From positions 124,001 through 188,000 of the forward strand of contig NZ_JACJUQ010000004.1 in the NCBI RefSeq assembly GCF_014235845.1: a DNA stretch of 64,000 bases, written 5' to 3'. This document shows, one piece after another, positions 1 to 64,000 of the stretch. The notes under the pieces were generated by a model, which was given only the letters and a program-made list of their open reading frames with translations, had not been told where the DNA came from and did no database searches. This DNA comes from Pontivivens nitratireducens (GTDB lineage: Bacteria > Pseudomonadota > Alphaproteobacteria > Rhodobacterales > Rhodobacteraceae). Numbering within the stretch: the stretch's first letter is position 1; every line of letters starts with the position of its first letter. Position numbers and translations under genes: made by a program.

Positions 1-916
1 GCACGACATGCAGGCGATAGAACAGATCCTCGCGGAAACGGCCCTCCTGCACCTCGCGCTGCGGATCGCGATTGGTGGCGCACAGAATTCGCACATCCAC
101 GCTGCGCGCACGCGTCGCGCCCACCGGCTGCACGGTCGAGCTTTGAATGAACCGCAGCAGCTTGGTTTGCAGATTCAGGTCCATCTCGCAGATTTCATCC
201 AGAAACAGGGTTCCGCCGTCGGCGGCCATCGCTGCGCCCTGCTTGTCCGAGATCGCGCCGGTGAAGGACCCCTTGAGGTGGCCGAACACCTCCGATTCCA
301 GAAGGTTCGTCGGGATCGCGCCACAGTTGAGCGGGATGAAGGGACCGTCCGCCCGTTTCGACATGGCATGAATGGCGTGGGCGCAAACCTCCTTGCCGGT
401 GCCGCTTTCCCCGGTGATGAACACCGTAGCGGTGGAGCGGCTTATGACGCGGACGGTCTGGTAGATATCGCGCATCTGTCGACTCTGCCCGATGAACCCT
501 TCGAGCGGCGGCAACGAATCGCTCGCGGTGGCAAGGTCCGCCGCCTCGGGCGTGTCGCCGCGTGTGGCGTTCGCGACAGCGTTGCGCAGGCGGCCTTCGT
601 CGAATGGCTTCACCAGGAAATCGACCGCACCCATTCGCATGGCATCAACCGCAACCTTGACCGATCCGTTCGAGGTAATGACGATCACCCGCGTTTCAGG
701 CGCCCGCTTCTTGATCCAGACCAGCACATCCTGACCGTTGCCGTCCGGCAGAATCATATCGAGCAACACGATCCTGTGTCTGGCCGGATCGAAGGCCCGT
801 CGCGCATCGCGGGCGGTGAAAACGCAATCCACCTTGTGCCCCGCCTGTTTCAACACGGCCTCGTACACCATCGAAAGTGATGGGGTGTCTTCAACTAGGA
901 GGAGAGAACTTGTCAT
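1..916 (-). CDS. LuxO-like sigma-54-dependent response regulator (3' end outside window)
   Basis: Enhancer-binding response regulator. The N-terminal receiver begins S-L-L-L-V-E-D and has the phospho-acceptor Asp in IVLLDMILPDG. It is followed by a sigma-54 AAA+ domain with Walker A GESGTGKE, the GAFTGA-type loop as GSFTGA, and Walker B GGTLFLDEI. About 305 residues are visible; the end of the AAA+ domain and the expected Fis-type HTH lie beyond position 1. The wording around Walker A (ESGTGKEVCAHAIHAMSKR) resembles LuxO more than NtrC. The ATG at 914-916 is the only sensible start, since the receiver begins at once, but no clear Shine-Dalgarno precedes it and the codon sits inside an inverted repeat. 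It follows a receiver-Hpt gene on the same strand, which suggests a LuxU-LuxO-like pair; its target promoters are unknown. Confidence 0.9.
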   Translation of the reverse strand, partial: MTSSLLLVEDTPSLSMVYEAVLKQAGHKVDCVFTARDARRAFDPARHRIVLLDMILPDGNGQDVLVWIKKRAPETRVIVITSNGSVKVAVDAMRMGAVDFLVKPFDEGRLRNAVANATRGDTPEAADLATASDSLPPLEGFIGQSRQMRDIYQTVRVISRSTATVFITGESGTGKEVCAHAIHAMSKRADGPFIPLNCGAIPTNLLESEVFGHLKGSFTGAISDKQGAAMAADGGTLFLDEICEMDLNLQTKLLRFIQSSTVQPVGATRARSVDVRILCATNRDPQREVQEGRFREDLFYRLHVV

Positions 917-932
917 ATTGTTACAATATGAC
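912..932. promoter_or_regulatory. Perfect 9-bp inverted repeat over the start codon of the sigma-54 regulator
   Basis: Arms GTCATATTG (912-920) and CAATATGAC (924-932) are exact reverse complements around a 3-nt centre. The ATG of the regulator (914-916, minus strand) lies in one arm. It could be a protein operator or an RNA hairpin that hides the start codon. It is AT-rich in a GC-rich setting. No binding protein can be assigned. Confidence 0.6.
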
Positions 933-988
933 GATCTGAAACGCCGCGCCAGTCCCGGGTGAACGTGGCCTGAGACTTTCCGAGGGGA

Positions 989-1723
989 TCAACGCTCGGT
1001 CATTTCGCGCAACAGCGCGTTGATTTCCACCCGCAGTTGCGGCACGGTGCTGCGCAGGGCGATAATATCCTCCCCATGCGCGGCGGAGTTCAACTGCCCC
1101 GCCAGCACGGCCAGACGCGATGCACCGACCGATCCGGCCACCCCCGTCAGGATATGCGTCTGGGTGCGCACATCCTTCAACGATTTGTTGCGCACGGCAT
1201 CGACCAGCGCGGCATTGCACTTCTCAAGATCCGTACCGAGTTGATCGACCAGCGATCCGACCATATCCGCCCCCAACGCCCGGGCCAGCATGTCAAAGAC
1301 CGTCAGGTCGAGCACGGGCACATCCAGCGCATCGCGCAATCCGTTGTGGATCTCCAGAATACGCTGGCCCAGACGCTCGATCGAGCGTAGCGGCTTGCCG
1401 ATCGTTCCCTTCGCGCCCAGTTCCAGCACACGGTTGAGATAGTCCTGATCCACATGCGCCGTCAGGCAGATCACCGTCGGAGGGGTGCTGTCTCGCCCGA
1501 TCTCACGCAGCACGTCCAGCCCCGACATCTCGGGCATTTCGATATCCAGAAGGACAATTTCGGGGCGGTCGCGGCGTATCCGCTCCACCGCCGTGATGCC
1601 GTTGCGGGCGGTCGTCACCGCCGCCCCCAACTTCGTCAGCATCTGCGTGACCACATCCAGATTGGAGGCGTCATCCTCGGCCACGAGGATCGAGCGGCCA
1701 TCAAGGAGTGGCGGACCGCTCAT
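989..1723 (-). CDS. Response regulator receiver fused to a histidine phosphotransfer (Hpt) domain
   Basis: 244 residues. The receiver domain (about residues 10-125) has acidic residues in VAEDD, the phospho-acceptor Asp near residue 60 in VLLDIEMPEMSG, and the conserved Lys in GTIGKPL. The C-terminal Hpt domain (about 140-240) carries the phosphotransfer motif THILTGVAGSVGA, with the His near residue 190. There is no DNA-binding output domain, so it is best read as a phosphorelay intermediate. Its ATG overlaps the prpE stop codon in ATGA form, so the two are probably translationally coupled, and the sigma-54 regulator follows 72 bp downstream. The likely role is passing phosphate to or from that regulator; the sensor kinase is not in the window. 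Confidence 0.88.
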   Translation of the reverse strand: MSGPPLLDGRSILVAEDDASNLDVVTQMLTKLGAAVTTARNGITAVERIRRDRPEIVLLDIEMPEMSGLDVLREIGRDSTPPTVICLTAHVDQDYLNRVLELGAKGTIGKPLRSIERLGQRILEIHNGLRDALDVPVLDLTVFDMLARALGADMVGSLVDQLGTDLEKCNAALVDAVRNKSLKDVRTQTHILTGVAGSVGASRLAVLAGQLNSAAHGEDIIALRSTVPQLRVEINALLREMTER

Positions 1724-3612
1724 TTTTTCGCTGCATCCGCATATCCGATACGGCTCAACGCCTCGGAGATTTCGGTGAGGATGGCGGGGTCGTCGATGGT
1801 TGCGGGCACTTTATACTCCGCCCCGTCCGCGATCTTGACCATGATCGCCCGCAAAATCTTGCCGGATCTGGTTTTCGGCAACCTCTCCACCACCACCGCG
1901 GATTTGAAGGCCGCGACGGGGCCCAGCACCTGACGGACCTGCGCAACACATTCCGCCACGATCTCCGCCTCGGGGCGGTCCACGCCGCGATTGAGGCAGA
2001 GGAAACCCACCGGCAACTGGCCCTTCAGGTCATCCGACACGCCGATCACTGCGCATTCGGCCACGTCGGGATGCTCAGCGAGGATCTCCTCCATCGCGCC
2101 GGTGGACAGGCGGTGACCGGCCACGTTGATGACATCGTCGGTCCGCGCCATGATGTAGAGGTATCCGTCCTCGTCAATCAGGCCGGCGTCGCCCGTCTCG
2201 TAATAACCGGGAAATGTGGTGAGATAGCTTTTCTTGTAGCGATCGTCCGCGTTCCACAGCGTCGGCAGCGTCCCGGGCGGCAGGGGCAGTTTGATCGCGA
2301 CCGCGCCCAACTCTCCTGTCGGCAGTTCGGTTCCGTCGGGCGCCAGAATATGAATCTCGTAGCCCGGCACCGCGACGGAGGGGGATCCCACCTTGACCGG
2401 CAGAGCCTCCAGCCCCATCGGGTTCGCGGCGATGGCCCAGCCGGTTTCGGTCTGCCACCAATGGTCGATCACCGGCACGCCCAGCACATCGGCCGCCCAG
2501 TGCACCGTATCGGGATCGGCCCGTTCGCCCGCAAAATACAGCGTCTTGAAATCGCTCAGGTCGTAGCGCGCGACATGCTCGCCCTTTGGGTCCTCACGCT
2601 TGATCGCGCGAAAGGCCGTCGGCGCGGTGAAGAAGCTCTTGACCTTGTGATCGGCAATCACCCGCCAGAACGTGCCCGCATCGGGCGTGCCGACCGGTTT
2701 GCCCTCGAACACCACGGTCGTGCAGCCTGCCAGCAGCGGGCCATAGCAGATGTAGGAATGCCCCACGACCCAGCCCACATCGGAGGCCGCCCAGAATACA
2801 TCACCGATGCCCACATCGTAGATGTTGCCCATCGACCAGTGCAGCGCGACCATGTGACCGGCCGTCGGACGGACCACGCCCTTGGGCTGACCTGTCGTGC
2901 CTGATGTGTACAGGATATAGGCCGGGTCCGAGCCTGCCACCGGAACGCAATCCGCAGGTGCGGCCCGCGACATTTCATCGAGCATATCGAAATCGTGGCC
3001 AGATATAAGGTCGGCCCGCGCCTGTTCGCGTTGCATGATCAGGCAGAATTCGGGCTTTTCCTCGGCCATTTCGATCGCCGCATCCAGCAGGGGTTTGTAT
3101 TCCACCACGCGGTTCGGCTCGATCCCGCAGGATCCGGCGATCACGGCCTTGGGCGTACAGTCGTTCAGGCGCACCGCCAGTTCCGGTGCGGCGAACCCGC
3201 CGAAGACGACTGAATGCACCGCGCCGATCCGCGTGCAGGCCAGCATGGCGACCAATGCTTCGGGCACCATCGGCATATAGATCACGACCCTGTCACCCTT
3301 GAGCACACCGCGTTCGTGCAGCACACCGGCAAGGCGCGAAACCTGATCTTGCAATTGTGCATAGGTGAGGCGGCTGACGCTATTGGTGACGGGGCTGTCA
3401 TGGATGATCGCGACCTGATCGCCGCGTCCGGCCTCCACATGGCGATCCACGCAATTGTAGCAGGTGTTGCCGATGGCATCGGCGTACCAGCAATTCGTGG
3501 CCTCATCGTAACCGGCGGTGGGCGGCGAATCCCACTCGATGCTTTTCGCCTGCTCCAGCCAGAATGCTTCGGGGTCGGCCTTCGCGGCGGCGTAAGTTTT
3601 ATGATAAGACAT
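1720..3612 (-). CDS. prpE: Propionyl-CoA synthetase (propionate--CoA ligase)
   Basis: Activates propionate with ATP and CoA to propionyl-CoA in the cytoplasm. The 630-residue length fits PrpE. It has the AMP-forming P-loop YTSGTTGQPKG, the PrpE-type stretch GKPVGTPDAGTFWRVI, and the C-terminal K-T-R-S-G-K motif with the catalytic, acetylatable Lys near residue 585. An in-frame open stretch runs further upstream, but ATG 3610-3612 has a good Shine-Dalgarno (GGAGAGGAACCG) and matches the family N-terminus MSYHKTYAAA. It supplies the substrate for the pccAB/mcm pathway encoded downstream in the window. Its stop overlaps the receiver-Hpt gene, an unusual partner. Acetate may also be used, as in many relatives. 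Confidence 0.95.
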   Translation of the reverse strand: MSYHKTYAAAKADPEAFWLEQAKSIEWDSPPTAGYDEATNCWYADAIGNTCYNCVDRHVEAGRGDQVAIIHDSPVTNSVSRLTYAQLQDQVSRLAGVLHERGVLKGDRVVIYMPMVPEALVAMLACTRIGAVHSVVFGGFAAPELAVRLNDCTPKAVIAGSCGIEPNRVVEYKPLLDAAIEMAEEKPEFCLIMQREQARADLISGHDFDMLDEMSRAAPADCVPVAGSDPAYILYTSGTTGQPKGVVRPTAGHMVALHWSMGNIYDVGIGDVFWAASDVGWVVGHSYICYGPLLAGCTTVVFEGKPVGTPDAGTFWRVIADHKVKSFFTAPTAFRAIKREDPKGEHVARYDLSDFKTLYFAGERADPDTVHWAADVLGVPVIDHWWQTETGWAIAANPMGLEALPVKVGSPSVAVPGYEIHILAPDGTELPTGELGAVAIKLPLPPGTLPTLWNADDRYKKSYLTTFPGYYETGDAGLIDEDGYLYIMARTDDVINVAGHRLSTGAMEEILAEHPDVAECAVIGVSDDLKGQLPVGFLCLNRGVDRPEAEIVAECVAQVRQVLGPVAAFKSAVVVERLPKTRSGKILRAIMVKIADGAEYKVPATIDDPAILTEISEALSRIGYADAAKK

Positions 3613-3692
3613 TCGGTTCCTCTCCCGTTCCCGCTTTGCGACGGATGTTGTGCCGCCCTGCACGGACGGTCCATGTGTATTTTCGGCCTTTG

Positions 3693-5978
3693 TCAGCCGT
3701 AACTGGCGACCGGCGTTCCCGCCAGTGCCGAGATATTCAGCAACCCGCGAGCCGTGATCGAGCTGGTGACGATATGCGCCCGATTGCCCATCCCCATCAG
3801 GATCGGCCCGACCTCCAGACCCCCGGCCTTGATCTTCAAAATATTGCGAACCCCCGATGCGGCATCCGCATTGGCAAAGATCAGGACGTTGGCCGCGCCC
3901 TTCATCCGGCTGTCGGGGAATATCCGGGCCCGCAGGTCCGGGTCGAGCGCCGCGTCGGAATGCATCTCGCCCTCATATTCGAAATCGAGCGATTGTGCGT
4001 CCAGCATTTCGAGCGCTGCTCGCATCCGCCGCCCGCTTTCGGTGTTCAGATTGCCAAATTGCGAGTGAGAGCACAGCGCGATCTTGGGCTCCAGACCGAA
4101 GCGCCGCACATGACGCGCGGCACCTATGACGATACCCGCGATCTGTTCGGCAGAGGGTTCGGGATGCACATGCGTGTCCGCGATGAACAGGGCACCAGAC
4201 TCAAGTATCATCAGGCTCAACGCGCCGATAGGTTTGCGCCCCTGCCCGCCCAGAACCTGTTCGATATAGTTCAGGTGCCACAGATACTGCCCGAACGTCC
4301 CGCAGATCAGGCTGTCAGCCTCACCGCGATTGACCATAACCGCGCCGATTGCCGTGGTGTTGGTGCGCATGATCGCGCGGGCCAGATCCGGGGTCACGCC
4401 CCTGCGCGCCATCAGGCCATGATAGGTTTCCCAGTAATCGCGATAGCGCGGATCGCTTTCGGGATTCACGATTTCATAATTGTCGGTGTTCAGCGGAATG
4501 CCACTGCGCGCGGCACGGCTGGCGATCACCTCCGGCCGTCCGATCAGGATCGGGCGATCGATCGTTTCCTCGGACATCGCGAAGGCGGCCCGCAGCACGC
4601 GCTCGTCCTCCCCCTCGGCAAAGACGAGGCGGCGCGGGGAACTGCGCGACGCCTCGAAAACCGGCTTCATGATGAGGGCGGAGCGATAGACGGAGCTGTC
4701 CAGCTTCTCCTTGTAGGCCTGCAAATCCGCGACCGGGCGCGAGGCAACGCCGCTGTCCATCGCGGCCTTGGCCACGGCCCCGGCGACCACCGCCAGCAGG
4801 CGCGGGTCGAAGGGTTTGGGGATCAGGTATTCCGGACCGAAGACCAGCCGCTCCCCCTGATAGGCCGCCGCAGCCTCGGCGCTGGAGGACGCGCGGGCAA
4901 GCTCCGCGATCCCCTCGACGCAGGCGATTTTCATGGCCTCGTTGATTTCCGTCGCACCCACGTCCAGCGCCCCGCGAAAGATAAACGGGAAGCACAGGAC
5001 GTTGTTGACCTGATTGGCATAGTCCGAACGACCCGTGGCGATCAGCGCGTCGGGCTTGATGGCGCGAACCTCGTCCGGGTCGATTTCGGGGTTGGGGTTG
5101 GCCAAAGCCAGGATGATCGGCGCATCCGCCATCCTCGCGACCATCTCGGGCTTCAGCACGTTCGGGCCGGACAGGCCCAGAAACAGGTCCGCCCCCTCTA
5201 TCACGTCGCCCAGCCCCCGCGGGCCGCCGGGCTGCGCGTATTCGGCCTTTTGCGGGGTCATGTCCGCCTCGCGCCCCTCATGCACCAGCCCGGCCAGATC
5301 GCACAGGAACACATTCTCACGCCGGACCCCCAGCGCCAGCAACATGTTCAGACAGGCGATCCCGGCCGCCCCACCCCCGGTGGAGACGACCTTGATATCC
5401 TCGAACCTGCGCCCTGTCAGGCGCAGCGCGTTCAGCGCCGCAGCACCTACGACGATGGCGGTGCCGTGCTGATCGTCGTGAAAGACCGGAATGTTCATCC
5501 GTTCGCGGCACAGCTTTTCCACGATGAAGCAATCGGGCGCCTTGATATCCTCAAGATTGATCGCGCCAAAGGTCGGCTCCAGCGAGGTCACGATATCGGC
5601 CAGCTTGTGCGGATCGGTCTCGTTCACCTCGATGTCGAAGCAGTCGATATTGGCGAATTTCTTGAACAGGACGGCCTTGCCCTCCATCACCGGCTTGGAG
5701 GCAAGCGCACCGATATTGCCAAGGCCGAGGACCGCCGTGCCGTTCGTGACCACCGCGACCAGATTCTGGCGGGCGGTGTATTTCGCGGCGGTGGCGGGGT
5801 CGGTCTCAATCTCCAGACAGGCCTCGGCCACGCCGGGCGAATAGGCGCGCGCCAGATCACGTTGGTTGGCCAAAGGCTTGGTCGCACGAATCTCCAGCTT
5901 ACCGGGGCGCGGAAATTCGTGATAATCGAGCGCGGCCTGCCGGTTCGCCTGCCGGTTCGCATCGGTGTTGTCGGTCAT
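3693..5978 (-). CDS. maeB: NADP-type malic enzyme with C-terminal phosphotransacetylase-like domain
   Basis: Decarboxylates malate to pyruvate, probably with NADP. The 761 residues have the MaeB layout. The N-terminal malic enzyme domain shows [24 protein letters not shown] and a Rossmann motif STGGGAAG (usually GAGAAG). The phosphate acetyltransferase-like domain starts near residue 430 ([18 protein letters not shown]) and usually acts as an allosteric module. The ATG at 5976-5978 is chosen for AGGGGAA upstream and the MTDNTD start. Residues near the N-terminus contain a small duplication (ANRQANRQA) from a 12-bp tandem repeat at 5935-5958. With prpE/pcc/mcm nearby it would convert C4 acids from propionate or acetate growth to pyruvate. 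It is transcribed alone. Confidence 0.95.
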
Positions 5979-6024
5979 CGCGGTTGTTCCCCTGTCCATC
6001 GGCCAAACCTGCCCTGTATCTGAC

Positions 6025-6510
6025 CTAACCGCACGCCGCCCCGCCGTCACCCGAATCCGACGCAAGTTTCTTTTCCATGAACACCGAACTGGGAATGTCG
6101 GGATAGGTGCCGAACGGTCCAATGGTTACGAACCCTTCGCGAGCGTAGAACGCGTGCGCCGCGTCCAGTCCCACACCGGTTTCCAGCCGCAGCAACGTAC
6201 AGCCCTTCGCACGGGCACAGGTTTCCACCGCCTGCAACAATGCTTTCGCCGCCCCTGACCCGCGCGCGGCGGAGGTGACGAACATGGATTTGACCTCACC
6301 CCAATCGTCGCCCTGCTGCGCAAAGGCGACGCAGCCGGTGGCCATGCCCCCCTCCGTCGCCAGAAAGAAGGTCACATTGGAGGCGCGCAAACTTTCCAGA
6401 TCCAGCCGAAACCGCTGTTCGGGTGGGAACCGGGCGTCCAGAAACTGCCAACTCTGCTGCAATATCGCCACCGCTTCGGGTGAGGAAGGATCGGTCTGTC
6501 TGATCTTCAT
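6025..6510 (-). CDS. GNAT-family N-acetyltransferase
   Basis: 161 residues. The acetyl-CoA binding motif of the GNAT fold is visible as VTSAARGSGAAKALLQAV, followed by LRLETGVGLDAAHAFYAREGF, a typical motif B region. The substrate is unknown. The ATG at 6508-6510 has a good Shine-Dalgarno (GAGAGGTGA, about 6 nt spacing); a TTG five codons upstream is less likely. It lies 46 bp upstream of maeB on the same strand and may be co-transcribed with it, though nothing links the functions. Confidence 0.85.
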   Translation of the reverse strand: MKIRQTDPSSPEAVAILQQSWQFLDARFPPEQRFRLDLESLRASNVTFFLATEGGMATGCVAFAQQGDDWGEVKSMFVTSAARGSGAAKALLQAVETCARAKGCTLLRLETGVGLDAAHAFYAREGFVTIGPFGTYPDIPSSVFMEKKLASDSGDGGAACG

Positions 6511-6537
6511 GGCGTCACCTCTCAATAATGGCCGATC

Positions 6538-6831
6538 TCAATAGTGGCCGATGCGATTGCGCGGCGCGTCACGACCCAATCGGCGCAGCAGCAAGTCACG
6601 CGTCGGACCGACCGCTTCGGTATCGAAGGGCGTCGCGGCGTCCGGCTCCTGTTCGGCCCGGTCCGAAATCTGGTCATCGGCATCACCGATCACGTTCGGC
6701 ACCGGACCGCCCAAAGTGCGCAATGTCCTGGGCGGACACTCCGCCAGAATACAGGGGCGCGGTGCCGGATGCACGATCTCCTGCGCCAGCACCGGTGTGG
6801 CCCCCAGCAGCAGCAGCAGGACCGGCAGCAT
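6538..6831 (-). CDS. Small secreted protein of unknown function
   Basis: 97 residues with a clear Sec signal peptide: Met-Leu-Pro, a Leu-rich core and a cleavage site after PVLAQ. The mature part has two cysteines (PCILAECPP), as would fit an export-formed disulfide. The ATG at 6829-6831 follows GGGAG; a GTG two codons upstream overlaps the mcm stop codon. It sits directly behind mcm, so the two are probably co-transcribed. I do not recognise a family. Confidence 0.65.
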   Translation of the reverse strand: MLPVLLLLLGATPVLAQEIVHPAPRPCILAECPPRTLRTLGGPVPNVIGDADDQISDRAEQEPDAATPFDTEAVGPTRDLLLRRLGRDAPRNRIGHY

Positions 6832-6833
6832 GT

Positions 6834-8954
<2,121 letters not shown>

Positions 8955-9204
8955 AGGTCTCCTTCACGGCGGGGGATGGGGCCTGGCGCATGTTGCGCGC
9001 GGCGTTCCGATCCCGGCGGGTCATTCTGATATCAGGGTTAATTATACTTTGTCGGGGGCTTTGCGGGCCGGTCTGAGACCCCGCAGGGTCCCCAGTCAGC
9101 GGCGGCAGCAGAAATACAGTGCGACGAATGGCGGGGGTTTGCGTCATGTCCACCTCTCCCCCTGCGCGAAAAATCGCCTATATTCCATTCTGAAAGGAGC
9201 TTTC
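8955..9204. promoter_or_regulatory. Divergent promoter region between mcm and the DUF4174 gene
   Basis: 250 bp between divergent genes. The centre is AT-rich and contains a perfect TATAAT on the minus strand (plus coordinates 9041-9046), a plausible -10 box for mcm about 87 nt before its start. No good -35 stands at the usual distance. A short GCGA-AAAA-TCGC repeat lies near the DUF4174 gene. A 69-codon open frame inside (8944-9153, minus) shows no family features and was not called. Confidence 0.4.
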
Positions 9205-9636
9205 ATGCTCAGAAGGTTGACCGCTGCCCTTATCGCAATCGCACTGCCAGCCGGTGCGCAGGACGATCCACTGGCAGAATATCGTTGGGTGGCACGCCCC
9301 ATCATCATCTTCGCGGACAGTCCGCGCGACCCGCGCGTGGTCGAACAGCTTGGCGAATTCGAGCTGGGCCGTCGCGATCTGGAGGATCGGGACGTCGTGG
9401 TCATCGTCGATACCGAGCAGGACAGCCCCCTGCGTGACCGGTTCCACCCCCGCGACTTCCAGTTCCTGCTGATCGGCAAGGATGGCGAGGTGAAGTACCG
9501 CAAACCCGATCCGGTTCCGGTGCGCGAACTGGCCCGTGTCATCGACAGGACGCCGATGCGTCTGGACGAGTTGCAGGCCGAACGGGCCCTGATGGGCCGG
9601 GATTCGCTGCAAATCGATCCCCCGACTACGAATTGA
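9205..9636 (+). CDS. Exported DUF4174-family protein
   Basis: 143 residues with a short signal peptide (MLRRLTAALIAIALPAGA, then AQDDPLAEYRW). The mature part matches the DUF4174 pattern common in Rhodobacterales: D-P-L-A-E-Y-R-W, then RPIIIFADSPRDPRV, a Glu/Arg-rich middle and FLLIGKDGEVKYRKPDP. It reads like a thioredoxin-like fold without a CxxC pair. The start is fixed by AAGGAG seven bases before ATG 9205. The function is unknown; periplasmic location is inferred. Confidence 0.82.
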   Translation: MLRRLTAALIAIALPAGAQDDPLAEYRWVARPIIIFADSPRDPRVVEQLGEFELGRRDLEDRDVVVIVDTEQDSPLRDRFHPRDFQFLLIGKDGEVKYRKPDPVPVRELARVIDRTPMRLDELQAERALMGRDSLQIDPPTTN

Positions 9637-9673
9637 GCCAGCACGAACCGAGCCGGCACGAACAGAGCAGGCC

Positions 9674-10909
9674 CTATTCGTGAAACTCCGACCGGTCCGG
9701 CACCCGGTTGAACGCGATCTTCGCGCCGGTATAGGCCACCTTCTGCGGGGGCAGTTCGCCGTAGCGGATCGTATCCTGCCCGAACAGGGCGTTGAGCTTG
9801 TCTATACTGGCGCACAGCGCCTCCGATCCGGTCGGCTCGCCCGCGCGGGTCGGACTGAACAGATCGCCCGGATCGTCCTGTGTATCCTGCAGGCCGCCCA
9901 ACATCACGCTGACCGCAATGGGGCGCGCCACCGGCAGTTGCGCCCAGTATCGTTCGAATATCCGCAGCAGGGTGAAACTGTCCTGCGTCGGGGCGATTTG
10001 CCCGTCGATGGACAGACGCCCCTGCCCCTCGCACTTGGCGGAGATGTGGAGAGAGCGGGCATAGACCCCCTCCCGACGCAAACGTGAGGCCGCCTTGACC
10101 AACAGGCGACGGGCGACCAGACGGGCGGCGTCCTGTGTGCGGTTTTGCGGTGTCAGGTTCTGACCATGGCCCAGACTGTGCCGTTTGGTTTCGGGATAGA
10201 CCACATGCTCGCCCTGTAACTGGCGCACGAAGCGTTCCCCCTCCACATTTCCCCACAGATGCCGGGCGGCCTTGGGCGACATGGCGTGCAAGGCGGTCAC
10301 ATCGTTGATGCCGGCAGCCGCCAGACGGGGCAGGATGCCCTTGGACACGCCCGGCAAGTCTTTGAGCCGCAGATGCGCGATTTTCTGTGGCAAAACAGAC
10401 GGATGCATCCAGTCCATACCCGGCTTGCGCAGGGCAGCGGCGACCTTGGCCAGCATCTTGTTCGGAGCCACCCCGACGGAACATGTCAGGGCGGGGCTGA
10501 CCTGTTCCAGTATCGCATTCTGCAAATCCGCGCCGATGGACAGGGCGCGGCTCAACTTCTGCTGCGATCCGGTCAGAAGGCAGGAGAATTCGTCCACCGA
10601 ATGTGCGCGATGGATGGGAATGACGGTGTCCACCGCGTCGCGTATCCGGTGATGGTAGTCCACGAACAGATCGTGTTTCGCCACCCGGAATTGTATGGAG
10701 GGACAGATCTTTCTCGCCTCGGCCGCGCGCATCATGCCCGTGACGCCCAGCGCCTTCGCCTCCCTGCTTGCGGCGATCAGGGCCGCGCCCGGTGCATCCG
10801 TGGTCAGCACTCCGACGGGATGCCCGCGCAGGGCCGGTTCCTCCGCCTGCCAGACGGAGGCGAAATAGGAGGTCATGTCGAAAAACAGCGTGCTGACGTG
10901 CAGGTCCAT
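9674..10909 (-). CDS. Y-family (DinB-type) translesion DNA polymerase
   Basis: 411 residues. The catalytic carboxylates of Y-family polymerases are present: Asp11 in FFDMTSYFASV, and Asp106-Glu107 in AHSVDEFSC, with Phe16 at the steric-gate position. The fingers/thumb region has TCSVGVAPNKMLAKVAA and the helix-hairpin-helix LKDLPGVSKGILPRL. The little-finger domain is at the C-terminus. With an intact triad it is an active polymerase type, unlike ImuB. S-V-D-E-F instead of the usual S-I-D-E-A marks a divergent subgroup. A LexA box lies 38 bp upstream, so SOS control is expected. No imuA or dnaE2 is adjacent. The ATG at 10907-10909 has only a weak Shine-Dalgarno. Confidence 0.88.
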   Translation of the reverse strand: MDLHVSTLFFDMTSYFASVWQAEEPALRGHPVGVLTTDAPGAALIAASREAKALGVTGMMRAAEARKICPSIQFRVAKHDLFVDYHHRIRDAVDTVIPIHRAHSVDEFSCLLTGSQQKLSRALSIGADLQNAILEQVSPALTCSVGVAPNKMLAKVAAALRKPGMDWMHPSVLPQKIAHLRLKDLPGVSKGILPRLAAAGINDVTALHAMSPKAARHLWGNVEGERFVRQLQGEHVVYPETKRHSLGHGQNLTPQNRTQDAARLVARRLLVKAASRLRREGVYARSLHISAKCEGQGRLSIDGQIAPTQDSFTLLRIFERYWAQLPVARPIAVSVMLGGLQDTQDDPGDLFSPTRAGEPTGSEALCASIDKLNALFGQDTIRYGELPPQKVAYTGAKIAFNRVPDRSEFHE

Positions 10910-10947
10910 CGGTCCGATCCAGGCGACTCAGGGAAGCCGTCAGAATA

Positions 10948-10962
10948 GAACATTTAGCGAAC
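10948..10962 (-). promoter_or_regulatory. LexA (SOS) box upstream of the Y-family polymerase
   Basis: On the minus strand GTTC-GCTAAAT-GTTC fits the alphaproteobacterial LexA operator GTTC-N7-GTTC exactly. It lies 38 bp before the polymerase start codon, where a repressor would block the promoter. Confidence 0.85.
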
Positions 10963-11050
10963 ATACGCGAATCTGACGTGGCTGCACCGCGCCGACCATA
11001 TGGCTGAGCCGCGTCGGACATTTCTTCTGAGGGGGTCCTCACCTGCAAAT

Positions 11051-11129
11051 GGCGCGACACCGCCGACTCCCCCGCGATCCGCGCACCAGATGCGGGGCGG
11101 AAGGGGGACGGGATATGCGGTGTCGCGCC
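11051..11129. repeat. Long interrupted inverted repeat downstream of pccA
   Basis: Arms GGCGCGACACCGC (11051-11063) and GCGGTGTCGCGCC (11117-11129) are perfect 13-bp reverse complements. The 53-nt interior contains a second pair (CCCCGC and GCGGGG). It begins 8 bp past the pccA stop. No T-run follows, so it is not a textbook intrinsic terminator. It could protect or end the pccA transcript, or be a REP-like element. Confidence 0.6.
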
Positions 11130-11136
11130 GGTCACG

Positions 11137-13131
11137 TCACTCGAATTCCATGATGACGGCATCCACGGCAAGGCTGTCACCCGGTTCGGCCTTGATGGCG
11201 GAAACAACCCCCTTGCGCTCAGCCCGCAGGACATTCTCCATCTTCATGGCCTCGACGGTGCAAAGCGCCTGCCCCTCCTGCACCTCATCGCCCTCGGCCA
11301 CGGCGATGGACATGACCAGACCGGGCATGGGGCACAGCAGCATCTTGGATGTATCAGGCGGCAGCTTCTCGGGCATCAGCGCTGCAAGCTCGGCCACCCG
11401 GGGCGAGCGGATGAAGACCTTGCGAGAGGCACCGCGCCACGCGATGCGATAGCCGTCGGTGATCCGCGTGACCTTCAGCGGCATGGGCACACCATCGACC
11501 GCAGCGTCGATCATCACATCGCCGGGACGCCATTTCGTCAGGTCAATGGTCAGGGTCGCGCCGTCGATGGTCACCTTGAACAACCAATCGCCCGCATCGG
11601 TGACGGTGACGGGGCGGCTGTCGCCCGACATTTGCACCACCCAGTCCGCACCGGGTTTGTATTCGCGTCCCTCCATCGCGCCGGACACCTGCCCCGCGCG
11701 CCGCTGGCGCACCAGATGACAGGCCGCGGCGACGGCGGACAGGCGGGTTGCGTCGGTATCGGCCAGGGCCGCGCCCTCGAACCCCTCGGGGTATTCCTCC
11801 TCGATAAAGGCGGTGGTGATATTGCCCGAAACGAAACGCGGGTGATCCATCACGGCGGACAGGAACGGCAGGTTGTGGCCGATGCCGTCCACCTCGAACC
11901 GGTCGAGCGCGCCGCGCATCTCCTCGATCGCGGCCTCACGGGTCGCGCCCCAGGAACACAGCTTGGCGATCATCGGATCGTAAAAGCGGCTGATCTCACC
12001 TCCCTCATAGACGCCGGTATCGTTGCGCACGCGTCGCTCGATTTCCTGCGGGGGGCGGTAGCGGGTCAGACGCCCGATGGAGGGCAGGAAGTTGCGGAAC
12101 GGATCCTCGGCATAAAGGCGGCTCTCGATGGCCCAGCCGTCCAGCTTCACGTCGTCCTGCTGGATTTCGAGATGCTCGCCATAGGCGACGCGGATCATCT
12201 GTTCGACCAGATCGACGCCGGTAATCAGCTCCGTCACGGGGTGTTCCACCTGCAAGCGGGTGTTCATTTCCAGGAAGTAGAAATTGCGGTCGCCATCGAC
12301 GATGAACTCGACGGTGCCGGCAGAGCAATAATCCACCGCCTTGGCCAACGCGACGGATTGCTCACCCATCGCCTTGCGCGTCGCCTCGTCCAGAAATGGC
12401 GAGGGGGCTTCCTCGATGACCTTCTGGTTGCGGCGCTGAATGGAACATTCACGCTCACCCAGATAGATGCAGTTGCCATGCTTGTCGCCCAGCACCTGTA
12501 TTTCGATATGGCGGGGCTGGGTCACGAATTTCTCGATGAAGATACGGTCGTCACCGAAGGAATTTGCCGCCTCCGATTTGGACAAAGCGAAACCCTCGCG
12601 CGCCTCGTCGTCGTTCCAGGCAATGCGCATCCCCTTGCCGCCGCCGCCCGCGGATGCCTTGATCATCACCGGATAGCCGACCTCGCCCGCGATTTTCGCG
12701 GCGTGTTCGGCATCGTCGATCAGGCCCATATAGCCGGGAACGGTGGACACGCCGGCCTCCGCCGCCAGTTTCTTGGACGTGATCTTGTCGCCCATCGCCT
12801 CGATCGCGCCGACGGGCGGTCCGATAAAGGCGACGTTCGCGGCGGCCAGCGCCTCGGCAAATTCGGCGCGTTCGGACAGGAAGCCATAGCCGGGATGCAC
12901 GGCCTCTGCCCCGGTCTGGCGGATCGCCTCCATGATCTTGTCGATCACGATATAGGACTGATTGGCCGGCGGCGGCCCAATATGCACGGCCTCGTCCGCC
13001 ATCTGGACGTGCAGCGCGTCACGATCCGCATCGGAATAGACCGCGACGGTCGCGATCCCCATCTTGCGGGCGGTCTTGATGACGCGACAGGCGATCTCGC
13101 CCCGGTTGGCGATGAGGATTTTCTTGAACAT
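11137..13131 (-). CDS. pccA: Propionyl-CoA carboxylase alpha subunit (biotin carboxylase plus biotin carrier)
   Basis: Carboxylates biotin with ATP and bicarbonate for PccB; the pair makes methylmalonyl-CoA from propionyl-CoA. In 664 residues it has the biotin carboxylase domain (FKKILIANRGEIACR at the start, GGGGKGMRI in the ATP-grasp, EMNTRLQVEHPVTE), a middle subunit-contact region, and the C-terminal carrier domain with V-E-A-M-K-M-E-N, biotinylated Lys near residue 630. Several small genes separate it from pccB, and the nearest (59 codons) ends 44 bp upstream, so pccA probably belongs to their transcript. The Shine-Dalgarno is poor (GAAAGATC). Confidence 0.96.
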   Translation of the reverse strand: MFKKILIANRGEIACRVIKTARKMGIATVAVYSDADRDALHVQMADEAVHIGPPPANQSYIVIDKIMEAIRQTGAEAVHPGYGFLSERAEFAEALAAANVAFIGPPVGAIEAMGDKITSKKLAAEAGVSTVPGYMGLIDDAEHAAKIAGEVGYPVMIKASAGGGGKGMRIAWNDDEAREGFALSKSEAANSFGDDRIFIEKFVTQPRHIEIQVLGDKHGNCIYLGERECSIQRRNQKVIEEAPSPFLDEATRKAMGEQSVALAKAVDYCSAGTVEFIVDGDRNFYFLEMNTRLQVEHPVTELITGVDLVEQMIRVAYGEHLEIQQDDVKLDGWAIESRLYAEDPFRNFLPSIGRLTRYRPPQEIERRVRNDTGVYEGGEISRFYDPMIAKLCSWGATREAAIEEMRGALDRFEVDGIGHNLPFLSAVMDHPRFVSGNITTAFIEEEYPEGFEGAALADTDATRLSAVAAACHLVRQRRAGQVSGAMEGREYKPGADWVVQMSGDSRPVTVTDAGDWLFKVTIDGATLTIDLTKWRPGDVMIDAAVDGVPMPLKVTRITDGYRIAWRGASRKVFIRSPRVAELAALMPEKLPPDTSKMLLCPMPGLVMSIAVAEGDEVQEGQALCTVEAMKMENVLRAERKGVVSAIKAEPGDSLAVDAVIMEFE

Positions 13132-13175
13132 GAGCAGATCTTTCGTTCAGGCAGACAGGAGTTGCGGACAGGCGA

Positions 13176-13355
13176 TCAATTGACGGGCACGCTGGCCCCA
13201 AGGCCCACGCCGCCGACAGAACCGCCCAGGTTGAGATTTACCCCACCCGGCCCCACGCCGATGCCCGCACTCGTGCAGGCCGTCAGCATCGACAGGGTGA
13301 GAAAGAGAGTGAAGAAGCGAAGCACGGGGCCTCGCAGGATTTGGATCGAAAACAT
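13176..13355 (-). CDS. Small Gly-rich lipoprotein (59 aa)
   Basis: 59 residues with a lipoprotein signal: an N-terminal Arg, a hydrophobic core and lipobox L-T-A-C at residues 24-27. The mature tail is almost only Gly, Val, Asn, Leu and Ser (repeats of the GVGPGGVNLNLGG type), so it is probably a small membrane-anchored peptide. Its ATG follows the previous tiny gene after 3 bp, and pccA starts 44 bp downstream. No family recognised. It is supported by the lipobox and by operon-like packing. Confidence 0.55.
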   Translation of the reverse strand: MFSIQILRGPVLRFFTLFLTLSMLTACTSAGIGVGPGGVNLNLGGSVGGVGLGASVPVN

Positions 13356-13358
13356 GAG

Positions 13359-13511
13359 CTAGCCCCCCGGCACAATGGCGCCGACGGCAGTCGAGCCGAC
13401 ATCTGCCGCCACGCTGATGCCTTTGCCGACAGCGGAAATGCCAGCGCCCGCCACAGATATGACAGTGCACCCGCCGAGCGACAGCGACATGAGGAACAGC
13501 CCCGCGCGCAT
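13359..13511 (-). CDS. Very small lipoprotein (50 aa)
   Basis: 50 residues. The N-terminus MRAGLFLMSLSLGGC is a short lipoprotein signal with lipobox L-G-G-C (Cys15); the rest is rich in Gly, Ala, Val and Ser (VAGAGISAVGKGISVAADVG), as in small glycine-zipper proteins. The ATG overlaps the stop of the 114-codon gene in TGATG form, so translation is probably coupled, and the next lipoprotein gene starts 3 bp after this one ends. Confidence 0.6.
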   Translation of the reverse strand: MRAGLFLMSLSLGGCTVISVAGAGISAVGKGISVAADVGSTAVGAIVPGG

Positions 13512-13855
13512 CAGATGAAAATATCGGGAAAGTTGCGGCGGGCGACATCCATGTCCACCCGCAACAACGCTTCGTAGGAGGCGGGGTCGAACGGCTCCTC
13601 AGCGGGAACCACCTCCCGACCGAACAGCCAGGACAGGCGACCCGCATCCAGATTGCCACGCTCGAACGGTTCATCGCCAAACGCTTCGATCAGGGCGGCA
13701 AGGAACCCCTCGTCTGCCTCCAGATCAGGTTTGCGGCGGTCGCGATACCGCTCCCGCGCCTTGATCTCCGTGATGCCCTTCGTGGCGGCACGGCGAATCG
13801 TGAATTGATAGTCCGTGCCGCGCAAACGGCCCGGAAAACCGCGATGTTTCAGCAT
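13511..13855 (-). CDS. Conserved-looking hypothetical protein in the pcc locus (114 aa)
   Basis: 114 residues, cytoplasmic, highly charged (KARERYRDRRKPDLEADEG), ending in ARRNFPDIFI. No signal peptide and no family I recognise. The ATG at 13853-13855 follows GAGGGGG; the in-frame open stretch upstream is rejected because this ATG has the ribosome site. That site lies inside a 9-bp inverted repeat (13857-13881). The gene overlaps the 50-residue lipoprotein gene downstream. Its place between pccB and pccA suggests a role tied to that locus, but nothing in the sequence shows which. Confidence 0.65.
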   Translation of the reverse strand: MLKHRGFPGRLRGTDYQFTIRRAATKGITEIKARERYRDRRKPDLEADEGFLAALIEAFGDEPFERGNLDAGRLSWLFGREVVPAEEPFDPASYEALLRVDMDVARRNFPDIFI

Positions 13856-13856
13856 T

Positions 13857-13881
13857 GCATCCCCCTCGGACGGGGGGATGC
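13857..13881. repeat. Perfect 9-bp hairpin covering a ribosome binding site
   Basis: Arms GCATCCCCC (13857-13865) and GGGGGATGC (13873-13881) with loop TCGGACG. It lies between the glycine-zipper lipoprotein gene and the 114-codon gene on the minus strand. The G-run just before the downstream ATG, its likely Shine-Dalgarno, is one arm. It may reduce translation of the next gene or end the upstream transcript; there is no T-run. Confidence 0.65.
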
Positions 13882-13888
13882 CCGCCAA

Positions 13889-14086
13889 TCAGTTGGCCGC
13901 GCCAATCCCTGCGCCAACCAGGCCGCCGACGGCTGCACCGTCCTCGACGTCGTTACCGGTTGCTTCGGCTCCGACCGCGCCAATACCTGCGCCGACTGCC
14001 GCACCCGTCGCCACTTCGCATCCTGCGACACTGGTGAGAAGCAGGAAACCGACGGCTCCTGCGCTGAGCATTTTGGAAATAGACAT
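13889..14086 (-). CDS. Glycine-zipper lipoprotein (65 aa)
   Basis: 65 residues. The signal sequence MSISKMLSAGAVGFLLLTSVAGC has lipobox V-A-G-C (Cys23). The mature part has GxxxG-type repeats (GAAVGAGIGAVGAEATG, then GLVGAGIGAAN), the signature of glycine-zipper membrane peptides. The ribosome site AGGAGGA 4 nt before the ATG is near-perfect, so strong expression is likely. It is outer- or inner-membrane anchored. The exact role is unknown. Confidence 0.78.
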   Translation of the reverse strand: MSISKMLSAGAVGFLLLTSVAGCEVATGAAVGAGIGAVGAEATGNDVEDGAAVGGLVGAGIGAAN

Positions 14087-14100
14087 TCTATCCTCCTGTC

Positions 14101-14116
14101 AGCCCCTCTAGGGGCT
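14101..14116. repeat. Short palindrome just upstream of the glycine-zipper lipoprotein
   Basis: AGCCCC (14101-14106), TCTA, GGGGCT (14111-14116): a perfect 6-bp inverted repeat a few bases before the AGGAGGA ribosome site of the lipoprotein gene at 13889-14086. It is too short and lacks a T-run for a terminator; a leader hairpin or operator is possible. The rest of the 265 bp up to 14351 shows nothing else. Confidence 0.4.
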
Positions 14117-14351
14117 TGATGAAGAGGCGATGCGCATCGAGGCCGCGCAGCGCCCCGATTGCAATCAGTCGCTGGCAGGGCCCGCACTTGGAATGGCACC
14201 GATCTTTTGATCTGTCGAACCCGACAGGACGGTGACACGACGTGCGAACATAATTTTGACCCTGTGAAACTACATGTCTCAGGGAAAAACGTTTGCGCAG
14301 GCGAACCGTTCCACAGCAGCTTAATGCGTCCTATACTGGATATCGTTGGAG

Positions 14352-14441
14352 TCATCGCGCCGCCGCCCGGATCGCATCGAGTTCACATGCGGGCACGGCG
14401 ATGGGGGCCGTGAGCAGCAAAAGGGTGAAAAGCGTCTTCAT
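14352..14441 (-). CDS. Possible 29-residue lipopeptide
   Basis: 29 codons: MKTLFTLLLLTAPIAVPAC, then ELDAIRAAAR. The N-terminus is a canonical short lipoprotein signal with a possible lipobox A-V-P-A-C (Cys19), leaving an 11-residue mature lipopeptide. A purine-rich stretch GGAGAGAGACGAGAG precedes the ATG. The very short length makes chance possible, but it stands in a run of similar small lipoprotein genes on the same strand. Confidence 0.4.
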   Translation of the reverse strand: MKTLFTLLLLTAPIAVPACELDAIRAAAR

Positions 14442-14504
14442 CTCTCGTCTCTCTCCAATGCCACCGCGCGATCGCCCCATCGGGTCGCGCGGAATGTCTG
14501 CCGT

Positions 14505-14834
14505 CTAGACGGCGGGATCGCCAAGACGCGCGTTCGTGCTCCAGCGGGCGCGACGTTCAGGATCCTCCAACAGGGCGGCGATGCGGCGCTGCACGGTCGG
14601 GGCGACAGGGCCGGACACGCGGCCCCCTGCCGTCACCATCAGCCCGCCGGGCATCGTTGCGATCCGCACCACTGGCGAAAAGCCCCGCAGCGATTGCAAT
14701 GCCCGCCACAGGTCCTGCCGGATCAGATGGGCCAGCCGCCCGCGCCGAAGCGGTGGGAAGCTGGTGCGGGCCGCCACATCGAACCGGGCGGGGCGCTGTC
14801 GGGCCAGCGTCAGGACGTCCGCGTCGCGATCCAT
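14505..14834 (-). CDS. Hypothetical protein in the pcc locus (109 aa)
   Basis: 109 residues, basic, no signal peptide. It has a central FPPLRRGRLAHLIRQDLWRAL and a C-terminal region with PTVQRRIAALLEDPERR. The ATG at 14832-14834 has GGAGGGG 8 nt upstream. It starts 17 bp after the Rho-N-like gene ends, so both may share a transcript with pccB. No family recognised. The Arg-rich helix could bind nucleic acid, but that is a guess. Confidence 0.7.
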   Translation of the reverse strand: MDRDADVLTLARQRPARFDVAARTSFPPLRRGRLAHLIRQDLWRALQSLRGFSPVVRIATMPGGLMVTAGGRVSGPVAPTVQRRIAALLEDPERRARWSTNARLGDPAV

Positions 14835-14851
14835 ATGCCAGCCCCTCCGGC

Positions 14852-15100
14852 TCACTTGCGCAAGGCCTCGATCAATTCGTCCTTGCTCATGTCCGAGCGC
14901 CCCTCGATGTCGAGCTCCTGTGCCCGATCGTACAACTCCTCTTTCGTCCACTCCTCATAAGGCGGGTTGGAGCCGCCCTTTTCAGAGGCGGAATCGCCCG
15001 CATTGGCGATCGCGGCGGCCTTGGACTTGGAATAGCCCTCGTCGCGCAGCGCCTCGTATTTCTCATCGTCCTTGATGGATTTTCCGTGGTCCTTGGTCAT
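14852..15100 (-). CDS. Rho termination factor N-terminal/SAP-like small protein (82 aa)
   Basis: 82 residues, acidic-basic and very hydrophilic. The N-terminal half (TKDHGKSIKDDEKYEALR, then GYSKSKAAAIANA) has the look of KDEL/ChaB-like stress proteins. The C-terminal half (WTKEELYDRAQELDIEGRSD, then MSKDELIEAL) is a helix-extended-helix of the Rho-N/SAP/LEM type, which often binds DNA or RNA. An excellent Shine-Dalgarno (AAGGAGGA) precedes ATG 15098-15100. It follows pccB by 33 bp on the same strand. Function unknown. Confidence 0.8.
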   Translation of the reverse strand: MTKDHGKSIKDDEKYEALRDEGYSKSKAAAIANAGDSASEKGGSNPPYEEWTKEELYDRAQELDIEGRSDMSKDELIEALRK

Positions 15101-15133
15101 GGTCCTGTCCTCCTTTCGAAACGTAGGTTTCTA

Positions 15134-16666
15134 TCAGAGTGGAATGTTGTCGTGCTTTTTCCAAGGCAGCGCCTGTTTCTTGTTGCGCAGCGAGGCAAAG
15201 GCGCGGGTCAGGCGGCGGCGGGTGGAGTGGGGCAAGATCACCTCATCGATGAAGCCCTTCTCGGCCGCCTTGAACGGATTGGCGAAGGCCTGTTCGTAAT
15301 CGGCGGTGCGCGCCGCGATCTTGTCCGGATCGCCCAGTTCGTTGCGATAGATGATCTCGACCGCGCCCTTCGCGCCCATCACGGCGATTTCTGCCGTGGG
15401 CCAGGCATAGTTCACGTCGGCCTTGATATGCTTGGACGCCATCACGTCATAGGCACCGCCATAGGCCTTGCGCGTGATGACCGTCACCTTGGGTACCGTC
15501 GCCTCACCATAGGCGAACAGCAGTTTCGCGCCGTGCTTGATGACGCCGTTCCATTCCTGCGAGGTGCCGGGCAGGAAGCCGGGCACGTCCACCAGTGTCA
15601 GCAGCGGAATCTCGAAACAGTCGCAAAAGCGCACGAAGCGCGCGGCCTTGCGGCTGGCGGCGATGTCGAGGCACCCGGCCAGCACCATAGGCTGGTTCGC
15701 GACGACGCCGACGGTGCGCCCCTCCAACCGGATGAACCCGGTCAGGATGTTCTTGGCATAGGCGGCCTGCATCTCGAAGAAATCGCCCTCATCCGCGATT
15801 TTCGTGATGAGTTCCTTCATGTCGTAGGGGGTGTTCGCGTTGTCGGGGATCAACGTGTCGAGGCTGTAATCCCCCCGGTCCGCATCGTCGAAGGAGGGGC
15901 GGACGGGCGGTTTCTCACGGTTGCTCAATGGCAGCATGTCCACCAGACGGCGCACCTCGGCCAGGGCCTCCACGTCGTTCTCATACGCGGCATCGGCAAC
16001 GGAGGACTTGGTGGTGTGGGTGGACGCGCCGCCCAGTTCCTCGGACGTTACCGTCTCATTCGTCACGGTCTTCACCACATCGGGACCGGTCACGAACATG
16101 TAGGAGCTGTCGCGCACCATGAAGATGAAGTCGGTCATCGCGGGGGAATATACCGCCCCGCCCGCGCACGGCCCCATAATGACGGAGATCTGCGGGATGA
16201 CGCCCGAGGCCTCGATATTGCGCTGGAACACCTCGGCATATCCGGCGAGGGAGGCGACCCCCTCCTGAATACGCGCGCCACCCGAATCGTTCAGACCGAT
16301 CACAGGCGCGCCGTTTTGCAGCGCCATGTCCATGATCTTGCAAATCTTCTGCGCGTGGGTTTCGGACAGGGAGCCGCCGAGGACGGTGAAATCCTGACTG
16401 AACACATAGACCTGCCGCCCATTGATCGTGCCCCAGCCGGTAACGACGCCGTCACCGGGGTATTTTTGCTGCTCCATCCCGAAATCGACCGCGCGATGCG
16501 CGACAAACATGTCGTATTCCTCGAAACTGCCCGGATCGAGCAGCACGTCCAGACGTTCGCGCGCCGTCAACTTCCCATTCTGGTGCTGCCGGTCGATCCG
16601 CGCCTGACCGCCCCCAAGGCGGGCATCTGCACGGCGTTGTTCGAGTTGATCGAGAATGTCCTTCAC
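15134..16666 (-). CDS. pccB: Propionyl-CoA carboxylase beta subunit (carboxyltransferase)
   Basis: Transfers CO2 from biotin to propionyl-CoA. The 510 residues show the two crotonase-like halves: [20 protein letters not shown]-type region with [21 protein letters not shown], then [14 protein letters not shown] and [10 protein letters not shown] in the C-terminal half. The open frame continues upstream to about 17878 without a stop, but that part is opposite pccR and meaningless. The GTG at 16664-16666 has GGAGGG upstream and gives the family length. It is divergent from pccR; operator-like repeats lie between them. PccR is known in Rhodobacter sphaeroides to control pccB. Confidence 0.97.
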
Positions 16667-16739
16667 GGGGCCCTCCGCAAGCCTGATTTGCCCCAAGACT
16701 AGCCGGGCGAAAGGCAGCTTGAAACCAAAATAACGTGGA

Positions 16740-16787
16740 TTTGCATAGTTTATCTGATATCCACAATGCGAATTGCGAATTTGCAAA
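16740..16787. promoter_or_regulatory. Probable PccR operator between pccB and pccR
   Basis: The pccB-pccR intergenic region has one perfect TTTGCAAA palindrome (16780-16787), flanked by degenerate copies AATGCGAA (16765-16772) and ATTGCGAA (16772-16779), and TTTGCATA at 16740-16747. The R. sphaeroides PccR site is TTTGCAAA-N4-TTTGCAAA. Here the second half is degenerate and the spacing differs, so the site is assigned from one exact half plus context. Confidence 0.6.
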
Positions 16788-16801
16788 GCGGGTAAGGTGA
16801 G

Positions 16802-18181
16802 ATGGCGCGCACGAAACTCTATGCCGGGGCGAAACTCCGCGAACTGCGCAGGACGCATGAACTGACGCAAAAGGCATTCGCGGCGCGTCTGGGCGTCTCG
16901 CTCAGCTATCTCAACCAGATGGAGAACAATCACAGGCCCGTCGCCTCCTCCGTCCTGTTGGCGCTGGCGCGGGAATTCGCCTACGACATCACGACATTGG
17001 AGGCTGGTGAGGCAGAGCGCATCGCCACCGACATGCGTGAGGCCCTGGCCGACCCCGAATTCGACGACGTTCCGCAGGCGGATCTGACTCTGACCGCCAG
17101 CAATGCGCCCGCATTGGCGCGGGCCTTTCTCAAACTGCATCGGCAGCACAAGGAAACGACCGAGCGTCTCGCCACGCTGGATGAGAAGCTCGCCCATACC
17201 GGGCTGGTCCCGCAACCGTGGGAGGAGGTCCGCGACTTCTTCCACTATTGCGACAATTACATCGACGCCATTGACCGCGCGGCGGAGGGATTTGCCAGCC
17301 GCAACCTGTCCGGGCGTGACATCATGGACGACCTGACGATCTGGATGGCGGATAAAGGCATGACCTTGCGGCGCGTGTCGGGCGGGCCGGTGCGTCATTT
17401 CGATGGCACGGTGCTGACCCTGTCGGATTCGGTGAGCGTGCAGACCCAGGTGTTTCAGGCCCTGCATCAGATCGGCATGATCGCCCATGGGGAGCTGATC
17501 GACGCCACGCTGGATCTGGCGCGGTTCACCTCGGAGGGCGCACGCGCCATCGCACGGGTGGGTCTGGCGAACTATTTCGCCGGAGCGGCACAGATGCCCT
17601 ACACCCGGTTTGCAAAGGCCGCCCGCGACGCCCGGCACGATCTGGAGCGGTTGGCGAGAGATTTCGGCGCATCGATCGAGCAGGTGGCGCACCGTCTGTC
17701 CACCCTGCAACGACCGGGCGCGCGGGGGGTGCCGTTCTTTTTCGTGCGGGTGGACCCGTCGGGAACGATCACCAAGCGCCATTCCGCAACGCATCTGCAA
17801 TTCGCACGGTTCGGCGGTGCCTGTCCGTTGTGGAACGTCCATACCGCGTTTGAACGGCCCGACAGATTCCTGCGGCAACTTGCCGAAACCCCCGACGGCG
17901 TGCGCTATTTCTGCCTTTCGCGTGACGTGTCAAAACGCGGTGGCAGCTTCGACGCGCCCGTCCGCCGGCAAGCCATCGGGCTGGGCTGCGAGATCGCGCA
18001 TGCGTCCGAGCTGGTCTATGCGGACGGTATGGTCGATGGCGCGCCATCATTCGAACCGATCGGCGTCTCGTGCCGGATCTGCCCGCGCATTCAATGCCAT
18101 CAACGCGCCGTGCCGCCGCTGGAACGCCCCGTCCGTATTGATCCCGACCAGCGGGGAAGCCTGCCCTATGCGCTGGATTGA
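16802..18181 (+). CDS. pccR: Short-chain fatty acyl-CoA regulator (PccR/ScfR family)
   Basis: 459 residues. An N-terminal XRE helix-turn-helix (about residues 8-65; [12 protein letters not shown] is close to [13 protein letters not shown], with [14 protein letters not shown]) is followed by an IrrE-like domain whose zinc motif is degenerate ([13 protein letters not shown], no HExxH). The C-terminal domain carries the ScfR cysteine signature [13 protein letters not shown]. Family members sense acyl-CoA and adjust propionyl-CoA carboxylase expression. The ATG at 16802 has GGTAAGGTGAG. It is divergent from pccB, with operator-like repeats between, so it probably controls pccB and itself. Confidence 0.93.
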
Positions 18182-18245
18182 ACGCCCGTTGCGGTGATCG
18201 CGATGCGCGCCTAGGGTTCGCGCAAACTGTTAAGGGAGATACGTC

Positions 18246-18695
18246 ATGGAACTTACCGGCACCCGCCTGATCGCCGCGGATCGCGCGACCGTGTGGGCCG
18301 CGCTCAACGATCCCGAGACGTTGAAGGCCTGCATTCCCGGCTGTCAGGAACTGTCCGGCTCAGCTGATGACGGCTTCGAGGCGACGGTCGTGCAGAAGGT
18401 CGGCCCGGTAAAGGCGACCTTCAAGGGCGCCGTGACGCTGGAGGATGTGAACGCGCCCGAAAGCTATCGCATCGTGGGTGAGGGCAAGGGCGGCGCGGCA
18501 GGCTTCGCCAAGGGTCAGGCGGCCGTTGCGCTGAGCGAAACCGCCGAGGGCACGGAATTGGCCTATACCGTGGATGCGAAGGTCGGCGGCAAGCTGGCGC
18601 AGCTCGGCTCACGCATTGTGGACGGTTTCGCCAAGAAGATGGCGGACAAGTTCTTCGAGGATTTCAAGGATCACGTTGAGGGTGCCCAGATCTGA
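18246..18695 (+). CDS. CoxG-like SRPBCC protein
   Basis: 149 residues of the carbon monoxide dehydrogenase subunit G family (START/SRPBCC lipid- or ligand-binding fold): MELTGTRLIAADRATVWAAL at the start, CIPGCQEL, and a C-terminal amphipathic helix. No coxMSL genes are near, so it is a stand-alone member whose job is unclear; membrane association of Mo-enzymes is known for CoxG. The Shine-Dalgarno is GGGAGA. It lies 64 bp after pccR on the same strand. Confidence 0.88.
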   Translation: MELTGTRLIAADRATVWAALNDPETLKACIPGCQELSGSADDGFEATVVQKVGPVKATFKGAVTLEDVNAPESYRIVGEGKGGAAGFAKGQAAVALSETAEGTELAYTVDAKVGGKLAQLGSRIVDGFAKKMADKFFEDFKDHVEGAQI

Positions 18696-18824
18696 TCGCT
18701 CAGGGACAATCATTGTGGCCTGATCGGGGGGATCTGATCGAGGTCTGATCAGGAGTACCCCGCCCGAATCGCGCCGGTACAATCGCGCACTTGGCGCAGA
18801 CATGCGGCGGGTGTATCGGGACGG

Positions 18825-20174
18825 ATGACCGATGCGACCCTGCCAAATCACACCATTGCCGATCACATTCGGCGGACTCTGATCCTCGCCTGGCCGGTAA
18901 TGCTGGCGCGGATGGGGCTGGTCGGCCTGACCACGGCGGACGTGATGGTGCTGGGCCGGGCGGGGGCTGAGGAGCTTGCCGATTATACGCTGGGTCTGTC
19001 GATATATGACAGTTTGCTCGCCACAATGGGCGGGCTGACAATGGGCATCGGGGTTCTGACGGCGCGCAGCACAGGCGCGGGGTTGGACCATGTGGCCGGC
19101 ACGATCTGGTGGCGCGGCGTGGTCTATGGCGCCTTGATCGGCTGCGCGCTGGCCGTGCTGCTGCAATTCTCGCCTCAACTGTTCGCCCTGCTGGGTCAGA
19201 CGCCTGCGCGCGCGGCCAGTGCGGGATCGGTGACGCGGCTGGTGGCGTTGGCGCTGCCCTTCGTTGCGGTCTACTTTGCGACCACCACCTTTCTGGAATC
19301 GCTTCACCGTCCGATGGTGGGCATGTTCGCGGTGGCGCTGGCGAATATCTCGAATCTGGGGCTGAACATCCTGCTGGTTCACGGTATCGGGCCGTTCCCT
19401 CAGATGGGGGCCGAAGGCGCCGCGCTGGCGACTGTCATCAACTCCGCCCTGCTGGCGGCGGGCCTGTGGCTCTATACCCGTCACCGCCTGCCGGATCGCA
19501 CCCGCTATGGCATCGGTCAGGTGTCACCCAATGCCCCCACGGCGGCGGAGCAGCGACGCATCGGATACGGTGCAGGCCTGTCGTTCAGCTTCGAGGCCGG
19601 AGCCTTCGTGATGATGACGCTGTTCGTGGGCTGGTTGGGCACCATGGCGCTGGCCGTGCAGGCGGTGGTGTTCCAGTTCCTGGCGCTGACCTTCATGATG
19701 GCGTTCGGGCTGGCAGCCGCGACACAGGTGCGCGTCGGCAATGCGTGGGGGCGCGGCGACGCGCGGGGCATGGCGCTGGCCGGGTGGACGGGGCTGGGGC
19801 TGACCACGCTGCTGGCCAGCCTGTTTGCGGTGATCTACGTCGCCTTTCCGATGCAGGCCCTGCGCCTGTTCACGACCGATCCGGTCCTGCTGGCGGCGGC
19901 GGCCCCGGTGATGGCCTGGATGACGCTGGCGCTGGTGTTCGATTGCAACCAGTCGGTGCTGAGCCATGCCTGCCGTGGACGCGGCGACACCTGGGTGCCG
20001 ACGGCGATGCATCTGGTCAGCTACTGGCTGGTGATGGTGCCCGCCGGATACTGGTTCGGCATCCGTAGCGGAGCGGGCGTGATCGGCATCTATCAGGGCA
20101 TTTTGCTGGCCAGCATCGTCAGCGTGACGATGATGGCCCTGCGGTTTCGGCATCTGACCCGGATCACCGGCTAA
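18825..20174 (+). CDS. MATE-family multidrug/sodium antiporter
   Basis: 449 residues, twelve predicted membrane segments in two homologous halves, typical of MATE exporters (NorM/DinF-like). Signs: LILAWPVMLARMGLVGLTTA at the start, MGAEGAALATVI in the middle, and a second-half repeat. It exports cationic drugs or metabolites in exchange for Na+ or H+; the substrate is not predictable. Only a weak ribosome site (GGGACGG) precedes ATG 18825. A hairpin follows the stop. Confidence 0.9.
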   Translation: MTDATLPNHTIADHIRRTLILAWPVMLARMGLVGLTTADVMVLGRAGAEELADYTLGLSIYDSLLATMGGLTMGIGVLTARSTGAGLDHVAGTIWWRGVVYGALIGCALAVLLQFSPQLFALLGQTPARAASAGSVTRLVALALPFVAVYFATTTFLESLHRPMVGMFAVALANISNLGLNILLVHGIGPFPQMGAEGAALATVINSALLAAGLWLYTRHRLPDRTRYGIGQVSPNAPTAAEQRRIGYGAGLSFSFEAGAFVMMTLFVGWLGTMALAVQAVVFQFLALTFMMAFGLAAATQVRVGNAWGRGDARGMALAGWTGLGLTTLLASLFAVIYVAFPMQALRLFTTDPVLLAAAAPVMAWMTLALVFDCNQSVLSHACRGRGDTWVPTAMHLVSYWLVMVPAGYWFGIRSGAGVIGIYQGILLASIVSVTMMALRFRHLTRITG

Positions 20175-20188
20175 GCGCCGACCGATCG

Positions 20189-20217
20189 GCCGGCCCTGTA
20201 CGAACGACAGGACCGGC
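20189..20217. terminator. Hairpin between convergent MATE and yebC genes
   Basis: GCCGG-C-CCTGT (20189-20199), loop ACGAACG, ACAGG-A-CCGGC (20207-20217): two 5-bp stems with one mismatch, placed between convergent stop codons. There is no T-run on either strand. It may serve as a bidirectional transcript end; moderate support. Confidence 0.45.
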
Positions 20218-20225
20218 GGAATGGA

Positions 20226-20966
20226 TCAGAGCTGTTCCATGATCTCATCCGAGATGTCGAAATTGGCGGTGACGGTCTGCACGTCGTCGTCGTCTTCCAG
20301 CGCCTCGATCAGGCGCATCAGCTTTTGCGCGTCCTCCAGCCCCATTTCGGTCGTGGTCTGGGGTTTCCAGATCAGCTTGGTGCTCTCACTCTCACCCAGC
20401 GCGGCCTCCAGCGCGGTGGAGACGGCGTTCAGGTCGTTGGCGTCGGTATAGATGGTGTGGCCATCCTCGGTGCTCTCGACATCCTCGGCGCCGGCCTCGA
20501 TCGCGGCCATCATCACGGTGTCGGCGTCACCGACCTCAGCGCTATAGGTGATCTCACCCTTGCGATCGAACATGAAGCCGACGGAGCCGGTCTCCCCCAG
20601 ATTTCCGCCGTTCTTGGAGAAAATAGAACGGACGTTGGACGCGGTGCGGTTCTTGTTGTCGGTCATCGCCTCGACGATGATGGCGACGCCGTTGGGACCG
20701 TAGCCCTCATAGCGGATTTCATCGTAATGCTCCGCATCGCCGCCGATGGCCTTCTTGATGGCGCGGTCGATATTGTCCTTGGGCATGGACTGCGACTTGG
20801 CTTCCTTCACCGCGAGGCGCAGGCGCGGGTTCTTTTCGGGATCGGGGTCGCCCATCTTGGCCGCGACGGTGATCTCCTTGGAGAACTTGGAGAACATCTT
20901 GGAGCGCACGGCGTCCTGCCGGCCCTTGCGATGCTGAATGTTTGCCCATTTGGAATGGCCGGCCAT
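20226..20966 (-). CDS. yebC: YebC/PmpR-family regulator
   Basis: 246 residues with the family start [20 protein letters not shown], then [20 protein letters not shown] and a C-terminal acidic tail. YebC proteins act as transcription regulators or, per recent work, as translation factors for proline-rich stretches. The ATG at 20964-20966 has GGGAGG; the 23 upstream in-frame codons are not family-like. It stands alone. Confidence 0.95.
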
Positions 20967-21089
20967 GAAGGGCCTCCCGTATTGCAGAAGATGAATGCTG
21001 CGCGCCTTATAGGTCAGGCGCGCCCCTGTGTTCAAGCGAGGGGTCGCGGGCCGGTTCTGCGAAGCGCACCGCGCCCGGTGCGCACGCCC

Positions 21090-22868
21090 TCAAAGCGGCC
21101 AGAGCAGCGGAATGATGAAGGCCGACACCGCGCCGATCAGCAGGTTGAGCGGCGCCCCGATCCGCACGAAATCGGTAAACCGATACCCTCCCGGACCATA
21201 GACCAGCGTGTTGGTCTGATAGCCGATGGGTGTGGCGAAACTGGCCGAGGCCGCCACCATCACCCCCACTACCAGCGGTCGCGGATCGACGCCCAGCGCC
21301 TGCGCCAGCCCGATCGCCACCGGCGTGACCACCACCGCCACTGCGTTATTGCTGACCAGCTCCGTCAGAATCGAAGTCATCAGGATGACCGCCCACACCA
21401 TCAGCGGCGGTGGCAGCAGACCCAAATAGGGGGCGACCGTATTTGCGATCAGATCGACGGAGCCCGCATCCTGCAGGCCCCGCCCAATGATCAACATCGA
21501 GAAGATCAGCGCCAGCAACCGTCCATCCACAAAGTCCATCGCCTCGTCGCTGTCAATCGCACGCGCCGCCAGAACGATAGCAACGCCGATCAGACTGAGG
21601 ATGTGAATGGGCGCTATGCCGAACGTCGCCAGCGCCACGACACCGAACAGCACGGCCAGCACGATGGGGGAATGGGTCCGGCGGTACGGCCGCTCGATCG
21701 GTTCGGCCAGATTCACCAGATCGACGTCACGGGCTAGACGCTGGATATCCTCGGGGTCGCCCTCGATCAGCAGGGTGTCGCCGACGCGCACGACCACATC
21801 GTCCATCTGACGGCCAAGGTTTTGGTTCCTGCGGTGGATCGCCAGCGGATAGACACCGTAGCGCCGTCGCAGGCGCAACCCGCCCAGCGTGCGCCCGACC
21901 AGACGGCAACCGGGTGAGATCAGCGCCTCGACCGTCACCATCGTCCGCCCATCGGCGCGATCCACCATGACCACGTCGGGGCTTTCCTTGAGCCCCAGAA
22001 GCTCGTTCACCGCCGTGCGCAACACCACACGATCGCCGCCGCGCACCTCCACCTCGGGGAAGTTGCGCCGCAGCGAGGCATCGCCGCGCAACACGTCGAT
22101 CACCCGCATTCCGTCGCGGCGAAACAGCTCGACCTCCATCACGGGGCGCCCGACAAGGCGCGAACCGGCCGGGATTGCCACCTCGGTGAAAAATTTCTGC
22201 GCTTTGCGATCCGTCAGGAAACCGGCCATCGACTGACGCTCAGGCAACAGGATCGGCCCGAAGATGCGCATGTAGATCAGACCGACGACGACCAGCACGA
22301 TGCCCAGTGGCGTGATCTCGAACAGGGTGAAGGGGGCCATTCCCGCCTCACGCGCGACACCGTCCACCAACAGGTTGGTGGAAGTGCCGATCAGCGTCAG
22401 AAGCCCCCCCAGGATCGCCGTGTAACTGAGGGGAATCAGCAGCTTGGACGGGGTCACACCCAATTGTTGGGTCAAACCCACGACCACTGGGATCAGCATC
22501 ACCACGACCGGCGTGTTGTTCATGAAAGCGGAGGCCAGCACGGTGAAGCCTGCCAGAGTGGCGATGACCACCACGGGCCGCTTGTCCGCCTGTGCGGCGA
22601 TCGGCAGGGTCAGCGCCGCCAGCGCGCCCGTTCGCACCAGCGCCCCGCTGAGGATGAACATCGCCGCGATCGTCCACGGTGCGGGGTTGGCAATCGACGA
22701 CAGAACCGCGTCCTGATCGACCAATCCGGTCACGACCATGGTGCTCGCCGCGACCATGGCCACGACCTCCACCGGCCAGCGTTCCAACAGGAACAGGCCG
22801 AACATCGCGAAGACGATCAGCAGGCCCGCAATCGCGCCGGCATAGTGGAAAGACATAAATTCGGTCAT
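21090..22868 (-). CDS. SLC13-type permease with two TrkA-C (RCK) domains
   Basis: 592 residues. The N-terminal transport half has hydrophobic segments and the DASS motif region SAFMNNTPVVVMLIPVV; two cytosolic TrkA-C domains follow (about residues 205-290 and 295-380; each has G-x-R-L-V-G-R). The C-terminal half repeats the transporter with TELVSNNAVAVVVTPVA. Such proteins carry sulfate, dicarboxylates or related anions with sodium; the substrate here is unknown. ATG 22866-22868 was chosen over an upstream start because the family begins near MTEF. The ribosome site is weak. Confidence 0.88.
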   Translation of the reverse strand: MTEFMSFHYAGAIAGLLIVFAMFGLFLLERWPVEVVAMVAASTMVVTGLVDQDAVLSSIANPAPWTIAAMFILSGALVRTGALAALTLPIAAQADKRPVVVIATLAGFTVLASAFMNNTPVVVMLIPVVVGLTQQLGVTPSKLLIPLSYTAILGGLLTLIGTSTNLLVDGVAREAGMAPFTLFEITPLGIVLVVVGLIYMRIFGPILLPERQSMAGFLTDRKAQKFFTEVAIPAGSRLVGRPVMEVELFRRDGMRVIDVLRGDASLRRNFPEVEVRGGDRVVLRTAVNELLGLKESPDVVMVDRADGRTMVTVEALISPGCRLVGRTLGGLRLRRRYGVYPLAIHRRNQNLGRQMDDVVVRVGDTLLIEGDPEDIQRLARDVDLVNLAEPIERPYRRTHSPIVLAVLFGVVALATFGIAPIHILSLIGVAIVLAARAIDSDEAMDFVDGRLLALIFSMLIIGRGLQDAGSVDLIANTVAPYLGLLPPPLMVWAVILMTSILTELVSNNAVAVVVTPVAIGLAQALGVDPRPLVVGVMVAASASFATPIGYQTNTLVYGPGGYRFTDFVRIGAPLNLLIGAVSAFIIPLLWPL

Positions 22869-22941
22869 TCTGGCGGCCCCATCAGCGCATTGCGCCGACA
22901 ATGGCGCAGCGCGGGGTGGCACTCAAGTAGGGATCGGTGCG

Positions 22942-22961
22942 CGGGGGCGCGACTGCCCCCG
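22942..22961. terminator. GC-rich hairpin between ymdB and the SLC13 gene
   Basis: CGGGGGC (22942-22948), loop GCGACT, GCCCCCG (22955-22961), 31 bp past the ymdB stop on the minus strand. No T-run follows, so it is a candidate terminator or attenuator only. Confidence 0.45.
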
Positions 22962-22992
22962 TGGGGGAATATGTGCACGGCGGAAAAGACGA

Positions 22993-23820
22993 TCAGTCCG
23001 AAGACGCTTCCGGCAGGCTTTGCCCCAAACGCCCGCCGACCCGGATCGGGTGGCAGGATTTGGCCGCCCCGGTCCGATCATCCGTCACAACGAAAAAGCC
23101 CGACAGGGTCGCGGGCCCGTCGGACGGGGTAAACCGGGTTTTCTGCATGCCTGTGATGAACCTGCGCATCGGCTCGGCCTTTTCCATACCGATCACGCTG
23201 TCATAATCGCCGCACATGCCCGCATCGGTCATATAGGCGGTGCCCTTGCCCAGAATCTGCGCATCGCCGGTCGGCACATGGGTGTGCGTGCCCACGACCA
23301 TGCTGGCCCGTCCATCGCACCAATGGCCCATCGCCATCTTCTCGGACGTGGCCTCGGCATGGAAATCCACAAGCGTGGCGTTGACGCGCGCGCCCATGGG
23401 AACCCGCTTCAACTCCGCCTCCAACGCGGAGAAGGGATCAGCGAAGGGACGTTTCATGAAGACCTGGCCCAATGCCTGCACCACCATGATCGACCGGCCC
23501 CGGCTGACCTCGAAAATCCGCGCGCCGCGTCCCGGCGCATCCTTGGCGAAGTTCAGGGGGCGCACGATACGATCGTCGCCCGCGATATGGGTCAGCATGT
23601 CCTTTTGATCGAAGGCGTGATCGCCCAGCGTGACGCAATCTGCTCCTGCCTCGAACAGCAGGTTCGCATGCGCGCCGGTCAGGCCCATACCGCCCGAAGC
23701 GTTCTCACCGTTCACGACGACGAAATCGGTTTTCAGGCGCGCGCGAAGGTCGGCGAGGCCCTCGCTGATCGCGCGGCGGCCGGAGCGGCCCATGACATCG
23801 CCAAGAAACAGAATACGCAT
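22993..23820 (-). CDS. ymdB: YmdB-family metallophosphoesterase
   Basis: 275 residues. The metal-binding motifs of the YmdB (TIGR00282) family are visible: FLGDVMGRSGRR at the start, VVNGENASGG, TLGDHAFD, and VVGTHTHVPTGD with the metal His pair. The family hydrolyses 2',3'-cyclic nucleotides in Bacillus; the cellular role in alphaproteobacteria is unclear. The ATG lies 9 bp after the fau stop, so it is co-transcribed with fau and possibly with the 6S RNA gene. Confidence 0.93.
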   Translation of the reverse strand: MRILFLGDVMGRSGRRAISEGLADLRARLKTDFVVVNGENASGGMGLTGAHANLLFEAGADCVTLGDHAFDQKDMLTHIAGDDRIVRPLNFAKDAPGRGARIFEVSRGRSIMVVQALGQVFMKRPFADPFSALEAELKRVPMGARVNATLVDFHAEATSEKMAMGHWCDGRASMVVGTHTHVPTGDAQILGKGTAYMTDAGMCGDYDSVIGMEKAEPMRRFITGMQKTRFTPSDGPATLSGFFVVTDDRTGAAKSCHPIRVGGRLGQSLPEASSD

Positions 23821-23829
23821 GCTGCCGGA

Positions 23830-24405
23830 TTAGCCTTTGACGGCCGATGGCGCAAGGGAGCCATGCTCCGTCACGATCACGTCCAGCGGCTGATCCGTGG
23901 ATTCGACGATCAATGGCATCCGCTGGGCCGCATACGCGAAACCGATGGCGCGGACAGGTTTCATCGCCCGCAACTTCTGCAAGGTGCGATCATAGAACCC
24001 GCCGCCATAGCCCAACCGGTGCCCCGTATCATCGAAGGCGACGAGCGGCACGATCAGCGTATCGGGCTGCACCACCTGACCCGTTTCGGGCACCAACGCC
24101 CCAAACGGGCCGGAAATCATCGCGCCGCGCGGCGTCCAGACGTGAAATTCCAGCGGCGCGGCCTTGGCCCTGATGACCGGCACGCACAGCGTATGTCCCC
24201 GCTCGGCCAGCGTGCGCATGGCAGGCAGCGGGTCGATCTCCGTCCGGATGGGCATGTAGGCGGCGACGATGCCGGGGGGCTGGCGCAGAACCTCCGCCAA
24301 CAGATGAGACGTCGCCTCCCCCTGCCTTGCCCCCTGGCCAGCGGCATGAGCAGCCTTGCGTGCCGCGAAGGCGCGTTTTCTAAGGTCGGATTTGGTCTCG
24401 GTCAT
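23830..24405 (-). CDS. fau: 5-formyltetrahydrofolate cyclo-ligase
   Basis: 191 residues. It has the ATP-dependent cyclo-ligase signature G-Y-G-G-G-F-Y-D-R-T-L and an N-terminal SDLRKRAFAARKAA. It converts 5-formyl-THF to 5,10-methenyl-THF, returning stored folate to one-carbon metabolism. It follows the candidate 6S RNA by 26 bp on the same strand, the ssrS-fau order known in many proteobacteria, and precedes ymdB by 9 bp. Confidence 0.94.
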   Translation of the reverse strand: MTETKSDLRKRAFAARKAAHAAGQGARQGEATSHLLAEVLRQPPGIVAAYMPIRTEIDPLPAMRTLAERGHTLCVPVIRAKAAPLEFHVWTPRGAMISGPFGALVPETGQVVQPDTLIVPLVAFDDTGHRLGYGGGFYDRTLQKLRAMKPVRAIGFAYAAQRMPLIVESTDQPLDVIVTEHGSLAPSAVKG

Positions 24406-24431
24406 CCCGCGACGCTAACGTTGCAAACCGC

Positions 24432-24545
24432 AGGGAATCAAGTGGCGGGCCCGTAGCGACCGTTGGGCAACTTATTCTCGGGACCTGGAAAACCAGGTGG
24501 GCACCAGGTGCGATAGGCCAGGACCAGTCGCAGAGCCAGTTCCCT
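24432..24545 (-). ncRNA. ssrS: Candidate 6S RNA
   Basis: On the minus strand, directly in front of fau, 114 nt can fold into a long rod. The closing stem is AGGGAA/TTCCCT, then TGGC/GCCA, then GCGAC/GTCGC. A large internal bubble follows, with a small GTT-GCCC-AAC hairpin in its 3' strand, then a terminal hairpin ACCTGG-TTTT-CCAGGT. Closing stem, central bubble and terminal stem is the 6S design that imitates an open promoter and binds sigma70-RNA polymerase. The ssrS-fau order supports it. It is shorter than the 180-nt E. coli RNA; ends are set by the closing stem and could be longer. Confidence 0.72.
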
Positions 24546-24667
24546 CAAGAAAAAGTAAGGCCTCGTGAATGTAGAGCCCTCACGCGAAGAACAGCACCCG
24601 CCGGGACACAAGGTATGCCGATCACTGCAGGATGCAAGGGGGGTGTCGACTCTGACATTGACGGCGC

Positions 24668-24682
24668 GTTCCCTGTACGTTC
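24668..24682 (+). promoter_or_regulatory. LexA (SOS) box upstream of mmcB
   Basis: GTTC-CCTGTAC-GTTC, an exact GTTC-N7-GTTC, ends 10 bp before the mmcB ATG. MmcB belongs to the SOS/mitomycin C response in Caulobacter, which supports this as a true LexA operator. Confidence 0.85.
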
Positions 24683-24692
24683 CAATGGGCCC

Positions 24693-25136
24693 ATGACAGA
24701 CAGCATGGCCCCCGGATTCGAGATTGCACGCGGCGTGTGGCGGCATCTCGACACGCTCGACATGACCGCACTGACGGAGTTCGCGCCGGTGCGCGGCTTG
24801 CGCGTCGATGTGATCGGGCTGACGGCGAAGGGCGAGATCTGGATCGTGGAGTGCAAGAGCTCTCTGGCCGATTTCAGATCGGACACGAAATGGCAAAACT
24901 ACCTGGAATGGTGCGACCGATTCTTCTGGGCCGTGCCGCAGGATTTCCCGGTCGAGGTTCTGCCCGACGATACCGGCCTGATGATCGCGGACCGGTTCGA
25001 CGCCGCAATCGTGCGCGACGCCCCGCTTGAAAAGATGCCCGGTGCACGGCGCAAGGCGATGACGCTGAAACTGGCGCGAGCCGCGATGCGGCGGCAGCTT
25101 GGCTGGCTGGAGCCTGATTTTAACATCACTGGTTAG
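24693..25136 (+). CDS. mmcB: MmcB-family DNA repair protein
   Basis: 147 residues of the MmcB family, named for mitomycin C sensitivity in Caulobacter. It has a PD-(D/E)xK nuclease-like core: RVDVIGLTAKGEIWIVECKSS carries a D...ExK signature (Asp in R-V-D-V, Glu and Lys in VECK). The rest (FWAVPQDFPVEVLPDDTGL) is family-typical. ATG 24693 is preferred; the open frame upstream runs through the LexA box. Its 3' end overlaps ccmG by 11 bp, convergently. SOS induction is expected. Confidence 0.9.
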   Translation: MTDSMAPGFEIARGVWRHLDTLDMTALTEFAPVRGLRVDVIGLTAKGEIWIVECKSSLADFRSDTKWQNYLEWCDRFFWAVPQDFPVEVLPDDTGLMIADRFDAAIVRDAPLEKMPGARRKAMTLKLARAAMRRQLGWLEPDFNITG

Positions 25137-25710
25137 CGAGCGCCTCCTCCAATGCGGCGCGCAGTAGCGCCTCCGCCAATGCGGCGCGCAGTAGCGCGTC
25201 CTCAGCAGCGGAGCGCATGCGCGTCGCCAATGCGTCAAGCGTCACCGGGCCGGGAAAGCGCAGTAAAATCCGCCCCTCCGCGTTGATGATGAAGGTTTCG
25301 GGCACGCCATATATACCCCAGTCGATGCCGGTGCGCCCTGTCACATCTGCTCCAACCGCCACATAAGGATCGCCCAGCTCCGCCAGAAATGCGCGTGCGT
25401 TTTCGGGATCATCTTTATAATTGATCCCGATAATTGGAACACCTCTTGCAGCCAGTTCCATCAGCACCGGATGCTCGATCCGGCACGGACCGCACCAACT
25501 GGCCCAGAAATTCACCAGCATCACTTCACCGCCCAGTTCGGGCAGGGGGCCGCCGAACGGCTCCACGTTCAGGGGCGGGGCGGGCTGTGCGATGAACTGC
25601 GATTGCAGCTCGTCGGGATTGTCCCGCAACATTCCCCAAAGGAACGTCCCGAGGATGATCATCGCCAGCACCGGCACGATCAGGATCGGGGAAAATCGAC
25701 GTTCAGCCAT
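25126..25710 (-). CDS. ccmG: Thiol:disulfide interchange protein for cytochrome c maturation (CcmG/DsbE)
   Basis: 194 residues. One N-terminal membrane anchor (ILIVPVLAMIILGTFLW) is followed by a periplasmic thioredoxin fold with W-C-G-P-C (Cys73, Cys76), the acidic GINYKDDPENARAFL insert, and the cis-Pro VPETF. It keeps apocytochrome or CcmH reduced for heme attachment. The C-terminal tail has a 9-residue duplication (ALLRAALAE, ALLRAALEE) from a 27-bp tandem repeat. Its start overlaps the end of ccmD by 8 bp. Confidence 0.94.
   Translation of the reverse strand: MAERRFSPILIVPVLAMIILGTFLWGMLRDNPDELQSQFIAQPAPPLNVEPFGGPLPELGGEVMLVNFWASWCGPCRIEHPVLMELAARGVPIIGINYKDDPENARAFLAELGDPYVAVGADVTGRTGIDWGIYGVPETFIINAEGRILLRFPGPVTLDALATRMRSAAEDALLRAALAEALLRAALEEALANQ
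25142..25195. repeat. 27-bp tandem repeat in the 3' end of ccmG
   Basis: Two copies of a 27-bp unit beginning GCCTCC (25142-25168 and 25169-25195) differ at one base; a partial third copy follows. The repeat lies in the ccmG coding end and extends the protein tail in frame. Such repeats change copy number by slippage. Confidence 0.85.
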
Positions 25711-25843
25711 CCTTGCGCTCCACCTTTTCCAGTGCCGCGCGGACCCTCGCACCACGCCAGACCGACAGCGCGACCAGCCCGCCGACCAGCGCGATGGTCA
25801 CGCCGTAGGCGGCGAGGACGAACGGCGCGTATTCCCCCAACAT
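25703..25843 (-). CDS. ccmD: Heme exporter protein CcmD
   Basis: 46 residues: one membrane span (APFVLAAYGVTIALVGGLVA) followed by a basic cytosolic tail (WRGARVRAALEKVERKDG), the usual CcmD plan. CcmD holds CcmC and releases holo-CcmE in cytochrome c maturation. The ATG overlaps the ccmC stop codon (TGATG), and the end overlaps ccmG. Confidence 0.9.
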   Translation of the reverse strand: MLGEYAPFVLAAYGVTIALVGGLVALSVWRGARVRAALEKVERKDG

Positions 25844-26568
25844 CACACGGCCTCCCGCAGCATCAGCGCGCGCAGCCGCCGCGCCCGGATTTCCGTGCGC
25901 GTGCGCAGCAGCACCAGCGCGACGAACAGCAGCACGAAGCCTGCGAGTGCAAACAGCAGCGGCTGGTAGAAGACGTCCGCGACGTTTTCCTCCCTGTCCA
26001 GGCTCAGCGAAGCGCCCTGATGCAGGCCCTGATTCCAGATCAGCACGGCATAGCGTGACAGCAGCGCAAAGACGGAGCCGACCAGACACAGGATCGCGGT
26101 CAGATCGGCTGCGGTGTCCGGCTCATCCACCGCTTGCCACAGCGCGATATAGCCGAGGTAGAACACGAACAGGATCAGAAACGAGGTCAGCCTGGGATCC
26201 CATTCCCACCACGTGCCCCACATCGGCTGCCCCCAGATCGCGCCGGTCAGCAGGGCCACCAGCGTCATCACGGCCCCGACGGGGGCGGCGGCGCGGGCGG
26301 CCAGCGCGCTGACATGGTGCCGCCGGATCAGCCAGATCAGCGACATCACGAACATCATGAGCCACGCATTGATCGCGACGAAGGCCGCGGGCACATGGAT
26401 ATAGATGATCTTGACGGTTGAGCCTTGCCTGAAATCGTCAGGGGTGAAGAAGAACCCCCAGATCAGCCCCACGGCAAGACACAGCGCCGCCGCACCCGCC
26501 ACCCAGGGCAGGACACGACTGACGAGGCGCGTGAACCGCGCGGGGTTGGCGAATTCCCAGATGTTCAT
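25843..26568 (-). CDS. ccmC: Heme exporter protein CcmC
   Basis: 241 residues, six membrane segments. It shows the heme-handling tryptophan-rich motif WGTWWEWDPRLTS and flanking His residues (IHVPAA). It loads heme onto CcmE in the periplasm. It forms a tight operon with ccmD and ccmG. In Rhodobacter capsulatus helA-helB precede helC; here pyrD is the upstream neighbour, so ccmAB must lie elsewhere. Confidence 0.95.
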   Translation of the reverse strand: MNIWEFANPARFTRLVSRVLPWVAGAAALCLAVGLIWGFFFTPDDFRQGSTVKIIYIHVPAAFVAINAWLMMFVMSLIWLIRRHHVSALAARAAAPVGAVMTLVALLTGAIWGQPMWGTWWEWDPRLTSFLILFVFYLGYIALWQAVDEPDTAADLTAILCLVGSVFALLSRYAVLIWNQGLHQGASLSLDREENVADVFYQPLLFALAGFVLLFVALVLLRTRTEIRARRLRALMLREAV

Positions 26569-26625
26569 GCGAACGACTTATCCACGCGGCCCCAGAGGCG
26601 CAAGCGCGGCGATGTCGCGGCGGTC

Positions 26626-27681
26626 TCAGACATTCGGCCTCACCGCATCCACCCCGACCGCATCCGCCACCGATGCGAAGCCGTCCCGCTCCAGCAGCGC
26701 GTCCAGATCGTGCAGGATCGTGGCGATCAGGCCCATGCCGCCATAGACCAGCGCGGAATAAAGCTGCAGCGCCGTGGCCCCCGCCCGAATCCGGGCATAG
26801 GCGTCCGCCCCGCTGGCGATGCCGCCGACCCCGATCAGCGGCACCTTGCCCTGCGTCAGGCGATAGACCTCCGCCAGCACCTGCTGCGCCAGATCGCGCA
26901 GGGGCGCCCCGGACAGCCCTCCGCCCTCGCCCGCATGGGGGCCGTGCAGCCCGTCGCGGCGCAATGTCGTGTTCGTAGCGACGATGGCATCGACCTTGGC
27001 CGAAACCGCCACATCGCACAATTCGGTCAGCGCGGTCATGTCCATATCCGGCGCGATCTTGAGGAAGACGGGAATCGGTCGGGCCAGCGCATCGCGGGCC
27101 ACCATTACACCGTCCAGCAGGCTGGCCAGCGCCTGCGCGCCTTGCAGATCGCGCAGCTTCTCCGTGTTGGGGGAGGAGACGTTGACCGTGGCGAAGCCGA
27201 TGAACGGCCCCGCATGGGTCAGGACGCGGGCGAAATCCTCGGCTCGGTCGTCACTGTCCTTGTTCGCGCCGAGGTTCAGGCCGACCACGCCGGGACGCTT
27301 GCGTGCTTGCAAGCGTGCGGTGATCGCCTGCATCCCGTCATTGTTGAACCCGAAGCGGTTGATGACCGCGCGGTCCTCGCTCAACCGGAACAGGCGTGGT
27401 TTCGGATTGCCGGGCTGGGCGCGCGGAGTCGCGGCGCCGACCTCGACGAAGCCCAGACCACTCATCAACAGGGGGTCGACGGCCTCGGCATTCTTATCGA
27501 ACCCGGCGGCGAGGCCCAACGGATTCGGCAGGTCGATGCCCGCGATTTGCGTGGCCAGACGGGGAGAGGTCACAGGACCGGGGCGCGGCACCAATCCCGC
27601 GCGCAGGGCGTGGATGGCGAAGCGGTGCGCCCGCTCCGGATCGAGCCGGTGCAGCAGGGCCAGGCCCGCGCGTTCGATCAC
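26626..27681 (-). CDS. pyrD: Dihydroorotate dehydrogenase (quinone), class 2
   Basis: 351 residues. It oxidises dihydroorotate to orotate in pyrimidine synthesis and passes electrons to quinone at the inner membrane. Class 2 signs are the N-terminal membrane-associating helix ([20 protein letters not shown]), the catalytic Ser in NVSSPNT, IVATNTT, and the FMN phosphate loop [11 protein letters not shown]. The start is the GTG at 27679-27681 with GGAGGGG; it overlaps the stop of the DUF952 gene (GTGA), so coupling is likely. Confidence 0.95.
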
Positions 27682-28016
27682 GCGATCCCCTCCGGAAAGA
27701 CATGCGCACCGTCCCGCAGGGGCAGCGGGGCGTGCGCGTGAACCTCGTTCAGTGCCAGTGGTCGGTAAAGGTGCGGAAACTCCACCCCGCCACGGCTGAC
27801 CTCCCACTTCAGCGCATCCGCGATCCGGTCGCTGTCCACCAGGGCGAGGATCAGGCCATCCACATCGGCAAAGTGCTTCGCCGCCGTTTCACGCACGGTT
27901 TCGGCTGTGGAAAAGTGGATATAGCCGTCGCTCAGGTCGATCGGCGCACCGGCGGTTTCGCCTGTGGCGCGCAGCGCGTCCCATTCGGCCTGTCGGAAAA
28001 TCTTGTAGATCAGCAT
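27678..28016 (-). CDS. DUF952-family protein
   Basis: 112 residues. The family start [15 protein letters not shown], the motif [19 protein letters not shown] and the end [13 protein letters not shown] are characteristic of DUF952, related to ADP-ribosyltransferase-like folds of unknown substrate. ATG 28014-28016 has GGAGGG. It is translationally linked to pyrD downstream. Confidence 0.9.
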
Positions 28017-28066
28017 GGCACCCTCCGTTGGCGGAGGGGTAGCGGGCCGGGGCCGCGCGGGCAAGC

Positions 28067-28993
28067 CTAGCCTTGCGGTGTTTGCGCGCGACGTTGTTCC
28101 TTGCGCGAGATCCCCAGCATCTGCTCGCGCCAGATAATCAGCAGGCCCGCCGCCACGACGATGGCCGCGCCGATCAGCATCCTGCCCGTCGGCACCTCAC
28201 CGAACAAACCGTATCCCAGAATCAACGCGAAGATCATCGAGGCATAGTCGAACGGCGCGATCACCGCTGTGGGCGCGTAGCGATAGGCCGAGGTCAGCAG
28301 GATTTGCCCGACACCGCCCAGCAGCCCCGCCCCGACCAGCAGCCCGAACGTCACCGGGTCCGGCAGAACCCAGCCGAACGGCAGCGTCATCAGCGACAGC
28401 ACGCTGGCGGTGATGGAAAACCAGAACGTGATCGCGGTCGTCTTCTCTGTCGCGACCAGCTTGCGGATGAACACATGCGCCAGCGCCACGAACACGGCTG
28501 AGGCAAGGACGATCACCGCGCCCAGCGTCTCCGCATCGGTCAGGCCGTCGGAATTCAGCGTCGTCAGGCGCGGCGACAGAACAATGCCAACGCCGATCAG
28601 CCCCATGAACACCGCCGCCAGCCGAACCAGACGCACCTGCTCACCCAGAAACATCGCGGCCAGGATCACCGCGAACAGCGGCGCGGCATAGCCGATGGCC
28701 GTCACCTCGGGCAAGGGCAGCAGGCCCAGACCCGTGAACGTCAGCGCCATTGCGGTGGTGCCCACAACCCCCCGCCACAGATGCGACATCGGATTCGCCG
28801 TCTTCAGCCCGTCGCGCAGGTTGTCATGTTGCAGCAACAGCCACCCCAGAATCACCGGCACCGCGAAAATCGAGCGGAAAAAGACCGTCTCACCCGCGGG
28901 AACGGTGTCGGACACGGCCTTCACGATTGCGGACATGCACACGAACACCGCGACCGACGCGATTTTGAGGAAGATGCCACGAAGGAAGATCAT
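28067..28993 (-). CDS. EamA/DMT-family transporter
   Basis: 308 residues with ten predicted membrane segments in two EamA repeats; FFRSIFAVPVIL and GAVIVLASAVFVALAHVFIR mark the second-helix positions of each half. Probably a metabolite exporter of the drug/metabolite superfamily; substrate unknown. It is followed after 50 bp by the DUF952 gene on the same strand. Confidence 0.88.
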   Translation of the reverse strand: MIFLRGIFLKIASVAVFVCMSAIVKAVSDTVPAGETVFFRSIFAVPVILGWLLLQHDNLRDGLKTANPMSHLWRGVVGTTAMALTFTGLGLLPLPEVTAIGYAAPLFAVILAAMFLGEQVRLVRLAAVFMGLIGVGIVLSPRLTTLNSDGLTDAETLGAVIVLASAVFVALAHVFIRKLVATEKTTAITFWFSITASVLSLMTLPFGWVLPDPVTFGLLVGAGLLGGVGQILLTSAYRYAPTAVIAPFDYASMIFALILGYGLFGEVPTGRMLIGAAIVVAAGLLIIWREQMLGISRKEQRRAQTPQG

Positions 28994-29057
28994 CCGCGCA
29001 CTCTACAGATTGCGGCATTCATGTCGCATACAAAGCAGGCATGGCTGAGGTGCCGTT

Positions 29058-29666
29058 TCAGCCTTGATCCTCATCCTCGACCGTGTGGCGGGTCAGTATG
29101 GGCAGTTGTGTGGCGAGGAAAACGAAGGTCAGGATCATCTGCCCGAACGTGTCGAGCCAGATCCACGCTTCCTCACCCAAAACGCGCCACGTGAACTCAT
29201 TGAACACGGCCATCGCGGCGAAGAAGAACACCCAATTGCGCGTGAACAGCATCCACCCTTCCTCGGTCAGGGGCATGACCTCCCCCATCAGATAGCGCAG
29301 ATAGCTGCGCCCCTGCAGCCACAGACCGGTTCCCAGCACGAAGGCGAACAGGCCGTAGACCACCGTCGGGCGCATCTTGGTAAACACGTCGTCGTTCAGC
29401 CAGATCGTCAGCCCGCCGAAAACAACGACGATAATCGCCGTAAACACCGCCATGCGCGGCAAGGTGCGCGTCAGGATCCAGCTGATGACCAGCGACAGCA
29501 GGATCAGCGGCACGAAAACAGCCGTCGCCGCGACGACGCCCGAATATTCGGTTCCGCCATATGTCACCCCGTCCGCAAAGCGGCGATAGGCGTAGAAATA
29601 GACGGCGACGGGGCCGACCTCCAATGCCAGCTTCAGGAGGGGATTTATTTTTTTCGCGTCGGCCAT
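29058..29666 (-). CDS. yciB: Inner-membrane septation protein YciB/IspZ
   Basis: 202 residues, five or so membrane segments. The family signs are PLLKLALEVGPVAVYFYAY, then KMRPTVVYGLFAFVLGTGLW and NWVFFFAAMAVFNEFTWR. YciB interacts with the elongation and division machinery. Its ATG starts one base after the stop of the EamA gene upstream (GGAGG-CTGAC-ATG), so the two are coupled. Confidence 0.93.
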   Translation of the reverse strand: MADAKKINPLLKLALEVGPVAVYFYAYRRFADGVTYGGTEYSGVVAATAVFVPLILLSLVISWILTRTLPRMAVFTAIIVVVFGGLTIWLNDDVFTKMRPTVVYGLFAFVLGTGLWLQGRSYLRYLMGEVMPLTEEGWMLFTRNWVFFFAAMAVFNEFTWRVLGEEAWIWLDTFGQMILTFVFLATQLPILTRHTVEDEDQG

Positions 29667-29667
29667 G

Positions 29668-30573
29668 TCAGCCTCCCATTTCCACGAGGACCGCTCCGGC
29701 GGCGATCAGCGCCATCAGAACGGCACGGGTCGGTCCTACATATTCGCGCAGGAAAAGCCAGCCGATTGCAGCGGCGAAGACGGTCGATGTCTCGCGCAGT
29801 ACCGCCGCCTCACCGACCTTGTCCAGCCGGGTGGCCAGCATCACCGCGCCGAAACTGACGAAGCCGAGCAATCCCCCCACCAGCCCCCGCAGCATCAGCG
29901 GGCCGGGATCGGGCCGGTTTTCCATACGTTTCCACCGCGCCAGCGCGACCCAGGGAAACAGCCCCAGCCCGTCCACGACAAAAAACCACGCCAGAAAGGT
30001 AAAGGCGTTTTCCGCCATGCGAATGCCAAAGGCGTCATAAACGGTATAGAGCGAGGTCAGAATTCCCGTCACAACGGCAAGGCCCAGCGCCGCCCCCAGC
30101 GCGGCCCGCCCCACGGTCGCCGCGCGCAGGTTCACAGCGGCGAGGCCGAAAATAGCCAGGGACAGCAAAGCCGTTCCCCCCCATTGCAAGGGTGTGAACC
30201 GCTCGTGAAACAGCGCCCCCGCAGCCAGAACCGTGATGATCGGCGCAGTGCCGCGCACGACCGGATAGACGACCGTATAGGCGCCGCGTGAATAGGCCAT
30301 CGCCAGCAGCCATTTATAGCCTGCATGGATCCCGAAAACGCCTGCCAGAACCGCCCATAATTGCGGCGTAGGCAGCGGGAACACAAACAGCGCGACCGGC
30401 AGGGCCATCAGCCCGTAGCATATATCAATCGCTCCACGGGTCAGCCACGGGTCGTGCCGCCCCTTTTGCAACGCTCCCAACAGGGCGTGCGCAACAGCCG
30501 AGGTCAGGGCAAGGATCATCGCCATCTGATGCCCTGCGGCGGTGCCCTCGATACCCGCGATCCAGTCTGTCAT
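29668..30573 (-). CDS. EamA-family transporter
   Basis: 301 residues, about ten membrane segments. The first EamA half is weak and the second is clear (LFLREYVGPTRAVLMALIAA). It is not closely similar to the EamA protein at 28067-28993. It is coupled to yciB. The ATG at 30571-30573 was chosen as the family-length start; its Shine-Dalgarno is weak and a downstream Met (MAMILALTS) is possible. Confidence 0.82.
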   Translation of the reverse strand: MTDWIAGIEGTAAGHQMAMILALTSAVAHALLGALQKGRHDPWLTRGAIDICYGLMALPVALFVFPLPTPQLWAVLAGVFGIHAGYKWLLAMAYSRGAYTVVYPVVRGTAPIITVLAAGALFHERFTPLQWGGTALLSLAIFGLAAVNLRAATVGRAALGAALGLAVVTGILTSLYTVYDAFGIRMAENAFTFLAWFFVVDGLGLFPWVALARWKRMENRPDPGPLMLRGLVGGLLGFVSFGAVMLATRLDKVGEAAVLRETSTVFAAAIGWLFLREYVGPTRAVLMALIAAGAVLVEMGG

Positions 30574-30758
30574 CGGGTCACGACCTGCGCAAAAATGGCT
30601 GGCTGCGCGGCGGTGGCCCTGCGGCTGCGCTGTTGTTGCACAGAAAAACACCCAGGCATTCGACCCGCCAGGGTGGCGGTTCCGGGGCGCGGCGCATAGA
30701 CGCAGCGCCGAAGCGATTTATCTGTCATCTGTCTGCAAATGTCTGAGGGGACTCTCGT

Positions 30759-31253
30759 ATGCTCGATACGATCATCGCGGAATTCGTCGATCCGAATGCG
30801 GCCGTTCCGCCCGCCATCGCGATGCTGCGCATGTTCGCGGCGCTGATCTTCGGCGGCATGATCGGGTTGGAGCGTGAGGCGGACAATCATCCGGCGGGAC
30901 TGCGCACGCATATCATGATTACCCTCGCGGCCTGTCTGTTCGCCCTGATCGCGTTCGAGTTGATGGGCGCGACCGACCGCGAGAGCGTGCAGTTCGACCC
31001 CCTGCGATTGATCGAGGCGGTGACGGCGGGTGTCGCGTTCCTGGCGGCGGGCTCGATCATCACCTCGCGCGGCAAGGTCAAGGGGCTGACCACCGGGGCC
31101 AGCATGTGGCTGGCCGGCGCGGTCGGGCTGGCCTGCGGCACGGGGCGGCTGATGCTGGCCCTGCAGGCGACGATCATGACGTTGATCGTGCTGTGGCTGC
31201 TGAGCAAGATCACAACACGGGTCGAGAAGGAACTGTCCTCGGACAAGGAGTGA
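30759..31253 (+). CDS. MgtC/SapB-family membrane protein
   Basis: 164 residues, four to five membrane segments. Family motifs: LIFGGMIGLEREADNHPAGLRTH, then VAFLAAGSIITSRGKVKGLTTGAS. MgtC-like proteins are tied to growth in low magnesium and to inhibition of the F-type ATPase; the role here is inferred only. It stands alone, divergent from the EamA gene and convergent with ftsY. GAGGGGA precedes the ATG. Confidence 0.92.
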   Translation: MLDTIIAEFVDPNAAVPPAIAMLRMFAALIFGGMIGLEREADNHPAGLRTHIMITLAACLFALIAFELMGATDRESVQFDPLRLIEAVTAGVAFLAAGSIITSRGKVKGLTTGASMWLAGAVGLACGTGRLMLALQATIMTLIVLWLLSKITTRVEKELSSDKE

Positions 31254-31314
31254 TACCGCTTTCGCGGCGGGGAGCGGCGACAGATGCGGGGTGGAGCCGA
31301 TCGGCCGGTCGCGC

Positions 31315-32355
31315 CTAGGCATCGGCGCCGGTCAGGGCACGGGCGAAATCGTCCGGGTCGAACGCTTGCAGATCCTCGATATTCTCCCCCACCCCGATCG
31401 CATGGATCGGCAGGCCGAACCTGTCGGCCAGCGCCACCAGGACACCGCCCTTGGCCGTGCCGTCGAGCTTGGTCATCACCAGGCCCGTGACATCGGCGAT
31501 CTTTCGGAATGTCTCGACCTGACCGACGGCGTTCTGCCCCGTGGAGGCGTCGAGAACCAGCAGAGTGTTGTGCGGCGCGTCGGGGTCTTTCTTGCGAATC
31601 ACACGGACGATCTTGGCCAGTTCCTCCATCAGGTCGGCACGGTTTTGCAGGCGGCCCGCCGTGTCGATCATCAGAAGGTCGGCACCGTCCGCCTCCGCCC
31701 GGACCATCGCCTCATAGGCGAGGGAGGCCGGATCGGACCCCTGCGCGGCGGTCAGGACGGGAACGCCCGCGCGATCCCCCCAGACCTGCAACTGCTCCAC
31801 CGCCGCGGCGCGAAATGTGTCGCAAGCCGCGATCACCACCGACTTGTCCGCCGCCCTGAACTGGGATGCCAACTTGCCGATGGTCGTGGTTTTGCCCGAC
31901 CCGTTGACGCCGACGACCAGCACGACCTGCGGCTTCTTGGCGTAAAGCGGCATGGGCCGGGCGACCGGCGCGATGATCTTCGAGATTTCCTGCGCGAGCG
32001 CGTCCTTGATCTCGGGCGTGGACAACCGCTTGCCAAAGCGCCCCTCGGCCAGCGCGGCGGCGACATTGATCGAGGTTTCCACCCCCATGTCCGACTGGAT
32101 CAACACTTCCTCAAGGCTTTCGAGCATCGCATCGTCGAGGATCCGGCGCGGCGCATCGCTGCGTCCCAGCGCCCGGGCGAAGAAGCCGGGTTTCGGCGCG
32201 GGCGCATCCGTGGGCACCGGGGCCGGTTGCGGATCGGGTGTCGGGGCGGGTTGCGGTTCGGGGGCGGGTGCCTCCTCCACTATGGCGTCCAGACCCTGCT
32301 CCAGCTTGCTGGAGGATTTGGTCAGGCGATCCTTGAGCTTACCGAAGAATGACAT
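31315..32355 (-). CDS. ftsY: Signal recognition particle receptor FtsY
   Basis: 346 residues. It targets ribosomes translating membrane proteins to the Sec translocon with Ffh. A Pro/Ala/Glu-rich acidic linker (about residues 28-58) precedes the N helix bundle and the G domain: G1 GVNGSGKTTTIGKLA, G3 DTAGRLQNR, G4 TKLDGTAKGG. The start ATG 32353-32355 gives the SFFGKLKDRL membrane-binding helix. Confidence 0.97.
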   Translation of the reverse strand: MSFFGKLKDRLTKSSSKLEQGLDAIVEEAPAPEPQPAPTPDPQPAPVPTDAPAPKPGFFARALGRSDAPRRILDDAMLESLEEVLIQSDMGVETSINVAAALAEGRFGKRLSTPEIKDALAQEISKIIAPVARPMPLYAKKPQVVLVVGVNGSGKTTTIGKLASQFRAADKSVVIAACDTFRAAAVEQLQVWGDRAGVPVLTAAQGSDPASLAYEAMVRAEADGADLLMIDTAGRLQNRADLMEELAKIVRVIRKKDPDAPHNTLLVLDASTGQNAVGQVETFRKIADVTGLVMTKLDGTAKGGVLVALADRFGLPIHAIGVGENIEDLQAFDPDDFARALTGADA

Positions 32356-32533
32356 GCGCGACCCTTTTGCTGTGCTGGCGAACATCTAGACCGTCCCGCG
32401 GTCGGTGGGAAGGGGCCTGCCTTCAGGCATGGGGGGACAGCAGGGCCAGATCGTACACTCCGCGCCCCCTTCCCCTTTGCCCCCTGCCCCCGTGCGTGAT
32501 AGCTGCGAAGCGAAACCACGAAGGCGGAGCGTG

Positions 32534-33496
32534 ATGGACGAGCAGGTGACATTCGGCGGGGCGGACATAGACCGGGCCGCGCATATCCGCGAGGACGAGG
32601 CGGGCCTGTCAGCCGCCTGGGCGCATCCCGAGGCGGGTGTGATGGCGGTCTGGCGCGGGAAACCGCTGCTCAGCGATGGTCCGCAGCCGGACCTGATCTG
32701 GCTGCCCAGCGATCATGCCGTTCTGGATCATGGACGGGAAAAGCCGATTTTTCTGGGTCTGACGCAGACCGGCGCACCACGTTTCGCCGCCGACCTGTCC
32801 ACGTGGAAGGAACCGGCGGGCGACCCGGCGGAGCTGGCGACGTTCCTCGATCCATCCCGAAATTACGGCACCGGATTGCCCGAGGGCACGTCCTTCGGCG
32901 ATCTGCGCGCCAACATGGTACGTTTGACGCCAACAGATGCCGGTAACGCGGCGATGGCGCGGGGCATTCTGGAATGGCACCATTCGCACCGTTTTTGCGC
33001 GAAATGCGGCCAGCCCTCCGACGCGATCAAGGGGGGGTGGTCGCGCATGTGCGGCGCCTGCGGCGCGCTGCATTTCCCGCGCACCGATCCGGTTGTCATC
33101 ATGCTGATAACTCATGGCAACGACGTGCTGCTGGGCCGCTCCCCCGGATGGCCGAAGCGCATGTATTCCCTCCTCGCCGGTTTCATGGAGCCGGGAGAGA
33201 CCATCGAAGCCGCCGTGCGACGTGAGGTCATGGAGGAAACCGCGGTCAATGTGGGGGCGGTGCGCTATCTCGCCTCGCAACCCTGGCCCTTTCCTGCGTC
33301 GCTGATGATCGGCTGCGCGGGGGAGGCGCTGGACACTGAAATCAAACTCGACCCGGTCGAGCTGGAGGATGCGATCTGGATCAGCCGCGAACGTTGCATG
33401 CGTGCGATGGGCGGTGGCGATCCGGACATCATGCCAGCCCGACGGGGTGCCATTGCACGCCATCTGCTCGACATGTGGCTGGAAGACAGGACCTGA
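32534..33496 (+). CDS. nudC: NAD(+) diphosphatase (NudC)
   Basis: 320 residues. The Nudix box is GFMEPGETIEAAVRREVMEE. A zinc ribbon precedes it (FCAKCGQPSD, then CGACGALHFPR), and the NudC-specific SQPWPFPASLM follows. It cleaves NADH/NAD+ and can remove NAD caps from RNA. ATG 32534 has GGAG; the frame upstream is open but non-coding. It is adjacent to an SRPBCC gene 1 bp downstream. Confidence 0.95.
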   Translation: MDEQVTFGGADIDRAAHIREDEAGLSAAWAHPEAGVMAVWRGKPLLSDGPQPDLIWLPSDHAVLDHGREKPIFLGLTQTGAPRFAADLSTWKEPAGDPAELATFLDPSRNYGTGLPEGTSFGDLRANMVRLTPTDAGNAAMARGILEWHHSHRFCAKCGQPSDAIKGGWSRMCGACGALHFPRTDPVVIMLITHGNDVLLGRSPGWPKRMYSLLAGFMEPGETIEAAVRREVMEETAVNVGAVRYLASQPWPFPASLMIGCAGEALDTEIKLDPVELEDAIWISRERCMRAMGGGDPDIMPARRGAIARHLLDMWLEDRT

Positions 33497-33497
33497 A

Positions 33498-33911
33498 ATG
33501 AACTTGACGACCCGAACCCGTCTGGATGATTGCCCCGCCGACATTTACGCCCGGTTGAGCGATCCGGCCAGACTTGCCAGCCTGAACGACAGCATGCAGG
33601 TGATCCCCGCCGGTCCCGATGCATGGACCGTCAAGGCGCAGATGAACGGCGCGGATGTGGAGGCCGATCTGGTGTGCACCGTGCGCGAAGCCCCCGACCG
33701 CCTGATCTATCAGGCAACGGCGCAGGGGCTGGTCATCACCCTGGAATTCGTGCTGAGCGCGGAGGGCGACGGCACCGACCTGGCAGTGGTGCTGGATTTC
33801 GCAGGTGCGTCGATGAAGGGCAAGATGCTGATGCAGGGGCTGAAACTGATGGCACCCAAGATGCAGACGGGTCTGGACAAGATGGTCTACAAACTCGCAC
33901 GCCCCACCTGA
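33498..33911 (+). CDS. SRPBCC-fold protein, CoxG-like
   Basis: 137 residues: MNLTTRTRLDDCPADIYARL, then LIYQATAQGLVITLEFVL, with a C-terminal helix that fits the SRPBCC ligand-binding fold. It is distantly like the CoxG protein at 18246-18695. Two bases separate it from the nudC stop, so it is in the nudC transcript. Function unknown. Confidence 0.75.
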   Translation: MNLTTRTRLDDCPADIYARLSDPARLASLNDSMQVIPAGPDAWTVKAQMNGADVEADLVCTVREAPDRLIYQATAQGLVITLEFVLSAEGDGTDLAVVLDFAGASMKGKMLMQGLKLMAPKMQTGLDKMVYKLARPT

Positions 33912-33977
33912 CGCGGTATTGCGCGGCTTTACAGGGCGGCTCTGCCGGCTAGCGTCATCCGAAAGTCAGGAGATATC

Positions 33978-34817
33978 ATGCGCCGCATCGCCAGCCTCTT
34001 CGTCGCCCTGTTCGCTGCGGGATGCTCCCCCGTCACGATTCTAAATTCTGTCTCAGGTTCGGACATGGTGCGCGAACAGAGGGAGCTCAGCTATGGGCCG
34101 TTGGAGCGTCATGCCTATGACCTGTACGAACCCGCGAACGCGGGGGTGGACGCCCCGCTGATCCTGTTCGTGCACGGCGGTTCGTGGATGGAGGGTTCCA
34201 AGGACATCTATCGTTTCCTCGGCACGGCGTTGGGGGATGCGGGCTATCCGGTCGCGGTCGTGAATTACCGCCTCAGCCCCGGAACGGTGTTTCCGGGATT
34301 TGTCGAGGACGCGGCCCTAGCGGCGGATCACTTTCTGCAAGGTGATCGCCCTGTCGTCCTGATGGGTCATTCCGCCGGGGCGCACATCGCGGCGCTGCTG
34401 GCCTATGACCCGCGCTACATGCAAGCCGTGGGGCGGAGCAATTGCGATTTCGCGGGCTTTGTCGGGATTTCCGGCCCCTACGATTTCCTGCCGCTGACAC
34501 AGGAAACCCACCGCGTCACCTTCCCCGAGGCCACGCGCGATGACAGCCAGCCGATCAACTTCGCCCAAGGGCCCAAGCCACCCTCCCTGCTGCTGCACGG
34601 TCTGGCCGACACGACGGTCCATGCCGAGGATACCGAACTGATGAGCGCCGCCCTGCGCGCCGCCGGCAACCCGGTGGAGGAGCGCCTCTACGAAGGGGTC
34701 GGCCATATCGACATCATCTCCGCCATGTCGCCCTACGGCTATCTGCGGCGTGGCGCGCCTACCTTCACCGACATCACAACCTGGCTGGACGAGGGCGGAG
34801 CGTCAGGGTGCAGGTGA
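33978..34817 (+). CDS. Lipoprotein alpha/beta hydrolase (BD-FAE-like esterase)
   Basis: 279 residues. Lipoprotein signal with lipobox A-A-G-C (Cys16), then an esterase fold with the oxyanion H-G-G-S-W, the nucleophile elbow GHSAGAHIAAL (Ser132) and the catalytic His in YEGVGHIDI. It is probably an outer-membrane or periplasmic esterase. CAGGAG precedes the ATG. It is the last gene before the restriction-modification pair. Confidence 0.87.
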   Translation: MRRIASLFVALFAAGCSPVTILNSVSGSDMVREQRELSYGPLERHAYDLYEPANAGVDAPLILFVHGGSWMEGSKDIYRFLGTALGDAGYPVAVVNYRLSPGTVFPGFVEDAALAADHFLQGDRPVVLMGHSAGAHIAALLAYDPRYMQAVGRSNCDFAGFVGISGPYDFLPLTQETHRVTFPEATRDDSQPINFAQGPKPPSLLLHGLADTTVHAEDTELMSAALRAAGNPVEERLYEGVGHIDIISAMSPYGYLRRGAPTFTDITTWLDEGGASGCR

Positions 34818-34841
34818 GATAATACTGGATCCGCAACGTTC

Positions 34842-34856
34842 GTTCACGTAACGTTC
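34842..34856 (+). promoter_or_regulatory. LexA-type (SOS) box upstream of the MT-A70 methyltransferase
   Basis: GTTC-ACGTAAC-GTTC fits GTTC-N7-GTTC exactly, 31 bp before the methyltransferase start. A further GTTC (34838-34841) abuts it. The stretch 34818-34887 is AT-richer than its surroundings. The site is assigned by pattern; a chance match is less likely than for isolated sites because of its promoter position. Confidence 0.6.
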
Positions 34857-34887
34857 TTCTGACTTTTCGGTTGGAATATCGCTGTGG

Positions 34888-35538
34888 ATGCGCAATATGT
34901 TGGATATGGATACGAACCCTTCACAAGATTTGCGACAGTTCCTGAACGGTAGCAAGTTCAGCTGCGTCATGGCGGATCCCCCTTGGCGATTCACCAATCG
35001 CACGGGAAAGGTCGCGCCGGAGCATAAACGGCTCGCACGCTATCCGACCATGACCCTCGACGATATCTGCGCCCTGCCCGTGGCAGAGCATCTGGAGGAT
35101 CGCGCCCATTGTTACATGTGGGTGCCGAACGCCCTGCTACCCGACGGACTGAAAGTCCTGTCCGCATGGGGTTTCGAATACAAGTCGAACATCATCTGGC
35201 ACAAAATCCGCAAGGATGGCGGCTCCGACGGGCGTGGGGTCGGGTTCTACTTTCGAAACGTGACGGAGATTTTGCTGTTCGGCACGCGCGGCAAGAACGT
35301 TCGGACCGAGGCCGCCGGACGCCGTCAGGTCAACATGATCCAGACCCGCAAGCGTGAACATTCCCGCAAGCCAGATGAACAATACGAGCTTATCGAAAGC
35401 TGCTCATGGGGTCCGTATCTGGAACTGTTCAGTCGCGGCGTGCGCGATGGCTGGACCACGTGGGGAAATCAGGCGGACGCGGATTACAAACCGGACTGGA
35501 AGACCTATTCCTATCATTCCGGCGTCGCGGCGGAATAA
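34888..35538 (+). CDS. MT-A70-family DNA adenine methyltransferase (modification enzyme)
   Basis: 216 residues of the MT-A70 (N6-adenine) family. The catalytic D-P-P-W is at residues 30-33 (VMADPPWRF), with MWVPNALLPDGLKVLSAWGF and ILLFGTRG downstream. It would protect DNA from the adjacent endonuclease. It may also methylate RNA-like substrates, as some relatives do, but the pairing argues for DNA. The start ATG 34888 is uncertain: later Mets at codons 4 and 7 are possible and no Shine-Dalgarno stands out. Its last 25 bp overlap the 3' end of the convergent endonuclease. A LexA-type box lies upstream. Confidence 0.88.
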   Translation: MRNMLDMDTNPSQDLRQFLNGSKFSCVMADPPWRFTNRTGKVAPEHKRLARYPTMTLDDICALPVAEHLEDRAHCYMWVPNALLPDGLKVLSAWGFEYKSNIIWHKIRKDGGSDGRGVGFYFRNVTEILLFGTRGKNVRTEAAGRRQVNMIQTRKREHSRKPDEQYELIESCSWGPYLELFSRGVRDGWTTWGNQADADYKPDWKTYSYHSGVAAE

Positions 35539-36266
35539 TCCGTAACGACCCCGACCGGCAATCCGATCAACACCAATGGGCATGGATTGCCCACCCCGCG
35601 CGCGATACGGGTGGCGAGCTTCTCCCAATGTGTCGTCGCCTGGCCATACTTATCCGCCACGAATGACCGCGCGAATGCTCTGGCAAAGGGCACCTGCTTT
35701 TCCAGCTGAGCATCGAGCATTCTTTTCTGGCGGGCGGTACGCTCCTTCATGCCCCAATCCTCCAGTTCGGACACGTCGAGGATGCCATCGCGCCGCAGTG
35801 TCCACTCCACGATATCCTCCAGCGAGGATTGCAGGCTCGCGCCGCGCGTGATGATGATGCCCAGAGAGATCGCACTTTGCGCATGCAATCTCTGAAAATT
35901 TTCAAGGTCCCGATCGAAAAACGGGTCCTTGTTGTTCCACTCGATTTCCAGGGCGAGCGTCCCGGCGGCGGCATGATGGATGTGGTCGATCTCATGGCTG
36001 ATCGCTTCGCGCTCAACCCCGTCCACGATGGTCTGCACGACGAATTCGTGTTTCGGCCAGCCCTTGTCGTAAAGGGCGTCGCGCAAACGCATGGTGGATT
36101 TCGCCTGACCGCCACCGCTGCCGATGACTTCGCGCGCCTCGATGGAAAAACTGGAGAGAACTTCGCAGAGATCTGCGGCCACCTCCGGAAAATCGCCCAC
36201 GAGGATGGCCTGCGCATGGTTGCGGGTTTCGATATCGAAACCCGCAGCACGCAGATCGTTCAGCAT
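35514..36266 (-). CDS. BglII/BstYI-family type II restriction endonuclease
   Basis: 250 residues. It has the BglII-like core EIEWNNKDPFFDRD, with Glu/Asp metal ligands, then FQRLHAQSAISLGIIITRG. BglII-family enzymes cut GATC-centred sites (AGATCT, RGATCY); the true specificity here is unknown. The ATG at 36264-36266 overlaps the aspS stop codon (TGATG), and AAGGAAG lies in the last aspS codons, so the gene is probably co-transcribed and coupled with aspS. Its 3' end overlaps the methyltransferase convergently by 25 bp. AspS itself is complete. Confidence 0.85.
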   Translation of the reverse strand: MLNDLRAAGFDIETRNHAQAILVGDFPEVAADLCEVLSSFSIEAREVIGSGGGQAKSTMRLRDALYDKGWPKHEFVVQTIVDGVEREAISHEIDHIHHAAAGTLALEIEWNNKDPFFDRDLENFQRLHAQSAISLGIIITRGASLQSSLEDIVEWTLRRDGILDVSELEDWGMKERTARQKRMLDAQLEKQVPFARAFARSFVADKYGQATTHWEKLATRIARGVGNPCPLVLIGLPVGVVTDYSAATPE

Positions 36267-38038
36267 CAGTCTTCCTTCACCACCCGCAGATGCAATTCAC
36301 GCAATTGTTCATTCGTGGGGTCCGTGGGGCCGCCCAGCATCAGGTCTTCGGCGCGCTGGTTCATCGGGAACATGATGACCTCGCGGATGTTCGCCTCATC
36401 CGCCAGCAGCATCACGATACGGTCGATGCCCGCCGCGCAGCCACCGTGGGGGGGTGCGCCATATTTGAAGGCGTTGACCATCCCACCGAACCGCTTGTCC
36501 ACTTCGGAGTTGGGATAGCCCGCGATTTCGAACGCGCGATACATGATCTCCGGCTTGTGATTCCGGATCGCGCCCGAGACCAGCTCATAGCCGTTGCAGG
36601 CCAGATCGTATTGATAGCCGAGCGCCTGAAGCGGATCGCCGTCCAGCGCCTCCATCCCGCCCTGCGGCATCGAGAACGGGTTGTGCGAGAAGTCGATCTT
36701 GCCATCCTCGGTCTTCTCATACATCGGGAAATCGACGATCCAGGCGAAGCGGAAGGTGTCGGTCTCACTGAGGCCAAGCTCCGTGCCGATGACGTTGCGC
36801 GCACGACCCGCGACGCCCTCGAACGCCTCGGGCTTACCGCCGAGGAAGAAGGCGGCGTCGCCTACTTCGAGGCCAAGCTGCTGGCGGATCGCCTCAGTCC
36901 GCTCAGGCCCGATATTCTTGGCGAGGGGGCCTGCGGCCTCCATCCCTTCGCCCTGATCGCGCCAGAAAATATACCCCATGCCGGGCAAGCCCTGCTCCTG
37001 CGCGAACTTGTTCATGCGGTCGCAGAACTTGCGAGAGCCGCCCGTGGGCGCGGGGATGGCGCGGACCTGCGTGCCCTCCTGCTCCAACAGTTTGGCGAAG
37101 ATCGCGAAGCCGGAGCCTGCGAAATGCTCGGACACGTCCTGCATGATGATCGGGTTGCGCAGGTCGGGTTTGTCCGAGCCGTATTTGGCCAGCGCCTCGG
37201 CGTACGGAATGCGGGGCCAGTCGGTATCGACCTTGCGTCCGCCGCCAAACTCCTCAAACACACCCTGGATGACGGGCTGCACGGTGGCGAAGATGTCCTC
37301 CTGCTCGACGAAGCTCATCTCCACGTCCAACTGGTAGAAATCGGTGGGGGAGCGGTCGGCGCGCGGATCCTCGTCGCGGAAACAGGGTGCAATCTGGAAA
37401 TACTTGTCGAAGCCGCCAACCATGATCAGCTGCTTGAACTGCTGGGGGGCCTGCGGCAGCGCGTAGAACTTGCCCGGATGCAGGCGCGACGGCACGAGGA
37501 AATCGCGCGCGCCCTCGGGGCTGCTCGCCGTGATGATCGGTGTCTGGAATTCGTTGAAGTCAATGTCCCACATCCGCTTGCGAATCGACTTCACCACGTC
37601 CGACCGCAGGATGATGTTGTCATGCAGCGATTGGCGGCGCAGGTCGAGGAAGCGGTATTTCAGGCGCGTTTCCTCGGGGTAGTCCTGATCGCCAAAGACC
37701 GGCAGCGGCAGTTCGTCCGCCTTGCCCAGCACTTCGAGACCGCGCACATAGACCTCGATCTCTCCGGTCGGGATATTGGGGTTCACCAGTTCGGGGTCGC
37801 GCGCCTTGACTGTGCCGTCAATGCGGATCACCCATTCGGAGCGGACCTTCTCCAACTCGGAAAACACCGGGCTGTCGCTGTCGGCCAGAACCTGCGTCAT
37901 GCCGTAATGGTCGCGCAGGTCGATGAACAGCACGCCGCCGTGATCGCGAACCCGATGGACCCAGCCCGCCAGCCGGATATCGTCGCCCACATTGGTGGAG
38001 CGGAGGTCGGCGCAGGTATGGCTACGATAGGCGTGCAT
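36266..38038 (-). CDS. aspS: Aspartyl-tRNA synthetase
   Basis: 590 residues, the bacterial class II type. The N-terminal anticodon-binding OB fold is followed by the catalytic core: motif 2 in [19 protein letters not shown], and motif 3 [16 protein letters not shown], with the bacterial insertion domain (GAD) between. It charges tRNA-Asp, and perhaps tRNA-Asn for GatCAB, as is common in this order. ATG 38036-38038 has GGGAGAGA. Its stop codon is shared with the start of the restriction gene. Confidence 0.97.
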
Positions 38039-38125
38039 TTTATCTCTCCCGGATGGGCGTGCGCTGGATGCGGACGGTCCGCGCCGATACACCGCGCCGG
38101 GGCTGCGAAGTCAAGGGAGCGCGGC

Positions 38126-38575
38126 TCAGCGCCGTGTCGCGAAGAACCCCCGCAGCAGTTCCGTGGCCTGCGTCTCGCGGATGCCGGGATAGATCTCGGG
38201 GACGTGGTGGCATTGAGGATGGGCAAAGACCCGCGCCCCCTGCTCCACCCCACCGGATTTCGGATCGGACGCACCGTAATACAGCCGCGTGATGCGGGCA
38301 GCGGCGATGGCACCGGCGCACATCGGGCACGGTTCCAGCGTCACATGCAGGTCGGCCCCCGTCAGCCGTTCCTGCCCCAGCACCTCGCACGCGGCGCGGA
38401 TCGCCAGAATCTCGGCATGGGCGGTGGGGTCGTTCAGCGTCCGCGTCCGGTTGCCTGCGGCCGCGATCACCTGTCCGTTCAACGTGATGACCGCGCCAAC
38501 CGGCACCTCACCCAGCGCCGCGGCGGCCTGCGCCTCGACAAATGCTGCATCCATATGGGAGTTGAAACGTGTCAT
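38126..38575 (-). CDS. tadA: tRNA-specific adenosine deaminase (TadA)
   Basis: 149 residues. It makes inosine at position 34 of tRNA-Arg(ACG). The zinc site is H-A-E (His53, Glu55) with P-C-P-M-C (Cys83, Cys86). The start is either ATG 38573-38575 or ATG 38552-38554; both lack a strong Shine-Dalgarno. Its substrate tRNA-Arg(ACG) is encoded at 62700-62776. It lies 87 bp upstream of aspS. Confidence 0.94.
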   Translation of the reverse strand: MTRFNSHMDAAFVEAQAAAALGEVPVGAVITLNGQVIAAAGNRTRTLNDPTAHAEILAIRAACEVLGQERLTGADLHVTLEPCPMCAGAIAAARITRLYYGASDPKSGGVEQGARVFAHPQCHHVPEIYPGIRETQATELLRGFFATRR

Positions 38576-38720
38576 GCCCCTGTCTGCCCGCCCCCCACGA
38601 AGCGTGCAAGCCCCCGGCGCCCCGTGCAAGCCCGTTCACTTTCCCCAAATATCCCCGCCGGAGGCACCTGCCCCCACACCCACCATTGCGCCAAAGGCCT
38701 GCCGCGCGTATGCGAAGCGG

Positions 38721-39542
38721 ATGACCAGTACCACACCTCAGGGCGAGCGGATCGCCAAACGCATGGCGCGCGCCGGTCGCGCCTCCCGCCGCGAGGCCGA
38801 GCGCCTGATCGGTGAGGGGCGCGTGCGCGTGAACGGCAAGACCATCGACAGCCCGGCGCTGAACGTCACCGCCTCCGACCGGATCGAGGTGGACGGCATC
38901 CCGCTGGCCGCAGCCGAGGCGCCGCGGATGTGGCGTTATTACAAGCCTGTCGGGCTGGTGACGTCCGAGCGGGATGAAAAAGGCCGTCCGACTGTGTTTG
39001 ACCGCTTGCCCGAGGATCTGCCACGGGTGCTCAGCGTCGGGCGGCTCGATCTGAACTCCGAAGGCCTGCTGCTGCTGACGAATGACGGCGAGTTGAAGCG
39101 CAAGCTGGAATTGCCCTCGACCGGGTGGACCCGCAAGTACCGGGTGCGCGCCAAGGGCAACCCGACGGAGCAGACGCTGAAACCGCTGGAACGCGGCATC
39201 GTGATCGACGGTGAGAAATTCCGCCCGATGTCGATCAGCATCGACCGGGTTCAGGGCGCGAATTGCTGGCTGACCATCGGACTGAAGGAAGGCAAGAACC
39301 GCGAGATTCGCCGCGCGCTCAACGAGGTCGGACTGGACGTGAACCGCCTGATCCGCGTCAGCTATGGCCCATTTCAACTGGGTGAAATGAAGGACGGCGA
39401 GGTCGAGGAGATTCGCGGCAAGATCCTGCGCGACCAGTTGGGCATCAAGGCGGAACCGCAGGCGGTGCAGCGCGCGAAACAGGCTGGCGAGCCGTACAAG
39501 CGAGCCGTGAACCCGGCGAAAAGCCTTCGCAAGCGGAAGTAA
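38721..39542 (+). CDS. RluB/RsuA-family pseudouridine synthase
   Basis: 273 residues. An N-terminal S4 RNA-binding domain (RIAKRMARAGRASRREAERL) is followed by the pseudouridine synthase domain, with the catalytic Asp in V-G-R-L-D-L-N-S-E-G and KEGKNREIRRAL. It isomerises a uridine in 23S rRNA, RluB-like by similarity. The C-terminal basic tail is typical of the group. ATG 38721 gives the family N-terminus. A strong terminator follows. Confidence 0.93.
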   Translation: MTSTTPQGERIAKRMARAGRASRREAERLIGEGRVRVNGKTIDSPALNVTASDRIEVDGIPLAAAEAPRMWRYYKPVGLVTSERDEKGRPTVFDRLPEDLPRVLSVGRLDLNSEGLLLLTNDGELKRKLELPSTGWTRKYRVRAKGNPTEQTLKPLERGIVIDGEKFRPMSISIDRVQGANCWLTIGLKEGKNREIRRALNEVGLDVNRLIRVSYGPFQLGEMKDGEVEEIRGKILRDQLGIKAEPQAVQRAKQAGEPYKRAVNPAKSLRKRK

Positions 39543-39582
39543 GCGCGGCGACGATGGATTTGGATATTTCTGGAGCAAAGTG

Positions 39583-39610
39583 GCGGCGGTCCCTCGGAAG
39601 GGGCCGCCGC
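39583..39610. terminator. Strong hairpin between convergent rluB-like and adh genes
   Basis: GCGGCGG-T-CCC (39583-39593), loop TCGGAA, GGG-G-CCGCCGC (39600-39610): 11 bp including one G-T pair, ending in TTAT. It is placed between two convergent stop codons and probably ends both transcripts. Confidence 0.8.
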
Positions 39611-39632
39611 TTATGCGTTATGGTCAGGGCCG

Positions 39633-40802
39633 TTATGGGGTCAGGACCACCTTGACGCAGTCGTCCTTCTTGTCGCGGAACGTCTCGTAGAGGTCCGGCG
39701 CGTCCTCCAGCTTGCCGCGATGGGTGATCAGGAAGGTGGGGTCGATGCGGCCCTCCTGAATGTGCTCCAACAGCGTGGGGGCGTGCTGCATGACATGGGT
39801 CTGGCCCATGCGGAAGGTCAGCCCCTTGGCGAAGGCGGCGCCGATGGGGAACTTGTCCACGATCGCGGCATAGACGCCGGGGATCGACAGGATGCCGCCC
39901 TTTTGCGTACACATGATGGCCTCGCGCAGAACGTGCGGACGACCGGTTTCCTGCATCGTCGCGGTCTTCACCTTGTCATAGATGGTGTCGATCACGCCAG
40001 TGCCGTGCGCCTCCAGCCCGACCGCGTCGATGCTTTTTTCGGGGAGCATGCCATTGGTCAGCTCCATCAGGGCATCATAGGGTTTGACCTGCGAATGGTC
40101 GATGACCTCGGCACCATGAGCCTTGGCCATTGCCAGACGCTCCGACACGTCGTCGATCACGAAAACACGCTCGGCACCCAGCAGCAGGCAGGATTTCAGC
40201 GCGAACAGGCCGACAGGACCAGCGCCCCAGATTGCGACGGTGCTGCCCGGTTTGACCTCAGCGTTCATAGCTGCCTGCCAGCCGGTGGGGAAGATATCGG
40301 AGAGGAACAGGACCTGCTCGTCAGTCAAGCCGTCCGGAACTTTCAGGTGTGTGGCGTCCGCAAACGGGATGCGGACATATTCCGCCTGACCGCCATCGTA
40401 GCCGCCGTAAAGGTGCGAGAAACCGAACAAGCCCGCAGCCGCCTGCCCAGTGATCGCGGCCAGCTTTTCGGCATCCGGGTTGGATTCATCGCAGAGCGAG
40501 AATTGCTTGTTCTGGCACCAATGGCAGTGGCCACAATTGATGGTGAACGGCACCACAACACGGTCGCCTTTCTTGAGGTTGCCCACCCCGGAGCCGACAT
40601 CCTCAATCACCCCCATGAATTCATGGCCAATGATGTCGCCGGTTTTCATCTCCGGCATGAAACCGTCGAACATATGCAAATCGGACCCGCAGATCGCGGT
40701 GGAGGTCACGCGGATGATGGCATCGCGCTCATGACCGATTATCGGATCGGGATGGGTATCGACGCGGAAATCTCCGGTACCGTGATAGGTTACGCCACGC
40801 AT
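39633..40802 (-). CDS. Zinc-dependent alcohol dehydrogenase (formaldehyde/threonine dehydrogenase-like)
   Basis: 389 residues. It has the medium-chain dehydrogenase plan: a catalytic zinc site (Cys in AICGSDLH, His-Glu in GHEFMG), structural zinc cysteines CGHCHWCQNKQFSLC, and the NAD Rossmann motif WGAGPVGLFAL. The long form resembles glutathione-independent formaldehyde dehydrogenase; the substrate is uncertain. ATG 40800-40802 has AAGGAG. An inverted repeat lies 87 bp upstream. Confidence 0.92.
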   Translation of the reverse strand: MRGVTYHGTGDFRVDTHPDPIIGHERDAIIRVTSTAICGSDLHMFDGFMPEMKTGDIIGHEFMGVIEDVGSGVGNLKKGDRVVVPFTINCGHCHWCQNKQFSLCDESNPDAEKLAAITGQAAAGLFGFSHLYGGYDGGQAEYVRIPFADATHLKVPDGLTDEQVLFLSDIFPTGWQAAMNAEVKPGSTVAIWGAGPVGLFALKSCLLLGAERVFVIDDVSERLAMAKAHGAEVIDHSQVKPYDALMELTNGMLPEKSIDAVGLEAHGTGVIDTIYDKVKTATMQETGRPHVLREAIMCTQKGGILSIPGVYAAIVDKFPIGAAFAKGLTFRMGQTHVMQHAPTLLEHIQEGRIDPTFLITHRGKLEDAPDLYETFRDKKDDCVKVVLTP

Positions 40803-40888
40803 GGGGGGCTCCTTGAAACGCTGAATAAAAATACTCGAACAAGTCGTTAACCATTTGACGAGCAAGGAGTTCCCGTTTTCCGGGCGCG

Positions 40889-40905
40889 TTTCCGCTGTGC
40901 GGAAA
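40889..40905. promoter_or_regulatory. TTTCCGC-TGT-GCGGAAA inverted repeat upstream of adh
   Basis: A perfect 7-bp inverted repeat with a 3-nt centre, 87 bp before the adh start and well placed for an operator. No regulator gene is adjacent, so it is unassigned. Confidence 0.45.
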
Positions 40906-40976
40906 GCGTGAGGGAGCCTTCCTTGGCGTGAGGCCAATGAAGACAGGGTTTTCAGATTTTCAAGAGAGAGGGGGGG

Positions 40977-41006
40977 TGGAGGGCGGCCAACTGGGGCCGC
41001 CCTCCA
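40977..41006. terminator. Perfect 12-bp hairpin after glyA
   Basis: TGGAGGGCGGCC (40977-40988), loop AACTGG, GGCCGCCCTCCA (40995-41006): perfect 12 bp, just past the glyA stop on the minus strand. On that strand a C/T-rich stretch follows, not a pure T-run. The likely glyA transcript end. Confidence 0.78.
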
Positions 41007-41015
41007 TCGTCAGGC

Positions 41016-42311
41016 TTATAGCTCGGGGTAGATCGGGAAGCGGTCGCACAGGTCCTTTACCCGCGCGCGGACGGAGGCTTCGACCTCGGCGTTGCCGTCC
41101 TCGCCATTCGCAGCCAGGCCATCGACGACCTCCACGATCAGCTTGCCGATCTGCTCGAATTCCGCCTCACCAAATCCGCGGGTCGTACCTGCGGGTGTGC
41201 CAAGGCGGATGCCCGAGGTCACCATAGGCTTTTCGGGATCGAAGGGGATGCCGTTCTTGTTGCAGGTGATATGGGCACGGCCCAGCGCCTGCTCCGTGGC
41301 GTTGCCCTTCACGCCCTTGGGGCGCAGATCGACCAGCACCAGATGTGTGTCGGTGCCGCCGGTCACGATGTCGATCCCGCCCTTCATCAGCGTGTCCGCC
41401 AGCTTTTGCGCATTGGCGATCACCTGCGCCTGATAGGTCTTGAATTCGGGGCGCAGCGCCTCACCGAAGGCCACAGCCTTCGCGGCGATGACATGCATCA
41501 GGGGGCCGCCCTGGATGCCGGGGAAGATGGCGGAATTCACCTTCTTGGCGATCGCCTCATCATTCGTCAGGATCATGCCGCCGCGCGGGCCGCGCAGGGT
41601 CTTGTGCGTCGTGGTGGTCGCAACATGGGCGTGCGGGAACGGCGAGGGATGGTGGCCTGCGGCGACCAGCCCGGCGAAATGCGCCATGTCGACCAGCAGG
41701 TAGGCACCGACGGAATCGGCAATCTCACGCATTTTGGCGAAATCGACCTGGCGCGGAATGGCGGAGCCGCCGGCGATGATCATCTTGGGCTGATGTTCCG
41801 TGGCGAGGCGCTGAACCTCCTCATAGTCGAGCAGGCTGTCCTGACGGCGCACACCATATTGTAAGGCGTTGAACCACTTACCCGACTGGTTCGGCTTCGC
41901 CCCGTGGGTCAGGTGGCCGCCCGCGTCCAGGCTCATCCCCAGAATCGTGTCGCCGGGTTTCAGCAGCGCGGTGAACACACCCTGATTGGCCTGCGAGCCG
42001 GAATTGGGCTGCACATTGGCGAAATCACAGCCGAAAAGCTGCTTGGCGCGGTCGATGGCCAGATTCTCGGCCACGTCAACATGCTGACATCCGCCGTAAT
42101 AGCGACGGCCCGGATAACCTTCGGCGTATTTGTTGGTCAGGACGGAGCCCTGCGCCTGCATCACGGCGAGGCTGACGATGTTCTCGGACGCGATCAACTC
42201 GATCTCGTCGCGCTGACGCGTCAACTCATCGGTCATGGAGCCGTAAAGCTCGGGGTCGCGCTCGGCCAGGGGTTGGGTGAAGAAGCCTGCGTCGCGTACG
42301 GAATTGGGCAT
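41016..42311 (-). CDS. glyA: Serine hydroxymethyltransferase
   Basis: 431 residues. It makes glycine and 5,10-methylene-THF from serine. The PLP Lys is near residue 237 in [22 protein letters not shown] is the N-terminal signature. The ATG at 42309-42311 has GAGGAGA; a start nine codons upstream is less supported. A strong hairpin follows. It feeds one-carbon units toward the folate pathway that fau also serves. Confidence 0.97.
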
Positions 42312-42570
42312 TGTCGTCTCCTCGATGGTATCGTGCATCTCTATGCGGGTTCGCTCCCGCCCATCACTGTCGCGAAACGACGCGGCAAGGCGCGGAACCG
42401 AAATTGATCCTGCCGTTGTCCTAAGCCGACGCGCGTCGCGGTGGAACCCTTAACAGGCCTGACCCGTGCGCATAGCGGGCAAACCGGGTTTCGAGTGGCG
42501 CGCATGCACGAGCGATCCTGAGAATACGCGCGCAGGTGTAAACGCGGTGCAAAAAGCGGAAATTTGCCTC
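42312..42570. other. Intergenic region between glyA and the tRNA-Glu promoter
   Basis: About 260 bp between glyA (minus) and tRNA-Glu (plus). I looked for a riboswitch or an SAM/SAH-type leader in front of glyA and saw none. It holds the glyA promoter, which I could not place. Confidence 0.3.
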
Positions 42571-42599
42571 TTGCACCCCCGAAACGATTCTTCTAGTAA
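42571..42599 (+). promoter_or_regulatory. Sigma70-type promoter of tRNA-Glu
   Basis: TTGCAC (42571-42576), a 17-bp spacer, and TAGTAA (42594-42599). Start of transcription is expected near 42606, 34 nt before the tRNA. Spacing is ideal, so it is the best sigma70-like promoter seen in the window. Confidence 0.7.
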
Positions 42600-42639
42600 C
42601 CCCTCACAGCGCGGCGACTACGACCACTCGCCACTGAAT

Positions 42640-42715
42640 GCGCCCTTCGTCTAGTGGTCTAGGACGTCGCCCTTTCACGGCGAAAACACGGGTTCGAGTC
42701 CCGTAGGGCGTACCA
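42640..42715 (+). tRNA. tRNA-Glu (anticodon TTC)
   Basis: 76 nt with encoded CCA. The acceptor strand GCGCCCT pairs with AGGGCGT (one G-T pair). The anticodon loop CTTTCAC gives TTC, and the T arm has GGGTTCGAGTCCC. Single tRNA, with a promoter 40-70 bp upstream. Confidence 0.98.
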
Positions 42716-42813
42716 CTTCCTCTCAATAGACATGACACCGGACACATCGCGTCAGCGATCCCGTCACCGGACTGTCGTGAATTGACGCTTTACACAGCCG
42801 CCATCTGCAACCA

Positions 42814-42854
42814 CGATATCTGGTAGGGCACGTGCATCCCACGTGCCCATATCG
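42814..42854 (+). repeat. Bulged hairpin in the leader of ybjN-proC
   Basis: CGATAT (42814-42819), bulge CTGGTA, GGGCACGTG (42826-42834), loop CATCC, CACGTGCCC (42840-42848), ATATCG (42849-42854). The two stems of 9 and 6 bp are perfect. The rod ends 58 bp before the ybjN ATG. It may be a leader RNA element, or the transcript end of tRNA-Glu; there is no T-run. Confidence 0.6.
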
Positions 42855-42912
42855 ACGAGCTGACCAGCCCTAGCGGGCCATCCTGCCGGGGCGCACCAAA
42901 AAGGAGCGCGGC

Positions 42913-43416
42913 ATGGACACGCTGGAACATTACCTCACGGCAGAGGACGCAGACCCGATCGACATCGTGGAAACGCTCGCCTCGCATCATGCGTGGGACT
43001 TCGATCGCGTTGCGGACAACCAGATCGCGATGGGCATCGAGGGAAGCTGGCAGACCTATTCGCTGAGCCTCGCCTGGTCCCCCCATGACGAGACGCTGCG
43101 CTTGGTCTGCACGTTCGAGCTGGATGTCCCCTCCGAACGACGCCCCGCCGTGCTGGAGGTGATCGACGGGGCGAACGACACCCTGTGGTCCGGCAGTTTC
43201 ACCACCTGGCCCGAACACAACATGATCGTGTTTCGCTACGGGCTGAACCTGGCCGGCGATGCCAGCGCCAGCGGAACCCAGATCGACGACATGATTGCCG
43301 CCGCGATCGAGGCTTGTGAGCGGTATTATCCCGCGTTCCAGATCAGTCTGGAGGATGGTGCCTGTCCGCAGCAGGCTCTGGGAATCGCGATGTCACAGGC
43401 GTATGGTCGGGCCTGA
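42913..43416 (+). CDS. YbjN domain-containing protein
   Basis: 167 residues of the YbjN family (type III secretion chaperone-like fold): MDTLEHYLTAEDADPIDIVE, then WSPHDETLRLVCTFELDVP. The biological role is unknown; E. coli YbjN affects motility and stress. AAGGAG precedes the ATG. proC follows after 23 bp; they are probably co-transcribed. Confidence 0.88.
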   Translation: MDTLEHYLTAEDADPIDIVETLASHHAWDFDRVADNQIAMGIEGSWQTYSLSLAWSPHDETLRLVCTFELDVPSERRPAVLEVIDGANDTLWSGSFTTWPEHNMIVFRYGLNLAGDASASGTQIDDMIAAAIEACERYYPAFQISLEDGACPQQALGIAMSQAYGRA

Positions 43417-43439
43417 CCTTAAACGTTTGCGGAGGCTCC

Positions 43440-44261
43440 ATGTCGCTGGAGAGAATTGACCGTCAGGGCCTTGTCCTGCTCGGCTGTGGGAAAATGGGAT
43501 CCGCAATGCTGGAGGGCTGGCTGGCGCGCGGCGTCGCGCCCTCCTCGATATCCGTCATAGATCCCTACCCGTCGGACCGGCTCGAATCACTGGCGCAACA
43601 GGGGTTGCGGCTGAACGAGCCGCCCCCCAAGGATCCCGCAATCTGCATTCTGGCGGTCAAGCCGCAGATGATGACAGACGCGCTGCCGCAGATCAGCGAT
43701 CTGGCACAGGGGGGCACCATATTCCTGTCCATCGCGGCGGGATCGACGCTGGCCTATTTCGAGCGGGTGCTGGGAGACAAGGCCGCCATCGTACGCGCCA
43801 TGCCCAACACACCCGCCGCCGTCGGGCGCGGCATCACCGCGATCGTGGGCAATGCCGCCGCCGGGGCCGAAGCGCTGGATCTGGCAGAGGAGCTGTTGCA
43901 GGCCGTCGGTCAGACCGTGCGGATCGAGGACGAGGCGCAAATGGATGCGGTGACGGCTGTTTCCGGCTCCGGTCCGGCCTATGTGTTCCATATGATCGAG
44001 GCGATGGCCGCAGCGGGTGAGGCACAGGGGCTGGCCCCCGAACTGGCAATGACCCTGGCCCGCGCGACTGTCGCAGGTGCCGGCGTATTGGCCGAGCAGG
44101 CGGACGAGACGCCTGAGCGGCTGCGCGTCAACGTAACATCCAAGGGGGGCACCACCGCAGCGGCGCTGGCGGTCCTGATGGATGAGCAAACCGGTCTGGC
44201 GCAACTGATGCGCCGGGCCGTCAACGCCGCGGCGGACCGCTCGCGCGAACTGGGAGAATGA
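43440..44261 (+). CDS. proC: Pyrroline-5-carboxylate reductase
   Basis: 273 residues. Final step of proline synthesis. The NADP Rossmann motif is LLGCGKMGSAML; the C-terminal dimer/substrate region has VSGSGPAYVFHMIEAM and VTSKGGTTAAAL. It overlaps the phasin-like gene by a few bases (ATGA), so a transcript ybjN-proC-phasin-csaA-dehydrogenase-slyX is likely. Confidence 0.96.
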   Translation: MSLERIDRQGLVLLGCGKMGSAMLEGWLARGVAPSSISVIDPYPSDRLESLAQQGLRLNEPPPKDPAICILAVKPQMMTDALPQISDLAQGGTIFLSIAAGSTLAYFERVLGDKAAIVRAMPNTPAAVGRGITAIVGNAAAGAEALDLAEELLQAVGQTVRIEDEAQMDAVTAVSGSGPAYVFHMIEAMAAAGEAQGLAPELAMTLARATVAGAGVLAEQADETPERLRVNVTSKGGTTAAALAVLMDEQTGLAQLMRRAVNAAADRSRELGE

Positions 44262-44263
44262 CG

Positions 44264-44689
44264 ATGGACAAGAGCTTCAACCCCTTCGACCCCGAAGCGA
44301 TGATGAAGATGATGCAGCAAATGCCCTTCGCGGACATGATGCCCAAGATGCAGGGCTTCGATCCTGCTGCGCTCAGCGACATGCAGAACCGCAACATGGA
44401 GGCGTTTCAGGCCGCGAACACCGCCGCGTCCGAGGCGTACAAGGATCTGTTCAGCAAGCAGGTCGAGATGATGAAAACCATGATGAGCGAGGCCAAGACC
44501 TCGGCCGAGGCCGCCCGCGATCCGGCCAAGGCGCAGGAGGTCATGGCCGCTGGCGTGCAAAAGGCAATGGATCTCAGCACCGAACTGGCGACCGAGGCCC
44601 AAAAGGCCAACGCGCGCGCCTGGGAAATCGTATCCGCCCGTATGCGCGATTCCATCGCGGAGCTGGAACAGATGGCGAAGCCGAAGTGA
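44264..44689 (+). CDS. Phasin-like protein
   Basis: 141 residues, Met- and Ala-rich, helical, with no membrane segment: PMKMMQQMP-like start, then AFQAANTAASEAYKDLFSKQ and a long amphipathic helix. It fits the phasin-2 family that coats polyhydroxyalkanoate granules. Starts: ATG 44258 overlaps the proC stop, but ATG 44264 has GGGAGA at the right distance. No PHA synthase is in the window. Confidence 0.78.
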   Translation: MDKSFNPFDPEAMMKMMQQMPFADMMPKMQGFDPAALSDMQNRNMEAFQAANTAASEAYKDLFSKQVEMMKTMMSEAKTSAEAARDPAKAQEVMAAGVQKAMDLSTELATEAQKANARAWEIVSARMRDSIAELEQMAKPK

Positions 44690-45027
44690 GCGACGAGATC
44701 AGCTTCGACGACTTCATGAAAGTCGATGTCCGCGTGGGGGAAATCCTCCGCGCGGAAATCTTTCCCGAGGCGCGCAAGCCCGCGATCAAGCTGTGGATCG
44801 ATTTCGGCGGCGAGATAGGTGAGCGTAAGAGCTCCGCCCAGATCACGGCGCATTACGATCCGACCGTCCTGGTCGGCAAGCAGGTGATGGCGGTCGTGAA
44901 CTTCCCGCCCCGCCAGATCGGACCGTTCATGTCAGAGGTCCTGGTGCTGGGTCTGCCCGACGCATCGGGTGAGATTGTCTTGGTCGGACCGGACGGTCCC
45001 GTGCCCGTCGGGGGACGGATGCACTGA
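44686..45027 (+). CDS. csaA: CsaA-type tRNA-binding protein
   Basis: 113 residues of the Trbp111/CsaA fold: FDDFMKVDVRVGEI, then SSAQITAHYDPTVLVGKQV and VNFPPRQIGPFMSEVLVLG. It binds the outer corner of tRNA and may act as an export chaperone. It starts with GTG overlapping the stop of the phasin-like gene (GTGA); translation is probably coupled. Confidence 0.93.
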   Translation: MSDEISFDDFMKVDVRVGEILRAEIFPEARKPAIKLWIDFGGEIGERKSSAQITAHYDPTVLVGKQVMAVVNFPPRQIGPFMSEVLVLGLPDASGEIVLVGPDGPVPVGGRMH

Positions 45028-45968
45028 TGAAGATCTTCGTGACCCGGCGACTGCCCGACAGCGTCATGGCCCGCGCTCGCGGCATGGGCGCGGACCTGCA
45101 CGACAGCGATACGGTTCTGAATGACGCGGACCGCGCCGCCCTGCTGCGCGATTATGACGCCGTGGTGTGCACGCTGGGCGACAGGTTTTCGGCGGATATG
45201 TTCGCCGGTGATCCGCGCTGCCGTCTGATCGCGAATTTCGGGGTCGGCTACAATCATATCGACGCCGATGCCGCTTATGCCGCGGGCATCACCGTGACCA
45301 ACACGCCCGGCGTTCTGACCGATGCGACCGCCGATCTGGCGATGGCGCTGATGCTGATGGCCCTGCGCCGCGCCGGTGAGGGGGAGCGGATGGTCCGCGC
45401 GGATGCGTGGCCCGGCTGGACGCCAACGCAGATGCTGGGCCAATCCGTCACCGGGCGGACACTGGGCATCGTCGGCATGGGCCGGATCGGTCAGGCAATG
45501 GCGCGCAGGGCGCATCACGGCTTTGGAATGCGGATCCTGTATTACAATCGCTCGGCCAAGGATTTGGATTTTCCGGCGCAACGGCTCGACACGGTCGAGG
45601 ATTTGGCCGCACAGGCCGATGTGGTGGCAATCCATGCTCCCGGCGGCGCGGACACCCGGCATCTGTTCGGTGCCGCCGCCATCGCCGCGATGAAACCCAC
45701 GGGCGTTCTGATCAACACTTCACGCGGGGATGTGGTGGATGAGGGCGCGCTGATCGAAGCCCTGGCATCCGGCGCGATCTACGCCGCCGGTCTGGATGTG
45801 TACGAGGCCGAGCCTGCCGTCCCTGCCCGTCTGCGCGCACTGGACAACGCCGTGCTGCTGCCGCATCTGGGCTCAGCCACATTGGAGGTACGTGAAGCGA
45901 TGGGAAACATGGCGTTGGATAATGTCGAGGCATTCGTGACGGGGCGTCAGGTGCCCAATCCGGTATGA
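45027..45968 (+). CDS. D-2-hydroxyacid dehydrogenase (glyoxylate/hydroxypyruvate reductase-like)
   Basis: 313 residues. The NAD(P) motif is GIVGMGRIGQAMARRA; catalytic Arg in N-T-S-R-G-D, and His in LLPHLGSATLEVREAM. It probably reduces glyoxylate or hydroxypyruvate. Starts one base into the csaA stop codon region (TGATGA). Overlaps slyX at its end. Confidence 0.93.
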   Translation: MKIFVTRRLPDSVMARARGMGADLHDSDTVLNDADRAALLRDYDAVVCTLGDRFSADMFAGDPRCRLIANFGVGYNHIDADAAYAAGITVTNTPGVLTDATADLAMALMLMALRRAGEGERMVRADAWPGWTPTQMLGQSVTGRTLGIVGMGRIGQAMARRAHHGFGMRILYYNRSAKDLDFPAQRLDTVEDLAAQADVVAIHAPGGADTRHLFGAAAIAAMKPTGVLINTSRGDVVDEGALIEALASGAIYAAGLDVYEAEPAVPARLRALDNAVLLPHLGSATLEVREAMGNMALDNVEAFVTGRQVPNPV

Positions 45969-46168
45969 GCGATACGGTCCGAATGCAGGAAGCCCTGGCC
46001 GAGGCCTTGCGCGTGGTCGAGGATCTGAACGAGGTCGTCACCGATCAGGCGAACCGGATCGAGTTGCTGGAACGTCGGGTCAACATGCTGATGACCCGCG
46101 CGGCGGAGCAGGAGGCGGATCAGGCCAGCGGTCTGCCCCTGTCGGATCAACGGCCCCCGCATTATTGA
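45965..46168 (+). CDS. slyX: SlyX-family coiled-coil protein
   Basis: 67 residues, a heptad-type coiled coil (ALRVVEDLNEVVTDQANRIE, then LLERRVNMLM) and a short Pro-rich tail ending PPHY, as in SlyX. Function unknown. Starts in ATGA overlap with the dehydrogenase. Confidence 0.88.
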   Translation: MSDTVRMQEALAEALRVVEDLNEVVTDQANRIELLERRVNMLMTRAAEQEADQASGLPLSDQRPPHY

Positions 46169-46185
46169 GGCTGAGCGCCAGTATC

Positions 46186-46205
46186 GCTACAGCACACCCT
46201 CATGG

Positions 46206-46220
<15 letters not shown>
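46186..46220. repeat. Direct repeat at the 3' end of the iron-type permease
   Basis: GCTACAGCACACCCTC occurs at 46186-46201 and again at 46205-46220, 19 bp apart. The permease stop codon (46206-46208, minus) lies in the second copy. A recent tandem duplication. Confidence 0.85.
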
Positions 46221-49723
<3,503 letters not shown>

Positions 49724-49735
49724 CCGGTGCTTAAA

Positions 49736-49839
49736 GCCATGGCGCGGGCCTTTCGCAGCCCTATCGCCATGGCACTTTAACTGGCCCACTTTAACCGGCC
49801 GTGACCTTCCCTCCTCACATCGATCCAAGCGAGGAGGGA
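49736..49839. terminator. Two consecutive hairpins and a tandem repeat after pgm
   Basis: First hairpin: GCCATGGCG (49736-49744) and CGCCATGGC (49765-49773) around a nested GGGC/GCCC stem. Then ACTTTAACTGGCCC and ACTTTAACCGGCCG in tandem (49774-49801). Second hairpin: TCCCTCCTC (49808-49816) and GAGGAGGGA (49831-49839). The block separates convergent pgm and ubiK. Confidence 0.7.
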
Positions 49840-49852
49840 GGGCCGTAAGGGG

Positions 49853-50101
49853 TTACCCCGAATGCTTCGCTTCGAGCGCCACGATCCGCGCTTCGAGGGA
49901 TGCGTTCTCCTCGCGGGCCTTTTGCGCCATGGCGCGAACGGCGTCGAATTCCTCACGCGTGACGAAATCACGATCGGCCAGCCAGCGATCCATCAGGTTC
50001 TTCACGGCATTCTCTGCCTCGGAACGGGCGCCCTGCGCCACGCCCATCGCGTTGGTCATCAACTGGCTCACATCGTCCAGAATACGGTTTCTGCTCTGCA
50101 T
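49853..50101 (-). CDS. ubiK: Ubiquinone biosynthesis accessory factor UbiK
   Basis: 82 residues of the BMFP family: an N-terminal amphipathic helix (DDVSQLMTNAMGVAQGAR) and a C-terminal coiled coil ending LEARIVALEAK. It helps assemble the Ubi complex at the membrane. It is divergent from lgt. Confidence 0.9.
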   Translation of the reverse strand: MQSRNRILDDVSQLMTNAMGVAQGARSEAENAVKNLMDRWLADRDFVTREEFDAVRAMAQKAREENASLEARIVALEAKHSG

Positions 50102-50233
50102 CGGTTCATTCTCCTGTCACTGTGGCATTTGATATGGGAGCGGCACAGCCCTGAGGCAAGCGTGACTTGACTTCCCCGTCCTGTCATGGGGTAGGGAACG
50201 CAGTTCAACATGAGGCCCAAGACGAGGTAGGCC

Positions 50234-51127
50234 ATGCCCTTTCCAGATATCGACCCCATCGCATTCCAGTTCAGCGTGTTCGGCTTTACCCTCGCGCTGC
50301 GCTGGTATGCGCTCGCCTATATCGTCGGCATTGTCGCGGGATGGAGGGTGGCGGCCATGGTGACGCGACGCGATGCCCTGTGGGGCGGCCCCTCGCCGGT
50401 CACGCCGAAACATCTGGAGGATTTCGTCACCTGGGCAATCCTCGGCATCATTCTGGGCGGGCGTCTGGGCTACGTCCTGTTCTATCAGCCCGGTTATTTC
50501 CTGAGCAATCCGGCCGATATCCTGCGCGTCTGGGATGGCGGGATGAGCTTTCACGGCGGGTTCATCGGGATGGGCGTGGCGATCGTCGCCTTTGCCATGC
50601 GCAGCGGTATCCCCATCCTCAGCCTGGCGGACATCATCGGGCTGGTCGCCCCCATCGGCCTGTTGCTGGGCCGGGTGGCGAATTTCGTGAACGCGGAGTT
50701 GTGGGGGCGACCCACCGACATGCTGTGGGGCGTCGCCTTTCCGGGGGCACGTGCACAAACCTGCCCCGACTTCTGGCCACTCGCCCCCGGTGCGCCGTGC
50801 CTGCGCCACCCCTCGCAATTATACGAAGCCGGGCTGGAGGGGATCGTACTGTTCGGTGCTCTGCTGCTGGCGGTCTGGGGGTTCAAGGCGCTGCGGCGTC
50901 CGGGTCTGGTCACGGGGATGTTCTTCATCGGGTACGGGCTGGCGCGGACCTTCGTCGAGTTTTTTCGTCAGGGTGACGCGCAATATATCAGCGCCGGCAA
51001 TCCGTTCGGGCAGGTCATCCGCTTCGGTGACAGCGCATGGGCGGGGTTGAGCATGGGGCAGATCCTGTCCCTGCCGATGATCGCCGTCGGCATCGCGTTC
51101 GTGCTGTGGTCGCGTCGCAAGGCATGA
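50234..51127 (+). CDS. lgt: Prolipoprotein diacylglyceryl transferase
   Basis: 297 residues, seven membrane segments. The Lgt signature is GRVANFVNAELWGRPTD, with the essential Arg, and WYALAYIVGI in the first segment. It attaches the lipid to the lipobox cysteine, so it acts on the many lipoproteins predicted in this window. It overlaps midA (ATGA). Confidence 0.97.
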   Translation: MPFPDIDPIAFQFSVFGFTLALRWYALAYIVGIVAGWRVAAMVTRRDALWGGPSPVTPKHLEDFVTWAILGIILGGRLGYVLFYQPGYFLSNPADILRVWDGGMSFHGGFIGMGVAIVAFAMRSGIPILSLADIIGLVAPIGLLLGRVANFVNAELWGRPTDMLWGVAFPGARAQTCPDFWPLAPGAPCLRHPSQLYEAGLEGIVLFGALLLAVWGFKALRRPGLVTGMFFIGYGLARTFVEFFRQGDAQYISAGNPFGQVIRFGDSAWAGLSMGQILSLPMIAVGIAFVLWSRRKA

Positions 51128-52179
51128 GCGAGCTGGGCGACATCGTGCGGCGACAGATCAGCCTGTCCGGCCCGATCAACATCGCGGATTACATGACCCT
51201 GTGCCTGCAGCATCCGCAGCACGGCTATTACATTACGCGCGATCCGTTCGGCGCGGCGGGCGACTTCACCACCGCGCCTGAGATCAGCCAGATATTCGGA
51301 GAGATGATCGGCCTGGCACTGGCCCAGATCTGGCAGGATCAGGGCGGTGGAGAGATGGTTCTGGCCGAAGCCGGACCGGGTCGAGGCACCCTGATGGCGG
51401 ACATCCTGCGCGCGACCGCACGGGTGCCGGGTTTTCACAGCGCGATGCAGGTCCACCTGATCGAGACGTCGCCCGTGTTGCGAACGCGACAGCGTGAGGC
51501 ACTGCACCCCCGCCCGGTCACATGGCACGACAGCGTCGGAGATCTGCCCGATGGCCCGGTCCTGTTCGTGGCGAACGAATTCTTCGATGCGCTGCCGATC
51601 CGCCAGTTCGTGCGGCAGGGCCGTGGTTGGGCGGAACGCGCCGTGGGATTGCAGGACGGTGCCCTGTCCTTCGGTTTGTTGCCGGCATCGACGCAACCTG
51701 TGCTCGACGATCTGTTTGCCGGTGTGCCCGAGGGCACGCTGGTCGAATGGTGTCCCGCCGCCGCGCCGATCCTGCACGACATCGCCGCACGGGTGCGGCA
51801 GGGCGGGGCGGCACTGATCCTCGATTACGGGGCGCGTGACGGCACGGGCGATACCCTGCAGGCGCTGCGCGCGCAGGCGCCCGTCGATCCGCTGGCCACC
51901 CCCGGTGAGGCTGACCTGACGGCACATGTAAATTTCGGGCATCTGATCCGCGCGGCGGGCCTGCCCCACGGGATCGAGGATCAGGGCGCGTTTCTGGAAC
52001 TTCTGGGCATCACCGCCCGGGCGCAGCAACTGGCCCGGCACCATACGGGTATTGCCGCCGCACATAGAAGGTTGACGCATCCGCAGGAAATGGGAACGCT
52101 GTTCAAGGTATTAGGGCTGAGCGCACACGCGCCCCTGCCCGGCTTTCGCAATTTTACCACCAAGGGTGTTCAAGTCTGA
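51124..52179 (+). CDS. MidA/NDUFAF7-family methyltransferase
   Basis: 351 residues. SAM motif LAEAGPGRGTLMADIL; family motifs YITRDPFGAAGDFTTAPEIS and VANEFFDALPIRQF. NDUFAF7 dimethylates an Arg of complex I subunit NDUFS2; a similar role is possible here. The ATG overlaps the lgt stop, and the stop overlaps the pgeF start. Confidence 0.92.
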   Translation: MSELGDIVRRQISLSGPINIADYMTLCLQHPQHGYYITRDPFGAAGDFTTAPEISQIFGEMIGLALAQIWQDQGGGEMVLAEAGPGRGTLMADILRATARVPGFHSAMQVHLIETSPVLRTRQREALHPRPVTWHDSVGDLPDGPVLFVANEFFDALPIRQFVRQGRGWAERAVGLQDGALSFGLLPASTQPVLDDLFAGVPEGTLVEWCPAAAPILHDIAARVRQGGAALILDYGARDGTGDTLQALRAQAPVDPLATPGEADLTAHVNFGHLIRAAGLPHGIEDQGAFLELLGITARAQQLARHHTGIAAAHRRLTHPQEMGTLFKVLGLSAHAPLPGFRNFTTKGVQV

Positions 52180-52934
52180 TGACGCTGGAAATTCTCGTCT
52201 CCGATGGGTTGTCCGATGTTCGGCACGGGTTTTTCACCCGCCGGGGCGGGGCATCGTCGGGCATTTTCGGCGGCCTCAATTGCGGGCCGGGATCGTCCGA
52301 TCAGGCGGAGGCGGTGCGCATCAATCGCACCCGCGTCGCGACCGCGATGGGCGGCACGCTCGACAGTCTGATCTCACTGCAACAAATCCACAGTCCCGAT
52401 GTGGTCACGCTGGACGCCATTCCGGCGGAGCGTCCCAAAGCGGACGGCATGGTGACACGGCACGAAGGGTTGATCCTGGGCATCCTGACCGCCGATTGCG
52501 CGCCTGTCCTGTTCGCTGACAGCGCGGCGGGCGTGATCGGTGCGGCCCATGCCGGCTGGAAGGGGGCCGTGGGCGGCGTGCTGGAGGCGACGGTCGCGTC
52601 CATGCTGGCGCTGGGTGCAACACGTGAAGGCATCCATGCCACCGTCGGCCCGACAATCAGCCAGCGCAATTACGAGGTCGGACTGGATTTCATGGATGAC
52701 GTGCTGGCGGAGGATGGCGGCAACACCCGGTTCTTCGCCGGGGGCCGCAGTGATGACAAGGTGCAGTTCGACCTGCCCTCCTATGTTGTGGCCAAGCTGC
52801 GCAATGCCGGGGTCACCGCGGAATGGACCGGACATTGCACCTATGCGGAGCCGGACCGGTTCTTCTCCTTCCGCAGAACGACCCATCGGGGTGAGGTCGA
52901 TTACGGGCGTCAGATCGCGTGTATCCGTCTGTGA
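52179..52934 (+). CDS. pgeF: Peptidoglycan editing factor PgeF (multicopper polyphenol oxidase-fold)
   Basis: 251 residues. Copper/zinc residues in LTADCAPVLF and AHAGWKGAVGG, and WTGHCTYAEPDRFFSFRR. PgeF removes wrongly incorporated L-Ser from muropeptides. It is coupled to midA (TGATG), giving the lgt-midA-pgeF order. Confidence 0.94.
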   Translation: MTLEILVSDGLSDVRHGFFTRRGGASSGIFGGLNCGPGSSDQAEAVRINRTRVATAMGGTLDSLISLQQIHSPDVVTLDAIPAERPKADGMVTRHEGLILGILTADCAPVLFADSAAGVIGAAHAGWKGAVGGVLEATVASMLALGATREGIHATVGPTISQRNYEVGLDFMDDVLAEDGGNTRFFAGGRSDDKVQFDLPSYVVAKLRNAGVTAEWTGHCTYAEPDRFFSFRRTTHRGEVDYGRQIACIRL

Positions 52935-52980
52935 GCTGCCCCCTGCCCAACATCTGCCCCCTGTCCGGCATGGTGGTCAG

Positions 52981-53466
52981 ATGATCCGGGTGCTGTTGCT
53001 GTTGCTGTTGCTGTCACTTGCCGCGTGCAACCCGGCGCTGGATCAGGCCGGACTGGCCCCCCGGTCCGCCTTGCTGGCGAAGGATGTCGTCATGACGATC
53101 CGTGTCGATTTCCGCAATGATGCCGCGACCGCGGACGCGGTGGCAGCCGAAACCGCGCGCCTGTTGGGACCGGAGTTCCAGTTCAGGACCATGACCGGGC
53201 GCGAGTTGATCCTCAACATGACCGGCCGCCTGACCCGCGTGCAGCAGGACGGGACACCAACGCTGATAATGGATTGGGATGTGCGCGATCAGGGGGGCAC
53301 CAGCATCGCCCTGTTCCGGGTCGCCATCGTGACGCAGACGACCCTCAGCGGTGGGATCAGTAACCGCGACCGGCGCGGACTGGCATTCTATACGGCTGAA
53401 AAACTGACGCAGCAGGACGGCATTCGTGAGATCGTGCGCGCACGCAGGTCCGCGCAGGGCAGTTAG
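52981..53466 (+). CDS. Lipoprotein of unknown function (161 aa)
   Basis: 161 residues. The lipoprotein signal has an extremely regular Leu core made by four TGCTGT repeats, then lipobox L-A-A-C (Cys16). The mature part has an alpha/beta look (TIRVDFRNDAATADAVAAE) and no known motif. It follows pgeF by 46 bp. The stop overlaps the end of the convergent Lrp gene. Confidence 0.75.
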   Translation: MIRVLLLLLLLSLAACNPALDQAGLAPRSALLAKDVVMTIRVDFRNDAATADAVAAETARLLGPEFQFRTMTGRELILNMTGRLTRVQQDGTPTLIMDWDVRDQGGTSIALFRVAIVTQTTLSGGISNRDRRGLAFYTAEKLTQQDGIREIVRARRSAQGS

Positions 53467-53966
53467 AGCGCACCGTCAGCGACCCGCGCTTCCAGCACGT
53501 CGAACGGCACGCCCGGCTCGTTCTTCGCATTGCGGATCACCAGCGATGTCTTGACGCTGGCCACATTGTCCGCCGAGGTCAGATCCTCGGTCAGGAAGCT
53601 TTGAAAGCTCGACAGATCCGGGGCCACGCATTTGAGGATGAAGTCGATCTCACCGTTGAGCATATGGCACTCACGCACCAAGGGCCACGCACGGCAGGCC
53701 GCCTCGAACGCGGAGAGGTCCTTCTCCGCCTGCGAGCGCAGCGACACCATCGCGAAAACCTGCACCTCGAACCCCAGTTCGCGCGCATTCACGCGTGCAT
53801 GATAATCGGTGATATATCCCGTTTCCTCCAACGCGCGAACGCGGCGCAGGCAAGGCGGCGCGGAGATGCCGACGCGGCGCGACAGCTCCACGTTGGTCAT
53901 ACGTCCATCAGCTTGCAATTCGGCGAGGATTTTGCGGTCGATCGGGTCGAGCTTGATGCTGGGCAT
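53463..53966 (-). CDS. Lrp/AsnC-family transcriptional regulator
   Basis: 167 residues. N-terminal winged HTH (LDPIDRKILAELQADGRMTN, then VELSRRVGISAPPCLRRVRA) and C-terminal RAM ligand domain (VRECHMLNGEIDFILKCVAPD). It probably senses an amino acid and regulates transport or metabolism. ATG 53964-53966 was chosen for the family start; the open frame upstream is longer. Repeats upstream may be its operator. Confidence 0.93.
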   Translation of the reverse strand: MPSIKLDPIDRKILAELQADGRMTNVELSRRVGISAPPCLRRVRALEETGYITDYHARVNARELGFEVQVFAMVSLRSQAEKDLSAFEAACRAWPLVRECHMLNGEIDFILKCVAPDLSSFQSFLTEDLTSADNVASVKTSLVIRNAKNEPGVPFDVLEARVADGAL

Positions 53967-54036
53967 GGGGGCCTTTAGGTTCGTTACGTGGAAGCCCACG
54001 CCAATTTTTCCGTATGATAGGCAAAAGCTCACGGGA

Positions 54037-54067
54037 ACGCAATAATATTTCAGGGACACGCAATAAT
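54037..54067. repeat. Two direct repeats 21 bp apart between lrp and the ELM1-like gene
   Basis: ACGCAATAAT at 54037-54046 and 54058-54067. A 21-bp spacing places both on one helix face, as is usual for Lrp-type sites. The second copy touches the TTG start of the ELM1-like gene. Candidate autoregulatory site of the divergent Lrp gene. Confidence 0.55.
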
Positions 54068-54981
54068 TGTCACGCAAACGTCTCAACATTGCGATCGTGA
54101 CGGACGGAAGGCCCGCGAACCGTGTTCAGGCCGAGGGGCTGGCACAGGCCATTTCGCGATTTCAGGCAGCGGATATGAGTGTTCATGACGTTCAGGTCAA
54201 CCCGTTCTGGCGCGGTATGGCGCTGCGACTGACGCGCCATGGATACGGACAGGCACCGCAGGCCGATCTGGTCATCGGGGCCGGCAGACGTGGCAACGTG
54301 ATGGCGGCGCAGGCCCGCAGGCGCGGCGCCAGGGCCGTCGCGATCCTCGCTCCGACCGTTCCGCTGAACTGGTTCGACCTTGTGATCACCCCGGAGCATG
54401 ATGGGCTGGAGGCACCGAATGTCATCACGACGCTCGGCTCGCTCAACACCATGACGCCGCAACGGATCGCGGAGGCGGCCGAGGGGCTGCCCCCCCTCCC
54501 CCCCCGCGCGCTGGTCGCGCTGATCGGAGGGCCGTCGAAAAGCGCGGAGTTCGGTCCGCGCGAAACCGACGCCCTGATCGCGGACCTGTCCCGGTTCGAA
54601 GCGGCGGGGTACATCCTCTACGCCACGCCATCGCGCAGGACGCCGCAAACCGTGATCGACGCGTTGCGCGCCCGCTTTGCACGGATGACGGTCTGGGACG
54701 GATCCGCGCCCAACCCCTATCCGGGATGGCTGCACATGGCGGATGCGATCCTGGTGACCCGCGACAGCGTCAACATGATCAGCGAGGCGGCGGCGACGGG
54801 TCTGCCGCTCTACGTCAGCGGTGCCGGGCCGCTCACCCCGAAATTCGCGCGGTTTCAGCAGGCGCTGTTCGCGCGCGACATTATCAGGGACGCGGCGGAC
54901 GGCCCCGCCCACTGGACCTACACCCCCCTGCGGGAGGCCGATCGCATCGCGCCCATGGTGATCGAGCGCATCGGACTTTAA
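54067..54981 (+). CDS. ELM1/GtrOC1-like protein (DUF1022)
   Basis: 304 residues of the mitochondrial fission ELM1-like family: IAIVTDGRPANRVQAEGLAQ at the start, GAGRRGNVMAAQARRRGARA, and DAILVTRDSVNMISEAAATG. The fold is glycosyltransferase-like (GT-B). In bacteria its function is unclear; it often sits near LPS genes. The start must be TTG 54067-54069 or later, because an in-frame stop codon immediately precedes it; AGGGA stands 11 nt upstream. Confidence 0.83.
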   Translation: MSRKRLNIAIVTDGRPANRVQAEGLAQAISRFQAADMSVHDVQVNPFWRGMALRLTRHGYGQAPQADLVIGAGRRGNVMAAQARRRGARAVAILAPTVPLNWFDLVITPEHDGLEAPNVITTLGSLNTMTPQRIAEAAEGLPPLPPRALVALIGGPSKSAEFGPRETDALIADLSRFEAAGYILYATPSRRTPQTVIDALRARFARMTVWDGSAPNPYPGWLHMADAILVTRDSVNMISEAAATGLPLYVSGAGPLTPKFARFQQALFARDIIRDAADGPAHWTYTPLREADRIAPMVIERIGL

Positions 54982-56019
<1,038 letters not shown>

Positions 56020-56021
56020 CC

Positions 56022-56786
56022 CTAACGGTCGGTGGCCTTGGCGAGCATCTTCGCGATGCGCAGCCACCGACCGAATGCAGAGATAACCGAGAAGACGAAC
56101 CCCTTCCACCCGCCGAAGATATGGCGTCGAAACACCCACACCTTGATAAACTGCATCGGCATTTCGGTAATCAGCCGCACGCGCAGCGACCATTGCGACT
56201 TATCTTTTCCAGCTTGCACCTGAAACGTCGTGAGAGGGTCGATTTTCTGGACCAAAGCCCCCCAGCTCGAAAACGAGTAATGGTAAATCGGGCCGTTCAA
56301 CTGAACTTCTGACGCATCCTGCTGTCCCACGACCCGATCATAAAGAGGATGGTCGCGATACCGACCGGCCGCTTTGTGATAAAACCGCACGACATTGTAA
56401 TCATCAGCAAAGGGGCGTGGCTTGATGTCGCCCGGATAGACGTTGAGGATGCGGATACGGAACAAAGCAGGCTTCGCATCGGGCAGTATCGCGTCGATCT
56501 CATCCCGCAAATCGGGCTGCACGACCTCATCCGCGTCGATGTTCAGCAGCCAGTCGTAGGTGCAACGATCCTCAGCATACCGTTTTTGGGCCCCATAGCC
56601 CGCAAAGGGATGATGAAAAACCTTGGCACCCGCTGCCTTCGCAATGGCGATGGTATCGTCGGTACTGCCGGAATCGACTACGATGATTTCATCGGCCCAG
56701 TCGCGAACCGCGCTCAGAGTACGCCCCAGTCGATCCCCCTCGTTCAATGTGATCAGAAAGACGGAGATAGGGGGTCTGGCAGACAT
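56022..56786 (-). CDS. Family 2 glycosyltransferase (KdtX/WaaE-like)
   Basis: 254 residues. GT-A motifs: SVFLITLNEGDRLGRTL, VDSGSTDDTIAIAKAAGAKV, and the DxD metal motif NIDADEVV. The length and pattern fit the lipopolysaccharide-core glucosyltransferase group; the acceptor is unknown. Convergent with trxB at 3 bp. Confidence 0.88.
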   Translation of the reverse strand: MSARPPISVFLITLNEGDRLGRTLSAVRDWADEIIVVDSGSTDDTIAIAKAAGAKVFHHPFAGYGAQKRYAEDRCTYDWLLNIDADEVVQPDLRDEIDAILPDAKPALFRIRILNVYPGDIKPRPFADDYNVVRFYHKAAGRYRDHPLYDRVVGQQDASEVQLNGPIYHYSFSSWGALVQKIDPLTTFQVQAGKDKSQWSLRVRLITEMPMQFIKVWVFRRHIFGGWKGFVFSVISAFGRWLRIAKMLAKATDR

Positions 56787-56888
56787 CGGAACCTCAACTT
56801 GCGCTTCGCCACAACCTGTACTGTTTCACAGCTGCTTTCAAAGCGCCTTTACAGCCGTTTCAGGAAAAGCGTGTGTCGTTCCCGTAGG

Positions 56889-57113
56889 TCAATGTACGCT
56901 GACGGGTGCCATCTCGTTCTGCCGCGCGACGATGAAGGCCGTCGCCCGGTCTGCGACCAGCGCGATCCGCTCGCCCGTATTGGTGTGGATCGCATAGATC
57001 GTGGCCTGATCGATCTGGTCGCGAACCTCCTGCGGCAGGTCTGCGGTCGCCACCTGACGCACGTAGACGGTGCGCTCGGTCATCCGGTTCGGTGTTCTTG
57101 TTTCGGTCGTCAT
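56889..57113 (-). CDS. DUF1150-family protein
   Basis: 74 residues: YVRQVATADLPQEVRDQIDQ, then IYAIHTNTGERIALVADR, typical of DUF1150, small proteins that follow hsp20 genes in Rhodobacterales. Function unknown; from context it belongs to the heat-shock transcript. Confidence 0.87.
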   Translation of the reverse strand: MTTETRTPNRMTERTVYVRQVATADLPQEVRDQIDQATIYAIHTNTGERIALVADRATAFIVARQNEMAPVSVH

Positions 57114-57124
57114 GATATCCCCTC

Positions 57125-57538
57125 CTACGCGCGATTGATTTCAATGGTCTGGATCACCCTGTCGGGGGATTTGCGTTCCAGCACGATGTTGAGCAATCCG
57201 TGTTCCAGGACCGCGCCGGTGATTTCCACCCCCTCGGCCAGAACGAAGGATCGGCTGAACTGGCGGGCTGCGATGCCGCGATGCAGAAAAACCCGCTCAT
57301 CCTCCGATTCCACCTGACGCCCGCGGATCATCAATTGGCGATCCTCGACCGTGATGGAGAGGTCTTCCTCAGCGAAGCCGGCGACGGCCAGCGTGATGCG
57401 GTAGGAGCGTTCGCCTACCTGCTCGATATTATAGGGGGGATACCCCTCGGATCCGGCCTTGGCCGTGCGTTCGACCAGCCGGTCCAGCTCCTCGAACCCG
57501 AGCAGGAAGGGATGCGACGCAAGTGTGTGTCGTGTCAT
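57125..57538 (-). CDS. Hsp20/alpha-crystallin small heat-shock protein
   Basis: 137 residues. The alpha-crystallin domain has SYRITLAVAGFAEEDLSI, the A-x-x-x-G-V-L motif near the end as GVEITGAVLEHGLLNIVL, and a C-terminal IEINRA-like tail. It holds unfolded proteins for refolding. ATG 57536-57538 has AGGA. A CTTGAG-N16-CCCATAT promoter stands upstream, matching the heat-shock sigma factor. Confidence 0.94.
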   Translation of the reverse strand: MTRHTLASHPFLLGFEELDRLVERTAKAGSEGYPPYNIEQVGERSYRITLAVAGFAEEDLSITVEDRQLMIRGRQVESEDERVFLHRGIAARQFSRSFVLAEGVEITGAVLEHGLLNIVLERKSPDRVIQTIEINRA

Positions 57539-57598
57539 TGTCAGTGTCCTCATAAAGCGACAGCGAAGGCCCCGCGATGCAGCGACCTTCGATATGCA

Positions 57599-57627
57599 AT
57601 ATGGGAACGAAACCGCGCACACTCAAG
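57599..57627 (-). promoter_or_regulatory. Heat-shock (RpoH-type) promoter of hsp20
   Basis: On the minus strand CTTGAG (57622-57627), 16 bp, and CCCATAT (57599-57605). This is close to the sigma32 consensus CTTGAA and CCCATNT. It is about 60 nt before the hsp20 start. Confidence 0.78.
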
Positions 57628-57741
57628 ATGCTTCGCCCCAAGGTGGCAAGCTGGGTGCGGAACACATGCGACGCGACGTCAGGCGCGCATGGTGTGTGAA
57701 CAACGCTAAGCTTCGACAAAACAACTATTGGGGAGGCCACC

Positions 57742-58920
57742 ATGCGTGAAGCCGTCATCGTATCATCTGCCCGTTCCGGGCTGACCAAGGCCGGACGCGG
57801 CGAATTCAATCGCACTCATGGCGCAAAGCTGGGCGGTGACGTGATCGCCGAAACCGTGCGCCGTGCGGGAATCGATCCCGCCATGATCGAGGATTGCGTG
57901 ATCGGCTGCGCCTATCCATCCGGCACCACAGGCGGCAATATCGCACGCCAGATCGTGATCCGCGCCGGTCTGCCGGTCAGCATCGCAGGTGCCACGGTCA
58001 ACCGGTTCTGTTCATCCGGCCTGCAATCCGTTGCCATGGCCGCGAACTATATCGTCAATGACGGGGCGGATGCTGTGATCGCCGGCGGGATCGAGAGTGT
58101 CAGCATGATCTCTCCCAAGCCCGGCCCGATGGACGAGGATCCGTGGCTGCTCAAGCACAAGCCCGAGATCTTCCTGCCGATGATCGACACGGCGGACATC
58201 GTGGCCCAACGCTACGGCATCAGCCGCGAGCGGCAGGACGCCTATAGCCTGCAATCGCAACAACGCTATGCCGCCGCTGTCGAGGCAGGAAAATACGACG
58301 AGGAGATCATGAAGATCGAAACCGTCATGGCCGTGCAGGATCGGCAGACGAAGGAGATCTCCGAGAAAGCCGTCACCGTCGATCACGACACCTGCAACCG
58401 CCCCCAGACCACGCTCGAAGGCCTCGCCTCGTTGGAGCCGGTGCGCGGTGAGGGCAACTTCATCACTGCGGGCAACGCCTCGCAACTGTCGGACGGCGCG
58501 GCGGGGGTCATGCTGATGTCGGCGGACGCGGCGAAGGCCGAGGGGAAGCAGGCGCTCGCCACCTTCCGCGGTTTCGCCGTCGCGGGGTGTGAGCCGGACG
58601 AGATGGGCATCGGACCCGTCTTCGCCGTGCCACGCCTGCTGGAACGCACGGGGTTAAAGGTTTCGGATATTGACCTGTGGGAACTGAACGAGGCCTTCGC
58701 CTCGCAGGTGCTGTATATTCAGGACACGCTGGGCATCGAGAACGCCAAGCTGAACGTCAACGGCGGCGCCATCGCCATCGGCCATCCGTTCGGCATGACC
58801 GGCGCGCGTCAGGTCGGCCACATCATCCGCGAGGGGCAGCGCACCGGCGCGAAATGGGCGGTGGTGACGATGTGCATCGGTGGGGGACAGGGGGCCGCGG
58901 GGCTTCTGGAAATTCACTGA
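57742..58920 (+). CDS. Acetyl-CoA C-acyltransferase (thiolase)
   Basis: 392 residues. Nucleophile Cys90 in NRFCSSGLQSVAMAANY; GHPFGMTGARQ and CIGGGQG supply the His and second Cys. It cleaves 3-ketoacyl-CoA in beta-oxidation, or a dicarboxylic-type substrate given the acyl-CoA dehydrogenase pair that follows. GGGGAGG precedes the ATG. The dehydrogenase genes follow 28 bp later. Confidence 0.93.
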   Translation: MREAVIVSSARSGLTKAGRGEFNRTHGAKLGGDVIAETVRRAGIDPAMIEDCVIGCAYPSGTTGGNIARQIVIRAGLPVSIAGATVNRFCSSGLQSVAMAANYIVNDGADAVIAGGIESVSMISPKPGPMDEDPWLLKHKPEIFLPMIDTADIVAQRYGISRERQDAYSLQSQQRYAAAVEAGKYDEEIMKIETVMAVQDRQTKEISEKAVTVDHDTCNRPQTTLEGLASLEPVRGEGNFITAGNASQLSDGAAGVMLMSADAAKAEGKQALATFRGFAVAGCEPDEMGIGPVFAVPRLLERTGLKVSDIDLWELNEAFASQVLYIQDTLGIENAKLNVNGGAIAIGHPFGMTGARQVGHIIREGQRTGAKWAVVTMCIGGGQGAAGLLEIH

Positions 58921-58948
58921 AGTTGAGATTTGAACCCGGAGAAATCGC

Positions 58949-60130
58949 ATGAATCTGGATTTTACGCCTGAACAGGATGCCTTCCGTGCCGAAGTGCGCG
59001 CCTGGCTCGACGAAAACCTGTCCTCACGCCTCGCCGACAAGGTGCGGACCTCGAAACATCTCAGCAAGCAGGACATGGAGGACTGGCACGCCAAGCTGCA
59101 CGCACGCGGCTGGCTGGCCAACCACTGGCCCGAGGAATACGGCGGCCCCGGCTGGGGCCCGGTGGAGAAGTTCATCTTCGAGGATGAGTGCGCCATGGCC
59201 AACGCGCCGCGCATCGTGCCGTTCGGCGTCAGCATGCTGGGCCCGGTGCTGCTGAAATACGGCTCGGACGCGCAGAAGGCGCATTACCTGCCCCGGATCC
59301 TCGACGGCACCGATTGGTGGTGTCAGGGCTATTCCGAACCGGGCGCGGGATCCGATCTGGCCAGCCTCAAGACGACGGCGATCAAGGAAGGCGATCACTA
59401 CATCGTCAACGGCCAGAAGACATGGACGACGCTGGGCCAGCACGCCGACTGGATCTTCTGCCTCGTGCGGACCTCGAAGGAGGGCAAGCCGCAGGAGGGG
59501 ATTTCCTTCCTGCTGATCGACATGAAGACACCCGGCATCGAGGTGCGTCCGATCCACCTGCTCGACGGCGATCATGAGGTGAATGAGGTCTGGTTCAGCG
59601 ACGTGAAGGTGCCTGTCGAAAACCTCGTCGGGCCCGAGAATCAGGGCTGGACCCTTGCCAAGTATCTGCTGACCTATGAGCGGACGGGCATTGCGGGTGT
59701 CGGCTTCTCCACCTCCGCGCTGGCGGAACTGAAGGCCGTCATCGGCAAGACGGAAAAGGCCACCGACCCGCTGTTCGCCGCTCGTGTCGCCCGCGTGGAA
59801 ATCGCGCTGGAGAACATGAAAACGACGAACATGCGCGTTCTCGCCTCCGCCGCAGGGGGGGCCGCGCCGGGGGCCGAAAGCTCCCTCCTCAAGATCAAGG
59901 GCACCGAGATTCGGCAGGAGATCAACGCCCTGTTCATGCGCGCGATGGGACCGCAGGCGCAGCCCTTCATCTCCGAGGCGCTGGAGGAGGGCTATAACGG
60001 CCCCGAAATCGGGCCGGAGGGCGCCGCGTGGGCGGCCAAGGACTATTTCAACAACCGCAAGCTGTCGATTTTCGGCGGCTCCAACGAAATTCAAAAGAAC
60101 ATCGTCTCCAAGGCGATGCTCGGATTCTGA
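58949..60130 (+). CDS. Acyl-CoA dehydrogenase, large subunit (PimC-like)
   Basis: 393 residues, FAD family: WCQGYSEPGAGSDLASLKT, GQKTWTTLGQHADW. The residue matching the MCAD catalytic Glu376 is Gly (I-F-G-G-S-N-E-I-Q); a Glu in L-T-Y-E-R (Glu244) matches the alternative base of isovaleryl- and long-chain dehydrogenases. It pairs with the next gene as a heteromeric pimeloyl-CoA-like dehydrogenase. Start ATG 58949 has GGAGA. Confidence 0.9.
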   Translation: MNLDFTPEQDAFRAEVRAWLDENLSSRLADKVRTSKHLSKQDMEDWHAKLHARGWLANHWPEEYGGPGWGPVEKFIFEDECAMANAPRIVPFGVSMLGPVLLKYGSDAQKAHYLPRILDGTDWWCQGYSEPGAGSDLASLKTTAIKEGDHYIVNGQKTWTTLGQHADWIFCLVRTSKEGKPQEGISFLLIDMKTPGIEVRPIHLLDGDHEVNEVWFSDVKVPVENLVGPENQGWTLAKYLLTYERTGIAGVGFSTSALAELKAVIGKTEKATDPLFAARVARVEIALENMKTTNMRVLASAAGGAAPGAESSLLKIKGTEIRQEINALFMRAMGPQAQPFISEALEEGYNGPEIGPEGAAWAAKDYFNNRKLSIFGGSNEIQKNIVSKAMLGF

Positions 60131-60139
60131 GGGCCCGAC

Positions 60140-61168
60140 ATGGATTTCAACCCGACGGACGACCGCCGTATGCTCGGCGACACGCTCGACCGGTTCTTGA
60201 CCGGGCGCTACGACCACACCACACGGATGAAAATCGCGGGCAGTGATGCCGGCTGGTCGCGTGAAATGTGGGCGGAGATGGCCGAACTGGGCCTGATCGG
60301 CGCCCTGTTCACCCAGGATCAGGGCGGGTTCGGCGGCGAAGGTGCCGACATTGCGCTGATCTTCGAACGGCTGGGCCGCGCATTGGTCGTGGAACCCTTC
60401 CACGGCGCGCTGGCCGCGGCGGCGCTGACACAGGATCAGCGGGACGAGGTCATCGCTGGCAGCTTGATCCCGATCTTTGCCCATTCCGAGGCAGGCACAG
60501 CCTTCGACCCGGATCGCCTGAGCGCGAAGGTGGAAAACGGCGTTCTGACCGGCAGCAAGGTCGCGGTGGCGAATGCCGAGGCTGCCGATATCTTCGTCGT
60601 CTCCGCGATGGAGGGTGACACCCCTGCCCTGTTCGCTGTGCAGGCCACCGATGCGCACCTGACGCCCTATCCCCTGATGGACGGCGGGCGGGGCGCGGAT
60701 GTCCGATTCGACGGCGCATCGGCGACCCGGCTGGACATGGCCCCTGCCGATCTGCTCGACACCACCCTGCTGGCCCTGTCGGCAGAGGCGCTGGGTCTGA
60801 TGGAGCGGTGCAAGGACACCACGGTCGAGTACCTCAAGACACGCAAGCAGTTCGGCGTGCCGCTGTCGAAGTTCCAGGCACTGCAACATCGCGCCGTAGA
60901 TATGGTGACGGAGATCGAGCAGACCCGCTCTGCCGTCATCAATGTCGGCCACCATCTGGGCACGGACAAGGCGGCAAAATACGCCGCCGCCGCCAAATAC
61001 ACCGCCGCCACAACCGGGCGTCTGGTGGCGGAGGAGACGATACAGCTGCATGGCGGCATAGCGATGACATGGGAATACGATGTCGCCCACGCGGCCAAGC
61101 GGCTGGTGATGACGGCGCCGATCATGGGGGACGAGGATGTCCACCTGATGCGTTTCGCCGCACTCTGA
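60140..61168 (+). CDS. Acyl-CoA dehydrogenase, small subunit (PimD-like)
   Basis: 342 residues, same family but shorter; the C-terminus QLHGGIAMTWEYDVAHAAKR is present. It begins 9 bp after the large-subunit gene, so the two are co-translated and probably form one enzyme. The middle domain is weakly conserved (FHGALAAAALTQDQRDEVI). The preferred substrate, pimeloyl-CoA or other acyl-CoA, is not predictable. Confidence 0.88.
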   Translation: MDFNPTDDRRMLGDTLDRFLTGRYDHTTRMKIAGSDAGWSREMWAEMAELGLIGALFTQDQGGFGGEGADIALIFERLGRALVVEPFHGALAAAALTQDQRDEVIAGSLIPIFAHSEAGTAFDPDRLSAKVENGVLTGSKVAVANAEAADIFVVSAMEGDTPALFAVQATDAHLTPYPLMDGGRGADVRFDGASATRLDMAPADLLDTTLLALSAEALGLMERCKDTTVEYLKTRKQFGVPLSKFQALQHRAVDMVTEIEQTRSAVINVGHHLGTDKAAKYAAAAKYTAATTGRLVAEETIQLHGGIAMTWEYDVAHAAKRLVMTAPIMGDEDVHLMRFAAL

Positions 61169-61189
61169 CCGCTGACTGTACGGAACTGG

Positions 61190-61216
61190 TCTGCGCGGTG
61201 TACAGTACCGCGCAGA
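61190..61216. repeat. Perfect 10-bp hairpin between the dehydrogenase and histidine kinase genes
   Basis: TCTGCGCGGT (61190-61199), loop GTACAGT, ACCGCGCAGA (61207-61216). It is 21 bp past the dehydrogenase stop and ends 21 bp before the kinase ATG. Terminator-like, but no T-run; or an operator for the kinase gene. Confidence 0.6.
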
Positions 61217-61237
61217 AACCGGACCGGGACGCTCGCA

Positions 61238-62689
61238 ATGTTCAACTCACTGGCAGGACGGGTCCTCGCGCTGACGGTGATTTTCGTCATGGTTGCGGAA
61301 ATCCTGATCTTCGTGCCGACCGTCGCCCGCTTTCGCACGGACTATTTGCAGGAACGGCTGGAGCGGGCGCAAATCGCCTCGCTCTCCATCCTTGCGACAC
61401 CCAACGACACGATCGCCCCGGAACTGGAGCAGGAGCTTCTGGCCAATGCGGGTGTGACCAATATCGTTCTGCGCCGCGACTTCATGCGCGAACTGGTCCT
61501 GACCTCACCCATGACCGATATGGTGGCGGAGACCTATGACCTGCGGCAGGCGGGACCTGTCGAACTGATAAGCGATGCGCTGTATGTGATGGCCTTGGGG
61601 GGGGATCGCCTGATCCGGGTGATCGGATTGCCCGTGCAGGGCGGTGGCACCGCGATCGAGATCACCCTGCCCGAAACACCGCTGCGTGAAGCACTGATCA
61701 GCTATGGCTTGCGTATTCTGGGATTGTCGCTGCTGATCTCGGTCATCACCGCATCCCTGCTGCTGACGGCGGTAGACCGCTTCATCGGCGTGCCGATCAA
61801 GCGGGTGATCGGCCATATGGCGGCGTTCCGGGATGATTATCAGAACCCCGACAGGGTGATCCGCCCCGAATCCAACCTGCGTGAATTTCGCAGCGCCGAA
61901 CAGGCGATGTCCGACATGCAGGTGCGGCTGATTTCCGCGCTGCGCCAAAAGGACCGCCTCGCCACGCTGGGGGAAGCCGTCGCCAAGATCAGCCACGATC
62001 TGCGCAACATGCTGACCACGGCCACGCTGATAGCGGACCGGCTGGAAAATTCCGCCGATCCCGCCGTCCGTCGCACGGCGCCCAAACTGATCAACTCGCT
62101 CAATCGTGCGGTCAGTCTGTGCGAAAGCACCCTGAGCTTTGGCAAGGCCGAGGAAGCCGCGCCCGAACGGCGCATCGTCGATTTGCACGCCCTGGTCGAC
62201 GATGTGTTCGACGCGGAATTGCTGGTCCGCGACGGAGGCGGGGGAAGCCGCGTAAGCTTTGCCAACGAGGTCGCGCCGCACACGAGGATCGAGGCCGATC
62301 CCGAACAGTTCTACCGCGTTCTGCTCAACCTGGTGCGCAACGCACGGCAGGCGATGGAAAACCAGCCCGAAGGCGGCAGGGTCGTCATTGCCTGCGACGC
62401 ACGGTCCGGCGAACATTGCATCACGGTCAGCGATACCGGACCGGGATTGCCGACCAAGGCGATTGAGCATCTGTTCAAGCCGTTTCAGGGCGGACAGCGT
62501 CGGGGGGGCAGCGGACTTGGCCTCGCAATTTCGGCGCAACTGGTGCTGGGCCATGGCGGACGGCTGGAATTGGCGGAAACAACGACGGCGGGAACCACCT
62601 TCGTTATCACGCTTCCGACCCGAGATTTGCGCCTGGTCGCCCAGACCCCGATTTCGCCCTTGCAAACCCGAATGGGCGGCGATAGGTAG
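61238..62689 (+). CDS. Orphan sensor histidine kinase
   Basis: 483 residues. Two membrane segments (about 8-28 and 158-178) with a periplasmic sensor region between, a HAMP-like region, the phospho-acceptor His253 in KISHDLRNML, N box NLVRNARQAM, G1 SDTGPGLP and G2 GGSGLGLAISAQL. No response regulator lies beside it on either strand. Its partner and signal are unknown. The tRNA-Arg starts 10 bp after its stop. Confidence 0.92.
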   Translation: MFNSLAGRVLALTVIFVMVAEILIFVPTVARFRTDYLQERLERAQIASLSILATPNDTIAPELEQELLANAGVTNIVLRRDFMRELVLTSPMTDMVAETYDLRQAGPVELISDALYVMALGGDRLIRVIGLPVQGGGTAIEITLPETPLREALISYGLRILGLSLLISVITASLLLTAVDRFIGVPIKRVIGHMAAFRDDYQNPDRVIRPESNLREFRSAEQAMSDMQVRLISALRQKDRLATLGEAVAKISHDLRNMLTTATLIADRLENSADPAVRRTAPKLINSLNRAVSLCESTLSFGKAEEAAPERRIVDLHALVDDVFDAELLVRDGGGGSRVSFANEVAPHTRIEADPEQFYRVLLNLVRNARQAMENQPEGGRVVIACDARSGEHCITVSDTGPGLPTKAIEHLFKPFQGGQRRGGSGLGLAISAQLVLGHGGRLELAETTTAGTTFVITLPTRDLRLVAQTPISPLQTRMGGDR

Positions 62690-62699
62690 CCTCCACGAC

Positions 62700-62776
62700 G
62701 CGCCGATAGCTCAGCTGGATAGAGCACCAGACTACGAATCTGGGGGTCGGGGGTTCGAATCCTCCTCGGCGCGCCA
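62700..62776 (+). tRNA. tRNA-Arg (anticodon ACG)
   Basis: 77 nt with encoded CCA. The acceptor GCGCCGA pairs with TCGGCGC, and the anticodon stem-loop CCAGA-CTACGAA-TCTGG gives ACG. Adenosine 34 must become inosine through TadA, encoded at 38126-38575. Its 3' end borders a lower-GC segment. Confidence 0.98.
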
Positions 62777-63064
62777 TTTTTCATGTGAAGTATCAAGATG
62801 GCTTTGACCGTTACGTCATCAAATGACCCAACGGGGAAAATCCGGCATGGCTACAGTTCATGCAGACCGCAGCGAATGTCGGCTGTCACGAGACGGTCAA
62901 AAACCTGCAACAAGGCCTTGGGTTTCGAAGGAGGCTTCTCGTCGCCTCTAATGAGGCGGTTTACGTATGGCCCAAAAACGAGGGTTTGTTGAACGATTTT
63001 GAATGCCTGTTGCATGGATATGGGGGTAATACCATTCTGAGTGACCTGACCATTTGGAATTATA
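62777..63064. other. Lower-GC segment downstream of tRNA-Arg
   Basis: 288 bp with lower GC and more A-runs than the rest of the window. Several short open frames exist on both strands but none has a recognised family or a ribosome site. No att-like repeat of the tRNA end is seen downstream. Possibly the degraded left part of an integrated element. Confidence 0.4.
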
Positions 63065-63760
63065 ATGCTCATCAGAGTTGGCGATGCCCGCACCTCAAAT
63101 ATTGATCTGGTTCTGGCAGGCCTACTTTCCTCAATCGCTGGTGCGCTGAACGCTGTCGGATTTCTTATCGCCGGTTCGTTCACGGCAAACATGACGGGGA
63201 ACATCTCGGCGTTTGCTGACATCATCGCGAATGGCGCGCCCCTCATCGCGTTTTCTTTCCTAGGGCTGGTCTTGGCCTTTATCTGCGGTGCAGGCATGGT
63301 TGCCCTTGCAATTCAAGCAGGTGAACGTCGCCAACTCCGCTCAGTCTACGCTTTGGCAATTGCCGCCGAGGGCATCATTCTTCTGCTCGTCGGCACCGCC
63401 CTTGCCATGTCATCGGTCACAAAACACGAGACGTTTCTAGTTATTGTCCTTAGCTTTGTCATGGGCCTTCAAAACGCTGTGACGACGATGATTTCACGGG
63501 CACGGGTCCGCACAACCCATGTGTCGGGAATGGCGACCGACATTGGTATCGAGCTGGCGTCAATGGTCGGGGGCGAAAAATCCCGTCACGAGGCCGCGCC
63601 AAAGCTCCGGCTGCATAGTTTGACCCTCGCCTGTTTTGCCTTTGGCGGCTTCTGCGGTGCACTCTTGTTTCAGATTGTCGGGATCTGGCTTTTTATGATT
63701 GCCGCAACTCTCTTACTATTCATATCGGTGCCAGAAGCCCTCAGAGCACACCGTTCCTGA
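63065..63760 (+). CDS. DUF1275/YoaK-family membrane protein
   Basis: 231 residues, about six membrane segments: [20 protein letters not shown] is the family core, with [22 protein letters not shown] content and codon use (many A/T-ending codons) differ from the rest of the window, so recent transfer is likely. Function unknown. Confidence 0.85.
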
Positions 63761-63857
63761 GGGTCTTCCAAAAACCAACGTTTTTTGAACAGTTCGCACG
63801 AAGCACTATCCCCTGGTTGTGAGCCGCGCTCTCGGAAACAGGTGGAGGGACGCGCCC

Positions 63858-64000
63858 TCAGTCGTGGATATGAACGGGGGCCGGGTTGGCCAGCTTGCCA
63901 CGCGCGAAGTCCCAGCTGGCGTTCAGCAGCCGCAGCATCACCTCCACCTCCTCCGCATCACGCGGGGCGAAGGCCATTACCGCTGTCGCCGGGATGTGTC
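63858..64000 (-). CDS. C-terminal end of an unidentified protein (5' part outside window)
   Basis: 47 residues are visible before the stop at 63858-63860: HIPATAVMAFAPRDAEEVEV, then LNASWDFARGKLANPAPV and HIHD at the end. No family recognised from this fragment. GC content is again high, so the lower-GC segment probably ends before it. Confidence 0.6.
   Translation of the reverse strand, partial: HIPATAVMAFAPRDAEEVEVMLRLLNASWDFARGKLANPAPVHIHD

What the first reader, a model, noticed from the sequence alone, without database searches (positions are those of the whole stretch)
13176..14441. A nest of tiny lipoproteins inside the propionyl-CoA carboxylase locus
Between pccB and pccA stand four likely lipoprotein genes of 65, 59, 50 and possibly 29 codons, plus a 114-codon protein. 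They are packed with overlaps of 1 base or gaps of 3 bp, ahead of pccA. Such small genes are usually missed by annotation. Their presence in the transcript of a biotin carboxylase is unexplained; they might be regulators, membrane anchors or a toxin/entericidin-like pair.
Basis: partly seen in the sequence, partly recalled or inferred. Interest (0 to 1): 0.55.

Follow-up and report, generated by a model that had tools for sequence, protein, structure and literature searches.

The report
Small lipoproteins inside a propionyl-CoA locus
Between the two genes of propionyl-CoA carboxylase, this bacterium and most relatives examined carry tiny lipoprotein genes around a conserved small protein; of the four proposed here two have relatives, one is unproven, and one is the stump of a deleted gene.

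Summary
Three lipobox frames (65, 50 and 59 codons) and a 114-codon gene (p114) lie between pccB and pccA. The 65-codon gene has orthologues under purifying selection in congeners; the 50-codon gene has one diverged orthologue; the 59-codon gene has none found. The '29-codon lipoprotein' is not one: it is the signal-peptide start joined to the last codons of a 258-aa secreted protein that a sister species keeps whole.

The pattern is family-wide. Of 122 distinct pccB-pccA loci, 101 hold p114 (no Pfam match, no PDB sequence match) and 92 of those hold at least one lipobox gene on the pcc strand (185 genes, against 3 on the other strand). The usual set is lipoA (about 47 codons, acidic tail, near-C-terminal Lys), p114, lipoB (Gly-zipper). 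In part of the relatives lipoA follows a promoter-like box and a covarying leader stem-loop at near-fixed distance; a hairpin commonly follows its stop. The window's genus lacks lipoA; a Gly-zipper lipoprotein stands in its place.

Best reading: small envelope lipoproteins that share PCC's locus, not PCC subunits, anchors or toxins; function is inferred. Boldest reading: lipoA stands in for Braun's lipoprotein, whose homologues these bacteria are reported to lack.

The parts
13889..14086 (-). lip65: 65-codon Gly-zipper-like lipoprotein gene, in the position lipoA has in relatives
   Evidence: AGGAGG site, lipobox VAGC; aligned copies in 3 of 3 congeners, clear orthologues in L116 and L117; pN/pS 0.35 (L116), 0.33 (L117), 0.56 (L115); PF13441 16.3 bits, below cut-off 28.9
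13857..13881 (-). 9-bp hairpin between lip65 and p114, holding the p114 ribosome-binding site
   Evidence: GCATCCCCC/GGGGGATGC; in L116 GTATCTCCC/GGGGGATAT, all 9 positions still pair (G-U counted) by reading the sequences printed
14101..14116 (-). 6-bp hairpin AGCCCC-TAGA-GGGGCT just before the lip65 ribosome-binding site
   Evidence: sequence; conservation not tested
13511..13855 (-). p114: conserved small protein of pcc loci, no export signal seen
   Evidence: 101 of 122 distinct pccB-pccA loci; 0 Pfam families for the window protein; AlphaFold2 pLDDT 87.5, pTM 0.81
13359..13511 (-). lip50: 50-codon lipoprotein gene, start overlapping the p114 stop (TGATG)
   Evidence: 47-aa orthologue at the same place in L116, 51% identical, pN/pS 0.54; NF038104 21.5 bits, cut-off 50
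13176..13355 (-). lip59: 59-codon putative lipoprotein gene, unproven
   Evidence: lipobox LTAC; weak match to the lipoB profile, E 8e-5; no convincing homologue in 99 other family genomes
14352..14441 (-). 29-codon frame: internal-deletion remnant of a secreted-protein gene, not a lipoprotein gene
   Evidence: start (49 nt) and last 21 nt align to the two ends of the 258-aa gene of L116; 0 of 1000 shuffles as high at either end
14505..14834 (-). p109: protein of unknown function found in many relatives' pcc loci
   Evidence: tblastn hit in 40 of 174 loci searched, duplicates and the window's own included
14852..15100 (-). p82: DUF7218 + Rho_N protein
   Evidence: PF23855 E 1.7e-17, PF07498 E 2.1e-7
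15134..16666 (-). pccB, propionyl-CoA carboxylase beta
   Evidence: PF01039 E 2.4e-199
11137..13131 (-). pccA, biotin carboxylase subunit
   Evidence: PF18140 PCC_BT E 2.6e-32 and biotin carboxylase domains
16802..18181 (+). PccR/ScfR-type regulator, divergent from pccB
   Evidence: PF09856 ScfRs E 1.4e-65

Best explanation
The pccB-pccA interval of Rhodobacteraceae is a conserved housing for small exported lipoproteins around one conserved, apparently cytosolic protein (p114). In most relatives the set is lipoA-p114-lipoB; in the window's genus lipoA is absent and one or more Gly-zipper or other small lipoproteins (lip65; lip50 and perhaps lip59) fill the places. Shown: the frames, their position, low pN/pS for most of them, and the hairpin, leader and spacing features of lipoA in part of the relatives. 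Inferred: they pass through Sec, are lipidated on the lipobox Cys and sit in the outer membrane; Gly-zipper members pack in or against the membrane as envelope-maintenance proteins; lipoA, with a short acidic extended tail, binds a periplasmic partner or the cell wall through its conserved near-C-terminal Lys. They share the locus, and possibly growth-state control, with PCC but do not touch the cytosolic enzyme. lip65 is probably a mini-unit bounded by hairpins; lip50 is read by re-initiation at the p114 stop (TGATG).
For: Position and strand: 185 lipobox ORFs forward against 3 reverse in 101 p114+ loci; 92 of 101 have at least one. lipoA profile in 75 of 101 p114+ loci and 0 of 21 p114- loci; lipoB profile in 79 of 101 and 1 of 21; 83 of 87 lipoA hits upstream of p114 and 86 of 93 lipoB hits downstream. 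Whole genomes: 79 of the 80 lipoA hits (E<=3.4e-10) whose genome has a listed pccA place lie within 6 kb of it; 18 more could not be judged. lipoA invariant M1, C20, E39, K45 in 33 sequences. pN/pS 0.27 lipoA, 0.30 lipoB (pairs preselected by identity), 0.33-0.35 lip65 in L116/L117, 0.54 lip50. Leader stem-loop in 28 selected sequences: 5 of 6 pairs with two-sided changes, 24 such cells against 5.2 in shuffles. Trailing hairpin: stem score >=14 in 72% of 74 lipoA loci against 11% of shuffles. Gly-zipper model PF13441 matches 10 of 25 lipoB members at E<=0.1, best 2e-6.
Against: No expression, localisation or mutant data were seen for any of these genes. lip59 has no homologue and lip50 only one. 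The lipoA profile misses 26 of 101 p114+ loci. lipoA and its leader are absent from the window's own pcc locus, so the strongest evidence concerns relatives. The leader is not general: of 34 lipoA loci not used for training, the model finds it before lipoA in 8 at E<=1, and 6 of its 14 hits lie elsewhere. The sigma-70 consensus scan found no excess of promoters before lipoA (0.03 observed against 0.08 in shuffles); the promoter-like box was seen only by alignment. 11 p114+ loci match neither lipoprotein profile (one of them, L128, does have lipobox candidates under its duplicate name L097). Why the genes sit by PCC remains unexplained.
Confidence: 0.6

Rival explanations
1. lipoA is a Braun-lipoprotein-like tether: a short lipidated peptide whose near-C-terminal lysine is joined by an LD-transpeptidase to peptidoglycan, or binds it tightly.
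For: Invariant K45 and E39 (33 sequences); K within the last four residues in 74 of 77, last residue K in 42 of 77, tail 22-29 residues after Cys in 69 of 77, about 8 nm if extended (inference); leader in part of the loci and trailing hairpin; C-ending codon share 0.79 against 0.70 pccA and 0.55 p114 (62 loci), as in well-expressed genes; at most two hits per genome in 150 genomes at E<=0.001. No Lpp homologue is known in R. sphaeroides (PMC10470522, passages).
Against: In E. coli Lpp the linked Lys is the last residue (recalled); here the last residue is K in only 42 of 77. One of 33 lipoA members matches the Lpp/OprI model NF040598, at E 0.07. PMC9275681 (passages) says beta-barrel proteins do this job in alphaproteobacteria. 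44 of 150 family genomes have no lipoA match at E<=0.001, and the window's own match there is a weak partial one elsewhere in the genome.
Confidence: 0.1
2. The lipoproteins or p114 regulate or form part of PCC (accessory subunit, anchor).
For: p114 is in 101 of 122 loci; in the class it was found in 5 of 289 genomes, all five of the window's family (most genomes without a match are unlisted, so misses inside the family cannot be counted); where it is absent the gap is short, median 36 bp of 21 loci against 2,074 bp of 103. For p114 alone this remains possible.
Against: Lipobox proteins are exported; PCC is cytosolic. 20 of 21 loci without p114 still have pccA and pccB without either lipoprotein profile.
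Confidence: 0.15
3. Toxin, bacteriocin or entericidin-like pair.
For: Gly-zipper proteins can kill on contact (Caulobacter, PMC5380434, title and start of abstract in listings); small paired genes.
Against: No entericidin, bacteriocin or defence match at E<=1 for the window proteins; one of 25 lipoB relatives matches Bacteriocin_IIc at E 0.098 only. No immunity or secretion family among the interval's proteins; no double-glycine leader by eye.
Confidence: 0.04
4. The short frames are chance ORFs or decay.
For: True for the 29-codon frame; open for lip59.
Against: Strand bias 185 to 3, pN/pS below 1, invariant residues.
Confidence: 0.08

Closest known systems
Gly-zipper small lipoproteins (Pfam PF13441 YMGG-like, PF05433)
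   Same: lip65 and lipoB: lipobox, then Gly/Ala-rich zipper repeats; weak model matches
   Different: below the curated cut-off for lip65; housed in a carboxylase locus; no OmpA domain
NF038104 family lipoprotein
   Same: lip50 matches residues 5-50 at E 1.3e-4
   Different: 21.5 bits against a cut-off of 50; not a member by that test
Braun's lipoprotein Lpp/OprI (NF040598)
   Same: lipoA: short lipoprotein with Lys near the C terminus, in part of the loci apparently its own transcription unit
   Different: no alanine-zipper match beyond one member at E 0.07; tail about 26 residues, acidic and Pro-rich; last residue not always Lys
LptM (NF047847)
   Same: 13 of 33 lipoA precursors match at E<=1, best 0.0011
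   Different: in the 7 of 10 precursors that matched the matched stretch ends at residue 20-23, that is the signal peptide and lipobox, and the best score is 19.0 bits against a cut-off of 27.7; 4 mature sequences alone gave no match
Agrobacterium Atu8019 (entericidin keyword, PMC7296081)
   Same: small conserved alphaproteobacterial outer-membrane lipoprotein of subtle function (abstract)
   Different: no entericidin-family match here; sequence not compared

Membership tests
YMGG-like Gly-zipper (PF13441) | score above the curated cut-off (28.9 bits) | tested here: not met
   lip65 16.3 bits
NF038104 lipoprotein | score above the cut-off of 50 bits | tested here: not met
   lip50 21.5 bits
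Bacterial lipoprotein (SPase II substrate) | basic N terminus, hydrophobic stretch, lipobox with Cys | tested here: met
   pattern met by lip65, lip50 and lip59; lipidation itself not testable
Bacterial lipoprotein (SPase II substrate) | lipobox in the 29-codon frame | tested here: not met
   not flagged by the lipobox rule; reads VPAC at the inferred deletion junction
Braun lipoprotein Lpp/OprI | alanine-zipper family model NF040598 | tested here: not met
   1 of 33 lipoA members, E 0.07
Braun lipoprotein Lpp/OprI | covalent link to peptidoglycan through a C-terminal Lys | not testable with these tools
   only the conserved Lys was seen
LptM | score above the cut-off of 27.7 bits, beyond the signal peptide | tested here: not met
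   10 lipoA precursors: best 19.0 bits, matched stretches end at residue 20-23
Entericidin / toxin-antitoxin lipoproteins | match to an entericidin or defence family | tested here: not met
   none at E<=1 for the window genes
Winged-helix proteins (p114) | fold match clearly above background | tested here: inconclusive
   Foldseek best E 1.3; VIA-align rows for residues about 38-114 are mostly chains that I recall as winged-helix proteins, best Z 4.9 over 70 residues, rmsd 3.5

The most novel reading that the evidence does not exclude
lipoA, a ~47-codon lipoprotein with an invariant near-C-terminal lysine, in part of the loci with its own structured leader, and with a fixed place in the pcc locus, is the unrecognised stand-in for Braun's lipoprotein in Rhodobacteraceae, tethering outer membrane to cell wall; in the window's genus this tether has been lost and replaced by Gly-zipper lipoproteins at the same site.
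Probability: 0.1. Interest if true: 0.8.

Novelty: new member of a known kind. Interest (0 to 1): 0.5.

Why it matters
It turns a local curiosity into a conserved, testable gene set in a family of well-studied marine and phototrophic bacteria: a lipoprotein (lipoA) that matched no family above its cut-off, a Gly-zipper partner, and a conserved PCC-locus protein (p114) of unknown function. R. sphaeroides and most alphaproteobacteria are reported to lack Lpp homologues (PMC10470522, passages), so a short lipoprotein with a conserved near-terminal lysine makes that gap directly testable. It also warns that transposon hits between pccB and pccA may strike genes other than PCC.

Tried and rejected
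Sigma-70 and terminator consensus scans on the window: 1 promoter-like site (0.8 expected), on the other strand, and 0 terminators (3.2 expected). Consensus promoter counts before lipoA: no excess. Rfam: nothing at the pcc locus at gathering threshold in window, L005, L008 and L012, nothing at E<=1 in L156, L122 and L124. PDB sequence search for p114: none at E<=10. Foldseek for p114: none below E 1.3. VIA-align: 22 of 70 chains with Z of 2 or more, none of 5 or more. Pfam for the 258-aa secreted protein and its L115 relative: none at E<=1. PADLOC: none for 6 window proteins. lip59 in 100 family genomes (own included): own copy plus two weak hits in long frames (178 and 678 aa), rejected. LptM for lipoA: matches lie in the signal peptide and below cut-off. 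Leader model R1 in 67 sources: 14 hits at E<=1, of which 8 lie 28-48 bp before lipoA and 6 elsewhere on the other strand (E 0.32-0.97); none in window or L115-L118. In 14 genomes, 9 have a hit 45-46 bp before lipoA, 6 of them training loci and 3 new (G012, G135, G056); the window's genome has only a partial hit elsewhere, G002 none, and G131, G159 and G040 have no leader hit before lipoA.

Limits of the counts: one search counted 124 gaps, including duplicate short loci (one of them cut wrongly); one search is the clean recount (122). In one search the profile hits of a few genomes were stored under duplicate names, so its lipoB count of 79 may miss one (one search printed 80). The 28 leaders in A4 were picked from the 46 of 74 upstream regions that passed a stem-loop filter favouring this pattern, so the covariation control leans towards it; 28 of 74 failed the filter, and 13 of 75 lipoA-profile loci were neither in training nor searched. 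pN/pS pairs were limited to 65-98% identity, which lowers pN. In one search 18 of 98 lipoA hits had no listed pccA place and could not be judged; one of those genomes, G075, was then seen to carry lipoA in a pcc locus. The AlphaFold alignment used 29 p114 rows out of 109 collected. Some loci appear both under a record name and under a genome handle; only identical gap sequences were merged.

Literature: no description of these genes was found in the listings and passages seen from the open library with the terms; most subscription papers are not held, and the PccR paper (PMC4560284) was not readable.
Full report
What is there. On the - strand of the window, between pccB (ends 15134) and pccA (starts 13131), lie p82 (DUF7218 and Rho_N), p109, a 29-codon frame, lip65, p114, lip50 and lip59. 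The divergent gene beyond pccB is a PccR/ScfR-type regulator (PF09856). The best-matching named loci are titled Rhodobacteraceae and allied genera, so I take the genome as one of that family; three congeners and a nearby genus gave loci L115-L118.

The 29-codon frame. Congener L116 has, at this place, a 258-codon gene that begins with the same kind of signal peptide and ends with nearly the same last codons. A 49-nt stretch at the start and the last 21 nt of the window's frame align to those two ends; 0 of 1000 shuffles score as high at either end. It is a deletion remnant. Its 'lipobox' reads VPAC, with the Cys at the inferred junction, and did not pass the lipobox rule.

Are the others genes? 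lip65: Shine-Dalgarno AGGAGG; copies align in 3 of 3 congeners (68, 62 and 45% identity) with pN/pS 0.35, 0.33 and 0.56; the third is probably a paralogue. lip50: one orthologue in L116 (51%), pN/pS 0.54, differences 17/14/27 by codon position. lip59: absent from L116, where only 65 bp separate the lip50 orthologue from pccA; own copy plus two unconvincing hits among 100 family genomes; weak lipoB-profile match, E 8e-5. lip59 is unproven.

Family survey. pccA searches gave 80 named loci, the best 80 of a capped list, and 172 of 198 family genomes with a match at E<=1e-250; 60 loci were then read out with longer flanks. After removing short duplicates, 122 distinct loci have pccB and pccA on one strand within 7 kb: 101 with p114, 21 without. 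In the 101, lipobox ORFs of at most 130 aa number 185 forward and 3 reverse; 92 loci have at least one. The usual order is lipoA, p114, lipoB, pccA: lipoA profile in 75 of 101, lipoB in 79 of 101, both in 64, neither in 11; 83 of 87 lipoA hits lie upstream of p114 and 86 of 93 lipoB hits downstream. Where p114 is missing, the gap is short: median 36 bp of 21 loci against 2,074 bp of 103.

lipoA. The precursor is about 47 codons with a tail of 22-29 residues after the Cys in 69 of 77, acidic (mean net charge -2.6) and ending GKYK in 35 of 77; the last residue is Lys in 42 of 77, and Lys lies within the last four in 74 of 77. Met1, Cys20, Glu39 and Lys45 are invariant in 33 sequences. In 150 family genomes, 106 match at E<=0.001, the window's own only by a weak partial hit outside the locus; of the 98 hits at E<=3.4e-10, 79 of the 80 that can be judged lie within 6 kb of pccA. 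Pairs of 65-98% identity give pN/pS 0.27. The window's genus has only weak partial matches elsewhere: lipoA is missing there, and lip65 stands in its place.

lipoA as a unit. Aligning the DNA before lipoA showed a TAnnnT box, a 6-bp stem-loop (typically GGTTGC-ACCCAA-GCAACC) and TTACCTCG. In 28 chosen sequences 5 of 6 pairs change on both sides in at least one sequence; 24 two-sided cells against 5.2 in shuffles (0 of 500), and slid controls pair at 24-47% against 93%. These 28 were preselected for a stem-loop (46 of 74 passed). Outside the training set the model finds the leader before lipoA in 8 of 34 loci at E<=1, 28-48 bp from the start codon, seven of the eight at 45-48 bp; its 6 other hits lie on the other strand away from lipoA. 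In 14 genomes the hit lies 45-46 bp before lipoA in 9, three of them not used for training. So the leader is real in part of the family and not shown in the rest. A hairpin follows the lipoA stop more often than in shuffles (stem score >=14 in 72% of 74 loci against 11%). Rfam gave nothing there in the loci scanned. C-ending codon use (0.79) exceeds that of pccA (0.70) and p114 (0.55) in 62 loci. So lipoA looks, at least in part of the family, like a separate, well-expressed unit rather than a passenger on the pccA message. This is inference from sequence; the E. coli sigma-70 consensus did not detect the promoter.

In the window. A 9-bp hairpin (13857-13881) stands between lip65 and p114, over the p114 ribosome-binding site; the L116 version keeps all nine pairs, G-U counted (read from sequences printed). 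A second small hairpin precedes lip65. The lipoA leader was not found there.

p114. Strongly conserved (58-75% identity to 28 relatives in A1), pN/pS 0.12-0.25. In the class it was found in 5 of 289 genomes, all five of the window's family (most misses are unlisted), and it is also in three loci labelled Rhizobiales in their record titles (L038, L043, L045) and one labelled Rhizobiaceae (L042). No Pfam match for the window protein and only stray matches (best E 0.068) for single relatives. The AlphaFold2 model is good (pLDDT 87.5, pTM 0.81), but Foldseek gives nothing below E 1.3 and VIA-align only weak rows, mostly proteins I recall as winged-helix (best Z 4.9). It is the most PCC-bound part of the set and may be an unrecognised regulator or assembly factor.

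Mechanism. Mature lipoproteins face the periplasm, so contact with the cytosolic carboxylase is not expected. I take them as envelope proteins that share locus and perhaps growth-state control with PCC. A transposon study (PMC12632250, section on the methylmalonyl-CoA pathway) reports propionate-negative insertions in the clusters for this pathway in C. sphaeroides and describes PccR as controlling pccB 'and possible downstream genes'; it names none of these small genes in the passages read (the figure itself is not held). The tether idea for lipoA is the boldest reading: R. sphaeroides is reported to lack Lpp homologues and to have several predicted LD-transpeptidases (PMC10470522, passages). 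Against it, beta-barrel proteins are credited with this role in alphaproteobacteria (PMC9275681, passages), and the terminal lysine is not always last.

Known kinds. lip65 and lipoB are Gly-zipper-like without reaching the Pfam cut-off for lip65; lip50 is a distant, sub-threshold relative of NF038104; lipoA matches no family convincingly, its LptM matches covering only the signal peptide and lipobox and staying below cut-off. No toxin or defence family fits the window's genes.

Noticed in passing
window 24444-24600 (-): 6S RNA (RF00013, 49.6 bits) found by the Rfam scan.
   Followed up: no
L117 (congener), pccB-pccA interval: The order of p82 and p109 is swapped relative to the window, so even the shared genes of this interval shuffle.
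   Followed up: no
L115 (congener), oriented 4293-5115: An extra 129-aa gene that looks RidA-like by eye (4726-5115), and an extra 146-aa lipobox protein (4293-4733), in the pccB-pccA interval.
   Followed up: no
L117 (congener), pccB-pccA interval: Four lipobox Gly-zipper-like genes, three before and one after p114, suggesting local duplication of this gene type in the genus.
   Followed up: partly
L010, L136, L151: Tandem pairs of lipoA-like genes before p114.
   Followed up: no
L038, L043, L045: Loci labelled Rhizobiales or Metarhizobium/Peteryoungia carry a pcc locus with p114 but no lipoprotein profile hit, perhaps by horizontal transfer.
   Followed up: no
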